NCBI RefSeq assembly: GCF_001697225.1 | Contig: NZ_CP014671.1 | Coordinates: forward strand, 2,294,001-2,358,000 | Reading direction: 5' to 3' | Length of the DNA stretch: 64,000 nucleotides | Source: Immundisolibacter cernigliae | Lineage (GTDB): Bacteria > Pseudomonadota > Gammaproteobacteria > Immundisolibacterales > Immundisolibacteraceae | Part shown: piece after piece, positions 1 through 64,000 of the stretch | Layout of the letters: each line of letters begins with the position of its first letter | Position numbering within the stretch: the first letter of the stretch is position 1 | The notes under the pieces: generated by a model | What the model was told of the DNA's origin: nothing | Seen by the model: the letters and a program-made list of their open reading frames with translations, nothing else | Databases searched by the model: none | Translations under genes and position numbers: made by a program

Positions 1-2
1 CG

Positions 3-2984
3 CTGCGCGTGGCGGAGCCGGGCCGGCGCATCACCTACACCCACGACGCCGAAGGCAACGTCCTGACCCGCACCGAGCAGGCCACCACCGATCCCGACGG
101 CAGCCAGGGCTTCGCCGCCACGCTGACCGGCGCGCCGCGGGTGTGGACCCACACCTGGAACGCCGACGGCCAGGTGCTGACCGTGGACGGTCCGCGCACC
201 GACCTGACCGATGTCACCACCTACGCCTACTACACCGACACCACCGCCGAGCACCGGCGCGGGGACCTGATGCGCGTCACCAACGCGCTGGGCCAGGTGA
301 CCAACCTGACCCGCTACGACGGGGCGGGGCGGCTGCGCGAGGCGGTGGACCCCAACGGCGTCACCACCGCCTACGCCTACGACGCGCGCGGCCGGCTGGG
401 GTCCGTCAGCACCGCCGGGGCCACCACCGCGCTCACCTACGACGCCGCCGGGCACCTGAGCCGTGTCACCCTGGCGGACGGCAGCTTCGTTAACTACACC
501 TACGACGGCGCCGGACGGCTGACCGAGGTCGCCGACGCGGTCGGTAACCGCATCGTCCATACGCTGGACGCCGCCGGCAATCGCCTGAGCGAGACCTGGC
601 GCAACCCGGACACCAGCGTGGCGCGCAGCCGCACGCGGGTGTTCGATGCCCTGAGTCGCTTGCAGCAGGCCATCGGCGCCGCCGGCCAGACCACGCAGTA
701 CGCCTACGACGCGCAGGGCAATCCCACCACCATTACCGACCCCAAGGCGCAGCCCACCGGCCAGGCCTACGACGCCCGCCACCGGCTGACGCAGGTCAGC
801 GACGCGCTGGCCGGCCTGACCGCGTTCACCTACGACCGCCAGGACCGCGTCACCGGCCTGACCGCCCCCAACGGCGCCGCCACCGCCTACACCTACGACG
901 GCCTGGGCAACCTGACCCAGGAACAAAGCCCCGACCGGGGCACCACCGGCGCCACCTATGATGCCGCCGGCAACGTCCTGACCCGCACCGACGCCCGCGG
1001 CGTGAGCGTCACGCTCACCTACGACGCCCTGAACCGGCCGCTGAGCGAGACCTGGAGCAGCGGCGAGACGGCCAGCTACACCTACGATGCCGCGCCCGGC
1101 TGTAGCGTCGGTATCGGCCGGCTGTGCCAAGTGGTCGACAGTGCCGGACAGACCACCTACGCCTACGACGCGCACGGACGCCTGACATCCGAGACCCGCA
1201 CCGAGGCCGGCATCACCCACACCACCGGCTACACCTACGACGCCGCCGGACGGCGGCTGTCCACCACCCTGCCCAGCGGCGAGAACCTGACGCTCACGCG
1301 CGATAGCGCCGGCCGGGTCAGCCAGCTCGAAAGCGCCAGCGAGACCCTGGCGCAGGCCATCGCCTACGACGCCGCCGGCGCGCTGACCGCCCAGACTCTC
1401 GGCAACGGCATCACCGAAACCACCACCTACGACGCCGACGGCCAGCGCAGCGCCCAGGCCCACAGCGGCAGCAGCAGCGGCGGCGGGACCTCCAGCGCCG
1501 CGGACGACGAAATCCCCACCTTGGGCGAGTGGGGCATGATCCTGCTCGGCGGCGTGCTGCTGATCGTTCTGGCGCGGCGCAGCCGTACCCCCGGCCCGGC
1601 CGCCTGGCTGCTGCTCGCGCTGGCGGGCACAGTCCTGCTCCTGACCACCCCCGACGCCCGCGCCGGCGACGCCAGCTACACCTACGATAGCAACGGCAAC
1701 ATCCTGACCCGCAGCGCGCCGGACACCACCACCTACAGCTACGACGCCCTGGACCGCCTCACGCGCGAGCAGGGCCCGGCGGTCACCCAGAGCTTCGGCT
1801 ACGATGGCGCCGGCAACCGCACCCTCGATGGAGCCGGCAGCTACGTGTACGCCCCCGCCAGCAACCGCCAGACCAGCCGCCCGCAGGGGCCGGTCACGCT
1901 CGATGCCGCCGGCCACACCACCGCCCAGGCCGGCTTCACCTACACTTGGGACGGCCCGGGCCGGCTCAAGACCGTCCGCCTGTCCGGCCAGCTGCTGGCC
2001 ACCTACCACTACGACGCCCGCCACCGGCGCACGCGCAAGGAGACCACCGCCCAAGCCCCGCAGGGCGCGGCCACCGTGCTGTACACCTACGACCCAGACG
2101 ACCACCTGCTCGCCGAGACCGATGCAACCGGCCCGATCAGGAGCTACGTGTGGCGGGACGACACCCCCTTCGCCCAGATCGAGCACCGCCCAACGCGAAA
2201 AGTGCTGTACCTGGAGACCGATCATCTGAACACCCCGCGCGCCGCAAGAAACGAGGCCGGCATCCTGGTCTGGCGCTGGGAGGCCGACGCCTTCGGCAGC
2301 ACCCTGCCAGACGAAGACCCCGACGGCGACGGCACCCCGACCACCGTGAACCTGCGCTACCCCGGCCAGGTCTTCGACCCCGAATCCGGCCTGCACTACA
2401 ACCAGGCGCGCTACTATGACCCCACCACCGGGCGGTACCTGAGCCCGGACCCGATCGGGCTGGCGGGTGGATTGAATACGTATGCGTATGTGGGGAACAA
2501 TCCGCTGCGGTTTATCGATCCAAGTGGTTTGGTGACTTGGACCGGTACGCAGACTGGCGGTGAGTTTTTCGCTGCCGGTGTATTTCTCTTTACGCTTCGC
2601 AGCGAGTGCATAAATGGTCAACGAACATGGGTAAAAGTTCTGGCGCTCGGCCCAGGGGCGGGGTTTGGGGTCGACTTCTCTGCCACCCACGAGAACGCTC
2701 AGGTTGTCGATAACCGTTCAACGCCTGATCCGAGCGTCTTTAACGGGTTTTTCTTTCAATCCAGCGCTGGTTTTTCGATACCGCCAACCGCACAAGGTCT
2801 GGCAGGACAGGCGCTGGTCACCAAGCAACTACCGCGTTCCCATGGCGTGAGTGCGAGTGCAGTTCAGATCGGTGGTGCACGAGGAATAGGTGCCGGGCCA
2901 GTCAGCGGTTTTGATGTGGGAATTGGTTTTCTGGTCGGGAGTTCGACCGTTATAGACAGCGGCGTCGAGAGCTGTTGTGAATAA
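3..2984 (+). CDS. RHS repeat polymorphic toxin, 5' end outside window
   Basis: The frame is open to the left edge, so the true start lies outside; the first possible start inside is GTG at 9, giving 991 residues. The chain is made of YD repeats (YDAAG, YDALN, YDGLG types), which in this family build a hollow shell around a C-terminal toxin. Around residues 502-545 the repeats are interrupted by an IPTL-type sorting motif and two hydrophobic stretches, then YD repeats resume. The RHS core ends with RYYDPTTGRYLSPDPIGLAG and DPSGL near residue 837. The last 150 residues form a variable, glycine-rich tip that I do not recognise and whose DNA is poorer in GC, as expected of an exchangeable toxin. 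The next gene overlaps the stop and is the likely immunity gene. The family is clear; the toxin activity is unknown. Confidence 0.9.
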   Translation: MRVAEPGRRITYTHDAEGNVLTRTEQATTDPDGSQGFAATLTGAPRVWTHTWNADGQVLTVDGPRTDLTDVTTYAYYTDTTAEHRRGDLMRVTNALGQVTNLTRYDGAGRLREAVDPNGVTTAYAYDARGRLGSVSTAGATTALTYDAAGHLSRVTLADGSFVNYTYDGAGRLTEVADAVGNRIVHTLDAAGNRLSETWRNPDTSVARSRTRVFDALSRLQQAIGAAGQTTQYAYDAQGNPTTITDPKAQPTGQAYDARHRLTQVSDALAGLTAFTYDRQDRVTGLTAPNGAATAYTYDGLGNLTQEQSPDRGTTGATYDAAGNVLTRTDARGVSVTLTYDALNRPLSETWSSGETASYTYDAAPGCSVGIGRLCQVVDSAGQTTYAYDAHGRLTSETRTEAGITHTTGYTYDAAGRRLSTTLPSGENLTLTRDSAGRVSQLESASETLAQAIAYDAAGALTAQTLGNGITETTTYDADGQRSAQAHSGSSSGGGTSSAADDEIPTLGEWGMILLGGVLLIVLARRSRTPGPAAWLLLALAGTVLLLTTPDARAGDASYTYDSNGNILTRSAPDTTTYSYDALDRLTREQGPAVTQSFGYDGAGNRTLDGAGSYVYAPASNRQTSRPQGPVTLDAAGHTTAQAGFTYTWDGPGRLKTVRLSGQLLATYHYDARHRRTRKETTAQAPQGAATVLYTYDPDDHLLAETDATGPIRSYVWRDDTPFAQIEHRPTRKVLYLETDHLNTPRAARNEAGILVWRWEADAFGSTLPDEDPDGDGTPTTVNLRYPGQVFDPESGLHYNQARYYDPTTGRYLSPDPIGLAGGLNTYAYVGNNPLRFIDPSGLVTWTGTQTGGEFFAAGVFLFTLRSECINGQRTWVKVLALGPGAGFGVDFSATHENAQVVDNRSTPDPSVFNGFFFQSSAGFSIPPTAQGLAGQALVTKQLPRSHGVSASAVQIGGARGIGAGPVSGFDVGIGFLVGSSTVIDSGVESCCE
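1512..1668 (+). other. IPTL-CTERM-like segment plus second hydrophobic stretch inside the RHS gene
   Basis: Residues from 502 read IPTLGEWGMILLGGVLLIV and then a basic cluster (ARRSR). This is the layout of the IPTL-CTERM protein-sorting signal, normally found at the extreme C terminus: IPTL-x-EWG, a membrane segment, then arginines. A second hydrophobic run (AWLLLALAGTVLLL) follows, ending in DARAG, which resembles a signal-peptidase cleavage site. The segment sits in a Ser/Gly-rich linker between two YD repeats. Resemblance to the sorting signal is seen directly; any function in this internal position is inference. Confidence 0.7.
1692..2498 (+). repeat. RHS core repeat, copy A (in the main RHS gene)
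   Basis: This stretch of RHS core DNA recurs almost unchanged at 3440-4190 (copy B) and partly at 4964-5463 (copy C). It covers the final YD repeats and the RHS-associated core up to the conserved DPxGL hinge. After the hinge, copies A and B lead into unrelated tips. The copies are long enough to serve as homology for recombination. Confidence 0.85.
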
Positions 2985-3393
2985 TCGCCAGATGATGAGG
3001 CCACCAAAGAAGGCGAGTGCCATCCTTTTGATGGTGTCCGTAGTATTGTTATGCAGCCAGTTTATTTTAGTTTTTAGCACGTCATTTTTTTCAACCAACT
3101 ACAGCGTGCCGATGTTTCTGATCCATTTGGTTCCCTACTTATGGCTGCTGTTCTCGATTTATAGTCTCTTCGGAAAGAGTGATTTTTTATCTCGTCGAGG
3201 CATTTTAGGGAGATACGTGGTCGTGCTTGTCGCAAGCTATGGCGTTGCCGGAGGTGTTTTCTTACTTCTAGTGACGGGGCTTTTGATCGGCTCTGGACCA
3301 GATGCAGTAGAAACCCTATTTCATAATCTGCCAGTTCTTATTGCGGTTACTACTTTTATAGCAGCGCCACTCGTAAATAGATTTCTACGGTAA
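2977..3393 (+). CDS. Small membrane protein, probable immunity protein for the first RHS toxin
   Basis: 138 residues starting with GTG at 2977, overlapping the last 8 bases of the RHS gene. About four hydrophobic helices are visible (for example SAILLMVSVVLLCSQFILVF and VVVLVASYGVAGGVFLLLV). Base composition is clearly AT-richer than the surroundings, as for the toxin tip before it, which suggests that both were acquired together. Position and overlap are typical of RHS immunity genes; I recognise no family. A membrane-embedded immunity protein would suit a toxin that acts at or across the inner membrane, but that is inference. Confidence 0.7.
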   Translation: MNNRQMMRPPKKASAILLMVSVVLLCSQFILVFSTSFFSTNYSVPMFLIHLVPYLWLLFSIYSLFGKSDFLSRRGILGRYVVVLVASYGVAGGVFLLLVTGLLIGSGPDAVETLFHNLPVLIAVTTFIAAPLVNRFLR

Positions 3394-3410
3394 GGGGATC
3401 CAAAATCTAT

Positions 3411-3433
3411 AAACCGGGGACAGACCACGGTTT
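3411..3433. repeat. Short inverted repeat at the cassette junction
   Basis: AAACCG at 3411-3416 is mirrored by CGGTTT at 3428-3433, around a GGGACAGACCA core. It lies between the immunity gene and the start of RHS core copy B at about 3440. The layout resembles REP-type palindromes, so it may mark a rearrangement boundary. Function unknown. Confidence 0.4.
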
Positions 3434-3439
3434 TTCACC

Positions 3440-4190
3440 CTGGACTGCCTCACCCGCGAGCAGGGCCCGGCGGTCACCCAGAGCTTCGGCTACGATGGCG
3501 CCGGCAACCGCACCCTCGATGGAGCCGGCAGCTACGTGTACGCCCCCAGCAGCAACCGCCAAACCAGCCGCCCGCAGGGGCCGGTCACGCTCGATGCCGC
3601 CGGCCACACCACCGCCCAGGCCGGCTTCACCTACACCTGGGACGGCCCGGGCCGGCTCAAGACCGTCCGCCTGTCCGGCCAGCTGCTGGCCACCTACCAC
3701 TACGACGCCCGCCACCGGCGCACGCGCAAGGAGACCACCGCCGCCGCCCCGCAGGGCGCGGCCACCGTGCTGTACACCTACGACGACAACGCTCACCTGC
3801 TCGCCGAGACCGATGCAACCGGCCCGATCAGGAGCTACGTGTGGCGGGACGACACCCCCGTCGCCCAGATCGAGCACCGCCCAACGCGAAAAGTGCTGTA
3901 CCTGGAGACCGATCATCTGAACACCCCGCGGGCCGCCCGTAACGAAACCGGCGTCCTGGTCTGGCGCTGGGAGGCCGACGCCTTCGGCAGCAGCCTGCCG
4001 GACGAAGACCCCGACGGCGACGGGCAGCCGACGGTCATCAACCTGCGCTACCCCGGCCAAATCTTCGACCCGGAATCCGGCCTGCACTACAACCAGGCGC
4101 GCTACTATGATCCCACCAGCGGGCGGTACCTGAGCCCGGATCCGATTGGACTGGCGGGGGGCGTGAATACGTATGCGTATGTGGGCAGCA
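3440..4190 (+). repeat. RHS core repeat, copy B (orphan cassette)
   Basis: Near-identical to copy A, from the YDALDRLTREQ repeat through the RHS-associated core to just before the DPMGL hinge. It begins abruptly at 3440; the frame just upstream is closed by TAA at 3410-3412, and no ATG precedes the core. This is the structure expected of a displaced RHS tip rather than a complete gene. Confidence 0.85.
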
Positions 4191-4660
4191 ACCCATTAGC
4201 GTTTGTTGATCCAATGGGTTTAGCCGCTTGTTTTGTTGATTTCCCTGATTATCCGATCACCATTCCCGGAACGAAAGTCCAAACAACGCTTACCCCAGGG
4301 CATGCGGGAGTGTTTGGTTACGACGAGTCGACAGGCCAGACCCGTTATTACGAATATGGTCGCTACGCCAGCGACTTCGGCAGTGTCGAAAGGAGACGCC
4401 TACCGAACCTTGAGATTCAACCTGATGGAACCCCTACCCCGGAATCCTGGAAGAAGTTGATCGATGCACTAAACAAAATTGGCAAGGACACCGATGCCGA
4501 ACTGTCTTGCGATAAGAGCGCGGACGAAACGAAGGTATACGAATACTCGGAGCGTGTGAAGAACGACACGAACAGACCGCCATACAGCTGGAATCCTTTT
4601 CGATCTAACACATGCCGCGACTTCGCACGGAGGGCGTTCGAGGCCGGGGGTGGAAATTGA
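3536..4660 (+). CDS. Orphan RHS C-terminal cassette with toxin tip
   Basis: Homology starts at 3440 without a start codon; the first usable start is GTG at 3536, giving 374 residues. The RHS-associated core is followed, after DPMGL, by a tip of about 146 residues unrelated to that of the first RHS gene. The tip has a GHAGVFGYD motif, a tyrosine-rich stretch (RYYEYGRY) and, near the end, SNTCRDFARRAFEAG. A histidine preceding the cysteine fits a circularly permuted papain/NlpC-P60-like hydrolase; this is a motif-based guess. The following gene overlaps the stop. The cassette is probably silent unless recombined onto the complete RHS gene through the shared core. Confidence 0.7.
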   Translation: MYAPSSNRQTSRPQGPVTLDAAGHTTAQAGFTYTWDGPGRLKTVRLSGQLLATYHYDARHRRTRKETTAAAPQGAATVLYTYDDNAHLLAETDATGPIRSYVWRDDTPVAQIEHRPTRKVLYLETDHLNTPRAARNETGVLVWRWEADAFGSSLPDEDPDGDGQPTVINLRYPGQIFDPESGLHYNQARYYDPTSGRYLSPDPIGLAGGVNTYAYVGSNPLAFVDPMGLAACFVDFPDYPITIPGTKVQTTLTPGHAGVFGYDESTGQTRYYEYGRYASDFGSVERRRLPNLEIQPDGTPTPESWKKLIDALNKIGKDTDAELSCDKSADETKVYEYSERVKNDTNRPPYSWNPFRSNTCRDFARRAFEAGGGN

Positions 4661-4965
4661 AAAAGATTCTCGTGGCAATCGTTATTCTGGGGATTACCGG
4701 CACGCTCCTCATTGTGCTATTCGACACCACTATCAGCCTAGATCACTCCCGTCAGCAGAACACATTCTTGACGCAGCAATGTCGGCTCCTTGTCAAGATC
4801 GCCGACGCGGGATGGAACGGGCAAGACCTGGCGGCTTTGACTACCAAGCTCGGACCGAACGTGACCATGAAGAATGAAGGCCGCGAAGCCTGGATTGATG
4901 ATTCCGTGGTGCTCGCGCTGGACGGAACCAGGATCGTGTCGGTTACTGACGGAACCTGTGATTAA
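4657..4965 (+). CDS. Membrane-anchored immunity protein for the orphan RHS toxin (probable)
   Basis: 102 residues from TTG at 4657, whose codon overlaps the TGA of the cassette. The N terminus (KKILVAIVILGITGTLLIV) is a signal anchor; the remaining roughly 75 residues would face the periplasm and carry two cysteines (QQCRLL and DGTCD) that could pair. A periplasmic immunity protein suits a toxin attacking the cell wall or another periplasmic target. An in-frame ATG at 4612 would place a long basic extension before the anchor, so I prefer TTG. No family recognised. Confidence 0.65.
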   Translation: MKKILVAIVILGITGTLLIVLFDTTISLDHSRQQNTFLTQQCRLLVKIADAGWNGQDLAALTTKLGPNVTMKNEGREAWIDDSVVLALDGTRIVSVTDGTCD

Positions 4966-5463
4966 CGGCAACGTCCTGACCCGCAGCGTGCCGGACACCA
5001 CCACCTACAGCTACGACGCCCTGGACCGCCTCACCCGCGAGCAGGGCCCGGTGGTCACCCAGAGCTTCGGCTACGATGGCGCTGGTAACCGCCAAAGCGA
5101 CGGCATCGGCAGCTACGTGTACGCCCCCAGCAGCAACCGCCAAACCAGCCGCCCGCAGGGGCCAGTCACCCTGGACCCCGCCGGCCACACCACCGCGCAG
5201 GCCGGCTTCAGCTACACCTGGGACGGTCCCGGCCAGCTCAAGACCGTCCGCCTGTTCGGTGAGCTGCTGGCCACCTACCACTACGATGCCCGCCACCGGC
5301 GCACGCGCAAGGAAACCACCGCCGCCGCCCCGCAGGGCGCGGCCACCGTGCTGTACGCCTACGACGGCAACGATCACCTCATCGCCGAGACCGACGCGAC
5401 CGGCCCGATCAGGAGCTACCTGTGGCGGGACGACGTGCCCGTGGCCCAGATCGAGCACCGCCC
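4964..5463 (+). pseudogene. Truncated RHS core, copy C
   Basis: Third copy of the RHS core, starting directly at the stop codon of the second immunity gene (NGNVLTRSVPDTTTYSYDAL) and running to AQIEHRP. There the homology to copies A and B stops abruptly at 5463, before the RYYDP...DPxGL core and any tip. The frame stays open to 5623 but reads antisense into the dioxygenase beta gene. It appears to be the remains of a further cassette cut off at this boundary. Confidence 0.8.
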
Positions 5464-5506
5464 CCGCCTCGATCTCGCGTGGTCAACTCCGCCGGGTGTG
5501 GTGCGG

Positions 5507-5983
5507 CTACAGCAGGAAGGTCAGATTGTCGATGGCCTCGTCGCTTTGCGTCAGCAGTACGGTCTTGGCCCTGATCTGAAAGCCATCTGCGACTGGCAGC
5601 AGGCGGTGCTGGCTGACGCCTGACCATATCTCCTGCCGACCGCGGCGCAGCTCGGCCAGCACGAAGTTGCTGCGGGTGTGGACTTCGCCCTCGCGCACTT
5701 CGTAGCGGATGTTGCCGACCACCCGGCGCATGCGCGAGCGGGGCCGCTGGCTGTGGGCGGCGCTGCTCATGAGGCGGTAGATGCGGTCTTCGAGGCGGGC
5801 CCGGTCATCGTAGATGATGGACACCTGCCGCTGCGGATCGGTGCTGTCGTCGCGGCCATTGCAGGGCACCCAGTAGCAGCACTCGGGCGCCCACAGGGCC
5901 AGCCAGGCCTCGGCATCCATGTCGTCGAGCAGGTCGGCTTCGTGGAACAGGAAGGCTTCCACTGCCTCGCGCGTGATCGTCAT
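5507..5983 (-). CDS. Aromatic-ring-hydroxylating dioxygenase, beta subunit
   Basis: 158 residues. It starts with MTITREAVEAFLFHEADLLDD and contains the cone-fold features of small subunits (ALWAPECCYWVPCNG, DDRARLEDRIYRL, HSRNFVLAELR type). The beta subunit packs with the Rieske alpha subunit in an alpha3beta3 oxygenase and is mainly structural. Its ATG lies 2 bases after the TGA of the alpha gene, so the two are translationally coupled. The longer same-frame reading back to 7144 is an arginine-rich shadow of the alpha gene. Substrate not predictable. Confidence 0.9.
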   Translation of the reverse strand: MTITREAVEAFLFHEADLLDDMDAEAWLALWAPECCYWVPCNGRDDSTDPQRQVSIIYDDRARLEDRIYRLMSSAAHSQRPRSRMRRVVGNIRYEVREGEVHTRSNFVLAELRRGRQEIWSGVSQHRLLPVADGFQIRAKTVLLTQSDEAIDNLTFLL

Positions 5984-5985
5984 GA

Positions 5986-7272
5986 TCAGGCCTCCGCCAT
6001 GAGTTTCGCCCACCCGCGCAACTGGCCGCGCTGGGTGGTTTCGTCGCCGACCAGGCCGACGCGCGTGCCGTCCGGCTCCACGCGCTCGCGGTTCAGGCCG
6101 CGCGCCAGATACAGCCAGGGTTCGACGCTGGCCTGCAGGCCTTCCTGGTTGCGCTCGAACAGTTCGGCGTCGTCCGGCGAGCCGGCGCCGGACGGGCCGT
6201 AGAACGATTCGTGCTGGCGCAGGCGCAGGCTGTTGACGCTGGCCGGCACGCCCTTGAGCAGGCCGGGGAACATCAGCACCTCGGTCTCGTCCACGCTGAT
6301 CGGACGCACCAGGCGAATCTGCACGCCGATCAGTTGCAGGTTCGGATAAATGCCGACGTGCGGGTCGCCGGCCCAGGCCAGCAGTTCGTTGCCGCGTTGC
6401 TCGCCGTAGGCGGTGTGCATGGCCTGGATGTAGTCCTCGCCCTGCGGCAGCTTGCGCAGGGTGGCCAGATAGCGGTCCAGGTTGCCCATGCGTCCGGGCA
6501 GGAAATCCAGCAGCACGTGGCCGTTGCCAAGGTCGCGCGTCAGGTTGCCGGACTCGTCGGCGAACGGATCGCCGTGGTGGGTGTCGGCCATGTTGCCGCC
6601 GGAGCGCCGGCGCCAGGCGTCGAGCACCGAGCGGTGCGTGTAGTGCGGGTGGTAGCCGTCCATGCCGACGAACTTCCAGTTGCCGCGGTAGCGCGTGCGG
6701 TGCACGCCGGCGGTGACGTCGATGTCGCCGACCGGCGAGGCGTCCATGTAGATGTCCAGGTACTTCGCCGCCGGCCCGAGGTGTTCGGCCAGGGTCGAAC
6801 CGGTCGGGGCGAGACTCGCAAACACGAAGCCGCGGTAGCTGGCCTGGCGCGGCACGAGCGTCAGGCCAAAGTCTTCCTTGTGGAAGTCCGCACCGTAGCC
6901 GGCGGGGCCGGGCACGTCCTGCAGCGGGCCGGTGTTGCGGTACACCCAGCCGTGGTACCAGCAGGTGAAAAAACGCGCGTTGCCGGTTTCCGTTTCGCAC
7001 ACGGTCATGCCGCGATGGCGGCAGCGGTTCATGAACACGCGCACCTGGCCGTCCTCGCCGCGCACCATGATGACCGGCTGGCGCCCGAGTGTGGTGGCGC
7101 GAAAGTCGCCCGGATTGGGCAGTTCCGCCTCGTGGCCGACGCACAGCCAGGCGCGATGGAAGATGCGTGTCATCTCCTGCTCGAAGATGGCCGGATCCGT
7201 ATAAATGGCGCTGTGCACGCGGTCGGGCTGCACCAGGTGGGCGTAATCGGACAAGGCGTGCGGGGCATTCAT
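5986..7272 (-). CDS. Aromatic-ring-hydroxylating dioxygenase, Rieske alpha subunit
   Basis: 428 residues, normal for the family. The Rieske [2Fe-2S] motif is CRHRG followed by CWYHGW (about residues 84-105). The catalytic mononuclear iron site is DGYHPHYTH, whose aspartate is the usual bridge to the neighbouring Rieske cluster. The enzyme would add both atoms of O2, or one, to an aromatic ring, using electrons from a ferredoxin/reductase chain not encoded nearby. ATG at 7272 is preceded by GGAGGAAC. It forms an operon with the beta subunit and is divergent from the thiamine-diphosphate enzyme, which suggests a shared regulatory region. Confidence 0.93.
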   Translation of the reverse strand: MNAPHALSDYAHLVQPDRVHSAIYTDPAIFEQEMTRIFHRAWLCVGHEAELPNPGDFRATTLGRQPVIMVRGEDGQVRVFMNRCRHRGMTVCETETGNARFFTCWYHGWVYRNTGPLQDVPGPAGYGADFHKEDFGLTLVPRQASYRGFVFASLAPTGSTLAEHLGPAAKYLDIYMDASPVGDIDVTAGVHRTRYRGNWKFVGMDGYHPHYTHRSVLDAWRRRSGGNMADTHHGDPFADESGNLTRDLGNGHVLLDFLPGRMGNLDRYLATLRKLPQGEDYIQAMHTAYGEQRGNELLAWAGDPHVGIYPNLQLIGVQIRLVRPISVDETEVLMFPGLLKGVPASVNSLRLRQHESFYGPSGAGSPDDAELFERNQEGLQASVEPWLYLARGLNRERVEPDGTRVGLVGDETTQRGQLRGWAKLMAEA

Positions 7273-7418
7273 GGCAGTTCCTCCGATCGCGAGCTGTGGC
7301 GGAAAAATACCATGCGGCCCCTGCTGATCGTTCGGTCGGTTGAGCGGTCTATGATTCGCATCAGGTGCGGCGCCGCTTCGGTAAGCCGACCGTAACAGTC
7401 ATCCCGGAGGAGACCCCC
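7273..7418. promoter_or_regulatory. Divergent promoter region between dioxygenase and TPP enzyme
   Basis: 146 bases between two divergent starts. A good -10 hexamer (TATGAT at 7350-7355) lies 64 bases before the plus-strand ATG, but the matching -35 is poor. Strong ribosome binding sites precede both genes (GGAGGAAC on the minus strand, CGGAGGAGA on the plus strand). No regulator gene is adjacent. Confidence 0.35.
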
Positions 7419-9143
7419 ATGAGCCAGCCCAACGGCGCCGAAGTCCTGATCGACATCCTGAACGGTTACGGTGTGGAGGCGATTTTCTCCTCGCCCGGCT
7501 CCGAATGGCCGCCGCTGTGGGAGGCACTGGCCCGGCGCGCGGCCGCAAAACAGCCGGCGCCGACCTATTACAACGCCCGCCACGAGGACCTGGCCATCGG
7601 CCAGGCCATGGGCTACGCGCGGGCCACCGGCAAGCTGGGCGTGTGTCTGGTGCACGCCACGGTGGGCACGCTGCACGCCTCGATGGGCATCCGCGCCGCC
7701 TATCACGAGCAGATTCCGTTGCTGGTGCTGGCCGGCGAGTCGGTCACCTTCGGCGAGGGTCCGGACGCCTGGGTCGGTGCGCAATGGGGGCGCTTTCTGG
7801 CCGACCACGGCGGGCCGGCGCGGCTGGTCGATTCGTTTACCAAGTCGAGCTTTGGTTTGAACACGCCGGCCGTGCTGGCCGGCGCCGTGCATCGTGCCTG
7901 TGCTCTGGCGATGGGCGCGCCGCAGGGGCCGGTGTTCCTGTCGCTGCCGTTCGAGCATCTGCACCAGCCGGCGGTGCTGCCGGCGCCGGCCCGCTATGCC
8001 TTTCCGGCCACACCGCAGGCGGATCGCGCGCCGCTGCAGCAAGCCGCCGGCTGGCTGAAGGCGGCCAAAAGCCCGCTGATCATCGTCGAGAACGCCTGCC
8101 GCACGGCGGCCGAAGCGGCGCGCCTGGTGCAGTTGGCCGAGCGCCTGGGTGCCGGCGTGGTGGAGGGCCAGCATCCGGGTTTCGTGAATTTCCCGCGCGA
8201 TCACGCGCTGCATGCCGGCTTCTATGCGCAGGCTTATCTGAAGGACGTCGACGCGGTGCTGATGCTCGAATCGCCCGGCCCGTGGTACCCACCGACGGCC
8301 ATGACGCCGCCGGCCGCCAAGCTGATCAACATCGCCCAGGACCCGTTGCGCGAGCGCGATCCATATACCGGTTTCACGGCCGATCTGCAGATTCAGGGCG
8401 ATGTGATGGCCGCCGTGGACATGCTGCTGGAGCTGATCCCGACCGCCACGGCCGGCGCCGATCAGCGACAGACTGCCTGGGCGGAACGCAGCGTGGCGCG
8501 GCGCGCGCAGTGGCGGGAGGATGCGCTGCAGAACGCGGGCGCCACGCCGATCGACGCGCGCTTTTTGTGCCACGAACTGAACGCCTGCCTGCCGGACGAC
8601 GCTGTGATCATCGATGAGACCATCCTGTCCCACCACACCATCATCAACGTGATGGACCGCTTGAAGCCCGGCCATTTCATCAACGCCCTGTCCGGCGGCC
8701 TGGGCCTGGGTCTGGGCATGGGTTTGGGCGCCGCAGTGGGGCTGCCGGACAAGCTGCTGGTCACCTTCGTCGGCGACGGCACCTACAACTACAACCCCGG
8801 CCTGGCGGCACTCGGCTTCTCGCAGCAGTACGGCGTGGGCATGCTGACCGTGATCTTCAACAACGGCCACTATCGGTCGATGCAGATGGGCACCGAGTTC
8901 CTGTACCCGAAAGGCGCCGCGGTCACCCACCGCAACCACGTCAGCTCGCCGATCGCGCCCAACCCGGACTACAGCCAACTGGCAGTGATGTTCGGCGGCC
9001 ACGGCGAGAAGGTCGAGGATCCGACGCAGATCCGCGCCGCCGTCGGTCGCGCCGTGGCGGCGGTACGCGAGGGCCGACCGGCGATCCTGGACGTGCGCAT
9101 CGGCGACGAGATCGCCTTCCTGGCCAGGATGTTCGGCGGCTAA
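7419..9143 (+). CDS. Thiamine-diphosphate-dependent enzyme, acetolactate synthase/benzoylformate decarboxylase type
   Basis: 574 residues. The N-terminal PYR domain has the catalytic glutamate in YYNARHEDLAIGQ. A central domain follows, then a PP domain with the ThDP/Mg motif GDGTYNYNPG ending in the asparagine pair of VIFNNGHY (around residue 453 on). These enzymes cleave or join bonds next to a keto group. The exact reaction cannot be read from sequence; a decarboxylase or lyase acting on an aromatic 2-oxo acid would suit the neighbouring dioxygenase. I chose ATG 7419 because CGGAGGAG precedes it; the open frame reaches back to 7365. Confidence 0.85.
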   Translation: MSQPNGAEVLIDILNGYGVEAIFSSPGSEWPPLWEALARRAAAKQPAPTYYNARHEDLAIGQAMGYARATGKLGVCLVHATVGTLHASMGIRAAYHEQIPLLVLAGESVTFGEGPDAWVGAQWGRFLADHGGPARLVDSFTKSSFGLNTPAVLAGAVHRACALAMGAPQGPVFLSLPFEHLHQPAVLPAPARYAFPATPQADRAPLQQAAGWLKAAKSPLIIVENACRTAAEAARLVQLAERLGAGVVEGQHPGFVNFPRDHALHAGFYAQAYLKDVDAVLMLESPGPWYPPTAMTPPAAKLINIAQDPLRERDPYTGFTADLQIQGDVMAAVDMLLELIPTATAGADQRQTAWAERSVARRAQWREDALQNAGATPIDARFLCHELNACLPDDAVIIDETILSHHTIINVMDRLKPGHFINALSGGLGLGLGMGLGAAVGLPDKLLVTFVGDGTYNYNPGLAALGFSQQYGVGMLTVIFNNGHYRSMQMGTEFLYPKGAAVTHRNHVSSPIAPNPDYSQLAVMFGGHGEKVEDPTQIRAAVGRAVAAVREGRPAILDVRIGDEIAFLARMFGG

Positions 9144-9239
9144 GTGGGAGCCTGGCTGTGCCGCGCGATATCGCCCGGCACTGCCGGGCTCTACAGTTCT
9201 CCGATCGGGGGGCAGTTGTGCCCGGCTCCGCCGGGGTAT
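9144..9239. repeat. REP-like palindromic repeats
   Basis: Intergenic stretch with the motif GTGGGAGCCTGGCTGTGCC, then TCGCCCGGCACTGCCGGGCT and another GC-rich dyad near 9220-9238. The same motif family recurs at 16651, 33696, 36406 and 52619. The rest of the gap to 9404 shows no gene. Confidence 0.6.
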
Positions 9240-9434
9240 AGAAAACCGTCGGCGGCATTCAGCGTCTGCCTGAACGGCCGATACAAGGCCAGGTAGTGAC
9301 CTGTCACGCCCTGGCTCAGGGGCCGGTGCCTAGACGTCGCGCGACGCGAGCATGCCGTCGCGTGCGTCTCGACCCGCCGCCAGCCAGGCCCGACAGGCAG
9401 ATCTGTGGCCATTCACTGGAGCGTGCCAAACGCC

Positions 9435-10682
9435 ATGTCGAACCTGCGTACCGCCTCGCAGCTTTCCCATCTTGAGGCCCTGGCCAGCCAGGCCGACGAC
9501 GGCGTCTGGCAGGGCCAGTTCCGCAGCCTGCGCCTGTCGAGCGTGTTCCAGCCGGTGGTGACGCTGAGCACCGGCCGGGTGGTGGGCCACGAGGGACTGG
9601 TTCGTCTGGACTATGCCGACGGGCGGGGCGCGACGCCGTTCCGGTTCTTCAGCGGCGGCCTGGACGAGGCCGGCCTGGTTGAACTGGACACCCTGTGCCG
9701 GCTGCTGCACCTGCGCAACTTTCAGGGCCAGGCCGGCACGGCCGACGGCTGGCTGTTCCTGAACGTGTCGCCGCTGGTGGTGGCGAGCCACCGCCGGCAT
9801 GGCGAATTCCTGGCCAACATACTGGAGAAAAGCGGTTTCGATCCGGCGCGCGTGGTGGTGGAAATCGCCGAGTCCGGTGTGCAGGATGGCGATACGCTGG
9901 CCGATGCGGTGGCCCATTACCGGCAAATCGGCTGCCTGGTGGCGATCGACGATTACGGCGTCGGGCTGTCCAGCCTGACGCGCCTGTGGTCGCTGGGCGT
10001 CGACATCGTCAAGCTCGATCGCGAGCTGCTGCTGGCCGCCCTGGCCCGTCACGAGGAGCGCCGCCTGCTGCCCGGTCTGGTCGAATTCCTGCATGACTGC
10101 GGCGCCCTGGTGCTGATGGAGGGCGTGGAGACCTACGAGGAGGCCATGCTCGCGCTGGAAGTCGGCTGCGACCTGGCGCAGGGCTTTCACTTCGCCTTCC
10201 CGGCGCCTGTTCTGCGCGACCGTGCCCAGATCATCCCCATCGACATGCCGCGCGCTGTATCGTCGACACCGGTCGGCGCCGCGCCGGTGTCATCCTGGCC
10301 CGATGTCTGGTGCCTGCAGCTGGTCGCCGCCGCGCAGCGCCTGGCCGGCGGCGCCACGCTGGCGGATGCGACCGCCCCGATGCTCGATGAGATCTCACTG
10401 CTGCGCTGTTACTGGCTCGATGTCGATGGCATTCAGCGCAGCGACAGCCTGCTGGGCGCCCGAGCGGGCCGGCCACGCTTTGCGATGCTGCTGGACCAGC
10501 CGGGCGCGGATGCGTCCGGGCGCGGGTTTTTTGCCCGCGCCGTCGCCAATCCGGATTCGGTGCAGCGCAGCCGCGCCTACCTGCAACGGGGTTTCGGCGT
10601 GGCCTGTGTCACGCTGGCGGTGACGGCATCGCTGGCCGGCGCGCCGGGCGTGCTGTGTTGCGACGTGGCCTGGCGGGCGTGA
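9435..10682 (+). CDS. EAL-domain cyclic-di-GMP phosphodiesterase with C-terminal sensor-like region
   Basis: 415 residues from ATG 9435; GTG 9405 is an alternative start. The EAL domain covers about residues 27-270 and keeps the catalytic set: the Glu of HEGLVR, Asn of LFLNVSP, Glu of EIAES, both Asp of AIDDYGVG, Lys of VKLDRE, Glu of MEGVET and Gln of LAQGFHF. It should therefore hydrolyse cyclic di-GMP to pGpG. The roughly 150 C-terminal residues look like a PAS/PDC-type sensor (FFARAVANPDSVQRSRAYLQ), similar in layout to YkuI. No signal peptide or membrane segment, so it is cytoplasmic. Confidence 0.85.
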   Translation: MSNLRTASQLSHLEALASQADDGVWQGQFRSLRLSSVFQPVVTLSTGRVVGHEGLVRLDYADGRGATPFRFFSGGLDEAGLVELDTLCRLLHLRNFQGQAGTADGWLFLNVSPLVVASHRRHGEFLANILEKSGFDPARVVVEIAESGVQDGDTLADAVAHYRQIGCLVAIDDYGVGLSSLTRLWSLGVDIVKLDRELLLAALARHEERRLLPGLVEFLHDCGALVLMEGVETYEEAMLALEVGCDLAQGFHFAFPAPVLRDRAQIIPIDMPRAVSSTPVGAAPVSSWPDVWCLQLVAAAQRLAGGATLADATAPMLDEISLLRCYWLDVDGIQRSDSLLGARAGRPRFAMLLDQPGADASGRGFFARAVANPDSVQRSRAYLQRGFGVACVTLAVTASLAGAPGVLCCDVAWRA

Positions 10683-10710
10683 AGCGGCCCTGACGCAGCC
10701 GGCAGCCGCG

Positions 10711-13224
10711 TCAGGCCGCGCCTATTGCCGACTGCGGGATGCCCTCCAGCATCGATTCGATCGGTGCCGGCCGGCCAAGCAAAAAGCCCTGCCCGTAGTT
10801 GACGCCGATCGTGCGCAGCAGCTCCAGCGTCGCCGCGTCCTCGACGAACTCGGCGATGGTCTGAAAGCCCATGATGGTCGACAGCCGGTGGATGGCCTCC
10901 ACCATGGCGCGGTCGATCGGTTCGCGGGTGATGTCGCGCACGAAGCTGCCGTCCAGCTTCAGGTAATCCACCGGCAGATGCTTCAGGTAGGCGAACGACG
11001 ACACGCCGGTGCCAAAGTCGTCCAGCGCAAACAGACAGCCGGCGCCGCGCAGACGGTGGATGAACTCGCGCGTGCGGCCAAGATGGGCGACGGCGGTGGT
11101 CTCGGTCAGTTCCAGGCACAGCCGGCCGGACACATGGCCCGGATCGGCGAAGTAGCCCTCGATCATGCCGATCACGCCCGGGTCCTCCAGTGAGCGACCG
11201 GAAAGGTTCACCGACAGGCGCGCACCGGCGGCCCGGCCGCAGGCCAGCAGGTGCCCAATCGCGCGTGACACCACATAGCCGTCGATCAACGGCATCAGTC
11301 CGAAGCGTTCGGCGGCCGGCAGGAAGGCGCCCGGCAGCACGATGCGCCCGTCCCGCTGGCGCAGGCGCAGCAACACCTCGTACCACGGCGGCCCGTCGGC
11401 TTCGCCGAGCGCGCAGATCGGCTGCACGTACAGCAGCAGGCGCTGTTCATCCAGCGCGTCGCGCAGCTCGGTCGCCCACTGCATTTCGCTGCGGCGGCGC
11501 GCCAGGTCGGCATCACCGTGCCGGAACAGATGGATGCGGTTGCGCCCGAGGTCCTTGGCCGTGTAACAGGCAAGGTCCGCCTCGGTCAGCAGTTCGGCGG
11601 CCGATGCCGCGCCGGCGCTGACCGGCACCAGGCCCATGCTGGCGCCCACGGTGAAGCTGCGTTCCCCCCAGCGAAAGCGGAAATCGCCGATCGCGCCGAG
11701 CAAATCATGGGCGATCTGCGTCGCCTTGTCCGGCGGGCAGTCGGTCAGCAGCAAGCCGAATTCGTCGCCGCCGAGGCGCGCCAGCAGGTCACCGCGGCGG
11801 ATCCGGTGCTGCAGCAGGGTGGCCAGTTCGGCCAGCAGCTGGTCGCCGGCCGTGTGGCCGCAGCCGTCGTTGACCACCTTGAACTGGTCCAGATCCACGT
11901 AACACAGGGCATGCACGGCATCGGTCCGGCGCGCTTGCTCCAGCAGTTCGCCCAGCCGGTGTTCGAACTCGCGCCGGTTGGGCAGGCCGGTCAGCGGGTC
12001 GTGCCGCGCCTGGTGGGAGATCTCGTCCGCCAGGCGCCGGGTGTCGGTCACGTCGCGAAACACGATCACCGCGCCGGCCAGCGTGCCGTCGGGCAGATGA
12101 ATGGGCGCCGCCGAATCTTCCACTTGATACTCGACCCCGTCGCGGTTCAGCAGGACGGCGGTGCCCGGCAGGTCGATCGCCTGATCTTCGGCGATGCAGC
12201 GCAGCAGCGGATTGTCGACCGGCCGGCGGCTGTCTTCGTGCACCAGGCGAAACACCTCGCCGACCGGCCGGTCGAGGGCTTCGATCTGCGGCCAGCCGGT
12301 CAGGCGCTCGGCGATCGGGTTCAGCGCCGTAACGCGGCCCTCGGCATCGGTGGTGATGACGCCGTCGCCGATCGATTGCAACGTTACCCTGGCCAGCTCC
12401 TCGGCCCGGGCGAGCGTCTGTTCGGCGTGTTTGCGGTCAGTGATGTCGCGGCCGGAGAAATGCAGCACGCCCGTGCCCCAGGACGGCTGGATGGTCAGCG
12501 CCACGTCCAGCCAGAACGGCGTTCCGTCCAGGCGCAGCGAGTACCAGTCGAAGCGGGCAAAGCCCTTTTCCAGCGCCCGTTCGGACTCCATTCGCGAGCG
12601 ATCGACCGACGACCTGCCATCCGGCTGCACCGGCGGCGAGAAATCGAGCGGCGTGGCGCCGATCACCTGCGCCTTGTCGCTGGCGCCATACAGGCGCGCC
12701 AGATAGGCGTTGCAGTCGATGAAGCACGGCTCGCCACCGGCGATCGAGATGAAGCCGAAGGCATCCTCTGCGACCTCGAACAAATCGCGAAAGCGCGCCT
12801 CGCTGGTGGCCAGTTCGGCCTGGGTTTCGATCACGGCGCCGATGTCGCGGATGTGTACGCAGTACACATCCGGCGCAAGCGACGGCAGGGCCGTCAGTTC
12901 CACCTCGGCGCTCAGCCGTTTGCCGGCCGGGTCCAGAAACTCCCAGCGGGTCTTGGTACGGCCGGCACGCAGCGCCTCCCGATTGGCCGCAACGAAAGCG
13001 TGTTCCTGTTGCCCATCGAGCTGGGCCATGCGGGTCAGCGCGGCGGCGAATCGCGGCGCCGGATCGGCATCCTCCCGCATTCCCAGCAGGGTCGCGAAAG
13101 CGTCGTTCCAGCGCAGCAGGCGGATGTCCTGCAGGGTCACGCCGCGTGCGATCGCCACCGGGTCCGGGTTGCTGCGCAGCCAGTCGTCGAAGGCGGACGG
13201 TCCGGTGATGCAGGGTTTCTCCAT
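10711..13224 (-). CDS. PAS-GGDEF-EAL cyclic-di-GMP signalling protein
   Basis: 837 residues without membrane segments. Several PAS domains fill about residues 1-385 (including LFEVAEDAFGFIS and LQSIGDGVITTDAEGRV). GGDEF follows at about 395-555 with an intact RLGGDEF active site and an RxxD inhibitory site (RRGD) five residues upstream. EAL at about 570-825 is complete: the Glu of YEVLLR, SVNLS, LELTE, ALDDFGTG, LKLDGSF, the Glu of AEFVE and the Gln of YGQGF. Both synthesis and breakdown of cyclic di-GMP look possible, set by the PAS inputs. It converges with the EAL gene at 9435 and is separated from mutL by 233 bases in which I see no gene. Confidence 0.9.
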   Translation of the reverse strand: MEKPCITGPSAFDDWLRSNPDPVAIARGVTLQDIRLLRWNDAFATLLGMREDADPAPRFAAALTRMAQLDGQQEHAFVAANREALRAGRTKTRWEFLDPAGKRLSAEVELTALPSLAPDVYCVHIRDIGAVIETQAELATSEARFRDLFEVAEDAFGFISIAGGEPCFIDCNAYLARLYGASDKAQVIGATPLDFSPPVQPDGRSSVDRSRMESERALEKGFARFDWYSLRLDGTPFWLDVALTIQPSWGTGVLHFSGRDITDRKHAEQTLARAEELARVTLQSIGDGVITTDAEGRVTALNPIAERLTGWPQIEALDRPVGEVFRLVHEDSRRPVDNPLLRCIAEDQAIDLPGTAVLLNRDGVEYQVEDSAAPIHLPDGTLAGAVIVFRDVTDTRRLADEISHQARHDPLTGLPNRREFEHRLGELLEQARRTDAVHALCYVDLDQFKVVNDGCGHTAGDQLLAELATLLQHRIRRGDLLARLGGDEFGLLLTDCPPDKATQIAHDLLGAIGDFRFRWGERSFTVGASMGLVPVSAGAASAAELLTEADLACYTAKDLGRNRIHLFRHGDADLARRRSEMQWATELRDALDEQRLLLYVQPICALGEADGPPWYEVLLRLRQRDGRIVLPGAFLPAAERFGLMPLIDGYVVSRAIGHLLACGRAAGARLSVNLSGRSLEDPGVIGMIEGYFADPGHVSGRLCLELTETTAVAHLGRTREFIHRLRGAGCLFALDDFGTGVSSFAYLKHLPVDYLKLDGSFVRDITREPIDRAMVEAIHRLSTIMGFQTIAEFVEDAATLELLRTIGVNYGQGFLLGRPAPIESMLEGIPQSAIGAA

Positions 13225-13457
13225 CCTTGGTCAATCCTTTGCCTGCGGGCAGCGAAGGCCGGCTTGCCGGCTGTGGGTAGTTCACCCACCGAGCCGACGG
13301 CACCCCACAGCGCCCCGCTTGCCGCGTTGGCGCCGATGGTCTGACACGGTTTATCGGTCGCCGCGCCGGAACATTGAGCGCCAGACCGCGACCGGCTGAA
13401 GTTGGCCGACCCCCCGGGGGCGCAGTACCGCTTGCACGCCGCGCCGCTGGGGGCGGC

Positions 13458-15266
13458 TCAGCGCCCGCGCAGGAACAGGCGGTCCAGCTCCGCCAGCGGT
13501 AATTCCACCCAGGTTGGGCGGCCGTGGCTGCATTGGCCGCTGCGTTCAGTGCGTTCCATGTCGCGCAGCAGCGCGTCCATTTCGGCCAGCGACAATTGGC
13601 GTCCGGCGCGCACCGAGCCGTGGCAGGCCATGCCCGACAGCAGGGCGTCGATATGCTCCTGCACGCGCGTGCTGCGGCCGTGCTCGCGCAGCTCGGCCAG
13701 GATGTCGCGCACCAGCGCGGCCACGTCGCCGCCGGCCAGCAGCGCCGGCACCTCGCGCACGGCCAGCGTGTCCGGCCCCAGCACGGCCAGCTCCAGGCCC
13801 AGCTGCGGCCACAGTTCGGCGTGTTGCTCTACCGCCGCCACATCGGCGGCACCCAAGTGCAGCGTCAGCGGCACCAACAGTGGTTGACTGACGATGCGCC
13901 CGCTGGCGTGGGCGGCGCGCAGGCGCTCGTAGGTGATGCGCTCGTGCGCGGCGTGCATGTCGACCAGTACCAGGCCGCGCGCGCCCTGCGCCAGGATGTA
14001 GATGCCCATCAGCTGCGCCAGCGGCCGGCCGAGCGGCTGCTCGCCATCGGCTGGCAATGCCACAGCGGCGCCCGCGGCATCCTGCGCCGCGCCACGTGCC
14101 AGCTGTGTGTACGCCGCGAGCTGTTCGGCCACCTGACCGGTCGACAGGCGGGGGGCATTCGCTTCCCAGAGCCGGGATGGGCTGCCGGCAAAGCCGCTGG
14201 TCGGAACGGGCGCCGATCCGGTCCCAGGCGCGGCATCCAGCCCCTGCCCGCCGGCGCGGCTGCCGCTGGCGATCACCTCGCGCAGACCCCGACGCACCAG
14301 GTCGTGCACCGCGCGGCTGTCGCGAAAACGCACCTCGGCCTTGGCCGGATGCACGTTCACGTCCACCAGTTCGGCCGGCAGGTCCAGGTACAGCACATAG
14401 GCCGGCTGGCGACCGTGGTAGAGCACGTCCTGATAGGCCTGGCGCGCGGCATGGGTGAGCAGCTTGTCGCGCACCAGGCGGCCGTTGACGTACCAGTGCT
14501 GCAGGTCTGCCGCGGCGCGCGAGAAGGTCGGCAGCGCCGCCCAGCCGGACAGGCGCAGCTCGCCGGCCGGAAAGTCCAGCCGCAGCGCGGCATCCACGAA
14601 GGCCTGCCCGCACAGGCGTGCCAGGCGCTGTTCGCGGGCCGGCAGATCCAGCGCCGGCTGCAGTTGCTGCACCGGCTTGCCGTTGTGCGACCAGGCAAGA
14701 CCGACGTCGAAACGCGCCAGCGCCAGGCGGCGCAGCAGTTCGTCGGCGTGCTGGAACTCGGTCTTCTCGGCGCGCAGGAACTTGCGCCGCGCCGGCAGGT
14801 TGTAGAACAGGTCGCGCACGGTCACGGTGGTGCCGGGCGGATGCGCCGCCGGCGACGGCTCGGATTGGCCATGCAGCAACTGCGCCGCGGGCGCGCCGGC
14901 CGGCGCCGATGCCAGGTCCAGGCGCGCCACGGAGGCGATGCTGGGCAGCGCCTCGCCGCGAAAGCCCAGCGTGCGGATGCGCATCAGCTCGCCGCTGCTG
15001 GCCAGCTTGCTGGTGGCATGGCGGCGCAGCGCCAGCGGCAGCTCCTCGGCCGGAATGCCGCCGCCGTCGTCGCGCACGCGGATCAGGCCGACGCCGCCCT
15101 GCTCCAGCGTGACCTCGATGCGCCGGGCCCCGGCGTCGAGGGCGTTCTCCAGCAATTCCTTGACGATCGAGGCCGGCCGCTCGACCACCTCGCCGGCGGC
15201 GATCTGGTTGGCCAGTTGCGCCGGCAGTTCGCGGATCGGCCGGCGCGGCGCCTCAGCTGCCGTCAT
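13458..15266 (-). CDS. mutL: DNA mismatch repair protein MutL
   Basis: 602 residues. The N-terminal GHKL ATPase has ENALDAG, DDGGGI and TLGFRGEAL. The C-terminal half has DMHAAHERITYE, matching the D-x-HA(x)2E(x)4E endonuclease motif, plus ACHGSVRAG and CSHGRPTW. This predicts a nicking MutL rather than the MutH-dependent E. coli type. I chose ATG 15266 (MTAAEAPRRPIRELP) over an upstream start because the conserved region begins soon after; it overlaps the end of amiC by 14 bases. It lies last in an nnr-tsaE-amiC-mutL run; miaA and hfq, which often follow, are absent here. Confidence 0.95.
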   Translation of the reverse strand: MTAAEAPRRPIRELPAQLANQIAAGEVVERPASIVKELLENALDAGARRIEVTLEQGGVGLIRVRDDGGGIPAEELPLALRRHATSKLASSGELMRIRTLGFRGEALPSIASVARLDLASAPAGAPAAQLLHGQSEPSPAAHPPGTTVTVRDLFYNLPARRKFLRAEKTEFQHADELLRRLALARFDVGLAWSHNGKPVQQLQPALDLPAREQRLARLCGQAFVDAALRLDFPAGELRLSGWAALPTFSRAAADLQHWYVNGRLVRDKLLTHAARQAYQDVLYHGRQPAYVLYLDLPAELVDVNVHPAKAEVRFRDSRAVHDLVRRGLREVIASGSRAGGQGLDAAPGTGSAPVPTSGFAGSPSRLWEANAPRLSTGQVAEQLAAYTQLARGAAQDAAGAAVALPADGEQPLGRPLAQLMGIYILAQGARGLVLVDMHAAHERITYERLRAAHASGRIVSQPLLVPLTLHLGAADVAAVEQHAELWPQLGLELAVLGPDTLAVREVPALLAGGDVAALVRDILAELREHGRSTRVQEHIDALLSGMACHGSVRAGRQLSLAEMDALLRDMERTERSGQCSHGRPTWVELPLAELDRLFLRGR

Positions 15267-16779
15267 CCGCGCGGCGCAGGGCCGGCGTGCGGCCGGTTTC
15301 CGCATCGGCCAGCGCCTGGCGCAGGCGCGGCTCGGTTTGCAGGTAATCGCGGATACCGGCCGCCAGTGCCGTGGCCATGCGGCGGCGGAAAGCCGGATCG
15401 GCCAGCTTGCGGGCCTCGTCGGGCGAGGAAATGAAGGCGGTTTCGACCAGCACCGAGGGTACCTGCGGTGATTTGAGGACCATGAAGCCGGCCTGTTGCA
15501 CGTCCGAGCGGTGCAATTTGTTCACGTCGGCGATACGGTCCAACAGGCGGTCGGCCAGACGAAGACTACTCTCGGTGGTGGCGTTCTGCGACAGGTCCAG
15601 CAGCACCGAGCGCAGCACCTTGTCCTGGCCCGCATCGGCCAGGCCCGGCGCCAGGCCGGCCGCGTTCTCGCGCGCCGCCAGCAGACGCGCCGCCTCGCTG
15701 GTGGCGCCGTGCTCGGACAGCGCGTAGACGCTCGAACCGCGCGCCGTGCCCTTGGCCACGGCGTCGGCGTGTATCGAAACGAACAGGTCGGCCTTGTGCT
15801 TGTGCGCCACGGCGGTGCGCTGGCGCAGTTCCAGGAACCGGTCGTCGCTGCGTGTGAGCACGGCGCGCATGCCCGGCCTGGCGTTGATCTGCGCGGCCAG
15901 TTCCCGGGCAATGGCCAGGGTGACGGTTTTCTCGTACAGGCGGCCGGGGCCGACCGCCCCCACGTCGTGGCCGCCGTGGCCGGCGTCGATCACCACCGTC
16001 ACGGCGCCGGCCGACTTGGCGCGCAGCACCGGCGCAGCGGCGGCGCTGGGCACAGCCGCCGCCGTGGCAACCGCTGGCTCGGGCCGTGGAGCAACCGGCG
16101 TAGCGGGCTGTTTGGTGACCTGCGGAGCGGTTTTGGCAATCGCGACCGCATTGGCTGGCTTGGCAACAACCGGTGCCGAGGCCGGCCGGGGCGCCTTGGC
16201 CGGCGCGCGCGCCACCACCGGCGCCAGCGCCGCCTTGCCGCCCAGCACGTCGATCTGCACTCGCGGCCCCTGGCCGCCACCGGCCGGCAGCGTGGCGTGG
16301 CGCCACTGCACCGGCGTGGCCAGGTCGAACACCACCCGCAGTCCGCCGCCTGCCTGCGGGCCGGTGCGCACGGCGCGCAGCGTGCCGCCGGGCGGCGCGG
16401 CCAATGCGCCGCGCAGCGTGGTCGCCGGCAGGTCGACCACCAGCCGCTCCGGTGCCTTCAGGCTGAACACGCGCACCGCGGTGGGTGCGCTCAGATTCAG
16501 CGTCAGCCGCGTGCCGCCGGCCACCGGCGCGTACTGCACGCCGCGCAGCTCGCCCGCGAAACCGGCCAGCGGCGACAGCGCCAGCAGGCACACAACAAAG
16601 GCAGCCGCGAACAATTGCCCCAGGCGGCCAGTGGACTGGCGATACCCGCCCTGTAGGAGCGCAGCAGCGCTGCGCGATCCAAGCCCCGAAGCCATCGCCC
16701 GGCATGGCTGGGCTCCCATCCGGTTGTTGAACGACAACCCCCCGGCGGGCTTGTTGGCGGTTCCAGCACGTGTGTTCAT
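15253..16779 (-). CDS. amiC: N-acetylmuramoyl-L-alanine amidase (AmiB/AmiC type)
   Basis: 508 residues from ATG 16779, whose codon overlaps the TGA of tsaE (ATGA). A signal peptide (LFAAAFVVCLLALSPLAGFAG) is followed by an AMIN domain, an Ala/Pro-rich linker and an Amidase_3 zinc domain with DAGHGGHD, LTRSDDRFLELRQR, FVSIHADA and the catalytic Glu of VETAFIS. It would cleave septal peptidoglycan in the periplasm for daughter-cell separation. The signal peptide begins only about 45 residues after the ATG, and the intervening codons contain a REP-like repeat (16651-16720), so the working start may lie further downstream. Confidence 0.9.
   Translation of the reverse strand: MNTRAGTANKPAGGLSFNNRMGAQPCRAMASGLGSRSAAALLQGGYRQSTGRLGQLFAAAFVVCLLALSPLAGFAGELRGVQYAPVAGGTRLTLNLSAPTAVRVFSLKAPERLVVDLPATTLRGALAAPPGGTLRAVRTGPQAGGGLRVVFDLATPVQWRHATLPAGGGQGPRVQIDVLGGKAALAPVVARAPAKAPRPASAPVVAKPANAVAIAKTAPQVTKQPATPVAPRPEPAVATAAAVPSAAAAPVLRAKSAGAVTVVIDAGHGGHDVGAVGPGRLYEKTVTLAIARELAAQINARPGMRAVLTRSDDRFLELRQRTAVAHKHKADLFVSIHADAVAKGTARGSSVYALSEHGATSEAARLLAARENAAGLAPGLADAGQDKVLRSVLLDLSQNATTESSLRLADRLLDRIADVNKLHRSDVQQAGFMVLKSPQVPSVLVETAFISSPDEARKLADPAFRRRMATALAAGIRDYLQTEPRLRQALADAETGRTPALRRADDGS
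16651..16720. repeat. REP-like repeat inside the amiC reading frame
   Basis: CTGTAGGAGCGCAGCAGCGCTGCGCGAT and CCATCGCCCGGCATGGCTGGGCTCCCAT are members of the dispersed palindrome family. This copy lies between the amiC start codon and its signal peptide and leaves the frame open. Confidence 0.6.
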
Positions 16780-17231
16780 GCCATCGATTCCAGTAGCGAT
16801 TCGCCGGCGGGGCTGTGCGCGCGGGCCTGCACCCGGCGGCCACTGCCGGCCATGTCGATGTCCAGTTCCAGGTCGGCCTGCGGCAGCCAGCCGGCGCCGC
16901 GCTCGGGCCATTCCACGAAGCAGACGTGCCGCCCGTCGAACAGCTCGCGGGCGCCGATGTCTTCCAGTTCCTCGGCGCTGCCGAGGCGATACAGGTCCAG
17001 ATGGCAGACCTCGCCGCGCGCCACGGCGTAGGTTTCCAGAATCGTGTAGGTCGGGCTGCGCACCGGGCCGGCGTGGCCGAGCGCCCGCAGCACGCCGCGC
17101 ACCAGCGTGGTCTTGCCGGCACCCAGCGGGCCTCGCAGGTAGACGCACAGGGATTCCGGCAACGCCTGCGCCAGGCGGGCGCCCAGATCCAGCTGCGCGG
17201 CTTCGTTCTCAAGCACCCAGGTGCGCTCCAT
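16776..17231 (-). CDS. tsaE: tRNA threonylcarbamoyladenosine biosynthesis ATPase TsaE
   Basis: 151 residues, usual size. P-loop GPLGAGKTTLVRG, then RSPTYTILETY and HLDLYRLGSAEELEDIG, the signature block of TsaE, with FVEWPERG after it. It works with TsaB and TsaD to form t6A37 on ANN-decoding tRNAs. ATG 17231 (MERTWVLENEAA) was chosen because the upstream extension is an arginine/cysteine-rich shadow of nnr. It overlaps nnr by 23 bases and amiC by 4, so the three are probably one operon. Confidence 0.95.
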   Translation of the reverse strand: MERTWVLENEAAQLDLGARLAQALPESLCVYLRGPLGAGKTTLVRGVLRALGHAGPVRSPTYTILETYAVARGEVCHLDLYRLGSAEELEDIGARELFDGRHVCFVEWPERGAGWLPQADLELDIDMAGSGRRVQARAHSPAGESLLESMA

Positions 17232-18771
17232 CGTCCGTTCCGTTGAGCAATGGCGGCAAGGCGTCCGACACATCCCCGGCCAGCAGGCCGCGCTCGCCGC
17301 GTCGCGCCGCCACGGCATCGGCCGCCGCGCCATGCAGGCAGGCGCCCAGCGCCGCCGCTGCCAGCGCCGGCAGGCCCTGCGCCCACAGCGCGGCGATCAG
17401 GCCGGTCAGCACATCGCCCATGCCGCCGCTGGCCATGCCCGGATTGCCGTACGGCACCACGGCGATCGGCGCCTGGCCGTCGCACACCAGCGTGCCGGCG
17501 CCCTTGAGCAGCACCACGCCGCCGAAGCGGGCCTGCACGGCGCGCACGGTGGCGTAGCGGTCGGCCTCCACCTGTGCGGTGGCGATACCCAGCAGGCGCG
17601 CCGCCTCGCCGGGGTGCGGCGTCAGAATCCAGTTCTCGCGCCGCTCGGGCGCGGCGGCCAGCAGATTGAGCGCGTCGGCGTCCACCACCAGCGGCAGACC
17701 GCTGTCGAGCGCCGCCCCGAACAGCGCGCGGCCGAAATCGCCCTGCCCCAGACCCGGCCCGACCGCCAGCACGCTGGCGCGCGCCAGCAGCGGCGCCAGA
17801 TCGGCGGCGGTGTCGACACCGCGCGCCATCAGCTCCGGCCGACCGGCGATCAGCGCCGGCACGTGCGCCGGGCGCGTCGCCACGCTGGTCAGGCCGGCAC
17901 CGGCGCGTGCCGCCGCCTCGCCGGCCAGGCGCACCGCGCCGCCGTAGCCGTGATCGCCGCCGATCACCAGCACGTGACCGAAGTCGCCCTTGTGCGCGCC
18001 GCGGCGGCGCGGCGGCAGAAAGGCAGCGCGCAAATGCGGCAGGTCGAGCAGCACGGCCGGCGCCTCGCCGGCCTGTTCCACGGCCAGCTCCGGCACGCCC
18101 AGATCATCGAAAACCAACTGCCCGCAACAGTCGCGCGCCACGCCGGTGTACAGACCCTGCTTGCGGGCCACGAAGCTGACCGTGGCATCGGCACGCACCA
18201 CCGCGCCCGGCGCCTGGCCGGTATCGGCGTTCAGCCCGCTTGGCACATCCAGGGCCAGCACCGGCCGGCCGCTGGCATTGATGTCGGCAATGGCATCCGC
18301 GACTGCACCCACGGGCGGGCGGTCCAGACCCGTGCCCAGCAGCGCATCGACCACCACATCGGCCTGCGCCAGCATGGCGACTGAAACGTCTTCCTCGGCG
18401 CCGCCGCAGGCGATGAACCACTGCCGGGCCGTGTCTGCCTCGCTGCCGGGGCGCGGCAGACCGGCCACCGCGGCCAGGCGCACCGGCCGCCCGGCCAGCC
18501 GCGCCAGCCGCGCCAGCACGTAGCCGTCGCCGCCGTTGTTGCCGGCCCCGCACAGCACGGCCAGGCGCAGCGCCTGCGGCCAGCGGCTGCGCAGAAACGC
18601 GAACGCAGCCGCACCGGCGCGCTCCATCAACACGCTACCGCTGCACGCGGCTTGCTGCGCCGCGGCTCGGTCCATCTGCCGCGACTGCGCAACCGAATAG
18701 ATTTTTTCCAGCGAAGACAACACGTTAAGGACGTCGCTTGATGCCTGGCCTGAAAAAGTCGACGCAAGCAT
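17209..18771 (-). CDS. nnr: Bifunctional NAD(P)H-hydrate epimerase / ADP-dependent dehydratase
   Basis: About 520 residues. The N-terminal epimerase domain has SRQMDRAAAQQ and GAGNNGGDGYVLA. The C-terminal ribokinase-like dehydratase has KGDFGHVLVIGGDHGYGGA, LTPHPGEAARLLG, LLKGAGT and NPGMASGGMGDVLTG. It repairs NADHX and NADPHX, the damaged hydrates of the cofactors. ATG 18771 is the nearest upstream ATG; the family region starts at about EKIYSVAQSRQMD, so a GTG or TTG some 20 codons later is possible. In many gammaproteobacteria queG precedes nnr; here a decayed region takes its place. Confidence 0.92.
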   Translation of the reverse strand: MLASTFSGQASSDVLNVLSSLEKIYSVAQSRQMDRAAAQQAACSGSVLMERAGAAAFAFLRSRWPQALRLAVLCGAGNNGGDGYVLARLARLAGRPVRLAAVAGLPRPGSEADTARQWFIACGGAEEDVSVAMLAQADVVVDALLGTGLDRPPVGAVADAIADINASGRPVLALDVPSGLNADTGQAPGAVVRADATVSFVARKQGLYTGVARDCCGQLVFDDLGVPELAVEQAGEAPAVLLDLPHLRAAFLPPRRRGAHKGDFGHVLVIGGDHGYGGAVRLAGEAAARAGAGLTSVATRPAHVPALIAGRPELMARGVDTAADLAPLLARASVLAVGPGLGQGDFGRALFGAALDSGLPLVVDADALNLLAAAPERRENWILTPHPGEAARLLGIATAQVEADRYATVRAVQARFGGVVLLKGAGTLVCDGQAPIAVVPYGNPGMASGGMGDVLTGLIAALWAQGLPALAAAALGACLHGAAADAVAARRGERGLLAGDVSDALPPLLNGTDDGAHLGA

Positions 18772-18963
18772 ACGCTTTTTTCGCCGTCGTCGACCTGCAA
18801 AACCATGCGGGGCTTGGCTTTTGGCCACTTCCGGTGGCGACGGAAGCCGGGCATGCCACCGCGTGGGGAGCGCGGTTTCATACTTGCCGATCGATTCGTC
18901 CGTTCCCGGACCCGACTGGCAGGCCTCGGACCGGCCCAAGGGGTGAGGCGCACGGACGCGCCT

Positions 18964-19145
18964 GGCAACCTGCGCGCGCTGAAAGCCTTGCTTCTGCGCT
19001 ATGTCGGCAAGCTGATGTGCAGCCACATCGATCCGCCGTAGAACACCGGCAACGAGTGCTGGGTCGACAACGTCAACAGCCCGCGGATTTGCAAGTGGTG
19101 GGCGAGGTGGTCGGCATGGAAGGCGAAACGCTCGACCGGCTGTGG
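18964..19145 (+). pseudogene. Remnant of a type III restriction-modification DNA methyltransferase (mod)
   Basis: The plus strand reads NLRALKALLLRYVGKLMC, then HIDPP, a stop in place of the Tyr of DPPY, then NTGNECWVDNVNSPRICKW. After a frame change it continues GEVVGMEGETLDR. This order matches the catalytic DPPY region of type III adenine methyltransferases (LEALKALLP...IDPPYNTGNEGW...NVNSPEIRKWLG). The stop, the frameshift and the lack of the remaining 500 or so residues make it a dead fragment. It lies in a 550-base gap (18772-19321) with no intact gene. Confidence 0.7.
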
Positions 19146-19195
19146 TGGTGTCCCGCAGCGTGGTGCGGGTTCACAAGGTCATCGGCGGCAAGTGG

Positions 19196-19232
19196 CTTAG
19201 GGAAACGCTGAATACTTCAGCGTTTCCCTAAG
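19196..19232. repeat. Perfect 37-bp palindrome (17-bp arms, 3-nt loop)
   Basis: CTTAGGGAAACGCTGAA, TAC, TTCAGCGTTTCCCTAAG. The arms are exact reverse complements. The core recurs at 58160-58186, at the end of thiE. It could be a mobile-element end, a MITE or a terminator stem; there is no uridine run after it. Confidence 0.75.
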
Positions 19233-19321
19233 TAATATTTATCGGGTGCGTTAACGAAGAGTCAGTTCGCAAGAGACGGCGGGCTTGTGAGGTAGTGCTC
19301 GCCAAGACAGCGCCCCGTTTC

Positions 19322-20113
19322 TCAGAACCTTGGCGGGCGACGCTCGCCGAAAGCCGCCAGGCCCTCGTCCACATCCGGTCCGGCCATGGCTTCCAGGGCC
19401 AGGCGTTGTTCCAGCGCCAGCGCGTCGGCCAGCGGCAGGTCGGCGCCTTCGCGGGCCAGGCGTTTCATGGCGGCCAGACCCGGCCGGCTGCGGCTGGCGA
19501 GCGCAGTGCAGTAATCGAGCGCCCGTTCGCGCAGCTGGGCGTCCGGGATGACCTGCGTCACCAGGCCCCAGTCCTGCGCCTCGTTCGCTGCCAGCCAGCG
19601 GGCCGAGAACATCAGGTCGAGCGCGCGCGCCGGGCCGACCCGCCGCGGCAGACGCTGGCTGCCGCCCCAGCCGGGCACCAGCCCGAACTGCGCGTGCTGA
19701 TCGCCCAGCTTGGCGCCCTCGGCGGCCAGAATGACGTCGCCGGCCAGCGCCAGTTCCAGGCCGCCGGCCAGGCACAGGCCCTGCACGGCGATGACCACCG
19801 GCAGCGGCGAGGCCTCCAGCCGGCACAAAACGCGGTGACCGAGCGCGATGAATTCGTCGAAGCGGCCGGCGGCGCGCAGGGCCTGCACCTCGGCCAGATC
19901 GGCACCGGTGCAAAAGTGCTTGCCCTGGGCGGCGATCAGCAGCGCGCGGCAGGTGGGGTCCGCTTCGGCCGCATCCAGTGCGGCCTCGATGGCCCGGTGC
20001 ACGGCGCTGTTCAGGCAATTGAATTTTTCCGGCCGGGCCAGTTCCAGTACGGCCGTCGCGCCGTGTCGGCTGACGGCGACGACAGTGCCCGAATCCGCGT
20101 TCGCTTCAGGCAT
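19322..20113 (-). CDS. Enoyl-CoA hydratase/isomerase family protein
   Basis: 263 residues, crotonase fold. The oxyanion-hole and CoA motifs are seen in AAQGKHFCTGADL and LAGGLELALAGDV. The first catalytic glutamate is E120 (GGLELA). The position of the second, 20 residues on (E164 of rat crotonase), holds H140 in LGDQHAQFGLVPGWGG. The protein may therefore not be a standard hydratase; related folds do isomerase, hydrolase or lyase chemistry. Its ATG overlaps the end of the acyl-CoA dehydrogenase gene by 8 bases, so they form a coupled pair. Confidence 0.88.
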   Translation of the reverse strand: MPEANADSGTVVAVSRHGATAVLELARPEKFNCLNSAVHRAIEAALDAAEADPTCRALLIAAQGKHFCTGADLAEVQALRAAGRFDEFIALGHRVLCRLEASPLPVVIAVQGLCLAGGLELALAGDVILAAEGAKLGDQHAQFGLVPGWGGSQRLPRRVGPARALDLMFSARWLAANEAQDWGLVTQVIPDAQLRERALDYCTALASRSRPGLAAMKRLAREGADLPLADALALEQRLALEAMAGPDVDEGLAAFGERRPPRF

Positions 20114-21260
20114 AGGGCACCGCCACGCGGCCGACCTTCTCGCGCGCGATGATCATTTTCTGGATCTGGGCCGTGCCGTCGCCAATCTGCAGGCCCAGCA
20201 CGTCCCGCAGGCGCTGCTGGTGGGGCAGGTCGGTGCTGTAGCCGTAATGGCCATTGGTGATCAGGCACTGGTGGATGACGTCGAAGGCCAGCTTGGGCGC
20301 CCACCACTTGACCATGGCCGCCTCGGACGTGTGCGGCAGGCCGCGGTCGCGCAGCCACAGGGTCTTGAAGCACAGCAGGCGGCAGGCTTCCAGCAGCGTC
20401 TCGAACTCGGCCAGCGGTTCGGTGACGCCCTGGAACTTGGCCAGCGGCCGGCCGAAGGCCTCGCGCTCGGTGACGTAGGCCCAGGTTTCCTCCAGCGATG
20501 CCCGGGCGGCGCCCAGGCACTGCAGGCCGATCAGCCCGCGGCTGTAATCGAAGCCGGCCATGACCTGCCCGAAGCCGCGATTCTCGTCGCCCAGCATGCG
20601 CCCGGCCGGCACTTCCACGTCATCGAAGAACACCGAGCCGCGGCCGACCGCACGGGTGCCCAGATCGTCATACGGCAAGCGGCTGATGCCGGGGCTGTCC
20701 ATGTCGACCAGGAAGGCGCTGATGCCCTTGGCGCGATCTTCCTGGCTGCCGGTGCGGGCGAACACGACGATCTTGTGCATGTGGGCGGCGAACGAGGCGG
20801 AGGCCTTCTCGCCCTTCAGGACGTAGACATCGCCCCTGCGGGTGGCGCGCAGCTTCAGATTCGCCGCGTCCGAGCCGCCGCCCGGCTCGGTCAGGCCGAG
20901 CCCGACCAGCGCCTCGCCGCGGCAGATCTGGCCGACCACCTCGCGCGCCAGGTCCGGCTGCGCATGGCGGGTGAGGATGGTGGCGCACAGCGAGCCCATC
21001 AGCTGCACGTAGGAGACGTTGAAGTCGTGGCGGGCGATTTCCTCCACGATCAGGCCGGCGGTTACGGCGTCCAGCCCGGCGCCGCCCATATCCTCCGGCA
21101 TTTCCGGGGCGATGTAGCCCAGGCCGCCCATCTCCTGGATCAGGCCGGGCTCGAAGCCGGTCTTCTCGCGCTGCATGTAGCCGGGCGCCAGGCGCTCGGC
21201 CCCGTAGCGGCTGACCGCCTCGCGGATGGCGAGCTGCTCGTCGGTGAAGGCGAAATCCAT
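20106..21260 (-). CDS. Acyl-CoA dehydrogenase family protein
   Basis: 384 residues, FAD-dependent fold of the usual length. Motifs LGLTEPGGGSDAANLK, GFDYSRGLIGLQCLG, REAFGRPLAKFQGV and GTAQIQKMIIARE are clear. In the IYEGTxxIQ motif that holds the catalytic glutamate of most members, this protein reads IGDGTAQIQ, with D361 at the Glu position. Such a change is known to go with unusual substrates in some relatives; I cannot name the substrate. It shares an operon with the crotonase gene. Confidence 0.9.
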   Translation of the reverse strand: MDFAFTDEQLAIREAVSRYGAERLAPGYMQREKTGFEPGLIQEMGGLGYIAPEMPEDMGGAGLDAVTAGLIVEEIARHDFNVSYVQLMGSLCATILTRHAQPDLAREVVGQICRGEALVGLGLTEPGGGSDAANLKLRATRRGDVYVLKGEKASASFAAHMHKIVVFARTGSQEDRAKGISAFLVDMDSPGISRLPYDDLGTRAVGRGSVFFDDVEVPAGRMLGDENRGFGQVMAGFDYSRGLIGLQCLGAARASLEETWAYVTEREAFGRPLAKFQGVTEPLAEFETLLEACRLLCFKTLWLRDRGLPHTSEAAMVKWWAPKLAFDVIHQCLITNGHYGYSTDLPHQQRLRDVLGLQIGDGTAQIQKMIIAREKVGRVAVPYA

Positions 21261-21339
21261 GGGGTCTCCTCCTTAATGCCGCGGCGTGGCCAGCGGTGTG
21301 TTGGTTAGTTATTGGGTGCCGCGGACAGGGCGTTCGAAA

Positions 21340-21623
21340 TCAGCCCTCGCGCCGTTGCCAGGTTGCCGGGTCTCGGCTGCTGTGAAAAACCGCCAGCACG
21401 ACAATCCGCTTTACCTGCGCGCGAAAGTAAATGCTGTACGGAAACCGGTTGGCGACGACCCGGCCACGGCATACCGCCGCGGTTGCGCGGCGGCGAGCAG
21501 GACGCAGCGCTCGATCTGGGCGATGAACTCGCCGCCAAGGCCGGGGCGCTGCGCCTCGTACCAGGCGACGGCCTCGATGAATTCTGCATAAGCGGCGCGA
21601 CCAAACGTGACCGGCAGCGTCAT
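21340..21623 (-). pseudogene. ParE/RelE-family toxin, frameshifted
   Basis: The start MTLPVTFGRAAYAEFIEAV and the helix EAQRPGLGGEFIAQIE are typical of ParE-like toxins. After RRYAVAG the frame continues into a poor sequence and stops at 21411. The neighbouring frame carries the expected C terminus (RVVANRFPYSIYFRAQVKRIVVLAVFH). One base gained or lost near 21460-21480 thus splits the gene. The ATG overlaps the antitoxin TGA (ATGA). The toxin is probably inactive, unless this is a sequencing error. Confidence 0.8.
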
Positions 21624-21847
21624 CGCCCGATGCGGGCAAGCGCGGCCGTCTTGACATCACTCCAGGCCAGCACGTCGTGCGGGTTCGCCAGGTGATCAGC
21701 GAGCCGACGATCGAGTTCTGCCTTTTGCGCGTCGGTCGGCGGCGGTGCGGCATTACGTTTGGCAATGCTGTCCCACAGCGCTTCGACCAACTCGAGCTGG
21801 TCTTGCAGGCTCAGTTGGCGGGCCTGATCGAGAAGGTCCGTATCCAT
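21620..21847 (-). CDS. Addiction-module antitoxin (PF09720-like)
   Basis: 75 residues: MDTDLLDQARQLSLQDQLEL, VEALWDSIA, then AELDRRLADHLANPHDVLAWSDVK. This is the pattern of small addiction-module antitoxins paired with ParE/RelE toxins. It precedes the broken toxin with a 4-base overlap. If the toxin is dead, the antitoxin may persist as a relic or neutralise related toxins. Confidence 0.8.
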   Translation of the reverse strand: MDTDLLDQARQLSLQDQLELVEALWDSIAKRNAAPPPTDAQKAELDRRLADHLANPHDVLAWSDVKTAALARIGR

Positions 21848-21925
21848 ACCACGTTGTCGAGCTGCCGGGTCGGAGAACCGAAGCGGCTTGCGAAGCCGCC
21901 CCGGTCATCGTCAGGAAACGCCGGC

Positions 21926-22408
21926 TTACAGTGCGGCCAGAATCGTCTCGGCCTTGCTGGCCTCGAAGGTGCGGCCTTCCTCGACGCCCAGGTGCTTGAC
22001 CACACCGTTTTCGGCGATCAGCGCGTAACGCTGCGAGCGCGCGCCCATGCCAAAGCCGCTGCCGTCCAGCTCCAGGCCCATGGCCTTGGCGAAATCGGCA
22101 TTGCCGTCGGCCAGCAGCAGGGCCTTGTCGCCGACCTGCTGGTCCTTGGCCCAGGCGCCCATCACGAAGGCGTCGTTCACGGATACGCACACGATCTGGT
22201 CCACGCCCTTGGCCTTGAACTGGTCGGCCAGCTTCACGTAGCCGGGCAGGTGCTGGCCCGAGCACAGGGGCGTGAAGGCGCCCGGCACGGCAAACAGCAC
22301 AACCTTCTTGCCGGCGAACACGTCGTCGGTGGAAATCGGCTTGGGGCCTTCGGCAGTCATCTGCGTCAGGGTTACGGAGGGAATCTTGTCGCCAACTTTG
22401 ATGCTCAT
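21926..22408 (-). CDS. Peroxiredoxin, Prx5/AhpE-like 1-Cys or atypical 2-Cys type
   Basis: 160 residues. MSIKVGDKIPSVTL, then VVLFAVPGAFTPLCSGQHLPG with the peroxidatic cysteine in the TPLC motif, then VSVNDAFVMGAWAKDQ and the Prx5 marker GMGARSQRYALI. It reduces hydroperoxides with thiol donors, often glutaredoxin or glutathione in this class. ATG 22408 has GAGGAGCG upstream. Confidence 0.92.
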   Translation of the reverse strand: MSIKVGDKIPSVTLTQMTAEGPKPISTDDVFAGKKVVLFAVPGAFTPLCSGQHLPGYVKLADQFKAKGVDQIVCVSVNDAFVMGAWAKDQQVGDKALLLADGNADFAKAMGLELDGSGFGMGARSQRYALIAENGVVKHLGVEEGRTFEASKAETILAAL

Positions 22409-22458
22409 GGAGCGCTCCTCGGAAGTGGGGGAAATGAATACGGAAAACGGTATCGGCC

Positions 22459-22887
22459 TCAGCGCGCACCTATGGTCATCACGGTGAGGCGGGACACGCA
22501 ACTGATTCTACCCGCCTCGTCTTCGATCCGGATGTCCCAGATTTGCGTGGTTCTGCCGGTATGGATGGGGCGCACGGTGCCGGTCACCACGCCGTCGGCA
22601 ACGCTGCGCAGGTGGTTGGCGTTCACTTCCAGGCCGACGTGGCGCATGCCCTCGTGCCCGGCCAGCACGCCGGACGCGACCGAGCCGATGGTCTCGGCCA
22701 GTACCACGTTGGCACCACCGTGCAGGATGCCGGCCGGCTGGCGGGTGAATTCGTTCACCGGCAGGGTCGCTTTCAGGTAATCCGGGCCGACTTCGGTGAA
22801 GCGCATGCCAAGGTGCCAGGCCATGCTGCCGCCGATGCGCGGCGCGTTCAGTTGCTCGACCGTCAGGCCGGGGCGCCAGATGCTCAT
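22459..22887 (-). CDS. Hotdog-fold thioesterase (PaaI/YbgC type)
   Basis: 142 residues. A single hotdog domain with QPAGILHGGANVVLAETIGS, the acyl-CoA thioesterase signature in which the residue after HGG and the LAE glutamate form the active site. It probably hydrolyses aryl- or acyl-CoA thioesters. The ATG overlaps the TGA of the NRDE gene by 4 bases. Confidence 0.88.
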   Translation of the reverse strand: MSIWRPGLTVEQLNAPRIGGSMAWHLGMRFTEVGPDYLKATLPVNEFTRQPAGILHGGANVVLAETIGSVASGVLAGHEGMRHVGLEVNANHLRSVADGVVTGTVRPIHTGRTTQIWDIRIEDEAGRISCVSRLTVMTIGAR

Positions 22888-23660
22888 GCTGGGTATGTCC
22901 TCGATTCTTGCAGCGGAAAACGAAACTGCGACTCGCCGCGTTTGGGCGCGTGGCGGCGTTCGACCAACTCCACCCGTGCCTCGGCGCTGATGCGCAGCAC
23001 GGTCGAGCAGCGGGTGCCGTAGCGCGGGGTCTCTATGAAGATGGCCGACAGTGCCTGCGCCAGGGTCGTGTCCAGGCCAATCGCCGGGTCGGCGCTTGCA
23101 GGATGGGTACGCCGGTCCTGCAGCAGTTCCAGCAACGCATCGGCCGGCGGCGCGCCGTCCTTGCACAGCCCGGCCAGGGTCGCCTTGCTGGCCTGCACTT
23201 TTGGCCACGGCGTGTCGAGCTGGTCGTTTGAAAGTCCGTAGATACCGGGCGCGAGCTGGCGCGGTGGGCCGCCCCGATTGCTGTACCACCACAGCGACTG
23301 GCGGTCGCCGCACAGCAGGTTGAAGCCGGCGTAATCGGCAGCGTGCGCCGGCAGCGACTGCACGTACTCGCTGGCGCGGGTTCCGCCCAGCAGGTAATCG
23401 CGCGCCAGTTCGCCGCGCGAACGGGGCGGCGGCGTGACGGTTCGCGCCTCGCGGTAATTGGTCACGGCGGCAAAGCGCCCGTCGCGGGTTACGCCAAGCC
23501 AGGTGCCGCCGGCCAGCAGGTCGCGACCGGCCAGCAGCTGCGGCGCCTCCGGCCAGAACTGCGCCGGTGCGGCCGGGCGCTCGTAGAGTTCGTCCCGGTT
23601 GGCCGCCAGCAGCAGCGGGCAGTCTTCCAGCACGCGCCAGGCCAGCACCAGCAGGCACAT
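22884..23660 (-). CDS. NRDE/TANGO2 family protein
   Basis: 258 residues. The N terminus MCLLVLAWRV... carries the name-giving motif AANRDELYERP near residue 21, with GGTWLGVTRDGRFAAVTNYR and YGLSNDQLDTPWPKV later. The cysteine at position 2 would become an N-terminal nucleophile as in Ntn-hydrolases. The family is linked to haem or lipid handling, but its biochemistry is unsettled. It is coupled to the thioesterase gene. Confidence 0.88.
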   Translation of the reverse strand: MCLLVLAWRVLEDCPLLLAANRDELYERPAAPAQFWPEAPQLLAGRDLLAGGTWLGVTRDGRFAAVTNYREARTVTPPPRSRGELARDYLLGGTRASEYVQSLPAHAADYAGFNLLCGDRQSLWWYSNRGGPPRQLAPGIYGLSNDQLDTPWPKVQASKATLAGLCKDGAPPADALLELLQDRRTHPASADPAIGLDTTLAQALSAIFIETPRYGTRCSTVLRISAEARVELVERRHAPKRGESQFRFPLQESRTYPA

Positions 23661-23676
23661 GTCGTGCCGAGATCGT

Positions 23677-24288
23677 TTACAGGCGCACGGCCAGCGCCAC
23701 GCCGTCCTGCTCCGGGCTGTGCCCCGGCAGCAGGCACAGCAGGTTCACGCTGCGAAAGCGCGGGTCGGCGACCAGCGCGGCGTTGAACGGCTCGGCATCG
23801 GCAAAGCCGGTGTTGTCGGCCACCAGCAGGCCGCCGGGGCGCAGCAGCCGGGCGCAGTGCTCCAGCGCGTACAGGTAATCGGCCTTGTCGATGTCGAGCA
23901 GGATCAGGTCGAACGGGGCGACCAGGCCCGGCAGTACTTCCTGCGCGGCGCCGATCAGCACGTTGGTTTTCACGCCGCAGCCGGCCAGGTTCTGGCGGGC
24001 TGCCACGGCCCGGCGCGGATCGCTTTCGAGGGCCACGATTTCGCCCTCGCCGGCCATGCCGTCGGCCAGATACAGGGTCGAGTAGCCGTTGCCGGCGCCA
24101 AGATCGAGCACGCGCCGCGCACCACCGAACTGCGCCAGCAGGGCCAGCAGGTTGCCCAACAGCGGCCCGATGGTGGGGATGCCGTCGGCGGCAGCGGCAA
24201 TCGCCACCTGCGTCAGCTCGGCCCGCTGGGGCCGGGTCTGGCGGCGAAAATGGCCTTCCAGGTCGGGAATCATGCGTGACACGGGCAA
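23677..24288 (-). CDS. SAM-dependent O-methyltransferase (class I, catechol OMT-like)
   Basis: 203 residues. SAM-binding motif VLDLGAGNGYSTLYLA, acidic motif IVALESDP and the metal/catalytic region DLILLDIDKADYL and LLVADNTGF, as in the bacterial OMT_3 family that methylates catechols or caffeoyl-type acceptors. Substrate unknown. It lies 16 bases upstream of the NRDE gene on the same strand. Confidence 0.87.
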   Translation of the reverse strand: MPVSRMIPDLEGHFRRQTRPQRAELTQVAIAAAADGIPTIGPLLGNLLALLAQFGGARRVLDLGAGNGYSTLYLADGMAGEGEIVALESDPRRAVAARQNLAGCGVKTNVLIGAAQEVLPGLVAPFDLILLDIDKADYLYALEHCARLLRPGGLLVADNTGFADAEPFNAALVADPRFRSVNLLCLLPGHSPEQDGVALAVRL

Positions 24289-24419
24289 CTCCGGATGGTT
24301 GGCCGGCCCGGGAATCCGTCGCTGCGCCTTTTCAGGCGCGAATCCCGCTGTGCGGCCGGCTGGCTATGATGCCCGAAGCTGCGCGGCCAGAGCCGCTCCG
24401 GCGCGCGGATCGGGTGTTT

Positions 24420-25022
24420 TCAGGCCGCCGGCTGCACGCAGCGCGCGACGACCTCGCTGCGCGCGAAGGCCAGCGTGGCCGGGAACAGCTGCGAGAAATC
24501 CTGCGCGATGCCGTCGCGGGCCGCGGCCAGGTCGGGGAACACATTGGCCAGGGTATTGGGCCGGCGAACCCGGCCGGCCATGCGCGCCAGGACTTCGGCG
24601 ATGACCGCCGGCTCGCGATAGCCGGCGAGCAGGTCGCGGCTGGCCATGAAGCCGGCAAACCGCACCAGATTCGGCGGCAGGGCAGGGTGGTGCTCATCGA
24701 GCGTCGCATATACGCCGGCGGCGAACCGCGCCAGCGGCACGCTGCTGTAGCGCGCCCAGTCGCAGGCCAGCAGATGGTCGTAATAGACATCCAGCGCCAC
24801 CCGCGCCCAGCGCCGCTGCTCGGCCGGCAGGCGCGCCACGCTGCGGGCGGAGGCGGCATGGCGATCGACAAAGCCGTCGATGCGGCGGTGCAGGCGGATG
24901 CCGTCCTGCCAGGCGGGCGGGTAATGCGGCGGCGGAGCGCCGCGCACGAAATCACCCAGCAGGTTGCCGACCAGCGAGCAACCGGCTTGCTGGGCGATCA
25001 GCGCATGGGCAAGCACGTTCAA
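24420..25022 (-). CDS. acpH: Acyl carrier protein phosphodiesterase
   Basis: 200 residues. MNVLAHALIA, LVGNLLGDFVRG, IRLHRRIDGFVDRH and ALDVYYDHLLACDW match AcpH, an HD-like hydrolase that removes the phosphopantetheine arm from acyl carrier protein. The conserved His/Asp residues are in those motifs. Stands alone; 131 bases separate it from the methyltransferase gene. Confidence 0.85.
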   Translation of the reverse strand: MNVLAHALIAQQAGCSLVGNLLGDFVRGAPPPHYPPAWQDGIRLHRRIDGFVDRHAASARSVARLPAEQRRWARVALDVYYDHLLACDWARYSSVPLARFAAGVYATLDEHHPALPPNLVRFAGFMASRDLLAGYREPAVIAEVLARMAGRVRRPNTLANVFPDLAAARDGIAQDFSQLFPATLAFARSEVVARCVQPAA

Positions 25023-25174
25023 GATGCCGCTCCGCAGGGTGCAGGCCGGGCCGGATGCCCGGTCGGGTTGTGATTATGGCAGCCGGACAAGGCGCGCCGC
25101 GCGGCTGGGTCATTCGCTGGCGGCGGGGGCTTGCGCCATACTGCGCGCTTCATTCCGATATCAGGATTCGCGGT

Positions 25175-25930
25175 GTGAACGAGACCTCACTGTCCCTGCG
25201 CAACATGCAGCGTGCCTGCCGTAGCTGCAGCCTGCACGAGCTGTGCCTGCCGCTGGGCGTGAGTGACACGGACATCGACCTGCTGGAGAAGATCGTGCAC
25301 CGCTCGCGCCCGCTGCCGCGCGGCAAATATCTGTTCCGCGAGGGCGACCCGTTTACGTCCATCTTCGTGGCCAGGTCCGGGGCGGTCAAAAGCTTCACCG
25401 TCGGTCAGGACGGCAGTGAGCAGATCATCGGCTTTCACCTGCCGGGCGAGCTGTTGGGCCTGGACGGCTTGACTCAGGGCGTGCACGCGGCCAGCGCCCG
25501 CACGCTGGAAACCGTCAGCGTGTGCGAGGTGCCGTTCGAGCGCCTCGAGGAAACCGCCCGCCAGGTGCCGGCCCTGCAGCATCAGTTGCTGCGCCTGATG
25601 AGCCGCGAGATCACCAAGCGCGAGGAACAACTGCTGTCGTTGGGCAAGCAGGCGCCGGAGCGGCGTCTGGCGGTGCTGCTGCTGAGCCTGTCGGTGCGTT
25701 TCTCGCAGCGCGGCTATTCGGCAACGCGTTTTCTGTTGCCCATGGCGCGCATCGACATTGCCAATTTCCTCGGCCTGGCGGCGGAAACGGTCAGTCGCCT
25801 GCTGCGCCGCCTGCAGGATACGCAGGTGCTGGCCATCGACGGCCGCGCGGTCGACATCCTGAACCTGCCCGAGCTGCGCGCCCTGGCCGGTGCCGAGCCG
25901 GAAGAGCCCGCGCGCGAAGCCTGCCGCTGA
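25175..25930 (+). CDS. fnr: FNR/ANR-type oxygen-sensing transcription regulator
   Basis: 251 residues from GTG 25175; ATG 25205 would leave only four residues before the first cluster cysteine. The CRSCSLHELC motif (C-x2-C-x5-C) and a fourth cysteine in SVCEVPFE are the ligands of the oxygen-labile [4Fe-4S] cluster. A cyclic-nucleotide-binding-like barrel is followed by a winged helix with the recognition helix AAETVSRLLRRLQ, including the FNR-type E-x2-S-R that reads TTGAT half-sites. It would switch genes on under low oxygen. Confidence 0.93.
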   Translation: MNETSLSLRNMQRACRSCSLHELCLPLGVSDTDIDLLEKIVHRSRPLPRGKYLFREGDPFTSIFVARSGAVKSFTVGQDGSEQIIGFHLPGELLGLDGLTQGVHAASARTLETVSVCEVPFERLEETARQVPALQHQLLRLMSREITKREEQLLSLGKQAPERRLAVLLLSLSVRFSQRGYSATRFLLPMARIDIANFLGLAAETVSRLLRRLQDTQVLAIDGRAVDILNLPELRALAGAEPEEPAREACR

Positions 25931-26020
25931 GCGCCTGCGCCTTGACAGGCGTCAACGGCTGCCGGCACACCCCGTGCCACCCTGAAGGTCGATTTCGCGT
26001 GACCGGCAGGGATCTTCGTC

Positions 26021-27355
26021 ATGGACTGCCCAAGCACAAGCCGGGGTTTCTCGGGTTTCAGTGCCTACGTCGATGAACGGCCCGTGGATGGCGTGCGCCG
26101 GCTCGACCGCGGCCTGTACACGGACCCCGAACTGTTCGACCTGGAACTGGAACGCATCTTCGAGGGCGGCTGGCTGTACCTGGCCCACGAGAGCCAGCTT
26201 CCGTATCCGGGCAATTTCGTCACCCTGACCCTGGGTCGCCAGCCGGTCATCGTCAGCCGCGACGAGCGTGGTCACGTCGGCGCCTTCATCAACGCCTGTC
26301 CGCACCATGGCGCCACGCTGCTGCGTGAGGCGCAGGGCAGCGTGCCGGATTTCAGCTGCCCGTCGCACGGCTGGTGTTTCAACCTCGATGGCGAGCTGGC
26401 CGCAGTGCTCAAGGAAAAGGACGGCGCCTACCCGCCGCAGTTCGACAAGCGCCAGCATGGCCTCAGCCGGCTGGCGCGGGTGGACAGCTACCGCGGCTTC
26501 ATCTTCGCCAGCCTGAACGCCGCGGTGCCGTCGCTCAGCGACCACCTGGGGCCGGCAGCCCGCTGCATCGACCTGCTGGTCGACCAGAGCGAGGAGGGGC
26601 TGGAACTGCTGCGCGGCCAGGCCACGTACACCTATCCTGGCAACTGGAAGCTGCAACTGGAAAGCGGCGTCGACGGCTACCACGTGCATGCCACGCACGC
26701 CACGTACATCGCCACTGCGGATCGACGGCGGGCCCGCGGCACCGGGCGCGACGCCGTGCACGCCATGCAGCTGGGCCGCGTGGACCGGCAGAAGCACAGC
26801 GGTTACTTCGACCTCGGCCGCGGTCACGTGATGCTGTGGGGCGACTGGCCGAATCCGCAGGACCGGCCCAATTTCAGCCGCTACGACGAGTACCGCGATC
26901 GCCTGGGCGAGGCCACGGCGCGCTGGATGGTCGGGCGCCTGCGCAACCTGCTGATCTATCCCAACCTGCTGCTGCTGGACCACATGTCCTCGCAGCTGCG
27001 GGTGATCCGGCCGCTGGCGGTGGACCTGACCGAAGTGACCACGCATGCCATCGCCCCGCGCGACGAAGAACCCGACGACCGCCTGCGCCGCATTCGCCAG
27101 TACGAGGATTTCTTCAACGCCAGCGGCATGGCCACGGCCGACGATCTGAGCGAGTTTCGCCAGCGCCAGATCGGCTGCAACGGTCGCGCCGTGCGCTGGA
27201 GTGATCTCTCGCGCGGCCTGGCGCGCGTGGGCAATGCCGAACTGGCGCAGGAGCTGGGTCTGGACTTGCCCCCTGGCGGCGCCAGCCTGGAGGACGAGGG
27301 CGCAGCCATGGTGCTGCACCGGCGCTGGCTGGCGCTGATGCAAGGCACCGGCTGA
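26021..27355 (+). CDS. Rieske ring-hydroxylating dioxygenase alpha subunit, standing alone
   Basis: 444 residues. Rieske motif CPHHG followed by CPSHGW (about residues 90-113), and iron-site motif VDGYHVHATHATY. Overall it resembles the benzoate/anthranilate 1,2-dioxygenase large-subunit branch (CFNLDGELAAVLKEKDGAY). No beta subunit, ferredoxin or reductase lies beside it, so either it works without a beta subunit or it borrows one, for example from 5.5 kb or 37.8 kb. Start at ATG 26021. Confidence 0.9.
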   Translation: MDCPSTSRGFSGFSAYVDERPVDGVRRLDRGLYTDPELFDLELERIFEGGWLYLAHESQLPYPGNFVTLTLGRQPVIVSRDERGHVGAFINACPHHGATLLREAQGSVPDFSCPSHGWCFNLDGELAAVLKEKDGAYPPQFDKRQHGLSRLARVDSYRGFIFASLNAAVPSLSDHLGPAARCIDLLVDQSEEGLELLRGQATYTYPGNWKLQLESGVDGYHVHATHATYIATADRRRARGTGRDAVHAMQLGRVDRQKHSGYFDLGRGHVMLWGDWPNPQDRPNFSRYDEYRDRLGEATARWMVGRLRNLLIYPNLLLLDHMSSQLRVIRPLAVDLTEVTTHAIAPRDEEPDDRLRRIRQYEDFFNASGMATADDLSEFRQRQIGCNGRAVRWSDLSRGLARVGNAELAQELGLDLPPGGASLEDEGAAMVLHRRWLALMQGTG

Positions 27356-27483
27356 GGCCAGAATCGGGTACAGGCGGCCCGGCGCAGGCTCGCGCGGGCG
27401 CGGTTTTGTTCGGCAAGCCCCCATCAAGGGCGGCCCGATGACCGACAATCCGCCGCCTTGCAGTCCCCCGAGAGCGCGCCTGG

Positions 27484-28566
27484 ATGCCCGAACTGACCGT
27501 CGTAGTGCCCACCTTCAACGAGGCGGGGAACCTCGCCGCCGTGGTGGCGGAAGTCGAACAGGCGCTGGCCGGGGTGGACTGGGAACTGCTGTTCGTGGAC
27601 GACGATTCGCCCGACGGCACGGCCGACCGGGCGCGGGCGATGGCGCAGCGCGACCGGCGCGTGCGCTGCCTGCAGCGGATCGGCCGCCGGGGCCTCGCCA
27701 GCGCCTGCATCGAGGGCATGCTGGCCTCGTCGGCGCCGTATGTGGCGGTCATGGACGGCGACCTGCAACACGATCCGGCGCTGCTGCCGGCCATGTTGGA
27801 CACCCTGCGCGGCGGCGGGACCGATATCGTCATCGGCAGCCGCCATGTCGCCGGCGGCGGACTCGGCGACTTTTCCAGCCAGCGTCAGGGCATCAGCCGC
27901 CTGGCAACGCGCCTGAGCCGGGCCGTGCTCAAGGCCGACCTGAGCGACCCGATGAGCGGCTTTTTCATGCTCACCCGGCCGGCACTGATGGACTGCCTGC
28001 GCCACGGCGTGTCGGCCATCGGTTACAAGATCCTGGTCGACCTGTTCGCGTCGGCGCCGCGGCCGCTGCGCTTTGCCGAGCTGCCCTACACCTTTCGTGC
28101 GCGTCAGGCCGGCCACAGCAAGCTCGACAGCAAGGTGGTGTGGGACTACCTGATGCTGCTGGCGGACAAGCTGGTCGGGCGTTTCGTGCCGGTCAGGTTC
28201 CTCGCCTTCTCGGCCGTCGGTGGCCTGGGCGTCGGGGTGCATCTGGCCGTGCTGGGGCTGGCGTTTCGCGGCCTTGGCATGGGCTTTGTGGCGGCGCAGG
28301 CGCTGGCCACGCTGGTGGCCATGGGCTTCAACTACGTCCTGAACAATTCCCTGACCTATCGCGACCGGCGCCGGCGCGGTTGGCGTTTCTTCACCGGCTG
28401 GCTGTCGTTCGTGCTGGCCTGCAGCGTGGGCGCCTTTGCCAACGTGGGCATCGCGGCCTACCTGTTCGACCGGCAGACCTTCTGGTTGCTGTCGGCCCTG
28501 TCCGGGGTGCTGGTCGGCGCGGTTTGGAACTACGCCGTGACCAGCGTTTACACCTGGCGCACGTGA
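27484..28566 (+). CDS. Polyprenol-phosphate glycosyltransferase (GT2) fused to a GtrA-like membrane domain
   Basis: 360 residues. The N-terminal GT-A domain (about 1-225) has VVPTFNEAGNLAAVV, FVDDDSPDGT, VMDGDLQHDP and the acidic block PMSGFFMLTR, as in DPM1/GtrB. From about 236 there are four membrane helices of GtrA type (FLAFSAVGGLGVGVHLAVLG onward). Such fusions put a sugar onto a polyprenyl phosphate and help flip it, for modification of surface glycans. Start ATG at 27484. Confidence 0.9.
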   Translation: MPELTVVVPTFNEAGNLAAVVAEVEQALAGVDWELLFVDDDSPDGTADRARAMAQRDRRVRCLQRIGRRGLASACIEGMLASSAPYVAVMDGDLQHDPALLPAMLDTLRGGGTDIVIGSRHVAGGGLGDFSSQRQGISRLATRLSRAVLKADLSDPMSGFFMLTRPALMDCLRHGVSAIGYKILVDLFASAPRPLRFAELPYTFRARQAGHSKLDSKVVWDYLMLLADKLVGRFVPVRFLAFSAVGGLGVGVHLAVLGLAFRGLGMGFVAAQALATLVAMGFNYVLNNSLTYRDRRRRGWRFFTGWLSFVLACSVGAFANVGIAAYLFDRQTFWLLSALSGVLVGAVWNYAVTSVYTWRT

Positions 28567-28614
28567 GGCGCCATTCGTGCGGTCGCCGCGGGTTGCCCGG
28601 CGGCGACCGAAAGC

Positions 28615-29307
28615 TCAGAAGCGTCGGCCGATGCCGATGCCGTACACCCAAGGATCGATGTCCACGTCCACCTTCAGGCGCCCGAGGGCATTGGTCTTGA
28701 TGGTGGCGGTGGTATCCATGTCGATGTACTTGACGTCGGCGTTGACGAACCAGTCCTTGTTGATGGCCACGTCCACGCCGACATTGCCGGCCAGGCCCCA
28801 GGAGTCGTTCAGTTCCACGCTGGCCTTGCCGCCCATCGCCGTCTTGAAGTCGGACGTGGCGTCCTCGTTGAAGAACAGCGTGTAGTTCAGGCCGATGCCG
28901 GCGTACGGGCGGACGATGCCGTTGGTGTTGAAGTGGTATTGCATGGTGAGCGTCGGCGGCAGTGTGCGCGCATCGAACAGCTTGCCCAGGCCCGCGATCG
29001 ACCCGGTGCCACTGACGTCGTGTTCGCTGGACGCCAGGATCAGCTCCAGACCCCAGGCGGGCGTCAGCATGTAAGTGAAATCCAGCTCCGGGGTGATGTT
29101 GGAATCAAGCCCGGCGCCGCTGCCCGGAATGGCGCCGGCGGCGCTGCTTTTCACTGTGCTGCTGTTCTCGCGCGGATCGACGGCGATCACCCGGCCGCGG
29201 ATCAGCAGGTCACCGGCTTCATAAGCCGCCGCGGACTGGGCCGCGCCGGCGCCGGCGAGCACCAGGCCGAGGGCGGCGACGCGGCCGGCGTCATGGATCA
29301 TCGTCAT
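28615..29307 (-). CDS. OmpW-family outer membrane protein
   Basis: 230 residues. Signal peptide (RVAALGLVLAGAGAAQSAAA), then an eight-strand barrel with the family's RGRVIAVDPRE, TPELDFTYMLTP, MQYHFN, RPYAGIGLNYTLFF and the final WVYGIGIGRRF ending in Phe. OmpW barrels pass small hydrophobic compounds across the outer membrane, which would suit a degrader of aromatics. ATG 29307 is preceded by GGAGGT. The region to norR (29308-29486) has a small GGCACG/CGTGCC hairpin at 29407-29424 and no gene. Confidence 0.9.
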   Translation of the reverse strand: MTMIHDAGRVAALGLVLAGAGAAQSAAAYEAGDLLIRGRVIAVDPRENSSTVKSSAAGAIPGSGAGLDSNITPELDFTYMLTPAWGLELILASSEHDVSGTGSIAGLGKLFDARTLPPTLTMQYHFNTNGIVRPYAGIGLNYTLFFNEDATSDFKTAMGGKASVELNDSWGLAGNVGVDVAINKDWFVNADVKYIDMDTTATIKTNALGRLKVDVDIDPWVYGIGIGRRF

Positions 29308-29486
29308 GGGTTGGGTACCTCCGTTACGGCGGCACACCGTGTGCCGCGCTGTGGCGCGGACTGCACGAGCAATCGGCGCCAGGCCAGTATCGGGAGATGA
29401 CGATTTGGCACGTTGACGCGTGCCCAGAAGCCGGATGCGGCGGCTTGATGCCGGTCAATACGCTGCGCGGAATCGCCGGATCAGAC

Positions 29487-31034
29487 TCATTTCAGGCCGA
29501 GGCGTCCGGCCAGACGCTGCAGGTTGCCCCGATCCTGTCCGAGCTCGCGCGCGGCAGCGGCCCAGTTGCCGGCGTGGCGGCTCAGGGCCTGCTCGATCAT
29601 GCGTCGCTGCAGGTCCGCGACCGCCTGGCGCAGGCCGGTCTGGGCGGGCGGCGTGTCGACGGGTGCATCGTCGATCGCTGCGCTGGCCGTCGGCGACAGG
29701 TCCAGATGCTGCGCATGCACGGTCAGGATGCGCGGGCGCTGCGGCTGCTGAGACAGCGCGCGCAGGGCGGCCCGGCCGATCAGGTGTTCGAGCTCGCGCA
29801 CGTTGCCGGGCCAGGGCTGGTGCAGCAGGGCCTGTTGCGCGTCGGCGGCCAGGCGCAGGCCGCGCAGGCCCAGGCGCACGCGGTTTTCCTCCAGGAAGCC
29901 GCCGGCCAGCAGCAGCACGTCGCGGCCACGCTCGCGCAGGGGCGGCACGGTGAGTGGATAGGCACCGAGCCGGTGGTACAGGTCGGCGCGAAAACGCCCG
30001 GCGCGGACTTCCGCCGCCAGATCGCGGTTGGTGGCGGCCAGCACGCGCGCATCGACGTGGTGTTCGCGGTCCGAGCCCAGGCGCTGCAACTGGCCGCTTT
30101 GCAGCACGCGCAGCAGCTTGGCCTGCACGGCCATGGGCAGCTCGCCGATTTCGTCCAGCAGCAGCGTGCCGCCGTCGGCCAGTTCGAACTTGCCGCAGCG
30201 CTCGCGCACTGCGCCAGTGAAGGCGCCGCGCACGTGGCCGAACAGCTCGCTTTCGACCAGGTTGTCCGGCAGGGCGGCGCAGTTGAGGGTGATCAGCGGC
30301 TGCTGCGCACGGCGCGAGCGGGCGTGGATGGCCTGCGCCACCAGCTCCTTGCCGACGCCGGTCTCGCCGCTGATCAGCACCGTCAGGTCGGTGGCGGCAA
30401 CCGTGTCGATCTCGGCCTGCAGGCGGCGCATGGGCGCGCTGTGGCCGATCAGCTCGCGCTGGCGCAGCGGCGCCGGGTCTTGCGCCAGGGTGCGCGCCAG
30501 CTGTTGCTCGCGCTGTGCCTGCTGGGCGAGGCTGCTGATCCGTTCGCCGGCGACCACGACGGCGCTGGCCAACCGGCCGTAGGCCTCCAGCAGCTCCAGA
30601 TCGACCGCGCCGAAGGCCTGCGGGTCCAGCGCATCCAGCGTGAGCAGGCCCCAGGGATGTTCGTCGACGTACAGCGGGCAACCCATGCAGTCGTGCACTT
30701 CGAGCTGGCCGGTTCGCCCCTCGACCAGCCCGTCGTAGGGGTCGGGCAGCTGGCAGTCGGCCGCCAGGCGCGTCGGCCCGCGCCGCTGCAGCAGTGTCAG
30801 CAGGCGCGGGTGGTCCTGCAGGCGAAAGCGCCGCCCCAGCGTGTCATGGCTCAGTCCGATCACCGCCAGCGGTTGCAGCGTGTCGCCTTCCAGACGCAGC
30901 AGCGCAGTGGCGTCACAGGGGAAAAGCGCCAGTGCGGCCTCCAGCAGGTGTCGGTAACGGGCCTCGTCGGGCTCGTCCCGGGCCAGGGTTTCGACCACCT
31001 GCGCGAAGGCTGCGAGCTGTTGGGGTGGAGTCAT
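29487..31034 (-). CDS. norR: Nitric-oxide-responsive sigma54 activator NorR
   Basis: 515 residues, normal for NorR. An N-terminal GAF domain, which in E. coli NorR holds the iron that senses NO, covers about 1-170. The AAA+ domain from about 185 has GETGVGKE, the sigma54-contacting loop GAFTGA and LDEIGELP. A Fis-type helix-turn-helix (NWAAAARELGQDRGNLQRLA) ends the protein. It is divergent from hmp. Three sites of the NorR type lie in or beside the shared promoter, one overlapping its own start codon, which suggests autoregulation. Confidence 0.92.
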   Translation of the reverse strand: MTPPQQLAAFAQVVETLARDEPDEARYRHLLEAALALFPCDATALLRLEGDTLQPLAVIGLSHDTLGRRFRLQDHPRLLTLLQRRGPTRLAADCQLPDPYDGLVEGRTGQLEVHDCMGCPLYVDEHPWGLLTLDALDPQAFGAVDLELLEAYGRLASAVVVAGERISSLAQQAQREQQLARTLAQDPAPLRQRELIGHSAPMRRLQAEIDTVAATDLTVLISGETGVGKELVAQAIHARSRRAQQPLITLNCAALPDNLVESELFGHVRGAFTGAVRERCGKFELADGGTLLLDEIGELPMAVQAKLLRVLQSGQLQRLGSDREHHVDARVLAATNRDLAAEVRAGRFRADLYHRLGAYPLTVPPLRERGRDVLLLAGGFLEENRVRLGLRGLRLAADAQQALLHQPWPGNVRELEHLIGRAALRALSQQPQRPRILTVHAQHLDLSPTASAAIDDAPVDTPPAQTGLRQAVADLQRRMIEQALSRHAGNWAAAARELGQDRGNLQRLAGRLGLK

Positions 31035-31040
31035 TTTGAC
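31030..31040. promoter_or_regulatory. Predicted NorR binding site 1
   Basis: GTCATTTTGAC fits the NorR enhancer GTCA-N3-TGAC exactly. It overlaps the norR start codon (31032-31034). Confidence 0.7.
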
Positions 31041-31051
31041 GGCTCAGAGAT

Positions 31052-31062
31052 GTCGTATCGAC
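31052..31062. promoter_or_regulatory. Predicted NorR binding site 2
   Basis: GTCGTATCGAC is a perfect dyad of the GT-N7-AC form; the inner bases differ from the best NorR consensus (G/C for A/T). Confidence 0.6.
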
Positions 31063-31076
31063 TTCATTGAAGGGTT

Positions 31077-31087
31077 GTCATTCTGAC
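31077..31087. promoter_or_regulatory. Predicted NorR binding site 3
   Basis: GTCATTCTGAC fits GTCA-N3-TGAC exactly. The three sites are 22 and 25 bases apart, start to start, matching the three-site enhancer that lets NorR assemble as a hexamer. Confidence 0.7.
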
Positions 31088-31129
31088 ATCGAGAGAGGGG
31101 ACGGCGTGTAACCGAGCGGCTTTCCTGCA

Positions 31130-31145
31130 TGGCACGAAACGTGAG
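31130..31145 (+). promoter_or_regulatory. Possible sigma54 promoter for hmp
   Basis: TGGCACG (perfect -24 element) is followed after AAAC by GTGAG where TTGCA is expected; the usually fixed GC at -12 is GA. Position, 43 bases after the last NorR site and about 100 bases before hmp, is right, but the -12 mismatch makes it doubtful. Confidence 0.35.
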
Positions 31146-31247
31146 ATGTGCAATGCGGAACGGACAAGCTGTGTCGCGCGTAAGCACCCGGCAGGGGACG
31201 CGCGACCGGCCAGGTCCGGGATCAATGCACTGCCATGGAGTCAGACA

Positions 31248-32423
31248 ATGCTTTCCGAACAACACCGTGATCTGGTCAAGGCCACCGTGCCGCTGCTCGA
31301 AGCCGGCGGCGAGGCGCTCACCCGCCACTTCTACGGGATCATGCTGGACGAGTACCCGCAGGTGCGCCCGCTGTTCAACCAGGCCCACCAGGCCAGCGGC
31401 GCGCAGCCGCGGGCACTGGCCAACGGCATCCTGCAGTACGCCCGCCACATCGACCACCTGGACGCGCTCGGCCCGCTGGTCGGGCAGGTGGTGCAAAAAC
31501 ACGTCTCGCTGCAGGTGCTGCCGGAGCAATACCCCATCGTCGGCGGCTGCCTGCTGCGCGCCATCCGCGAGGTGCTGGGCGCGCAGGTGGCGACCGATGC
31601 GGTCATCGACGCCTGGGCCGCGGCCTATCAGCAGCTCGCGGATCTGTTGATCGGTGCCGAGGCGGATGTGTACGCGGCCGCTGCGGCGGCGCCCGGCGGC
31701 TGGCGCGGCGCAAGGCCGTTTCAGGTGGCGCGCAAGGTGATCGAGAGCGACGAGATCGTCTCGCTGTACCTGCAACCGACCGACGGTGGTCCGGTGATGG
31801 CCTTCCGGCCGGGCCAGTACATCGGCCTGAAACTCACCGTCGACGGCCAGGAAGTGCGGCGCAACTACTCGCTGTCGGCACCTTCCAATGGCTCGACCTA
31901 TCGCATCAGCGTCAAGCGCGAGGCGGGCGGACTGGTTTCGAATTTCCTGCACGATGCGGTTGGCGCCGGTACGACGATCGATCTGTTTCCGCCGGCCGGC
32001 GATTTCGTGCTGCAGCCGGGCAGCCGGCCGCTGGTGCTGATCAGCGGCGGCGTCGGCATCACGCCGACATTGCCGATGCTGCACGCGGCGCATGAGCAAA
32101 ACCGGCCGGTGAGCTTCCTGCACTTCGCGCGCAGTGGCCGGGTGCATGCCTTTCGCGACTGGGTGGACGACCTGGTGGCCCGGCACGCGCAGGCGCGGCG
32201 GTTTTATTGTTACGAGGAGCACGGCACCGCGCCGGCCGACGCCCATGGTCGGGCGAGCGCCGAGTTGCTGGAGCGCTGGCTGCCGGCGCGCGATGTGGAC
32301 GCCTATTTCGTCGGGCCGCCGCCGTTCATGGGCGCCATCAAGCGCATGCTGGCCAAGCTTGGCGTGCCGGCCGGGCAGATGCACTGGGAGTTCTTCGGCC
32401 CGGCAGCGGCGCTGGAGGCCTGA
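31248..32423 (+). CDS. hmp: Flavohaemoglobin, nitric oxide dioxygenase
   Basis: 391 residues. Globin domain (1-140) with haem-pocket residues in LTRHFYGIMLDEYP and the proximal histidine in QKHVSLQVLPEQYPIVG. The FAD domain has RRNYSLSAPS and the NAD domain ISGGVGITPTLPML, ending in EFFGP. It converts NO and O2 to nitrate with NAD(P)H. ATG 31248 begins at MLSEQHRDLVKAT, the normal Hmp start; the open frame reaches back to 31146. Predicted to be under NorR control. Confidence 0.95.
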   Translation: MLSEQHRDLVKATVPLLEAGGEALTRHFYGIMLDEYPQVRPLFNQAHQASGAQPRALANGILQYARHIDHLDALGPLVGQVVQKHVSLQVLPEQYPIVGGCLLRAIREVLGAQVATDAVIDAWAAAYQQLADLLIGAEADVYAAAAAAPGGWRGARPFQVARKVIESDEIVSLYLQPTDGGPVMAFRPGQYIGLKLTVDGQEVRRNYSLSAPSNGSTYRISVKREAGGLVSNFLHDAVGAGTTIDLFPPAGDFVLQPGSRPLVLISGGVGITPTLPMLHAAHEQNRPVSFLHFARSGRVHAFRDWVDDLVARHAQARRFYCYEEHGTAPADAHGRASAELLERWLPARDVDAYFVGPPPFMGAIKRMLAKLGVPAGQMHWEFFGPAAALEA

Positions 32424-32492
32424 TTAGTGCCGACACTGTGATCTTGCCGTGCGTGGCTCCGGCCGGGCGCGGCGTTTGAGGCGAGGCGGGCA

Positions 32493-33689
32493 ATGGGCGA
32501 TACCGCGCAGGCATCCGGATCAAGTTCAACGCCGCCGCTGTGGCGACTCGGCTTTCGGCCGTTTTTTCTGGGTGCCGCGCTGTTCGCCGTGCTGGCGGCG
32601 GGGCTGTGGGCGGAGGCCTACGTCGGCTGGCTGGGCGGGCTCGCGCCACGCGGCGGCTGGCTGACCTGGCACATGCACGAGATGCCGTTCGGCTTCGCCG
32701 CGGCGGTGATCGCCGGGTTTCTGCTCACCGCGGTGCAGACCTGGACCGGCTCGCCTGGCCTGCGCGGCCGGTGGCTCGCAGCAGTGTTCGCGCTGTGGCT
32801 GGCCGCGCGCATCGGCTGGCTGTGGCCGGGTTTGCCGTGGCCGGTGCTGGTGGCGCTGGAACTTGCATTCCTGCCGGCGGTGGCGGTGCGTGTGGGCTGG
32901 CAGCTCGGGCGCGTCGGACAGCGGCGCAACTATCCGCTGGTCGCGCTGCTGGTGCTGCTGACGCTGATGGACGCGCTGGCGCTGGGGGCGCTGGCGATGG
33001 GCAATTTCGAATGGTTACGCCGCGCCGTGTGGGCCGCGCTGTGGCTGATCGGCACGGTCATCGCCATCGTCGGCGGGCGCGTGATTCCGTTGTTCACCGC
33101 GAGCGGCCTGCAGCTGCCGGCGCCGCTTGCCCCGCGCCGCTGGCTGGAGGCACCGGCCCACGGCGGCCTGCCTCTGCTCGCGGGGCTGGCGCTCGCCGGG
33201 GTGGGGCTGGCGCCGGACATGCGTCTGGCGCCGCTGTTCTTGCTGCTGGGGATCGCCCATGCCCTGCGCCTGGCGCGCTGGTTTCGCCCCGGCGTTTTGC
33301 GCGTGCCGCTGCTGTGGTCGCTGCATCTGGCCTACGCCTGGCTGGTGGCGGCGCTGCTGGGGCTGGCGACCTGGCACCTGGGTCTGCCGATCCTGGGCAG
33401 TGCGGCGCTGCACCTGTTCACCATCGGCACCATCGGCGGTCTGATCCTGGCCATGATGGCGCGCGTCAGCCTCGGTCACACCGGGCGGGCGCTGCAGCCG
33501 CCGGCATTGATGTCGCTCGCGTTCGGGGCCGTCGCTGCCGCCGCTGCTGTGCGCGCCGGACTGGCCGGCGTGGCGCCGCGGCTGGCGGTGGCGCTCTCGG
33601 CCATGCTGTGGTGCCTCGGGTTTGGCCTGTTCGTGTGGTGTTACGCGCCCATGCTGAGCCGGCCGCGTGTCGATGGCGGCGCCGGCTGA
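32493..33689 (+). CDS. nnrS: NnrS family haem-copper membrane protein
   Basis: 398 residues with about twelve hydrophobic helices. N-terminal LWRLGFRPFFLGAALFAVL and the conserved WHMHEMPFGFAAAVIAGFLLTAV are the family hallmarks; the histidines are likely metal or haem ligands. NnrS lessens nitrosative damage by an unsettled mechanism. It follows hmp by 69 bases on the same strand, so both are probably co-induced by NO. Confidence 0.92.
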   Translation: MGDTAQASGSSSTPPLWRLGFRPFFLGAALFAVLAAGLWAEAYVGWLGGLAPRGGWLTWHMHEMPFGFAAAVIAGFLLTAVQTWTGSPGLRGRWLAAVFALWLAARIGWLWPGLPWPVLVALELAFLPAVAVRVGWQLGRVGQRRNYPLVALLVLLTLMDALALGALAMGNFEWLRRAVWAALWLIGTVIAIVGGRVIPLFTASGLQLPAPLAPRRWLEAPAHGGLPLLAGLALAGVGLAPDMRLAPLFLLLGIAHALRLARWFRPGVLRVPLLWSLHLAYAWLVAALLGLATWHLGLPILGSAALHLFTIGTIGGLILAMMARVSLGHTGRALQPPALMSLAFGAVAAAAAVRAGLAGVAPRLAVALSAMLWCLGFGLFVWCYAPMLSRPRVDGGAG

Positions 33690-33695
33690 ACGGGC

Positions 33696-33730
33696 GGCCA
33701 TCGCCCGGTACTGCCGGCCGCGCCGGGCCG
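33696..33730. repeat. REP-like repeat, short copy
   Basis: GGCCATCGCCCGGTACTGCCGG followed by a second GC dyad, right after nnrS. It belongs to the dispersed family. Confidence 0.5.
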
Positions 33731-33825
33731 CAGCGGTCCACGCAAACTCCCTTGCCGCGGCGCAGCTGCGGCGTCCGGCAGCCGCCGCCGTCCGGACGTG
33801 CCCGCTCGTCCCGGCGGCAACGGCT

Positions 33826-34818
33826 TCAGGCGTGATAGCGCAGCAGCTGCTCGCGCGGGTCGGGATGCAGATAGGTCTGCCGCGCTGCCCAGGGCTGCGG
33901 ATAGCGCCGCAGGTGATGGCGCAGCAAGGTGATTGGCACCAGCAGCGGGCCGCGGCCGGTCCGGTAGGCGTCGATGGCCGCCTGCAGCTCGGTCTTGTCG
34001 CCCGGGTCGAGCGCGTCCTTCAGATACCCGGCCAGGTGCTGCAGCACGTTGACGTGGTTGCCGACGCTGGCGGGCCGCGCCAGCGCGGCCATGAACTCGC
34101 GACCGTACTGGTCCAGCAGTTGTGGCGCCGGGCGCCGGCCGGCGCCGGCCACCAGGGGACCCAGGCGCCGGTACGCGGCCTGGTTGTAGGCCAGCAGCTG
34201 GTACTTGTGGCGGCTGTGGAAGTCGATCAGCGCCGCCCCGGTCACTGCGCTCGCCGTCAGGGCCTGCCAGCGGGCATAGGCGAACACCCGCTCGATGAAG
34301 TTCTCGCGCAGCGGCGGATCGTTCAGGCGACCTTCCTCCTCCACCGGCAGCAGGGGCTGGCGCGCCATCAGGCCGGCGGCATAGGCGCCGCTCGCGCGCC
34401 CGGTTGGCATGCCCGCTTCGGTGTAGGTCTTGACTCTTGCCATGCCGCAGCTGGGCGAATTTTTCTTCAGCACGTAGCCGCACAGGTCCGGCAGATCGCG
34501 ACTGACGCGCGCCGCTTCGCCGTCCAGCGCTTCGGTCACGTCCAGGGCCGGGTCGTGCACGCCGCGCACACGCAGGCCGGCGGCGGTCTGCACCAGCCGG
34601 ATTGGCCGGCGTGGCACGCCAAGGCCGATGGCCACCTCCGGGCACAGCGGCAGCAGATCGAAGTGTGCCCCCAGCAGGTCGGCCACGAAGCCGTCACGCT
34701 TGTGGCCGCCGTCGTAACGCACCGGCTGGCCGAGCAGGCAGGCGCTGACACCGAGGCGCAGGCGCGGTAGCTCGGGCTTTTCGGGCACGGGGTCGATAAT
34801 GTACGGGCCAGAGTTCAT
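33826..34818 (-). CDS. TudS/DUF523-DUF1722 (YbgA) fusion protein
   Basis: 330 residues. The DUF523/TudS part (about 20-160) has three cysteines, in SACLLGQPVRYDGG, PLCPEVAIGLG and KNSPSCGMARVK, which in TudS bind a [4Fe-4S] cluster used for desulfurising thiouracil. The YbgA part (about 170-315) has FIERVFAYARWQ, FHSRHKYQLLAYNQ and NHVNVLQHLAGYLK. The fusion is common in proteobacteria. Its substrate in the cell is uncertain. Divergent from the next gene with only 27 bases between starts. Confidence 0.88.
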   Translation of the reverse strand: MNSGPYIIDPVPEKPELPRLRLGVSACLLGQPVRYDGGHKRDGFVADLLGAHFDLLPLCPEVAIGLGVPRRPIRLVQTAAGLRVRGVHDPALDVTEALDGEAARVSRDLPDLCGYVLKKNSPSCGMARVKTYTEAGMPTGRASGAYAAGLMARQPLLPVEEEGRLNDPPLRENFIERVFAYARWQALTASAVTGAALIDFHSRHKYQLLAYNQAAYRRLGPLVAGAGRRPAPQLLDQYGREFMAALARPASVGNHVNVLQHLAGYLKDALDPGDKTELQAAIDAYRTGRGPLLVPITLLRHHLRRYPQPWAARQTYLHPDPREQLLRYHA

Positions 34819-34845
34819 GTCGCGCCGTTGCCTGGAGCTGTCACG

Positions 34846-36366
34846 ATGCCGATCCTGCCCGAAAACCTGAGTCGCTGGCTGATGGCGGCGCTTGAGTTGC
34901 TCGCGGCGCTGTTCATTCTTTCACTCATCGCGTTGGTAATTGCCGCGCTGGTGATGTACGTGGCCGACCGCACGCAGACGCAGCACGCGGTGCTGCGCAA
35001 TTTTCCGCTGGTTGGGCGGTTTCGGTATCTGTTCGAGCGCCTGGGCGCGTTCCTCCGGCAGTATTTCTACGCCATGGATCGCGAGGAGCTGCCGTTCAAC
35101 CGCGCCCAGCGCAGCTGGGTGTACCGGGCGGCCAAGAACGTCGACAACACGGTCGCGTTCGGCTCCACGGTGGACATCCACCGGCCCGGCTCGGTGATTT
35201 TCGTCAGCAGCCTGTTCCCGCCGCTGGAACAGGAAACGACTCTGCCGGATCCGGTCACGGTCGGTCCGTTCTGCCGGCAGCCGTACACCACGCGCGCCAT
35301 CTTCAACATCTCGGCCATGAGTTACGGCGCGCTGTCGCAGCCGGCGGCGCGGGCGCTGTCGCTGGGCGCCGCCAAGGCCGGTTGCTGGCTGAACACCGGC
35401 GAGGGCGGCCTGGCGCCGGCGCACCTGGAAGGCGGCTGCGATGTGGTGTTCCAGATCGGCACCGCCAAGTACGGTGTGCGCGACGCAGTCGGCCAGTTGT
35501 CCGAGCCGCGCCTGCGTGAGCTGGCGGCGCGCGAGCAGATCCGGATGTTCGAGATCAAGCTCAGCCAGGGTGCCAAGCCGGGCAAGGGCGGCATCCTGCC
35601 GGCGGTGAAGGTGACGCCCGAGATCGCCGCCATCCGCGGCATTCCGGCCGGCCAGGATTCGCTGTCGCCCAATCGCCACCCGGACATCAACAACCTGGAC
35701 GATCTGCTGGATCAGATCGCCCGCATCCGCGACATCACCGGCAAGCCGGTCGGCTTCAAGACCGTGATCGGCAGCCTGGACTGGCTGGACGAGCTGTGCG
35801 CGATCGTGCTGCGCCGCGGGGTGGAATCGGCGCCCGATTTCATCACCGTGGACAGCGCCGAGGGCGGCAGCGGGGCGGCGCCGATGCCGCTCATGGACGG
35901 CGTCGGCATGCTGCTGAGCGACAGCCTGCCGGCGGTGGTCGACCGGCTGATCGCCTGGAATCTGCGCGATCGCATCAAGGTGATCGCCTCCGGCAAGCTG
36001 ATCAACCCGCGCGGCGCCGCCTGGGCGCTGGCGGTGGGGGCGGATTTCGTCAACTCCGCGCGCGGCTTCATGTTCGCGCTCGGCTGCATCCAGGCCATGC
36101 AGTGCAACAAGAACACCTGCCCGACCGGCGTCACTACCCACGACCCGCGCCTGCAGCGCGGCCTAGTGCCCCAGGACAAGGCCGAGCGGGTGGCGCACTT
36201 CGCCCGCAACATGGAGAAGGAGATCGCCATGATCGCCCATTCATGCGGGCTGCCGCAGCCGCGGGCGCTGCGCCGCCAGCACGCGCGGATGATGGTGGAG
36301 CACGGGCGCTCGATTGGTCTCGAGGAGCTTTATCCGGCGCCGCGGCCGCGTTCGATGGCCGGGTAA
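34846..36366 (+). CDS. FMN-binding glutamate synthase family protein, membrane-anchored
   Basis: 506 residues from ATG 34846 (TTG 34828 possible). An N-terminal membrane helix (LLAALFILSLIALVIAALVMYV) precedes a glutamate-synthase-like FMN barrel: ISAMSYGALSQPAARALSLGA, GEGGLAPAH, SQGAKPGKGGILP, DSAEGGSGAAPMPLMDGVG and the cysteines of CNKNTCPTGVTTHDP that bind a 3Fe-4S cluster in GltB. It lacks the glutaminase domain, so it is not an ordinary glutamate synthase. Role unknown. Confidence 0.9.
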   Translation: MPILPENLSRWLMAALELLAALFILSLIALVIAALVMYVADRTQTQHAVLRNFPLVGRFRYLFERLGAFLRQYFYAMDREELPFNRAQRSWVYRAAKNVDNTVAFGSTVDIHRPGSVIFVSSLFPPLEQETTLPDPVTVGPFCRQPYTTRAIFNISAMSYGALSQPAARALSLGAAKAGCWLNTGEGGLAPAHLEGGCDVVFQIGTAKYGVRDAVGQLSEPRLRELAAREQIRMFEIKLSQGAKPGKGGILPAVKVTPEIAAIRGIPAGQDSLSPNRHPDINNLDDLLDQIARIRDITGKPVGFKTVIGSLDWLDELCAIVLRRGVESAPDFITVDSAEGGSGAAPMPLMDGVGMLLSDSLPAVVDRLIAWNLRDRIKVIASGKLINPRGAAWALAVGADFVNSARGFMFALGCIQAMQCNKNTCPTGVTTHDPRLQRGLVPQDKAERVAHFARNMEKEIAMIAHSCGLPQPRALRRQHARMMVEHGRSIGLEELYPAPRPRSMAG

Positions 36367-36405
36367 ATCCCCGGCGCCGGGGCGCCCGATGGGTGTGCCC
36401 GCAGG

Positions 36406-36491
36406 CGCGCAGCTTCGCTGCGCGATGAGGGGAATCGCGCCGCAACGCCATCGCCCGGCACAGCCGGGCTCCTACAAAACCGGGCTCCTAC
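36406..36491. repeat. REP-like repeats with tandem tail
   Basis: GCGCAGCTTCGCTGCGCGATG, CCATCGCCCGGCACAGCCGG and a doubled CCGGGCTCCTACAAAA unit. Same family as at 9144 and 52619. Lies in the 176-base gap between two converging genes. Confidence 0.6.
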
Positions 36492-36542
36492 AAAAACCAA
36501 AAACAGCGCGGCAGCTGGGTGCCGGCGTAGCAGACGGCAGCC

Positions 36543-37046
36543 TCAGCCGCCGTAGAACACCTTCTCGCCCAGATCCTTCATCCACAGCGTGGCGTCGTCG
36601 GCGCGCCCGGCCGGCTGCTGGCGTACCACCGCCTCGGTCACCTCGCCGATGAACACGCTGTGATCGCCGCGCTCGACGCTCTCGACCAGCGTGCATTCCA
36701 GGTATGCCGGCACGGCGTCGAGCACCGGCGCGCCGTTGCTGCCGTCCTGGTACGGCTGACCCGACAACAGGCCCGGCTCGGCCTGTACCGGCTTGAAGAA
36801 CGCGAAGGCGATGCCGCCCTGCTCCTTGCCCAGAATGTTCAGGGCAAACCGGCCGCCGGCCTTGATGATGGCGTGTGCGCCGGAGTCGACCTTGACGCCG
36901 AGCGCCACCAGCGGCGGGGCGAATGACGCCTGCGTCACCCAGTTGACGGTGGCGGCGGCGAGCTGACCGTCCGGTGCCTTGCCGGTCAGCACGTACAGGC
37001 CGTAGGGGATCATGCGCAGGGCGGTTTTCTTGTGTTGCTCGTCCAT
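36543..37046 (-). CDS. Flavin reductase family protein (FMN-binding split barrel)
   Basis: 167 residues: MIPYGLYVLTGKAPDGQLAAATVNWVTQASFAPPLVALGV in the first third is the flavin-reductase-like (HpaC/DIM6-NTAB) signature, followed by ALNILGKEQ and VFIGEVTEA. It would reduce free or bound flavin with NAD(P)H, perhaps for a monooxygenase or a haem protein. Good ribosome site (GGAGG) before ATG 37046. It follows the truncated haemoglobin by 2 bases, so the two are one operon. Confidence 0.88.
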   Translation of the reverse strand: MDEQHKKTALRMIPYGLYVLTGKAPDGQLAAATVNWVTQASFAPPLVALGVKVDSGAHAIIKAGGRFALNILGKEQGGIAFAFFKPVQAEPGLLSGQPYQDGSNGAPVLDAVPAYLECTLVESVERGDHSVFIGEVTEAVVRQQPAGRADDATLWMKDLGEKVFYGG

Positions 37047-37048
37047 CT

Positions 37049-37450
37049 TCAATCCTCCTGTTTCTTGTTGGAAGTGGGGTTTTGCAGCTCCGTGCGCACC
37101 CAGTCGGCCATGCGCCGGGCCCGGGTGAGCCATACCTCGGCCAGCTCGGCCGGCAGGTGATCGCGCACCGTCGCCTCGAACAGCCGCAGCCACGGATCGA
37201 CCTGCCCGGGCCGCACGCCGAAATGGCGGTGCACGGTGTGCGGGTTGTAGACATCGTCCCGGTAGCGCTGGCCGCCCAGGTCGATCCACCAGAAGTGCCC
37301 GATGCGCGCTTTGACTTCGTCCCAGTCCCTGACCCCGGCGAAGGTGGGGCCAAGTTCCGGGTCGTGCCGCACGCGGTCGTAGAAATCCGCCACCACGGCG
37401 CTGATGCGTTCGCGCCCGAGCAGGGCGGCCAGGTCACGGTGAGTGGTCAT
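37049..37450 (-). CDS. Group III truncated haemoglobin
   Basis: 133 residues with a 2-over-2 globin pattern: VVADFYDRVRHDPELGPTF, GHFWWIDLGGQRYRDD, then the proximal histidine region HTVHRHFGVRPGQVDPWLRLFEATV. The W-W pair and this His spacing mark group III. Function of the class is debated (NO or peroxide chemistry). Pairing with a flavin reductase could give it an electron donor. Confidence 0.9.
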   Translation of the reverse strand: MTTHRDLAALLGRERISAVVADFYDRVRHDPELGPTFAGVRDWDEVKARIGHFWWIDLGGQRYRDDVYNPHTVHRHFGVRPGQVDPWLRLFEATVRDHLPAELAEVWLTRARRMADWVRTELQNPTSNKKQED

Positions 37451-37506
37451 CGTTTCGATCCCTGCGGCGCCCGATCACGGGACGGGCACGCTCCTGTGGG
37501 GCGGCC

Positions 37507-37571
37507 GGAAGGCGCGGACGTCTGCTCTTTTAAAGACCAGGCTGTCGGTGGTCGTGAGTCCGCGGCCTTCC
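37507..37571. promoter_or_regulatory. Long inverted repeat in the divergent intergenic region
   Basis: GGAAGGCGCGGAC at 37507-37519 pairs with GTCCGCGGCCTTCC at 37558-37571, with one bulged base and a 38-base spacer containing CTTTTAAAG. It lies between the haemoglobin and dioxygenase genes. Could be a regulatory site or an RNA hairpin. The rest of the 332-base gap (37451-37782) holds no gene that I can see. Confidence 0.35.
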
Positions 37572-37707
37572 AACATGGCGTCCCCTCATCGGCATGTGCA
37601 CAGCAATCTACGCCCGCCGGGCGCGGCGGGCAAAGCCCCGCCCGCGCCGCCGACCTCGATCCTGGCGGCGCCCTGGTTGCCGGTCGCCAGGGTCAGGCGT
37701 GAAGCCC

Positions 37708-37721
37708 TTGACGGCGGTCAA
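37708..37721. promoter_or_regulatory. Candidate operator TTGAC-N4-GTCAA
   Basis: A perfect 5+4+5 dyad, TTGACGGCGGTCAA, 62 bases before the start of the dioxygenase beta gene. This form is typical of dimeric repressor or activator sites. No regulator is adjacent. Confidence 0.45.
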
Positions 37722-37782
37722 TGGCCGCCAGCGGCCCCCGCCCACAATGGCCGCACTGTCACGCCCACACGAGGTGCCGCCC

Positions 37783-38277
37783 ATGTCCACTGCCGTTGCC
37801 ACGGCCCCTGTCACCACCACGCGCCAGGAAGTCGAAGACCTGATCCACGCCTACGTGCAGTGCATCGACGACGACCGGCTGGAGGAATGGCCGGATTTCT
37901 TCGCCGACGACTGCCTGTACAAGGTCATCCCGCGCGAGAACGCGGATCTTGGCCTGCCGGTGGCGGTGATGTTCTGCGACAGCAAGGGCATGCTGCGCGA
38001 CCGCATCGTGGCCCTGCGCAAGGCCAACATCTACGCGCCGCACTTCTACCGCCACCTGGTCAGCAACACCCGCATCCTGGGCGAGCAGGCCGGCGTCATC
38101 ACGGCGCAGACCAACTACGGCGTGTTCCAGACCCTGCTGGACGGCGAGACGCGGGTCTACAACACCGGCAAGTACGTGGACAAGATCGTGCGTGTCAACG
38201 GCGCGCTGCGCTTCAAGGAGAAGCTGTGCATCTTCGACACCTATCGCATTCAGACCTTGATGGTCACCCCCATCTGA
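37783..38277 (+). CDS. Aromatic-ring-hydroxylating dioxygenase, beta subunit
   Basis: 164 residues. EVEDLIHAYVQCIDDDRLEEWPDFF, DCLYKVIPRENADLGLP and HFYRHLVSNTRILGEQ are characteristic of the NagH/AntB-type small subunits. ATG 37783 was chosen over far upstream readings, which are arginine-rich and without homology. It precedes its alpha subunit by 23 bases, the reverse of the usual alpha-beta order and also of the pair at 5.5-7.3 kb. Confidence 0.9.
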   Translation: MSTAVATAPVTTTRQEVEDLIHAYVQCIDDDRLEEWPDFFADDCLYKVIPRENADLGLPVAVMFCDSKGMLRDRIVALRKANIYAPHFYRHLVSNTRILGEQAGVITAQTNYGVFQTLLDGETRVYNTGKYVDKIVRVNGALRFKEKLCIFDTYRIQTLMVTPI

Positions 38278-38300
38278 GCCAGCACAAGGAGTAATCAGTC

Positions 38301-39572
38301 ATGGACGCACGCGTAAAACGGACCGGCGGACTCATCTGGCCGGAAGAAGGGGTCAACTCGGCCGTGCCCTACGGTGTATTCACCGAGCAGGCGGTGTACG
38401 ACGAGGAGCAGGCCCGCATCTTCCGCGGCCCGACCTGGAACTTCATCGGCCTGGCGGCGGAAGTGCCGAATCCGGGCGACTACAAGGCCACCTTCGTCGG
38501 CGACACGCCGATCGTGATGACGCGGGACGAGAAGGGCGACATCCACGCCTGGGTCAACCGCTGTGCCCACCGCGGCGCGCTGGTGTGCCGTGAGCTGCGC
38601 GGCAACAACGCCGCCGGCACCTACACCTGCGTCTACCACCAGTGGTCTTTCGATGCCCGGGGTGATCTGGTCGGCGTGCCGTTTCGGCGCGGTCTAGGCG
38701 GCAAGGGCGGCTACCCGGCCGACTTCGACACCAAGCAGCACGGTCTGCGCAAGCTGCGGGTGGAGAACTACCACGGCGCGGTGTTCGCCACCTTCGACGA
38801 CGCGATGCCGGGTTTCCAGGACTACCTGGGTGCCGATGGCGCCGTGGACCAGCACCTGCGGCGCGTACTGGAGGGCCGCGACATCGAGGTCATCGGTCAC
38901 GCCCGCCAGTACATCCCGAGCAACTGGAAGTTCTATGCCGAGAACACCAAGGATCCCTACCACGCGAGTCTGCTGCACCTGTTCCACATGACCTTCGGCC
39001 TGTACCGGTCGAGCCAGGTGGGCGGGGTCAAGATCACCGGCGGTTGGCACACGGTGCTGTTCTCGCGCTCCGGCACGGACTCCGAGGAGGCCATCTCCGA
39101 GACCAAGGACTCGCAGCTGCGCACCTACCAGGCCGACAGCTACACGCTGGCCGACCCCTCGCTGCTGAAGGGTCGCAAGGGCGAGTGGGGCGACGACGTC
39201 ACCCTGGTCATCATGTCGCTGATGCCGAACCTGGTCATCCAGCAGATCCAGAACACGCTCGCCGTGCGCCAGATCGTGCCCAAGGGTCGCGATGCCTTCG
39301 AGCTGGTGTGGACCTACTTCGGCTACAAGACCGACGACGAGGAGCTGCGCAACATCCGCCTGAAGCAGATCAACCTGATCGGCCCGGCCGGGCTGATCTC
39401 CATGGAAGACGGCGAGTCGTCCGTGATCTGCCAGCAGGCGGTGGTGCGCGACCAGAACGACTGGTCCTGCATCGAGATGGGCGGGCGCGACGTGAAGGAC
39501 GCCGACCATCTGGTGACCGAAACCACCATCCGCGCCTTCTGGGACGAGTACCGGCAGCTGATGGGGTACTAG
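38301..39572 (+). CDS. Rieske ring-hydroxylating dioxygenase alpha subunit (NagG/AntA-like)
   Basis: 423 residues. Rieske motif CAHRG then CVYHQW (about residues 94-115) and iron-site motif KDPYHASLLHLFH. GDLVGVPFRRG and the FHMTFGLYRSSQ region resemble salicylate 5-hydroxylase NagG and anthranilate dioxygenase large subunits, so a hydroxylated or amino-substituted benzoate is a plausible substrate; this is a family resemblance only. AAGGAG precedes ATG 38301. No ferredoxin or reductase gene nearby. Confidence 0.92.
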   Translation: MDARVKRTGGLIWPEEGVNSAVPYGVFTEQAVYDEEQARIFRGPTWNFIGLAAEVPNPGDYKATFVGDTPIVMTRDEKGDIHAWVNRCAHRGALVCRELRGNNAAGTYTCVYHQWSFDARGDLVGVPFRRGLGGKGGYPADFDTKQHGLRKLRVENYHGAVFATFDDAMPGFQDYLGADGAVDQHLRRVLEGRDIEVIGHARQYIPSNWKFYAENTKDPYHASLLHLFHMTFGLYRSSQVGGVKITGGWHTVLFSRSGTDSEEAISETKDSQLRTYQADSYTLADPSLLKGRKGEWGDDVTLVIMSLMPNLVIQQIQNTLAVRQIVPKGRDAFELVWTYFGYKTDDEELRNIRLKQINLIGPAGLISMEDGESSVICQQAVVRDQNDWSCIEMGGRDVKDADHLVTETTIRAFWDEYRQLMGY

Positions 39573-39615
39573 CGGCTCGCCGCCGCAGCGTCGGCACAGC
39601 GGGCACAATGGGCGC

Positions 39616-40041
39616 ATGAATGCACCCTGCCCGCTGTGCCATCCGGACCGCGAGACCGTGCTGTGGCAGGACCGCTCGGCGCGCGTGGTGCTTGTCGGCG
39701 ACCCGGCCTATCCGGGCTTTTGCCGGGTGATCTGGCAGGCGCATGTGGCCGAGATGACGGACCTGGCGCCGGCACAGCGCCGTCATCTGATGGAACTGGT
39801 GTTCGGCGTCGAGACGGCGCTGCGTCAGGTGCTCAGGCCCACCAAGATCAACCTGGCGAGCCTGGGCAACCAGGTGCCGCATGTGCACTGGCACGTGATC
39901 CCGCGCTTTGCCGATGACGCGAGCTTTCCGGATGCCATCTGGGCGGCACCCCGACGCGCCGGGGGGCAGCGCAGTGTCGATGCAGCTGCCCTGCGTCAGG
40001 CCTTGCGCAGCACCTTGCCGGCCGCGGGCGAAACCGCCTGA
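39616..40041 (+). CDS. HIT family protein
   Basis: 141 residues. The histidine triad is HVHWHVIPR near residue 94; CPLCHPDRETVLW at the start may bind zinc. Such proteins hydrolyse nucleotide-phosphoramidate or dinucleotide substrates. 43 bases after the dioxygenase alpha gene on the same strand. Confidence 0.9.
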   Translation: MNAPCPLCHPDRETVLWQDRSARVVLVGDPAYPGFCRVIWQAHVAEMTDLAPAQRRHLMELVFGVETALRQVLRPTKINLASLGNQVPHVHWHVIPRFADDASFPDAIWAAPRRAGGQRSVDAAALRQALRSTLPAAGETA

Positions 40042-40056
40042 GGCCAGCCCGCCGCG

Positions 40057-41268
40057 TCACCCCGCGCGGCGCAATGTCCGCGGCTGTGCCAGCGGCGCGT
40101 ACAGGTAATCCCGCGTCAGCGGTACCGCGTCGGCTTCGGCCGCCAGTTGCACCTGTGCCACGGCCATGTCGTCCGTTTCGAAGGACGCTTCCGCGGCGGC
40201 CAGATAAAACTCCCACATGCGACAAAACTGCTCGCCCATGCGCTCGGCGACCTCGGCGCGATGGCGCTGAAAGCGGGCCTGCCAGGCGTTCAGGGTCAGC
40301 GCGTAGTGCCGGCGCAGCAGCTCCATGTCCATGACCTTCAGCGCGCTGTGCTCGATGCCGGCGGTCAGTTCCGACAGTGCCGGACTGTAGCCGCCGGGAA
40401 AGATGTACCTGCGCACCCAGGCGTTGGTGGTGCCCGGCGGACCCAGGCGGCAGATCGTATGCACCAGCGCCACGCCGCGCGGGCGCAGGCTGGCCGCCAC
40501 CTGGCGGAAAAAGCGCGCGTAATACGGCCGCCCGACATGCTCGAACATGCCGACGCTGACGATGCGGTCGTACTGATCCGCATGTTCCCGGTAGTCCTGC
40601 AGCAAAAACTGCACGCGGCCCGACAAGCCGCGTTCCTGTGCGGTGCGCTGCGCGACCGCCAGTTGGGCACGGGACAGGGTCAGGCCGGTCACGTGCACGT
40701 CGTGGTGCTGCGCCAGATGCAGGGCCAGGCTGCCCCAACCGCAGCCGATGTCGAGCACGCGCTGGCCCGGCTGCAGGCGCAGCTTGGCGGCAATGTGCTC
40801 GGCCTTGGCTCGCTGCGCGGCCTCCAGGCTCAGCTGCGGCACCGCGAAATAGGCACAGGAGTAGTACATCTCCCGATCCAGGAACAGCCGGAACAGCCAC
40901 TCGTCCAGATCGTAGTGATGGGCCACGTTGCGGTAGCTGGCCTGCACCCGGTTCCACTGCTGCAACAGTCCGCCCAGCAGGCGCCGCAGGCGCCCGCCGT
41001 CGTGGGCAAGCTCGCCGGCGTTTCGCATCAGCACCGCCAGCAGCGTCGCCAGCTCACCCGGCGGCGTGTCCCACTCGCCACGCATGTAGCTCTCGCCGAG
41101 CGCAAGCTCCGGGTTGGCGATGATGCGCCGCAGGCTGTCGCGGCGGGTGAAGGTCCAGCGCGCATGCGGCGGGCCACTGCCGAACAGGTGCTGGGCACCA
41201 TCCGGCAATCGAAGTTCGAGCGTGCCACGCCGGATCAAGCGGCCGAGCACGGCAAGTTCGCGTTTCAT
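40057..41268 (-). CDS. cfa: Cyclopropane-fatty-acyl-phospholipid synthase
   Basis: 403 residues. Lipid-binding N-terminal part, then the SAM fold with VLDIGCGWGSLALHLAQ, GLTLSRAQ, VSVGMFEHVG and the active-site region YYSCAYFAVP and PGGYSPALSEL. It adds a methylene bridge to membrane unsaturated acyl chains. ATG 41268 has GGAGG upstream. In the 281-base upstream gap, GGTCACC (41310-41316) and GGTGACC (41325-41331) form a small dyad; otherwise nothing. Confidence 0.92.
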   Translation of the reverse strand: MKRELAVLGRLIRRGTLELRLPDGAQHLFGSGPPHARWTFTRRDSLRRIIANPELALGESYMRGEWDTPPGELATLLAVLMRNAGELAHDGGRLRRLLGGLLQQWNRVQASYRNVAHHYDLDEWLFRLFLDREMYYSCAYFAVPQLSLEAAQRAKAEHIAAKLRLQPGQRVLDIGCGWGSLALHLAQHHDVHVTGLTLSRAQLAVAQRTAQERGLSGRVQFLLQDYREHADQYDRIVSVGMFEHVGRPYYARFFRQVAASLRPRGVALVHTICRLGPPGTTNAWVRRYIFPGGYSPALSELTAGIEHSALKVMDMELLRRHYALTLNAWQARFQRHRAEVAERMGEQFCRMWEFYLAAAEASFETDDMAVAQVQLAAEADAVPLTRDYLYAPLAQPRTLRRAG

Positions 41269-41549
41269 GGCGAAACCTCCCGACCCCTTGCCCGAGCCTG
41301 CCGGATGGAGGTCACCGAACCGGTGGTGACCTGTCCCCGGTCGCCGCCAAGAGGTGCAACCGAAAACACCGAAATCTGCGCCTGCGATTGAAAGCGGCAA
41401 CTGCCCTGCGGTCAAGGGGACGCCGCGCCGTACCGGCACGGGCGGCCCGTTGCAGCAACGACTTGGAATCGGCTACGCGGCGCATCGCCCGTGGTCATTG
41501 AAGCGACTGCCGGCCGGTAATCGGCACTGCTACCTCGCCGGCGTGGTGA

Positions 41550-41948
41550 TCAGGCTTTCCCTGGCGAGCCCGCACCGGCGTTCATGTGCTTGCGCATCAT
41601 TTCCGCCAGGTCGCGCCGCAGGAAGGCAGGTTCGCCGAGGTTCAGCTCGATCAGCCGGCGCAGCTCGCCCATGCTGTCCAGGTCGATGCCGGTGCACTGC
41701 CAGCCGAGTGCGTCCGAATCCTGGTGGCGCAGAATGCCGACCATCTGGATGCTGGTGCCCTCATCGAGGCGAAACCGCAGCGTGCAGCGCTCGCCGAGCT
41801 CGCCTTCCCAGCCACGGGGACGGCTGACCAGTGCCCCGTGCAGGGACAGATCGATGGCCTGGCACGGCCAGCTGCGTCCCTGGCTCATGAACTCGGCCTG
41901 CACGTGCAGGCTGATGCGGGTATAGCGACGGCGTTCGATCACGTTCAT
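41550..41948 (-). CDS. PilZ domain protein
   Basis: 132 residues from ATG 41948. The N-terminal ERRRYTRISL is the R-x3-R motif that binds cyclic di-GMP, with DLSLHGALV as the second PilZ motif (D/N-x-S-x2-G). It would be a cyclic-di-GMP effector; the EAL and GGDEF proteins elsewhere in the window could feed it. An extension to 42050 is cysteine-rich and unlikely. Confidence 0.87.
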   Translation of the reverse strand: MNVIERRRYTRISLHVQAEFMSQGRSWPCQAIDLSLHGALVSRPRGWEGELGERCTLRFRLDEGTSIQMVGILRHQDSDALGWQCTGIDLDSMGELRRLIELNLGEPAFLRRDLAEMMRKHMNAGAGSPGKA

Positions 41949-41979
41949 GCAACTCCGGCACACCGGGAAGCCCGGCAGA

Positions 41980-43567
<1,588 letters not shown>

Positions 43568-43607
43568 TTAAAATTGCCGTCTCGCCCTTCCCGGTCCTTA
43601 TCGCCTC

Positions 43608-45929
43608 ATGTCGCGTCCGCGCCGCCAGCAACTGCCTCCTGTCCCCAAGCGCTGGCGTCTGCCGGCCGGTCTGCGCGAAACGGTGGTGCTGCTGCTGCTG
43701 GCCAGCGCGGCTTTCCTGCTGCTGGCGCTGCTCAGCTTCGACGCGCAGGATCCGAGCTGGGTCAGCACCGGCAACCATGCCGGCATTCGTAACGCCGGCG
43801 GGCGCATCGGCGCCAACTGGGCCGGCTGGCTGTACTACTTCTTCGGCTACCCGGCGCTGCTGATTCCGGCGCTGCTGCTGTGGTTTGGCTGGCGCGTGTA
43901 TCGCAGCGGCGACCAGGGCGTACCGGTACGGGCGCGCGGCGTGGCCTTCCGTTTGCTCGGCCTGCTGCTGGCCATGACCTGCGGCGCCGCACTGGCGCAG
44001 ATTTACCTGCCGCATGGCGTGCTGCCCAACGGGCCGGGCGGCGGACTGGGCCTGGAACTGGGCCGTCTGGCCGCCGGTAGCCTCAACACGGCCGGCGCTA
44101 CGCTGTTCCTGGTCGCCGCGGGCCTGTCGGGCATCACCTGGATAACCGGCGTTTCCTGGCTGAAGCTGACCGAGCTGCTGGGCATCGCGGTGGTCAAGGG
44201 CGCCACCGTGGCCGGCCGCGGCCTGCGTGTGTACGCCGACGGCGTGGCCGGCAAGCGGGCGCGCGAGGACCGGCGCGAGTCGGTGGACCGCCACAAGGCC
44301 AAGGACGTCAACCGCAAGCCGCCGCGCATCGAGCCGGTATTGCGGCCGGTCGAAATCGTCGACCGGGTGGAGGCCGAGCGTCAGGTGGAGCTGTTCGAGC
44401 CAGCCCCGAACATCGCCCCCACGCTGCCGCCGCTGAGTCTGCTCGACGATTCCGAGACCAAGGTCGTCGGCCTGTCGGCCGAGGCGCTGCAGGCGCTCTC
44501 CAAGCGCCTGGAACTGAAGCTCGAGGAATTCGGCATCGAGGCGCACGTGGTGGAGGTCCATCCCGGCCCGGTGGTGACGCGCTTCGAGCTCGACCTGGCG
44601 GCCGGCGTGAAGGTCAGCCAGGTCACCGGCCTGGCCAAGGACCTGGCGCGCTCGCTGTCGGTGATCAGCGTGCGCGTGGTGGAGGTCATCCCCGGCAAGT
44701 CCACCATCGGCATCGAAATCCCCAACGAACAGCGCGAGCTGATCCGCTTCGCGCAGACCCTGCGCTCGCGCGCCTACGACGACAGCCACTCGCCGCTGAC
44801 GCTGGCGCTGGGCAAGGACATCCAGGGCGTCCCGACGGTGGCCGACCTGGGCAAGATGCCGCACCTGCTGGTGTCCGGCACCACCGGCTCGGGCAAGTCG
44901 GTGGCGGTCAACGCGATGGTGCTGAGCCTGCTGTTCAAGGCCACGCCCGACGACGTGCGCATGATCATGATCGACCCCAAGATGCTGGAGCTGTCGGTCT
45001 ACGAGGGCATTCCGCACCTGCTGTGCCCGGTGGTCACCGACATGAACGACGCGCACAACGCGCTGCGCTGGTCGGTGGCCGAGATGGAGCGCCGCTACAA
45101 GCGCATGGCGGCGCTGGGCGTGCGCAACATCGCCGGCTACAACCGCAAGGTGCGCGAGGCGGCCGAGGCCGGCACGCCGATCCCGGATCCGGCGCCCGCC
45201 AAGCCGGCGGACTTCGAGGACGGCGAGGGCGAAATCGCCTACTGCGAGCCGCTGCCGTACCTGGTGGTGTTCGTCGACGAGTTCGCCGACATGATGATGG
45301 TAGTCGGCAAGAAGGTTGAGCAGCTGATCGCCCGCCTGGCGCAAAAGGCGCGCGCCGCCGGCGTGCATCTGATCCTGGCCACGCAGCGGCCGTCGGTGGA
45401 CGTGATCACCGGCCTGATCAAGGCCAACATCCCGGCGCGCATCGCCTTTCAGGTGTCGTCCAAGATCGACTCGCGCACCATCCTCGACCAGATGGGCGCC
45501 GAGGCGCTGCTCGGCCACGGCGACATGCTGTACCTGCCGCCCGGCACCTCCATCCCGACCCGCGTGCACGGCGCCTTCGTGTCGGACGAGGAAGTGCACC
45601 GCGTAGTGGCGCACCTGAAATCCACCGGCCGGCCGAACTACCGCGACGAGATCCTGCGCGGCGATTTTGGCGAGGACGGTGGCGAGGGCGGCAGCGCACC
45701 GTTCGCCGTCGGCGAGCGCGAGGAAGGCAGCGACGAGCTGTACGACAAGGCCGTGTTTCTGGTCACCAGCAGCCGCCGGGCCTCGGTGTCGGCCGTGCAG
45801 CGGCACCTTCGCATCGGCTACAACCGCGCCGCCCGGCTGGTGGAAGAAATGGAACGCGCCGGCATCGTCGGCCCGCTCAAGTCCAACGGCGCCCGCGACG
45901 TGCTGGCCGAAACGCCGCCGGGAGGCTGA
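43608..45929 (+). CDS. ftsK: DNA translocase FtsK
   Basis: 773 residues, a short-linker form. Four N-terminal membrane helices (to about 190), a charged linker, then the motor with Walker [48 protein letters not shown] and [13 protein letters not shown]. The C-terminal gamma domain ([20 protein letters not shown]...[13 protein letters not shown]) reads KOPS and contacts XerD. It clears and resolves chromosome termini at the septum. Followed at 1 base by lolA. Confidence 0.96.
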
Positions 45930-45930
45930 C

Positions 45931-46560
45931 ATGCGAGCCCGCATCCTCGCCGTACTGCTCAGCCTGCTGGCCGGCCCGGCCCTGGCCGACAGCCTCGCCA
46001 CGCTGGAACGGTTCTATACGAACACCCGCACGCTGGCCGGGCGCTTCACGCAGACCGTCAGCGACGCCAACGGCACGGTGACCGAAACCAGCAGCGGGCA
46101 GTTCGCCATCCAGCGGCCGGGCCGCTTTCGCTGGGACTATCAGGCGCCCTACGAGCAGACCATCGTCGCTGACGGGCGCGAGCTGTGGGTGTACGAGCCG
46201 GACCTGGACCAGGTCACGGTGCGGCCGATCGACGCCGACAGCGCCGACGCGCCGGGGCTGCTGCTGTCCGGGGCGGCGTTTCCGAGCAAGCTGTTCGACA
46301 TCGCCAGCGAAAAGGACGGCTGGCTGCGCCTGACACCCAAACAGAGGGACAGCGGCCTTGGCGCCGTGCGCCTGAAACTGGCCGGCGACAGCGTGCAGGC
46401 CCTGCAACTCGACGACGGCCTGGGCCAGACCACGCGCATCGAATTGCTCGACCAGCAGCGCAACGGCGCCCTGCCGGCGGCGCGCTTCAGTTTCAAGCCG
46501 CCGCCCGGCGTGGACGTGATCCGCGCCCTGCCGCAGCCGCCGACGGGCGGTAAACCGTAG
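45931..46560 (+). CDS. lolA: Outer-membrane lipoprotein carrier protein LolA
   Basis: 209 residues. Signal peptide MRARILAVLLSLLAGPALA, then the LolA fold: TRTLAGRFTQTVSD, GQFAIQRPGRFRWDY, QTIVADGRELWVYEPDLDQV. It ferries lipoproteins from the LolCDE exporter to LolB. ATG 45931 was chosen for the signal peptide; longer readings inside ftsK are shadows. Confidence 0.95.
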   Translation: MRARILAVLLSLLAGPALADSLATLERFYTNTRTLAGRFTQTVSDANGTVTETSSGQFAIQRPGRFRWDYQAPYEQTIVADGRELWVYEPDLDQVTVRPIDADSADAPGLLLSGAAFPSKLFDIASEKDGWLRLTPKQRDSGLGAVRLKLAGDSVQALQLDDGLGQTTRIELLDQQRNGALPAARFSFKPPPGVDVIRALPQPPTGGKP

Positions 46561-46567
46561 CCGGCCC

Positions 46568-47920
46568 GTGGCAGGCGGCCCGCCCGACCTGTTCGACGCC
46601 GCCGCCGATGCGGTTGCAAGCCGTGGCCGGCCCCTGGCCGATCGCCTGCGCCCGCGCACGCTGGACGAGGTGCTGGGCCAGGATCATCTACTGGCACCCG
46701 GCAAGCCGCTGCGCATTGCCATCGAGGCCGACCTGCCGCGATCGATGATCTTCTGGGGCCCGCCCGGCACCGGCAAGACCACGCTGGCACGGGTGCTGGC
46801 GGCGCACACGCGGGCCGAGTTCATCACCCTGTCGGCGGTGCTGGCCGGCATCAAGGAAATACGCGAGGCGGTGGAGCGCGCCCGCCAAATCGCCACCACG
46901 GGCCGGCGCGCCGTGCTGTTCGTGGACGAGGTACACCGCTGGAACCGCGCCCAGCAGGACGCCCTGCTGCCGCACGTCGAGAACGGCACCGTGACCCTGA
47001 TCGGCGCCACCACCGAGAACCCGTCCTTCGAGCTGAACAACGCGCTGCTGTCGCGGGCCCGCGTCTACCTGCTGCGCCCGCTCACCGTGGCGGATCTGGA
47101 ACGCCTGATCGAGCGCGCGCTGACTGACACCGAGCGTGGCCTGGGCGCGCTCAATATCCGCTTTGCCCCGGAACTGCGCCCCACGCTGGCCGCCATGGCC
47201 GACGGCGACGCCCGCCGGCTGTTGGGTCTGCTGGAACTGGCCGCCGACATCGCGCCCGAGACCGCCGACGGCCGGCTCATCGACGAGGCCGTGCTCAAGG
47301 AACTGGCCGGCGAGAGCTGGCGCCGCTTCGACAAGGGCGGCGAGGCCTTCTACGACCAGATTTCGGCCCTGCACAAGGCGGTGCGCGGCTCGGCGCCGGA
47401 TGCGGCGCTGTACTGGCTGGCGCGCATGCTGGACGGCGGCTGTGAGCCGCTGTACATCGCCCGCCGTGTGCTGCGCATGGCCAGTGAAGACATTGGCCTG
47501 GCCGACCCGCGGGCACTGACCCTGGCGCTCGAAGCCCTGCAGACCTACGAGCGCCTGGGATCCCCCGAGGGCGAACTGGCCATCGCCCAGGCCATCACGT
47601 ACCTGGCCTGCGCGCCCAAGAGCAATGCGCTGTACACGGCGTTTGATGCCGCCATGGCCGACGCCCGCCAGTTCGGCTCCCTGCCGCCGCCGCTGCGCAT
47701 CCGCAACGCCCCGACCAAACTCATGAAACAGCTCGGCTACGGCAAGGGCTACCGCTACGCGCATGACGAGGCCGGCGCCTACGCCCCCGGCGAGCGCTAC
47801 TTTCCGGACGAAATGCCGGACCGGCGCTACTACCAACCCAGCGACCGGGGCCTCGAACGGCGTCTGGCCGAGCACCTGGCGCAACTGCGCGCCCGCGACC
47901 GCGAGGCCGGCGAACAGTGA
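46568..47920 (+). CDS. rarA: Replication-associated recombination ATPase RarA
   Basis: 450 residues from GTG 46568. Start PLADRLRPRTLDEVLGQDHLL, Walker A FWGPPGTGKTTLAR, Walker B LFVDEVHRWNRAQQDALLP, sensor GATTENPSFELN, then the family's C-terminal tetramerisation region. It acts at stalled replication forks. Seven bases after lolA. Confidence 0.95.
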   Translation: MAGGPPDLFDAAADAVASRGRPLADRLRPRTLDEVLGQDHLLAPGKPLRIAIEADLPRSMIFWGPPGTGKTTLARVLAAHTRAEFITLSAVLAGIKEIREAVERARQIATTGRRAVLFVDEVHRWNRAQQDALLPHVENGTVTLIGATTENPSFELNNALLSRARVYLLRPLTVADLERLIERALTDTERGLGALNIRFAPELRPTLAAMADGDARRLLGLLELAADIAPETADGRLIDEAVLKELAGESWRRFDKGGEAFYDQISALHKAVRGSAPDAALYWLARMLDGGCEPLYIARRVLRMASEDIGLADPRALTLALEALQTYERLGSPEGELAIAQAITYLACAPKSNALYTAFDAAMADARQFGSLPPPLRIRNAPTKLMKQLGYGKGYRYAHDEAGAYAPGERYFPDEMPDRRYYQPSDRGLERRLAEHLAQLRARDREAGEQ

Positions 47921-48288
47921 ACGGCGCCGTGCTGGCGGCAGTCGCGCTCGGCGGCGCACTCGGCTCCGTGGCGCGCTATCTGGCGGTCAACGGCCTGGCC
48001 ACCTGGCTGGGCCGGGCCTTTCCCTACGGCACGCTGGCGGTGAACGTCGTCGGTTCGTTCCTGATGGGTCTGGCGCTGGCGCTGCTGGTGCAGCGCGGCC
48101 TGCTGGGCGAACCCTGGCGCGCCGGCCTGATGGTGGGCGTGCTGGGCGGCTTCACCACCTTTTCCGCCTTTGCCGGCGAGACGCTGCTGCTGGCCCAGCA
48201 GCGCCCGGCCGTCGCACTGCTCAACATCGGCCTGCACCTGACGCTGTGCCTGCTGGCGGTATGGGCAGGCGCCAGGGTCGCGGGCTGA
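47917..48288 (+). CDS. crcB: Fluoride ion channel CrcB/Fluc
   Basis: 123 residues with four membrane helices. GGALGSVARYLAV, TLAVNVVGSFLMG with the pore Asn, and GGFTTFSAFAGE with the central Na+/Phe-box motif. It exports fluoride as a dual-topology dimer. GTG 47917 overlaps the rarA TGA by 4 bases, so it is translated with rarA and has no separate fluoride riboswitch. The serS gene that often follows is absent. Confidence 0.94.
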   Translation: MNGAVLAAVALGGALGSVARYLAVNGLATWLGRAFPYGTLAVNVVGSFLMGLALALLVQRGLLGEPWRAGLMVGVLGGFTTFSAFAGETLLLAQQRPAVALLNIGLHLTLCLLAVWAGARVAG

Positions 48289-48460
48289 CCGGCGGTTACG
48301 AAAAAGCATCCATACCCATGCGCGTCGTGTTGACATTGACTCTCAAGTCGAGTGCCATGCGCTGACAATCCGGCTCCGGACGACGGCGCTGCGCGCCGAT
48401 CAGGCCCACGCACGGCCAACGGACCGCACGTACCCGCATCGGCTTTCGGGTGACAAAACA

Positions 48461-49801
48461 ATGAAGCTCGGTGGAGAACGCATGGCGCATGCAAGGGCCC
48501 GCAGCGGCCACACCTGGGGCATGGGAAGCCGTCATCCGGCAGTCCGTGCGCTGCTCGCGGTGACCCTGCTGGCCGCCTGCGCCGATACGGTTGGCTCCCC
48601 TGCCATCTCATGGCACGGCTTCGGAACCCTGGGCGCGGTCCGCTCCGACCAGGACCACTCCGACGTGATCTCCAACGTATTTCTGCAGCCCAACGGCGCC
48701 GGTCACACCCGCCGCTGGGACATGGGCGTGGACAGCAAGATCGGTGGACAACTGGATGCCCGCTTCAGCCCCGAGCTTTCCGCAGTCCTGCAAGTGGTCT
48801 CCAAACACCGCTACGACAATTCCTGGACGCCCGAGATCGAGTGGGCGAACGTGAAATATCAATTCACTCCCGCGTTCAGCGCCCGCCTGGGCCGCACCGT
48901 GGCGCCGATGTTCATGCGTTCCGACACGACGAACGTGGGTTACGCCAACCCATGGCTGCGCGGTCCCCAGGAAATCTACGGCATGGTCCCCATCACCCAT
49001 CTGGATGGGGTGGACCTGGCCTGGAATGTCCCGGTCGGTCCGGTCATGAATTCCTTTCAGGCCAATTTCGGATACAACCAATTCAAGGCCGTCGACGGCC
49101 TTGAAATAACCGGGAAACGCGCCTGGATCGTCAGCGACACGGTCGAGTACGAAAACCTGACGCTGCGTGTCAGTTATCTGGCCGTCGATCTCACGTTCGA
49201 CTCCACCGTTTTGGACAGCCTCCTCAACGGCCTGTCGGGCGCCGGCGATAACCTCGTCACGGCCGGCTTTCCCCTGGAAGGTGGCCGCGCGCGCTCGCTG
49301 GCCGGGCGTTACGACCTCGACGACACACCCCTTGAAATCTTCAGCGTCGGCGCCCGCTTCAATCCCGGAGACTGGCTGTTGATGGGTGAATGGGCGCGTC
49401 TGACCGATGCCGGCGTGCTGCCCAAGACGCAAGGCTGGTACGTGACGGGCGGCTACCACTTTGGCAAGACCAGGCCCTACGTCACAGTCGCCGAAGTCAA
49501 CGCCAGGACACCCTCGGAATCCGGAATACCGCTCGCCGGCTTGCCGCCGGGGCCGCTGTTGGATGGAGCGGGCGCGCTGAACGCCGCCCTGGGCTCGGCG
49601 CTCGGCGCCGCGGCGCCATCCCAGAAGAGCCTTACCCTGGGGCTTCGGTGGGATCTGCTGGACGCCGCCGCCCTGAAGTTCGAATACCAGCACATTCGCC
49701 TCGACGACCGGTCCGCCGGGCGCTTCGGCAACCTGCAGCCGGGGTTCCGGCCGGGGGGGAACGCGGATGTGTTCTCCATCGCCCTGGATTTCGTGTTCTG
49801 A
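48461..49801 (+). CDS. Outer-membrane porin-like protein
   Basis: 446 residues from ATG 48461. The signal region is late (RHPAVRALLAVTLLAACADT); LAAC resembles a lipobox, and ATG 48521 would give a normal signal length. The mature part reads as beta strands (FSPELSAVLQVVSKHRYD, LGRTVAPMFMRSDTTNVGYANPWLRGP, MNSFQANFGYNQF) and ends ALDFVF with terminal Phe, as porins do. Substrate unknown. With the next two genes it forms an apparent operon of porin, PstS-like protein and cyclic-di-GMP enzyme. Confidence 0.8.
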   Translation: MKLGGERMAHARARSGHTWGMGSRHPAVRALLAVTLLAACADTVGSPAISWHGFGTLGAVRSDQDHSDVISNVFLQPNGAGHTRRWDMGVDSKIGGQLDARFSPELSAVLQVVSKHRYDNSWTPEIEWANVKYQFTPAFSARLGRTVAPMFMRSDTTNVGYANPWLRGPQEIYGMVPITHLDGVDLAWNVPVGPVMNSFQANFGYNQFKAVDGLEITGKRAWIVSDTVEYENLTLRVSYLAVDLTFDSTVLDSLLNGLSGAGDNLVTAGFPLEGGRARSLAGRYDLDDTPLEIFSVGARFNPGDWLLMGEWARLTDAGVLPKTQGWYVTGGYHFGKTRPYVTVAEVNARTPSESGIPLAGLPPGPLLDGAGALNAALGSALGAAAPSQKSLTLGLRWDLLDAAALKFEYQHIRLDDRSAGRFGNLQPGFRPGGNADVFSIALDFVF

Positions 49802-49818
49802 GCGCGCCGGGGCTGCAA

Positions 49819-50250
49819 ATGCCGTTTTTTAAAGCCTCCGGGTTCCCCACGTTCGCCATGCTGCTCGCCCTTGCCGGCAATATCGCGGCAGCCGAGGTCG
49901 TCACTGTCGTTTCACCACAGAACCCCACCACCACGCTCAGCAGGCGCGAGGTGTCGAACATCTTTCTTGGCAAGATCAATCGCTTCCCAAACGGCCAGCC
50001 TGCGGTACCGATCGACCAGCCCGAAGATTCGCAGCAGCGAAAAGACTTTTACCGCGACGTCAGCAACAAACAACCGGCAGACATCAAGGCGTACTGGTCA
50101 CGGATGATCTTTACCGGACGGGGCCAGCCGCCCATGGTGGTCGAGGGCGACGAGCAGGTGAAGAAAAGCCTGGCCGGCCGGCCCGACGGTATCGGCTACA
50201 TCGACCGCGCCGCGGTGGACGACACCGTCAAGGTACTGGCCGTCCAGTAG
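49819..50250 (+). CDS. Small periplasmic PstS-like phosphate-binding domain protein
   Basis: 143 residues. Signal peptide (FPTFAMLLALAGNIAAAE), then a half-size PBP domain: VVSPQNPTTTLSRREVSNIFLGK, FPNGQPAVPID, DIKAYWSRMIFTGRGQPP and DGIGYIDRAAVDDTVKVL. This matches the short PstS-like proteins found beside sensor and cyclic-di-GMP genes. It is too short for a full transporter subunit, and no ABC genes follow, so a sensing role is more likely. 17 bases after the porin gene. Confidence 0.85.
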   Translation: MPFFKASGFPTFAMLLALAGNIAAAEVVTVVSPQNPTTTLSRREVSNIFLGKINRFPNGQPAVPIDQPEDSQQRKDFYRDVSNKQPADIKAYWSRMIFTGRGQPPMVVEGDEQVKKSLAGRPDGIGYIDRAAVDDTVKVLAVQ

Positions 50251-50281
50251 GCCGCAGCGCCATCACGTGGAACCTGACCGC

Positions 50282-52585
50282 ATGCGATTGAAGGAAGCGT
50301 CGAGGCGCCTGCTGCCGGCCTTGCGCCACGGGCTGAGCCGTGGCACGGAACCGGTGCTGCTGTTCCCCGGCCTGGCGATCCTGTTGCTGGGCATGTTGTG
50401 GATTGCAACGGCCAGCCTGGCACGCCAGGAATACGCCAATGCGCGCGCCACCGCCGTGCTCACCACCCGCGAGCTGGCCGAAACCTACGAAGCCCAGATC
50501 GTGCGTGCCCTGCGTGAAATCGACCGCACCCTGAAATGGGTCGCCTATACCCACGCATCGGACAACCACGAGTCCATCCTGGCCGAGCTCGGCAAGAAAG
50601 GCTTGTTGCTACCGGACTTTCTGTTCACGGTCAGCATCGCCGATGCCGACGGCAACGTCCGCGCCAGCACCCGGGTCGGCGGGCGCGCGAACATCGCCGG
50701 TACGGATTATTTCGAGGCACAGCGCACGCAGTCCGTGTTTGCGGTCGGCGCCCCGCAACCGAAGCCGCACTCGCGCGACTGGACCCTGTACTTCAGCCGG
50801 CGCCTGGACAAGCCCGACGGCAGCTTTGCCGGGGCAGTCGTCATTGCCGTGGACGCGGCCTACTTCGTCAGCGGATACGAGCAGGCAAAGCTGGGCCAGC
50901 GCGGCTTTCTTGGCCTGCTGGGTACGGATGGCGTCTTTCGGGTCGGTCGCAGTGGCCAAACCGTGGCCATCGGCGAGGTGGTCGACTACAAAAAAGTCGT
51001 TCCGGAAACCGAAGCCGACATCGACCTGACCCAGGTATCGCTGTCGGACAACAGCTGGGACGGGGTGCGGCGTTACACGGCAACGCGCGCCCTCTACGAG
51101 TTCCCGCTGGCCGTGGTCGTCGGCCTGTCGGAGGAAGAACGGTTACTGCCAGCCGCCGCCCAGGTGCGTGGCTATCTGCTGCGCAGCGCTGCCGCCAGCC
51201 TGGCGCTGCTCGCCCTCATGGCCGTACTCGGCCGCCTGAGCTGGCAGCTTCAGCAAAGCCGGCAACGCGCCGCGCAGGAGCATATCGAACACGCCAAGCG
51301 CATCGAGTACATCGCCCACCACGACAGCCTGACCGACCTGCCCAACCGCGGCTTTTTCAGCCACATGCTGAACCAGGTGCTGGCGCTGGCCAAACGCTAC
51401 AACCGCGAACTGGCGGTGCTGTTCCTGGACCTTGACCGCTTCAAGCTGATCAACGACACCCTGGGCCATGACGCCGGGGACGCGCTGTTGCAGGAGGTAG
51501 CCCGCCGCTTGACGGCCGCCGTACGTGAAAGCGACGTGGTGGCCCGGCTGGGCGGCGACGAGTTCATCGTCCTGCTGCCGGAGCAATGCGACGAAGCCAG
51601 CCTGGTGACCGTCGCGCAGCGGGTACTCGATTCGGTGGGCAAGCCGTATGACCTGCTCGGACATGAGTTTCGGATCACGGTCAGCATCGGCATCAGCCGC
51701 TATCCGCATGACGCCCAGGATGAACAGTCCCTGCTCAAGACGGCCGACATCGCGATGTACCGCGCCAAGGAAAAGGGCCGCAACAATTTTCACTTCTACT
51801 CCGGGGCCGAAAACACGACGACCCTTGAGCATCTGAGCCTGGAATCGGCGCTGCAACTGGCCCTGGAGCGGCAGGAGTTCAGCATCCACTATCAGAACCA
51901 GCTGGACCTGAACACCGGGCAGGTCACCGGCATGGAGGCACTGCTGCGCTGGAAGCATCCGCAGCTCGGGCTCGTCCTGCCGATGCAGTTCCTGCCGCTG
52001 GCCGAGGAAAGCGGGCTCATCGTGCCGATCGGCAAGTGGGTGATCGAGACCGCCTGCCGGGATTGCATAGCCATGCAGCAGGCAAGCGGGCGGCGACTGA
52101 CCGTGTCGGTCAACCTCTCGGCCCGGCAGTTTGCCGACGACAACCTCGCCCGCGACCTTGAAGCCATCCTGCAAAGGACCGGCATCGAGCCGGGCCTGCT
52201 GGAGCTGGGCGTCACCGAAAGCGTGCTGCTGACTGACGTCTACCGGGCGGTGGCGATACTCGGCGACCTCAGGGCGCTGGGCGTGCGGGTGGCCATCGAC
52301 AATTTCGGGGCCAGCTACTCGTCCCTGTCGACGCTGCGCCGGTTCCGCTTCGACACCGTCAACATCGACGGCAGCGTCATTCGTGATTACGCGCACAGCC
52401 CGGAGGACCGGAAATTGACCGAGGCGACCATCGCCATGGGCAAGGACCTGGCCTTCACCGTGGTGGCCGAGGGTGTGGAAACGGAGGATCAGGCGCAGTT
52501 CCTGCGCGCCGCGGCCTGCGACAAGGCCCAGGGTTTCTATTTCGGGCGCCCGGCACCGCACGATTCGGCGCAGTCGACGCCGTAG
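50282..52585 (+). CDS. Membrane sensor GGDEF-EAL protein with degenerate EAL
   Basis: 767 residues from ATG 50282 (GTG 50267 possible). Membrane helix near 22-45, a periplasmic Cache-like sensor, second helix near 295-318 (SAAASLALLALMAVLG), GGDEF at about 345-505 with intact RLGGDEF and RxxD (RESD), and EAL at about 520-765. In EAL the Glu of MEALLRW, Asn of SVNLS, Glu of AEGVE and Gln of KAQGF remain. The metal Glu is G643 (LELGVTE), the second Asp of DDFG is N674 (IDNFGAS), and the catalytic Lys is N694 (TVNIDGS). It is thus predicted to make cyclic di-GMP but not to break it down. Confidence 0.9.
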   Translation: MRLKEASRRLLPALRHGLSRGTEPVLLFPGLAILLLGMLWIATASLARQEYANARATAVLTTRELAETYEAQIVRALREIDRTLKWVAYTHASDNHESILAELGKKGLLLPDFLFTVSIADADGNVRASTRVGGRANIAGTDYFEAQRTQSVFAVGAPQPKPHSRDWTLYFSRRLDKPDGSFAGAVVIAVDAAYFVSGYEQAKLGQRGFLGLLGTDGVFRVGRSGQTVAIGEVVDYKKVVPETEADIDLTQVSLSDNSWDGVRRYTATRALYEFPLAVVVGLSEEERLLPAAAQVRGYLLRSAAASLALLALMAVLGRLSWQLQQSRQRAAQEHIEHAKRIEYIAHHDSLTDLPNRGFFSHMLNQVLALAKRYNRELAVLFLDLDRFKLINDTLGHDAGDALLQEVARRLTAAVRESDVVARLGGDEFIVLLPEQCDEASLVTVAQRVLDSVGKPYDLLGHEFRITVSIGISRYPHDAQDEQSLLKTADIAMYRAKEKGRNNFHFYSGAENTTTLEHLSLESALQLALERQEFSIHYQNQLDLNTGQVTGMEALLRWKHPQLGLVLPMQFLPLAEESGLIVPIGKWVIETACRDCIAMQQASGRRLTVSVNLSARQFADDNLARDLEAILQRTGIEPGLLELGVTESVLLTDVYRAVAILGDLRALGVRVAIDNFGASYSSLSTLRRFRFDTVNIDGSVIRDYAHSPEDRKLTEATIAMGKDLAFTVVAEGVETEDQAQFLRAAACDKAQGFYFGRPAPHDSAQSTP

Positions 52586-52618
52586 ACGGCGCGCCGGTCC
52601 GGGGCGGCGTCGGAAAAC

Positions 52619-52665
52619 TGTGGGAGCCCGGCTGTGCCGGGCGGTCATCGCGCAGCGAGGCTGCG
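52619..52665. repeat. REP-like repeat
   Basis: CTGTGGGAGCCCGGCTGTGC, CGGGCGGTCATC and then CGCAGCGAGGCTGCG. The clearest copy of the dispersed family, between the GGDEF-EAL and M14 genes. Confidence 0.65.
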
Positions 52666-52748
52666 TTTGTATCCGGGTTTTTCCATGGCGGGCGCCAGCT
52701 TGGCGGACGGGGCACCTGGCCGCCCCACCGCGCGGGGTCATCAACTGC

Positions 52749-54260
52749 ATGCACAGGATTCTGGATGCCTCCAAGGCGCTGCTGCTGACGGCTTTGATCG
52801 GCACCGCAGCCTGCGCCGAAACACCGCCGACGCCGCTGGAAGCGGCCGGCTACAGCCGCCACAGCACGTCCGAAGAAGTCTCGGCCTACCTCGCTACGCT
52901 GGTCGCGCGCGCTCCCGCCCTGGCGCGCACGGAGGTGCTCGGGCGCAGCGTGCAGGGCCGGCCGATCGAAGCGCTGGTGCTCACGGCGCCGACGGCGGAG
53001 GCGGGCGCGCCGCGACTGAAGGTGCTGCTGGTCGGTTCCCAGCACGGCGGCGCCGAGCCGGCCGGTGGCGAGGCGCTGCTGGCCATTGCGCGCGACCTGA
53101 CCGAGGGCGACCTGCGTCCGCTGCTGGACGACCTGGACGTCGTGCTGATCCCGAACGCCAACCCCGACGGGCGCGATCTGCGGCGCCGCGCGAACGCCAA
53201 CCGGGTCAACATCAACACCGATTTCGTGCTGTTGTCCCAACCGGAGAGCCGCGCCCTGGCGCAGGCTCTGACCCGCTACGCGCCGCACGCCGTGCTCGAC
53301 ACCCACGAGTCGGCAGTGCTCAAGCGCACCACGCTGGCGCGCGAGGGCTGCCTCACCGATTTCGACGCCCAGTTCGAGATCGCCAACAACCCGGCGCAAC
53401 CGGCCGGCCTGCGGGCCTTCGCGCAAGACCAGGTTCTGCCGGCGCTGCTCGCGCGGGTGTCGGCCGCCGGCCTGCCGGCGAATCACTACATCGGCGAGAT
53501 CGTCAGCACCCGCCAGCCGATCAGCAACGGCGGCCTTACGCTGCGCAATTTTCGAAACACTGCCGGCCTGGGCGGCGCGCTGTCGGTGCTGGTGGAAACC
53601 CGGCTCGACCCGCGCCACGACCGGTTTGCGAGCTATCGCAACATCGCCGTGCGCGTGCAGCGGCAACTGCTGTGCATCCGCAGTTTCCTGGCCGAGGTGC
53701 ACGCGCGACGGGCGGCCATCCTGGCGCACACCGCTGCCGCTCGGACTGCGCTGAAGCCGCCCGTGCTGACGCTGTTTGCCGGCTACGCGGCGGACCCGGA
53801 TCACCCGACCGTCACCCTGCCGCTGCGCCGGCTGGACACGCGCACGCTGGAGCCGATCCGCTTTGCCGATCATCGCCGGGTGGTGACGGCCGACACTGTT
53901 CCCTATCCGGCGGCGCTGGTGGTGACCGACCACACCGACCGCCTGCGCGAGCTACTCGATCACCACGGCATCCAGTACACGACGCTGATGCAGCCGACGC
54001 GCCTGGCGGTAGTCGCCACGCGCTTTGCGGCGCGCCCGGGGCGGACCGATCGGGTGCCCGCCCAGCCGAGTGGGCGCACGTCGCTGACCGTCAAAGCCGG
54101 CGGCCTGGTCATCGATCTGGCACAGCCCGGCGGCCGCAAGGCGCTGCTGCTGCTGGACCCGCGCTCGACCAGCAGCGTGTTCCGCTACCCGGACTACGCC
54201 GCGCTGGTGACGCCGGCCGCCGATTTTTTCGTCTATCACGCGCCTGACGGGGCGCCGTGA
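52749..54260 (+). CDS. M14-type metallocarboxypeptidase, exported
   Basis: 503 residues. Signal peptide (ALLLTALIGTAACAE). Zinc-site candidates are GSQHGGAEPAGGEALL (H-x3-E, one residue longer than the classic H-x2-E), VLDTHES as the third ligand, and the Glu of VLVETRLD as catalytic acid. IPNANPDGRD and NRVNINTDFV match M14 proteins acting on peptides or cell-wall fragments. The C terminus has DPRSTSSVFRYPDYA. It is directly followed, with one shared base, by a paralogue lacking a signal peptide. Confidence 0.85.
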   Translation: MHRILDASKALLLTALIGTAACAETPPTPLEAAGYSRHSTSEEVSAYLATLVARAPALARTEVLGRSVQGRPIEALVLTAPTAEAGAPRLKVLLVGSQHGGAEPAGGEALLAIARDLTEGDLRPLLDDLDVVLIPNANPDGRDLRRRANANRVNINTDFVLLSQPESRALAQALTRYAPHAVLDTHESAVLKRTTLAREGCLTDFDAQFEIANNPAQPAGLRAFAQDQVLPALLARVSAAGLPANHYIGEIVSTRQPISNGGLTLRNFRNTAGLGGALSVLVETRLDPRHDRFASYRNIAVRVQRQLLCIRSFLAEVHARRAAILAHTAAARTALKPPVLTLFAGYAADPDHPTVTLPLRRLDTRTLEPIRFADHRRVVTADTVPYPAALVVTDHTDRLRELLDHHGIQYTTLMQPTRLAVVATRFAARPGRTDRVPAQPSGRTSLTVKAGGLVIDLAQPGGRKALLLLDPRSTSSVFRYPDYAALVTPAADFFVYHAPDGAP

Positions 54261-55702
54261 TGCCGCTGCCGACGCCGCTGGAAGCGCAGGCCTTCGGGCG
54301 CTATTCGGACAGCGCCCAAATCGCCGCTTATCTGCGTGCGCTGGCCGTTGCCAGCGGCGGGACCGCGGTGTTCGGCTGCGCCGGACACTCCGCGCTGGGG
54401 CGCGAAATTCCGGTCCTGACCTGCGGCGTGGCCGACCCGGCACGCGTCGAGGACGGCAAGCTGCGCCTGCTGCTGGTCGGCTCCGTGCACGGCGCCTCCG
54501 AGGCCGCCGGCTGCGAGGCACTGCTGTGCCTGGCGCGGTCGGTACTGCTGGGCGAGCTGCGCGAGCTGCTGGACGTATTCGAGCTGGTGCTGATCCCGAA
54601 CGCCAACCCCGACGGGCGGGACGCGGACTCGTTTCGCAACGGCAACCGGGTCAACATCAACCGCGATTTCGTTCTGCTCGAACAGCCCGAAAGCCGGGCG
54701 CTGGATGCCGCCGTGCGCCGCTACGCGCCGGCGGTGGTGCTGGATGCCCATGAATCGGCGGTCCTGAAGCGCAGGACGCTCGGCCAGGAAGGCTACCTGA
54801 CGGCCTTCGAGGCGCAGTTCGATGTCGCCAGCACGCCCGCCATCCCGGCCGCGCTGCGCGATTTCGCGACCGATACGCTGCTGCCGCAACTGATCGCCGG
54901 CGTGCAGGCGCGCGGCCTGCATGCGCAGCGCTACATTGCCGAGATCCGCTCGGTCAGCCAGCCGATCACGCACGGCGGCCTGACGCTGCGCATGTTCCGC
55001 AACAAGGCCGGCCTGCGCGGGCCGCTGACGGTGCTCCTCGAAACACCGATGGAACCGAAGGCCGGGCAGTACGCGACCTACCGCGACATCGGCCCGCGCG
55101 TGCACAAGCAACTGCTGTGCATGCGGGTGTTTCTGGACTGCGTCCGCGCCAGCGCGCCGGCCATCCGGGCGGCGCAGGCGCGCGCAGCGCTGGAACTGGA
55201 CCAGCCAACCTGCGCCCTGAACGGCAGCTACCTGCGCGAGCCACCGGATGCCGCCATCACGTTGCCGCTGCGCGAACGCGCCAGCGGCACGCGGGTCCAG
55301 TCCACGTTTGCCGACCACCGCACGGTGATCGCGCAAGACACGCTGCGCATTCCACCGCATTACTTCGTCACCGAACACACCGAGGTGTTCGCCGAGCTGC
55401 TGGCGCGCCACGGGGCGGCCTTCGAAAGGCTCGCTCAGGCCATCGAGGCACCGGTGATGAGCGAGGTGTTCGCCGGTGGCGGCAATCCCGAGGCGGCCTG
55501 CCAGCGGATCGACGAACTCACGCACCGCCGCCTCATCCCGGCCGGTGCCCTGCGCGTGCCACTATCGGGCAGCAACCGGCGCCTGGTGCCCTTGCTGCTG
55601 GAGCCGCGCTCGACCAGCAGCGTGTTTCGCTATCCGGCGTTTGCCGGCCTGCTGCAGCATGGGCGGCCGTTCTTCATCCCGCGCGGCGTGGACGAGAACT
55701 GA
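54260..55702 (+). CDS. M14-type metallocarboxypeptidase, cytoplasmic paralogue
   Basis: 480 residues from ATG 54260, sharing the A of the previous TGA; GTG 54257 is an alternative. Same layout as the upstream gene: GSVHGASEAAGCEALL (again H-x3-E), IPNANPDGRD, NRVNINRDFV, VLDAHESAVLKR, VLLETPMEPK and EPRSTSSVFRYPAFA. No signal peptide, so it should stay in the cytoplasm. A duplicate pair in two compartments could process the same substrate before and after uptake; that is inference. Confidence 0.85.
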   Translation: MPLPTPLEAQAFGRYSDSAQIAAYLRALAVASGGTAVFGCAGHSALGREIPVLTCGVADPARVEDGKLRLLLVGSVHGASEAAGCEALLCLARSVLLGELRELLDVFELVLIPNANPDGRDADSFRNGNRVNINRDFVLLEQPESRALDAAVRRYAPAVVLDAHESAVLKRRTLGQEGYLTAFEAQFDVASTPAIPAALRDFATDTLLPQLIAGVQARGLHAQRYIAEIRSVSQPITHGGLTLRMFRNKAGLRGPLTVLLETPMEPKAGQYATYRDIGPRVHKQLLCMRVFLDCVRASAPAIRAAQARAALELDQPTCALNGSYLREPPDAAITLPLRERASGTRVQSTFADHRTVIAQDTLRIPPHYFVTEHTEVFAELLARHGAAFERLAQAIEAPVMSEVFAGGGNPEAACQRIDELTHRRLIPAGALRVPLSGSNRRLVPLLLEPRSTSSVFRYPAFAGLLQHGRPFFIPRGVDEN

Positions 55703-55754
55703 TCGGCAAGCCGCAGAATCGAATTTCCGGCATTTTCGAGAGGAGACAAGCAGC

Positions 55755-56732
55755 ATGGAATACCGACAACTGGGCAACACCGGCCTGAAGGTCTCGGCCG
55801 TCGGCCTGGGCGGCAACGTGTTCGGCCCGCCGCGCCAGGACCTGCCGTCCAGCATCGCCACCGTGCACCACGCCCTGGCGCTGGGCGTGAATCTGATCGA
55901 CACGGCCCACATGTACAACGACGGCCGCAGCGAGGAGTTCCTGGGCAAGGCGCTGGCCGGACGGCGCGGCGAGGTGGTGCTGGCCAGCAAGTGCCACCTA
56001 TGGAACATGGCCGCGGGCGAGTCGGTCGCCGCGCGCGTGCGCAGCCACTGCGAGACCAGCCTGCGGCGCCTCGACACCGACTACCTGGACCTGCTGCAGC
56101 TGCACTTTCCCTTCCCGCAGGTAGCGGCCGAGGAAATCCTGCACGCCTTCGCGCCGCTGGTGCGCGAGGGCAAGGTGCGCCACATAGGCCAGTGCAACTA
56201 TGCCGCCTGGCGCCATGCCGAGTCGCTCGGCGAGGCGGCGCGGCTGGGCCTGCCGGCCTTTGCCACCGCCCAGCACCAGTGCAGCCTGCTGGTGCGCGGC
56301 GCGCAGCTGGAACTGCTGCCGTTTTGCGAGGAAAAAGGCATCGGCTTTCTGCCGTACTTCCCGCTGGCCGCCGGCCTGCTCAGCGGTAAATACCGCCCCG
56401 GCGAGGCCGCGCCGGCCGGCACCCGCGGCGCCGCCGGCAGCCCCACCGTCACCCGTTTGCGCACGCCGGAAAACGAACGCCTGCTGGGCGCCCTGACCGA
56501 ATTCGCCGCCGCCCGCGGTCACAGCCTGCTGGAACTGGCCTTCGCCTGGCTGTTGTCGCAGCCGGCCGTCAGCAGTGTCATTGCCGGCACCATGAGCCCG
56601 GCACAGATCGAGGCCAACGTCAGGGCTGGCCAGTGGCGGCTTGATGCCGACGACCGCGCGGCGCTGGCCGAGCTGCTCGGCCCGGTCTTGCCGCTGTGGA
56701 TGTCCGAACCGGACCTGGCGTCGTTTCGCTGA
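55755..56732 (+). CDS. Aldo/keto reductase
   Basis: 325 residues, TIM barrel. MEYRQLGNTGLKVSAVGLGG, active-site residues in LIDTAHMYNDGRSEE (Asp, Tyr), VLASKCHLW (Lys) and LQLHFPFP (His), and the NADPH loop SSVIAGTMSPAQIEAN. It reduces carbonyls or sugars of unknown identity. AGGAGA lies 11 bases before ATG 55755. It may be co-transcribed with the M14 pair. Confidence 0.92.
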   Translation: MEYRQLGNTGLKVSAVGLGGNVFGPPRQDLPSSIATVHHALALGVNLIDTAHMYNDGRSEEFLGKALAGRRGEVVLASKCHLWNMAAGESVAARVRSHCETSLRRLDTDYLDLLQLHFPFPQVAAEEILHAFAPLVREGKVRHIGQCNYAAWRHAESLGEAARLGLPAFATAQHQCSLLVRGAQLELLPFCEEKGIGFLPYFPLAAGLLSGKYRPGEAAPAGTRGAAGSPTVTRLRTPENERLLGALTEFAAARGHSLLELAFAWLLSQPAVSSVIAGTMSPAQIEANVRAGQWRLDADDRAALAELLGPVLPLWMSEPDLASFR

Positions 56733-56787
56733 GGCCGGCGGCCGGCGCGCGCGTCGGCCGCACGATCGAACGACGGCGCCGCGCCGC

Positions 56788-58065
<1,278 letters not shown>

Positions 58066-58159
58066 GTCTCTGTCCATCATCGATTTTTCCATAATGAATC
58101 CATCCCCGGTTTCCACCGGGGCAGGCCTGGATTTCTCAGCGTCGCGTCCCTGCGCTGCG

Positions 58160-58186
58160 GGAAACGCTGAATACGTCAGCGTTTCC
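58160..58186. repeat. Palindrome at the 3' end of thiE, matching the one at 19.2 kb
   Basis: GGAAACGCTGA, ATACG, TCAGCGTTTCC: 11-bp arms. One arm encodes the last codons and stop of thiE. The sequence shares its core with 19196-19232. It may act as a terminator stem, although no T run follows. Confidence 0.6.
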
Positions 58187-58823
58187 ACAAGGCCGCCAGG
58201 GCACGGGCGGCCGCCTCACTGTCCACGCCCGGCCCGAACAGGGCGTTGCCCACGGCCAGGGCGTCGGCGCCAGCCGCCACCAGCGGGGCGGCATTGTCGG
58301 CCCGAATGCCGCCGATGCACACGATGGGGCAACTCAGGCTGGCCCGTGCGGCGCGCAGCAGGTCGAGGCTGGCGTAAATCTGGCCGGGTTTGGTGCTGGA
58401 CGGAAAAAACCGCCCGAACGCGACATGATCGGCGCCGGCGCCGAGTGCGGCCGGCGCAAGCTCCAGGCGGTCGTAACAGGTGGCGCCGATCAGCGCCCTG
58501 GGTCCGAGGCGGACGCGGGCCAGGGCCGGCGCCGGATCATCCCGGCCCAGGTGCACGCCGTCCGCGCCGACGCTCAGCGCCAGGTCGACGTCGTCGTTGA
58601 CGATGAAAGTCGCGCCGTGGCGGGCGCACAGCGCACGAAGCGCCTGCGCCTCGGTCAGCCGGCGGGCCGAATCGACGGACTTGTCGCGGTACTGCACCAC
58701 GGCCGCGCCGCCGCGCAGCGCCGCCTCGACCCGCGCGATCAGTTCGGCGCCGGCCAGCAGCGAGGTGTCGGCCAGGGCGTACACGCCGCGGATGGTTGGG
58801 TGTCGGGAAGACTCGGTTTCCAT
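58176..58823 (-). CDS. thiE: Thiamine-phosphate synthase
   Basis: 215 residues from ATG 58823. [65 protein letters not shown] and CIGGIRADN cover all ThiE motifs. It joins HMP-PP with the thiazole phosphate to make thiamine phosphate. No TPP riboswitch is visible in the 141 bases upstream. Confidence 0.95.
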
Positions 58824-58964
58824 GCGTACAGTGTCACGGTGGCGGCGCGTTTTGCGCAAAACGGCATAAGCGCGGCATAAACTGGCATTTGCTCCGGCTT
58901 TCCTGCCGTTCCTAGAATCGAATCCCCCGTTTCTTTCGCACCCGGCCCAGCCGGCGGAGATCCC

Positions 58965-59897
<933 letters not shown>

Positions 59898-59915
59898 TAC
59901 CCCCGGCCGACCGTA

Positions 59916-59937
59916 GGGGCACGGCATGCCGTGCCCC
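59916..59937. terminator. Perfect 22-bp palindrome after cysK
   Basis: GGGGCACGGCA joined to TGCCGTGCCCC, exact arms without a loop. The position fits a transcription stop for cysK, but no U run follows; it could be another dispersed repeat. Confidence 0.4.
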
Positions 59938-60041
59938 CGCGGGCTGCGGGATCGGCCGCCGGCTGGTGAATAATTGCCGCCTGCAGGCCCGCCGCACCGT
60001 TGCCGGCAGGCGCGTTCGTTCACCCATCCCAAGGAGTCCCC

Positions 60042-61748
60042 ATGCGCACCTCGCGCTTTCTGCTGGCCACCCTGCGCGAAGACCCGTCCGACGCGGAGGT
60101 GATCAGCCAGCGCCTGATGCTGCGCGCCGGCATGATCAGCCGCCTGGCGGCCGGCATCTACAGCTGGCTGCCGCTGGGCCTGCGCGTGCTGCGCCGCGCC
60201 GAACGGGTGGTGCGGGAGCAGATGGACGCCACCGGCGCGCAGGAACTGCTGATGCCGGCGGTGCAGCCGGCCGAGCTGTGGCAGGAGTCGGCCCGCTGGG
60301 AAAAATACGGCCCCGAGTTGCTGCGCCTGAAGGACCGCCACCAGCGCGAGTTCTGCTTCGGCCCCACGCACGAGGAAGTCATCACCGACATCGTGCGCCA
60401 GAAGGTGAGCAGCTACCGGCAACTGCCGGCCTGCTTCTACCAGATCCAGACCAAGTTCCGGGACGAGATCCGGCCGCGCTTTGGCCTGATGCGGGCGCGC
60501 GAGTTCCTGATGAAGGACGCCTACTCCTTCCACCGTGACGAGGCCAGCCTGGACGACACCTACCAGGCCATGCACGGCGCCTACAGCGCCATCTTCAGCC
60601 GCCTGGGCCTGAAATTCCGCGCCGTGGCGGCCGACACCGGCAGCATCGGCGGCGCCAGTTCGCACGAATTCCACGTGCTGGCCGACTCCGGCGAGGACGC
60701 CATTGCCTACTCGCCGGGCGGCTATGCGGCCAACGTGGAGCTGGCGCCCGCGCCGCCCGCGCCGCCGCGCCCGGCGCCATCAGCCAGCCGCGAATCGGTA
60801 CGCACGCCCGGCCAGCACAGCATCGCCGAGGTCAGCGCGTTTCTGAATGTGCCGCCCGATCGCATCGTGAAGACACTGATCGTGCGCGGCGCCGACGGCG
60901 GGCTGGTGGCGCTGCTGCTGCGCGGCGATCATGAACTCAACGCCGTCAAGGCCCTGCGCCTGCCGCAGATCGCCCAGCCGCTGCAGTTCGCCACCCCGGC
61001 CGATGTACGGACCGCACTGGGCTGCGATTTCGGGTCGGTCGGACCGGTGGACTTTCCAGGTCCGGTGATTGCCGACCACGCCGCGGCCGCGCTGGCGGAT
61101 TTCGTGTGCGGCGCCAACGCCGACGGCTATCACCTCAGCGGCGTCAACTTCGGCCGCGACCTGCCGGAGCCGGAAACCGCCGACATCCGCAACGTGCTGG
61201 CGGGCGAGCCGGCGCCGGACGGCAGCGGGCCGCTGGCCATCGCCCGCGGCATCGAGGTCGGCCACGTGTTCAAGCTGGGCACCGTCTACAGCGAAAAGCT
61301 CGCCTGCACGGTGCTGGACGAAAACGGCCGCGACGCCGTCATGACCATGGGCTGCTACGGCATCGGCGTGTCGCGCGTGGTGGCTGCCGCCGTGGAACAG
61401 AACCACGACGCGCGCGGCATCGTCTGGCCGCAGGCGCTGGCGCCGTTCGAGGTGGCGCTGGTGCCGATCAACCTGCACAAGTCGCCGGCCGTCGCCGAAG
61501 CAACCGAAACGCTCTACGCGCAGCTGACCGCCGCCGGCGTGGACGTGCTGCTCGACGACCGCCCGGAGCGGCCCGGCGTGATGTTCGCCGACATGGACCT
61601 GATCGGCATCCCGCATCGGCTGGTGATCGGCGAGCGGGGTCTGAAGGACGGCCTGGTCGAGTACAAGGCGCGTCGCGACGAGGAGGCGCAGAACATCCCG
61701 CTGGCCGAGGCCACCGGCTTCATCCGCAAGGCGCTGGCCGGCGTCTGA
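60042..61748 (+). CDS. proS: Proline-tRNA ligase (bacterial type)
   Basis: 568 residues. Class II core in [37 protein letters not shown] and [26 protein letters not shown] (motif 2), an inserted YbaK-like editing domain (about 230-390), motif 3 [18 protein letters not shown], and an anticodon-binding C terminus. AAGGAG precedes ATG 60042. Charges tRNA-Pro and edits mischarged alanine. Confidence 0.96.
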
Positions 61749-61797
61749 GCGGCACCTCACAACCCAACCCGCTGGCGGATCGGACCGTTTCCATCAC

Positions 61798-61830
61798 AAA
61801 AAAGCCGCGCCCCGACCGCGGGACGCGGCT
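61798..61830 (-). terminator. Rho-independent terminator for the flavin monooxygenase gene
   Basis: On the minus strand, GCCGCG-(loop with inner CCC/GGG pairs)-CGCGGC is followed by six T residues (61803-61798). Directly downstream of the gene ending at 61851; it may also slow proS transcripts from the other side. Confidence 0.75.
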
Positions 61831-61850
61831 TCCTTTCGCCGCAGCGGTGC

Positions 61851-62930
61851 CTACTTGAAGGCAGGCATCACCTGCGTGGCGAACAGCTCCTGCGTGCGCC
61901 GATGCTGTTCCAGCGTCAGGCCGCCCTGCGGGCCGCGCGGCAGCACCTGGATGGCGAACTCGTCCAGCGCCTCCTTGGCCAGGAAGTCACTCACGCGGTT
62001 GGCGATCTGCGCCGGCGTACCGACCCACACCATGTCCTGCGCCAGGATGTCGTCGTAGCTCAGGGCCATCATCTGGTTCATGGCGTCGCTGGCATAGAAG
62101 CCATAGCCGGAAGCCAGCAGGCGCTCGCGGTCGGCCTTCTGGTCCAGCGACAGGATCGGCTTGGCGATCTGGTGGTAGAAGTACGGCGCCGCCAGGCGCG
62201 CCTGCTCGTGGGCTTCATTCTCGGTCGGCGCGATGTGCACCGGCTGAATCCAGCTGACGATGGGCTTGGTGCCGGCCTTGATGCAGGCGTCGCGGTATTC
62301 GGCCATCGGCTTGGCGAACAGCGGATACGGCGCCGGGCCGCCCACGGAGATGCCCCAGCCGCGCTCGGCGGCAAAGCGGAACGAGCGCCCGCTGGTGCCG
62401 GTCAGGTACACCGGCATCGGCTTTTGCACCGGCCGCGGATAGACCGTGACGTTATCGACCGTGTACAGCGCGCCGTGGTGCGAGAACCGCTCCTCGGTCA
62501 GCGCCTTCATGATGATGTCCTGCGCTTCCTCGTAGCGCGGCTGGCTTTCCTCGTAGGGAATGCCGGCCATCTTGTACAGCCACGCATGACCGCGCCCGAA
62601 GCCCAGGTCCAGCCGCCCGCCGGTCAGCACGTCGGCGGTGGCGATCTCGCCCGCCAGCACGGTCGGCGTGTGCAGCGGCAGGGTGTGGCACAGGGTGCGG
62701 AAACGGATGTTCTGCGTGCGCTGGGCGGCGGCCGAAAACAGCGCCAGCGGGTTCGACGACTGGCCGAAGGTCGGGAAGAAATGGTGCTCGATGGCCATGT
62801 AAACGTCGTAGCCGAGCCGGTCGCACTGCTCGATGTGGCCGATCACGTCCCATACCGCGTCGCCGGTGTCGACACCCGGCATGCAGTTCATTTCGGTATA
62901 GACGCCGAATTTCAGCTTGCTCTTTGCCAC
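61851..62930 (-). CDS. LLM-class flavin-dependent oxidoreductase (bacterial luciferase-like)
   Basis: 359 residues, TIM-barrel luciferase family: KFGVYTEMNCMPG, YDVYMAIEHHFFPTFGQSSNP, LDLGFGRGHAWLY, PVYLTGTSGRSFRFAAERGWGISVGG, and the C-terminal FAIQVLPRGPQGGL. Uses reduced FMN or F420 to oxidise an unknown substrate. It stands alone with its own terminator. The flavin reductase at 36.5 kb could in principle feed it. Confidence 0.9.
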   Translation of the reverse strand: MAKSKLKFGVYTEMNCMPGVDTGDAVWDVIGHIEQCDRLGYDVYMAIEHHFFPTFGQSSNPLALFSAAAQRTQNIRFRTLCHTLPLHTPTVLAGEIATADVLTGGRLDLGFGRGHAWLYKMAGIPYEESQPRYEEAQDIIMKALTEERFSHHGALYTVDNVTVYPRPVQKPMPVYLTGTSGRSFRFAAERGWGISVGGPAPYPLFAKPMAEYRDACIKAGTKPIVSWIQPVHIAPTENEAHEQARLAAPYFYHQIAKPILSLDQKADRERLLASGYGFYASDAMNQMMALSYDDILAQDMVWVGTPAQIANRVSDFLAKEALDEFAIQVLPRGPQGGLTLEQHRRTQELFATQVMPAFK

Positions 62931-63043
62931 GAACGGTTACTCCCTACGTGAATGATCCGGCGGCGGTCAGGCACGCATCCAGCCCGCCCCAGCCACGAGG
63001 GGCGCCACTATAAACGTCGCCACCGCCGGCCGACTGATGCCCG

Positions 63044-63688
63044 TCAAGCCACTCGGGTACGGCGTGCCTGCAGCCAATGCACGGCCACCGGCAGCAGCGA
63101 CACGGCGACGATGCCCAGCGCGATCAGTGTCAGGTTGTTCTTGACCACCGGCAGTTGGCCGAATACCACCCCGGCGGTCATGAACAGCAGCACCCATACC
63201 GCCGCGCCGAACACGTTGTAGGCCAGAAAACGCCGGTAATGCATGCTGCCGACGCCGGCCACGAACGGCGCGAAGGTGCGCACGATGGGCACGAAGCGCG
63301 CCAGCACGATGGTCTTGCCGCCGTGGCGCTCGAAAAACGCCCGCGTGCGCGCCAGGTGCTCCTGACGCAGCCAGCGCGAATCCGGGCGCGCATAGACCCG
63401 CGGGCCGACGGCGTGGCCGATGGCGTAATTGACGCTGTCGCCGACCACCGCCGACACGAACAGCACCGCCGCCGCCGTGCCGAAATCCAGCAGCCCGCCG
63501 GCCGCCAGCGTGCCGACCACGAACAGCAGCGAGTCCCCCGGCAGGAACGGCGTCACCACCAGCCCGGTTTCGCAAAACACCACCAGCGCCAGCAAGGCAT
63601 ACACCCACACGCCGTAGTCGGCAGTGAATTCGGCCAGGTGCGTGTCCAGGTGCAGGAACAGGTCGAGCAGGGTGTGCAGCAATTCCAT
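63044..63688 (-). CDS. DedA family membrane protein
   Basis: 214 residues from ATG 63688. FCETGLVVTPFLPGDSLLFVVGTLA with the conserved E and P-G-D, GDSVNYAIGHAVG, the basic-loop motif ARFVPIVRTFAPFVAGVGSM and several membrane helices. DedA proteins act in lipid-carrier (undecaprenyl phosphate) flipping and envelope homeostasis. Confidence 0.92.
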   Translation of the reverse strand: MELLHTLLDLFLHLDTHLAEFTADYGVWVYALLALVVFCETGLVVTPFLPGDSLLFVVGTLAAGGLLDFGTAAAVLFVSAVVGDSVNYAIGHAVGPRVYARPDSRWLRQEHLARTRAFFERHGGKTIVLARFVPIVRTFAPFVAGVGSMHYRRFLAYNVFGAAVWVLLFMTAGVVFGQLPVVKNNLTLIALGIVAVSLLPVAVHWLQARRTRVA

Positions 63689-63835
63689 GTCGGGCTTCCA
63701 AGAATGCGGCGGGCCAGTATCACGGGCCGTCACTGCCGGAACAAGGCAGCGGCGCCGCGGTGTCTTTGCGGCGCCGGCCTGTTAGATTGCCGCTGCCGCG
63801 CTGTCGCGCGGCGTCATCTACCGGAGGACTCCGTC

Positions 63836-63943
63836 ATGAGCAAAGGCATGGACAAGAAAAAGGAAGTGAAGAAAAAGCCGGCCAAGACCGTCAAGGAAAA
63901 GAAAGAGGCCAAGGCCGTCAAAAAGGCCAAGCAGGACCGTTGA
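63836..63943 (+). CDS. Tiny lysine-rich protein
   Basis: 35 residues, of which 15 are Lys: MSKGMDKKKEVKKKPAKTV and on to KKAKQDR. A strong CGGAGGA lies 8-14 bases before ATG 63836, supporting real translation. The composition suggests a nucleic-acid-binding or ribosome-associated peptide, similar to the tail of histone H1-like proteins; no function can be assigned. Confidence 0.65.
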   Translation: MSKGMDKKKEVKKKPAKTVKEKKEAKAVKKAKQDR

Positions 63944-64000
63944 CATCACACGCCCGCCCCGGGCATCCGTGACGGCCATGCCGCGGATGGCAACGGCGCG

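Follow-up and report, generated by a model that had tools for sequence, protein, structure and literature searches.

A porin gene of a distinct subfamily and a gene for a secreted half-size relative of PstS (half-PstS) form a real conserved pair, which in Immundisolibacter cernigliae is accompanied by a gene for a trans-membrane Cache-GGDEF-EAL protein. We give a probability of roughly 0.55 to the reading that the pair is a dedicated envelope input module working with a trans-membrane receptor encoded alongside. Positions below are those of the window, the whole 64,000-nucleotide stretch of DNA that was analyzed.

The three-gene unit

As shown in Table 1, the three open reading frames lie in one run, just where a preliminary description of this DNA had placed them. 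Specifically, 17 bases separate the porin stop codon from the half-PstS ATG, and 16 bases separate the half-PstS stop codon from the GTG of the third gene, or 31 bases if an alternative ATG start, possible at 50282, is used. Note that the 286-aa half-PstS frame of the window is a run-on from the first start codon that overlaps the porin, and that long half-PstS frames in loci L037, L077, L080 and L108 are run-ons of the same kind.

Table 1. Features of the three-gene unit and its surroundings in the window
Feature	Position	Strand	Basis or remark
Stretch missing in congener G002	48289..52823	+	Between crcB and M14 peptidase gene
Porin gene, distinct subfamily	48461..49801	+	Porin_4 match, predicted 16-stranded barrel
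Half-PstS, secreted, predicted lobe II only, 143 aa	49819..50250	+	PBP_like_2 match, structural match
Half-PstS residues 66-77 (DQPEDSQQRKDF), position of PstS phosphate loop	50014..50049	+	Profile alignment; PstS Arg replaced by Gln
Half-PstS residues 86-105, carrying hallmark KxYWSxxxFTGxGxPP	50074..50133	+	
Cache-GGDEF-EAL trans-membrane protein, 772 aa from GTG	50267..52585	+	ORF, Pfam
Putative periplasmic dCache-like sensor, residues 72-235	50480..50971	+	dCache_1 below cut-off, 3lif match
GGDEF domain	51314..51787	+	GGDEF motif and RxxD site intact
EAL domain, catalytic positions altered	51848..52552	+	DDFG to DNFG, LKID to VNID, LELE to LELG

The triad is a discrete cassette-like unit. 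Congener G001 has the identical gene order at 93.8% DNA identity, and congener G002 has 176 bp in place of the window's 4,535 (an empty site), indicating that the triad is more than a chance grouping. The empty site, together with the lower GC of the three genes (61-65% against 70-73%), bears out the earlier view that they are one unit. No promoter-like site was found at the triad and terminator-like sites were not above chance level, so that co-transcription is not established. This result would suit the explanation that three unrelated genes merely ended up as neighbors, which we nevertheless consider very improbable given the conserved pair, the empty site and the recurring receptor neighbors described below; for the porin and half-PstS it is contradicted already by their conservation.

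Predicted properties of the three proteins

Half-PstS scored 25.6 bits against PBP_like_2 (PF12849), just under the cut-off of 27, and covered only positions 89-189 of the 267 in that profile; against TIGR02136 (NCBIfam) the score was 21.4, the cut-off being 206.6. The predicted fold of residues 23-143 matched residues 77-188 of 4q8r (Z 15.8, rmsd 1.5 over 106) as well as residues 75-210 of E. coli PstS. A further structural comparison gave a TMq of 0.65 against a TMt of 0.37. As judged from this model, half-PstS is lobe II of PstS alone and does not have the two lobes of PstS, so that the term "half-size" applied to it earlier was literally right. A truncated pseudogene was ruled out because half-PstS belongs to an entire family of proteins of this half size that share invariant residues.

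The PstS loop (S)RxDGSGT is the phosphate-binding loop. It is not kept in half-PstS: in the profile alignment Gln takes the position of the Arg, the G and T of SGT are variable and G-S is mostly kept. Phosphate, named previously as a candidate ligand, was dropped as unsupported since both lobe I and the loop arginine are absent. The single lobe lacks the usual two-lobed cleft, and half-PstS may therefore bind no ligand, which would speak against the input module. In agreement with the remark that the protein has no transporter partners, no pstCAB genes were recognized when translations of the neighboring window ORFs were read. A full-length PstS-type gene is present elsewhere in the genome (G000:C1:1864523). 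Many half-PstS records are annotated "phosphate ABC transporter substrate-binding protein", a label that misleads because the protein has one lobe without the loop arginine and is constantly paired with a porin instead of a transporter.

The window porin matched Porin_4 (35.0 vs cut-off 27, Pfam), and its model had 16 strands (pLDDT 84) with porins as the top structural matches, so that profile and modeled barrel both assign it to the 16-stranded Porin_4 type. The porin family set, consisting of 48 of the 74 selected porins (among the 70 listed) and the window porin, has a signature VGYAxPWxRPPxExY near residues 159-173, which reads VGYANPWLRGPQEIY in the window. The phosphate-selective porins OprP and OprO likewise have a 16-stranded barrel, and OprP (2o4v) was among the structural matches of the window porin. 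However, the window porin matched Porin_4 only and not Porin_O_P (PF07396), which was matched weakly by 4 of the 49 family members. The porin-family profile had no match among PDB sequences.

In the third protein, the GGDEF and EAL domains had Pfam scores far over the cut-off; the earlier label "cyclase" therefore fits the GGDEF part and leaves out the EAL domain. The sensor region scored 34.8 against dCache_1, below the cut-off of 45 (Pfam), and matched 3lif, a dCache-type domain of known structure from a putative diguanylate cyclase, at an E value of 2.4e-13. The GGDEF motif and the RxxD site are present (RESDVVARLGGDEF), and by these motifs the domain is predicted to be an active diguanylate cyclase. 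On the other hand, the second D of DDFG and the K of LKID are both N in the EAL domain, which, judged by the conserved catalytic residues (ExL, N, E, DD, K and ExxE), is predicted not to be an active phosphodiesterase; the first E of ExxE is retained in the window and is Q in L084, L085, L087 and L088. With EAL catalytic residues lost and GGDEF intact, the output of the enzyme is probably c-di-GMP synthesis.

Pairing of porin and half-PstS across genomes

In the 80 named loci, which are the best 80 of 323 and have one search motif in common, a same-strand porin adjoined 84 of 93 half-PstS genes. Among relatives the count was 36 of 45 leaving out loci L033 and L056 (37 of 48 with them), and among plasmid loci it was 8 of 8. 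The gap between the two genes had a median of 11 bases (77 pairs). Furthermore, of 95 genomes, 21 had a match to the porin subfamily profile, and every one of these was among the 27 having half-PstS (21/27 vs 0/68 without half-PstS; Fisher p 5e-16). Of the triad, the porin and half-PstS are thus conserved together, while the third gene varies. A nucleotide search of E. coli genomes with one Caballeronia half-PstS gene found none. In a tree of 81 half-PstS sequences (80 of the 93 plus that of the window), the window sequence was unplaced on a long branch of 1.14.

Two genomes (G218 and G185) encode half-PstS fusions with their own J-like domain, a TM helix and a linker; the half-PstS domain lies at the end of the 226- or 333-residue linker, which the TM helix precedes, and the porin gene follows 35 or 25 bases downstream. 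This layout suggests a domain placed to reach a porin. TonB-type proteins span the periplasm with a TM helix, a long P/E-rich linker and a C-terminal periplasmic domain. The two fusions share that layout and have an outer-membrane barrel gene adjoining, but their end domain is a PstS lobe, and the usual form of half-PstS, that of the window included, is a free secreted protein. Apparent fusions in G558 and G651 (frames of 324-708 aa) were artefacts in which porin DNA was read in another frame.

Half-PstS could instead support the structure or assembly of the porin (as a gate, plug or folding helper) without direct receptor contact. This would agree with the near one-to-one pairing, with the co-occurrence with the porin subfamily and with the fusions carrying a J-like domain and TM helix, as well as with the correlation of porin and half-PstS distances (Spearman 0.62 over 123 pairs; 0.66 over 29 comparisons of paralogues within one genome or locus). 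However, half-PstS proteins in the tandem loci L114 and L134 are 71-82% alike whereas their porins are 23-25% alike, and receptor genes are enriched beside the pair (see below), so that we hold such a role to be rather unlikely.

Receptors beside the pair and a proposed relay

A receptor gene adjoined the pair in at least 34 of the 80 named loci (best of 323): 21 chemoreceptors, 10 GGDEF-EAL proteins and 3 with a histidine kinase. All receptor calls used home-made profiles and patterns, and Pfam confirmed the 20 submitted to it; the HK-type calls in L036, L083 and L125 are tentative. The number is a lower bound because, among the loci scored receptor-less, L151 has a class-III cyclase as neighbor, L156 a protein kinase, and L096, L098 and L102 histidine kinases. 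Receptors were also adjacent at 19 of 44 loci of relatives, window counted in, and at 7 of 8 plasmid loci. Receptor genes of the named loci numbered 35 over about 149 flank slots vs 13 in 498 kb farther away, making them about nine-fold commoner per gene beside the pair if one gene per kb is assumed; near/far density ratios of 22- to 85-fold are overstated because a 400-bp flank almost always contains one gene. The gene order of the triad (porin, half-PstS, GGDEF-EAL) recurs in Caballeronia plasmids and was found in 5 of the 80 named loci (best of 323; L086, L103, L108, L127 and L146). Receptor types cluster on the half-PstS tree (5 changes vs a shuffled mean of 12.3). No receptor-half-PstS fusion was found in the survey, which counts against a direct partnership of the two. 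Weak half-PstS profile matches (E above about 1e-6) appeared from their open frames to be mostly full-length PstS, and in the two that were checked (L174 and L175) a full-length PstS-type domain is joined to a histidine kinase.

For the input module that we favor, we propose that the porin lets a specific solute in, and that half-PstS docks on the periplasmic face of the porin and/or relays the presence of the solute to the receptor's sensor domain, in analogy to PstS acting on CtpL and NspS acting on MbaA. We infer the contacts of half-PstS with porin and receptor, their ligand dependence and the direction of the output. In this genome the receptor would be the Cache-GGDEF-EAL protein, with c-di-GMP synthesis as its likely output and the EAL domain, short of catalytic residues, as a c-di-GMP-binding or structural part. 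The line from outer membrane to c-di-GMP envisaged in the preliminary description is thus supported in outline by the genomic data, but c-di-GMP is not a constant output because chemoreceptors outnumber GGDEF-EAL proteins two to one. Sensor domains of adjacent receptors vary (dCache-like, CHASE8, some without assignment), so that one shared docking surface is not obvious.

Note that 46 of the 80 named loci (best of 323) had no adjacent receptor by the rule used, and the pair may therefore have a function of its own. One such function would be uptake, in which the porin admits a solute that half-PstS passes to an unlinked transporter or retains in the periplasm, receptors being nearby because uptake of and behavior toward one solute are co-regulated. 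Besides the receptor-less loci, the finding that receptor genes at times lie upstream of the pair or on the opposite strand is consistent with uptake. However, half-PstS lacks one half of the binding cleft of PstS, and transporter families were absent from the 25 most frequent of 69 Pfam families in 65 neighbors (of 73 proteins) of receptor-less pairs, where one P-type ATPase was seen; we therefore find uptake improbable.

The recurrence of the pair in many bacteria, often beside a sensor, suggests a little-noticed route for signals across the envelope. A broader and more tentative form of the input-module reading is that of a general outer-to-inner-membrane module, in which the pair would plug into whichever receptor neighbors it (chemoreceptor, c-di-GMP enzyme or histidine kinase). 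The porin would sense or admit a solute, the single PstS lobe, no longer part of any transporter, would dock on it, and the occupancy of the porin would be read out in the cytoplasm; in some lineages a linker spanning the periplasm would tether the lobe to the inner membrane. The half-PstS family offers a genetic handle on how inner-membrane receptors learn what is present at the outer membrane, and suggests how many of the chemoreceptors and c-di-GMP enzymes of unknown ligand might be tested.

In the open-access PMC literature, which was the scope of the search (subscription papers and preprints lie outside it), no description of a porin/half-PstS/receptor module was found. OmpS of Alcanivorax dieselolei functions in alkane sensing. 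This outer-membrane protein is said to set off a chemotaxis response, but it is described as akin to a TonB-dependent receptor and not to a 16-stranded porin with half-PstS (PMC6304351). In phosphate chemotaxis of Pseudomonas aeruginosa, Pi-loaded PstS binds CtpL, and a PstS-type periplasmic protein thus feeds a trans-membrane receptor; the abstract describes no porin as partner of PstS (PMC4926252). A parallel is that chemoreceptors adjoin half-PstS in 21 of the 80 named loci (best of 323), although PstS itself is full-length, phosphate-binding and a member of an ABC transporter. In Vibrio cholerae, the periplasmic binding protein NspS acts on the GGDEF-EAL receptor MbaA (PMC8967002, in which the word "porin" is absent). 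NspS binds polyamines and MbaA is bifunctional, whereas the window encodes a predicted single PstS lobe and an altered EAL domain. A binding protein co-encoded with or acting for a trans-membrane receptor marks the PstS-CtpL/NspS-MbaA class, and a receptor gene adjoining half-PstS was found at 34 of the 80 named loci (best of 323) and in the window.

The three genes and their behaviour as a cassette

The porin, half-PstS and GGDEF-EAL genes lie as placed in the preliminary description, all on the plus strand, in a host genome made up of one contig of 3.24 Mb. The porin (446 aa) gave a Pfam Porin_4 match above the cut-off, and its model is a predicted 16-stranded barrel (pLDDT 84, pTM 0.83) whose top structural matches were porins. 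Its signal region carries a lipobox-like motif, LLAAC in the window and LLAGC in the congener G001, which is absent from most relatives aligned beside the window. The small protein, termed half-PstS (143 aa), has a start that by eye resembles a signal peptide, and its Pfam match to PBP_like_2 was confined to the middle of the profile. The third protein combines a dCache-like periplasmic region with GGDEF and EAL domains. Note that the window encodes a second GGDEF domain protein, and that the genome has 13 GGDEF matches in total.

Coordinates of the features (window positions, or positions within the locus named)
Feature	Location	Strand	Remark
Porin	48461-49801	+	lipobox-like N-terminus
Half-PstS	49819-50250	+	
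Cache-GGDEF-EAL gene	50267-52585	+	
Second GGDEF domain protein	11536-12009	-	
M14-type peptidase gene pair	52473-55702		3' of the triad
J-like/TM/linker/half-PstS fusion	L172:2731-4437	+	porin gene directly after
J-like/TM/linker/half-PstS fusion	L173:6240-8264	-	porin gene directly after
PstS-type sensor kinase	L175:136-2658		
PstS-type sensor kinase	L174:2079-4676		

The entire region was collinear between G001 and the window (93.8% DNA identity). The congener G002 keeps the flanking genes RarA, CrcB, M14 peptidase (named by eye) and aldo/keto reductase; blastn blocks stop at the CrcB stop codon (48288) and restart at 52824, leaving 176 bp in G002 versus 4,535 in the window. Elsewhere, the G002 assembly (95% complete, 330 contigs) yielded no half-PstS, no sensor region and no member of the porin subfamily, and the GC content of the triad genes was 61-65% versus 70-73% in the flanking genes. 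From this empty site, the absence elsewhere in G002 and the lower GC, the triad therefore behaves as a cassette that was gained or lost. The products of the tandem M14-type peptidase genes are 48% identical, with one match in G002.

Conservation of the porin/half-PstS pair

A half-PstS gene was counted as paired when a same-strand porin lay within 350 bp, with loose gene calling. Pairing was found for 84 of 93 half-PstS genes in the 80 named loci (the best 80 of 323), for 36 of 45 in relatives when the loci L033 and L056 were excluded (37/48 with both included), and for 8/8 in plasmid loci. Four of the nine unpaired genes in the named loci are additional copies that follow a porin/half-PstS pair (L095, L105, L106, L140), three sit where a contig end truncates the locus (two in L107, one in L141), and for two (L124, L138) no porin was detected by the loose gene calling. 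Tandem arrays of two or three pairs occur at L071, L157, L114, L137 and L144, and G017 and G111 are among the genomes with at least eight half-PstS genes.

When 95 genomes were searched at E 1e-10 with a porin profile, which was built from paired porins and is thus biased toward them, matches were obtained in 21 genomes, every one half-PstS-bearing, and in 0 of the 68 half-PstS-free genomes. Since the porins of other genomes stay below the threshold, the window-type porins are, by their sequences, a distinct subfamily. By coordinate comparison, no half-PstS adjoined about 3 of the 40 porin positions, each of these lying in G017. Porin distances correlated with half-PstS distances, a correlation that kinship of the organisms alone could cause in the full set; the within-genome comparisons comprised only 29 values, tandem copies among them. 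A pair in reversed order adjoins a type IV CRISPR (csf) locus on the Alteromonas mediterranea plasmid MRG65-300 (L078).

Receptors beside the pair and the probable output of the window enzyme

Receptor genes within 400 bp of the module were found in 34 of the 80 named loci (best 80 of 323), specifically 21 MCP, 10 GGDEF-EAL, 2 HK and 1 GGDEF + HK, as well as in 19/44 relatives' loci, window and G001 included, and 7/8 plasmid loci. At distances above 1.5 kb, the named loci had 13 receptor genes in 498 kb and the relatives' loci 2 in 304 kb. All receptors submitted to Pfam (10 MCPs, 8 GGDEF-EAL proteins, 2 kinases) were confirmed. The triad had been proposed as an outer-membrane-to-c-di-GMP signalling line, with its conservation as the main check; the core idea survives this check in a wider form, in that the pair is conserved and receptors recur, but the receptor type varies among MCP, GGDEF-EAL and HK.

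The window order, porin, half-PstS and GGDEF-EAL on one strand, was also found in Caballeronia, L086, L103, L108, L127 and L146. The GGDEF-EAL gene is convergent at L084, L085, L087 and L088, and remoter members (L042, L045, L048, L049, L050, L177) have the order half-PstS, porin, GGDEF(-EAL). Neighbours of receptor-less pairs include class-III cyclase, protein kinase and histidine kinase genes, and transporters are absent from their 25 most frequent families.

The lysine of LKID and the second D of DDFG in EAL domains matter for phosphodiesterase activity. In the window and G001, DDFG is changed to DNFG and LKID to VNID, and the GGDEF motif and RxxD site of the window protein are intact. Because the cyclase residues are intact and the EAL catalytic residues changed, the window protein most probably acts as a cyclase and carries a non-hydrolysing EAL domain. 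Among the nearest relatives, the GGDEF-EAL proteins of L084, L085, L087 and L088 all (4/4) have AQGVE for AEGVE; because this change differs from that in the window, EAL activity may have been lost repeatedly within this receptor group. In TBD1265, replacing the first E of ExxE by alanine is reported to have abolished phosphodiesterase activity (PMC12943098). At the positions compared, the EAL residues of the Caballeronia relatives L076 and L108 are intact.

A single PstS lobe and its possible role

The AlphaFold model of half-PstS (pLDDT 89.1, pTM 0.77; block means of at least 95 over residues 31-140) had PstS proteins as its best structural matches. Residues 23-143 superposed on residues 77-188 of 4q8r (Z 15.8, rmsd 1.5 over 106 residues) and also on 75-210 of E. 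coli PstS (1pbp), so that the small protein, as modelled, is a single PstS lobe with lobe I missing. In an 81-member profile aligned with solved PstS proteins, the position of the PstS loop arginine is occupied by Gln, and the G-T of the PstS SGT lacks conservation. Phosphate, suggested earlier as a candidate ligand, was dropped given the missing lobe I and this Gln. The hallmark KxYWSxxxFTGxGxPP is peculiar to the family, with F77, Y92, W93, F98 and G100 invariant in 81/81 rows. Public plasmid records annotate half-PstS as phosphate ABC transporter substrate-binding protein or hypothetical protein.

The G218 and G185 fusions consist of a J-like domain, one TM helix, a P/E-rich linker of 226 or 333 residues and a C-terminal half-PstS domain, with the porin gene 35 or 25 bases downstream. 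Pfam matched DnaJ in 1/2 of the J-like domains, and no HPD motif was seen in them by eye. By its sequence, this architecture is that of a protein spanning the periplasm, which, together with the adjoining porin gene, argues that the half-PstS lobe would work at the periplasmic face of the porin. Phosphate-loaded PstS binds CtpL (PMC4926252) and MbaA is driven by NspS (PMC8967002), as these papers report; by analogy, half-PstS would be a natural carrier from porin to receptor. To bind a solute with a single lobe, it may pair with itself or bind on the porin; alternatively, it may bind no solute and instead report the state of the porin. The PstS-type sensor kinases at L175 and L174 have a full-length PBP_like_2 fused to PAS, histidine kinase and receiver domains.
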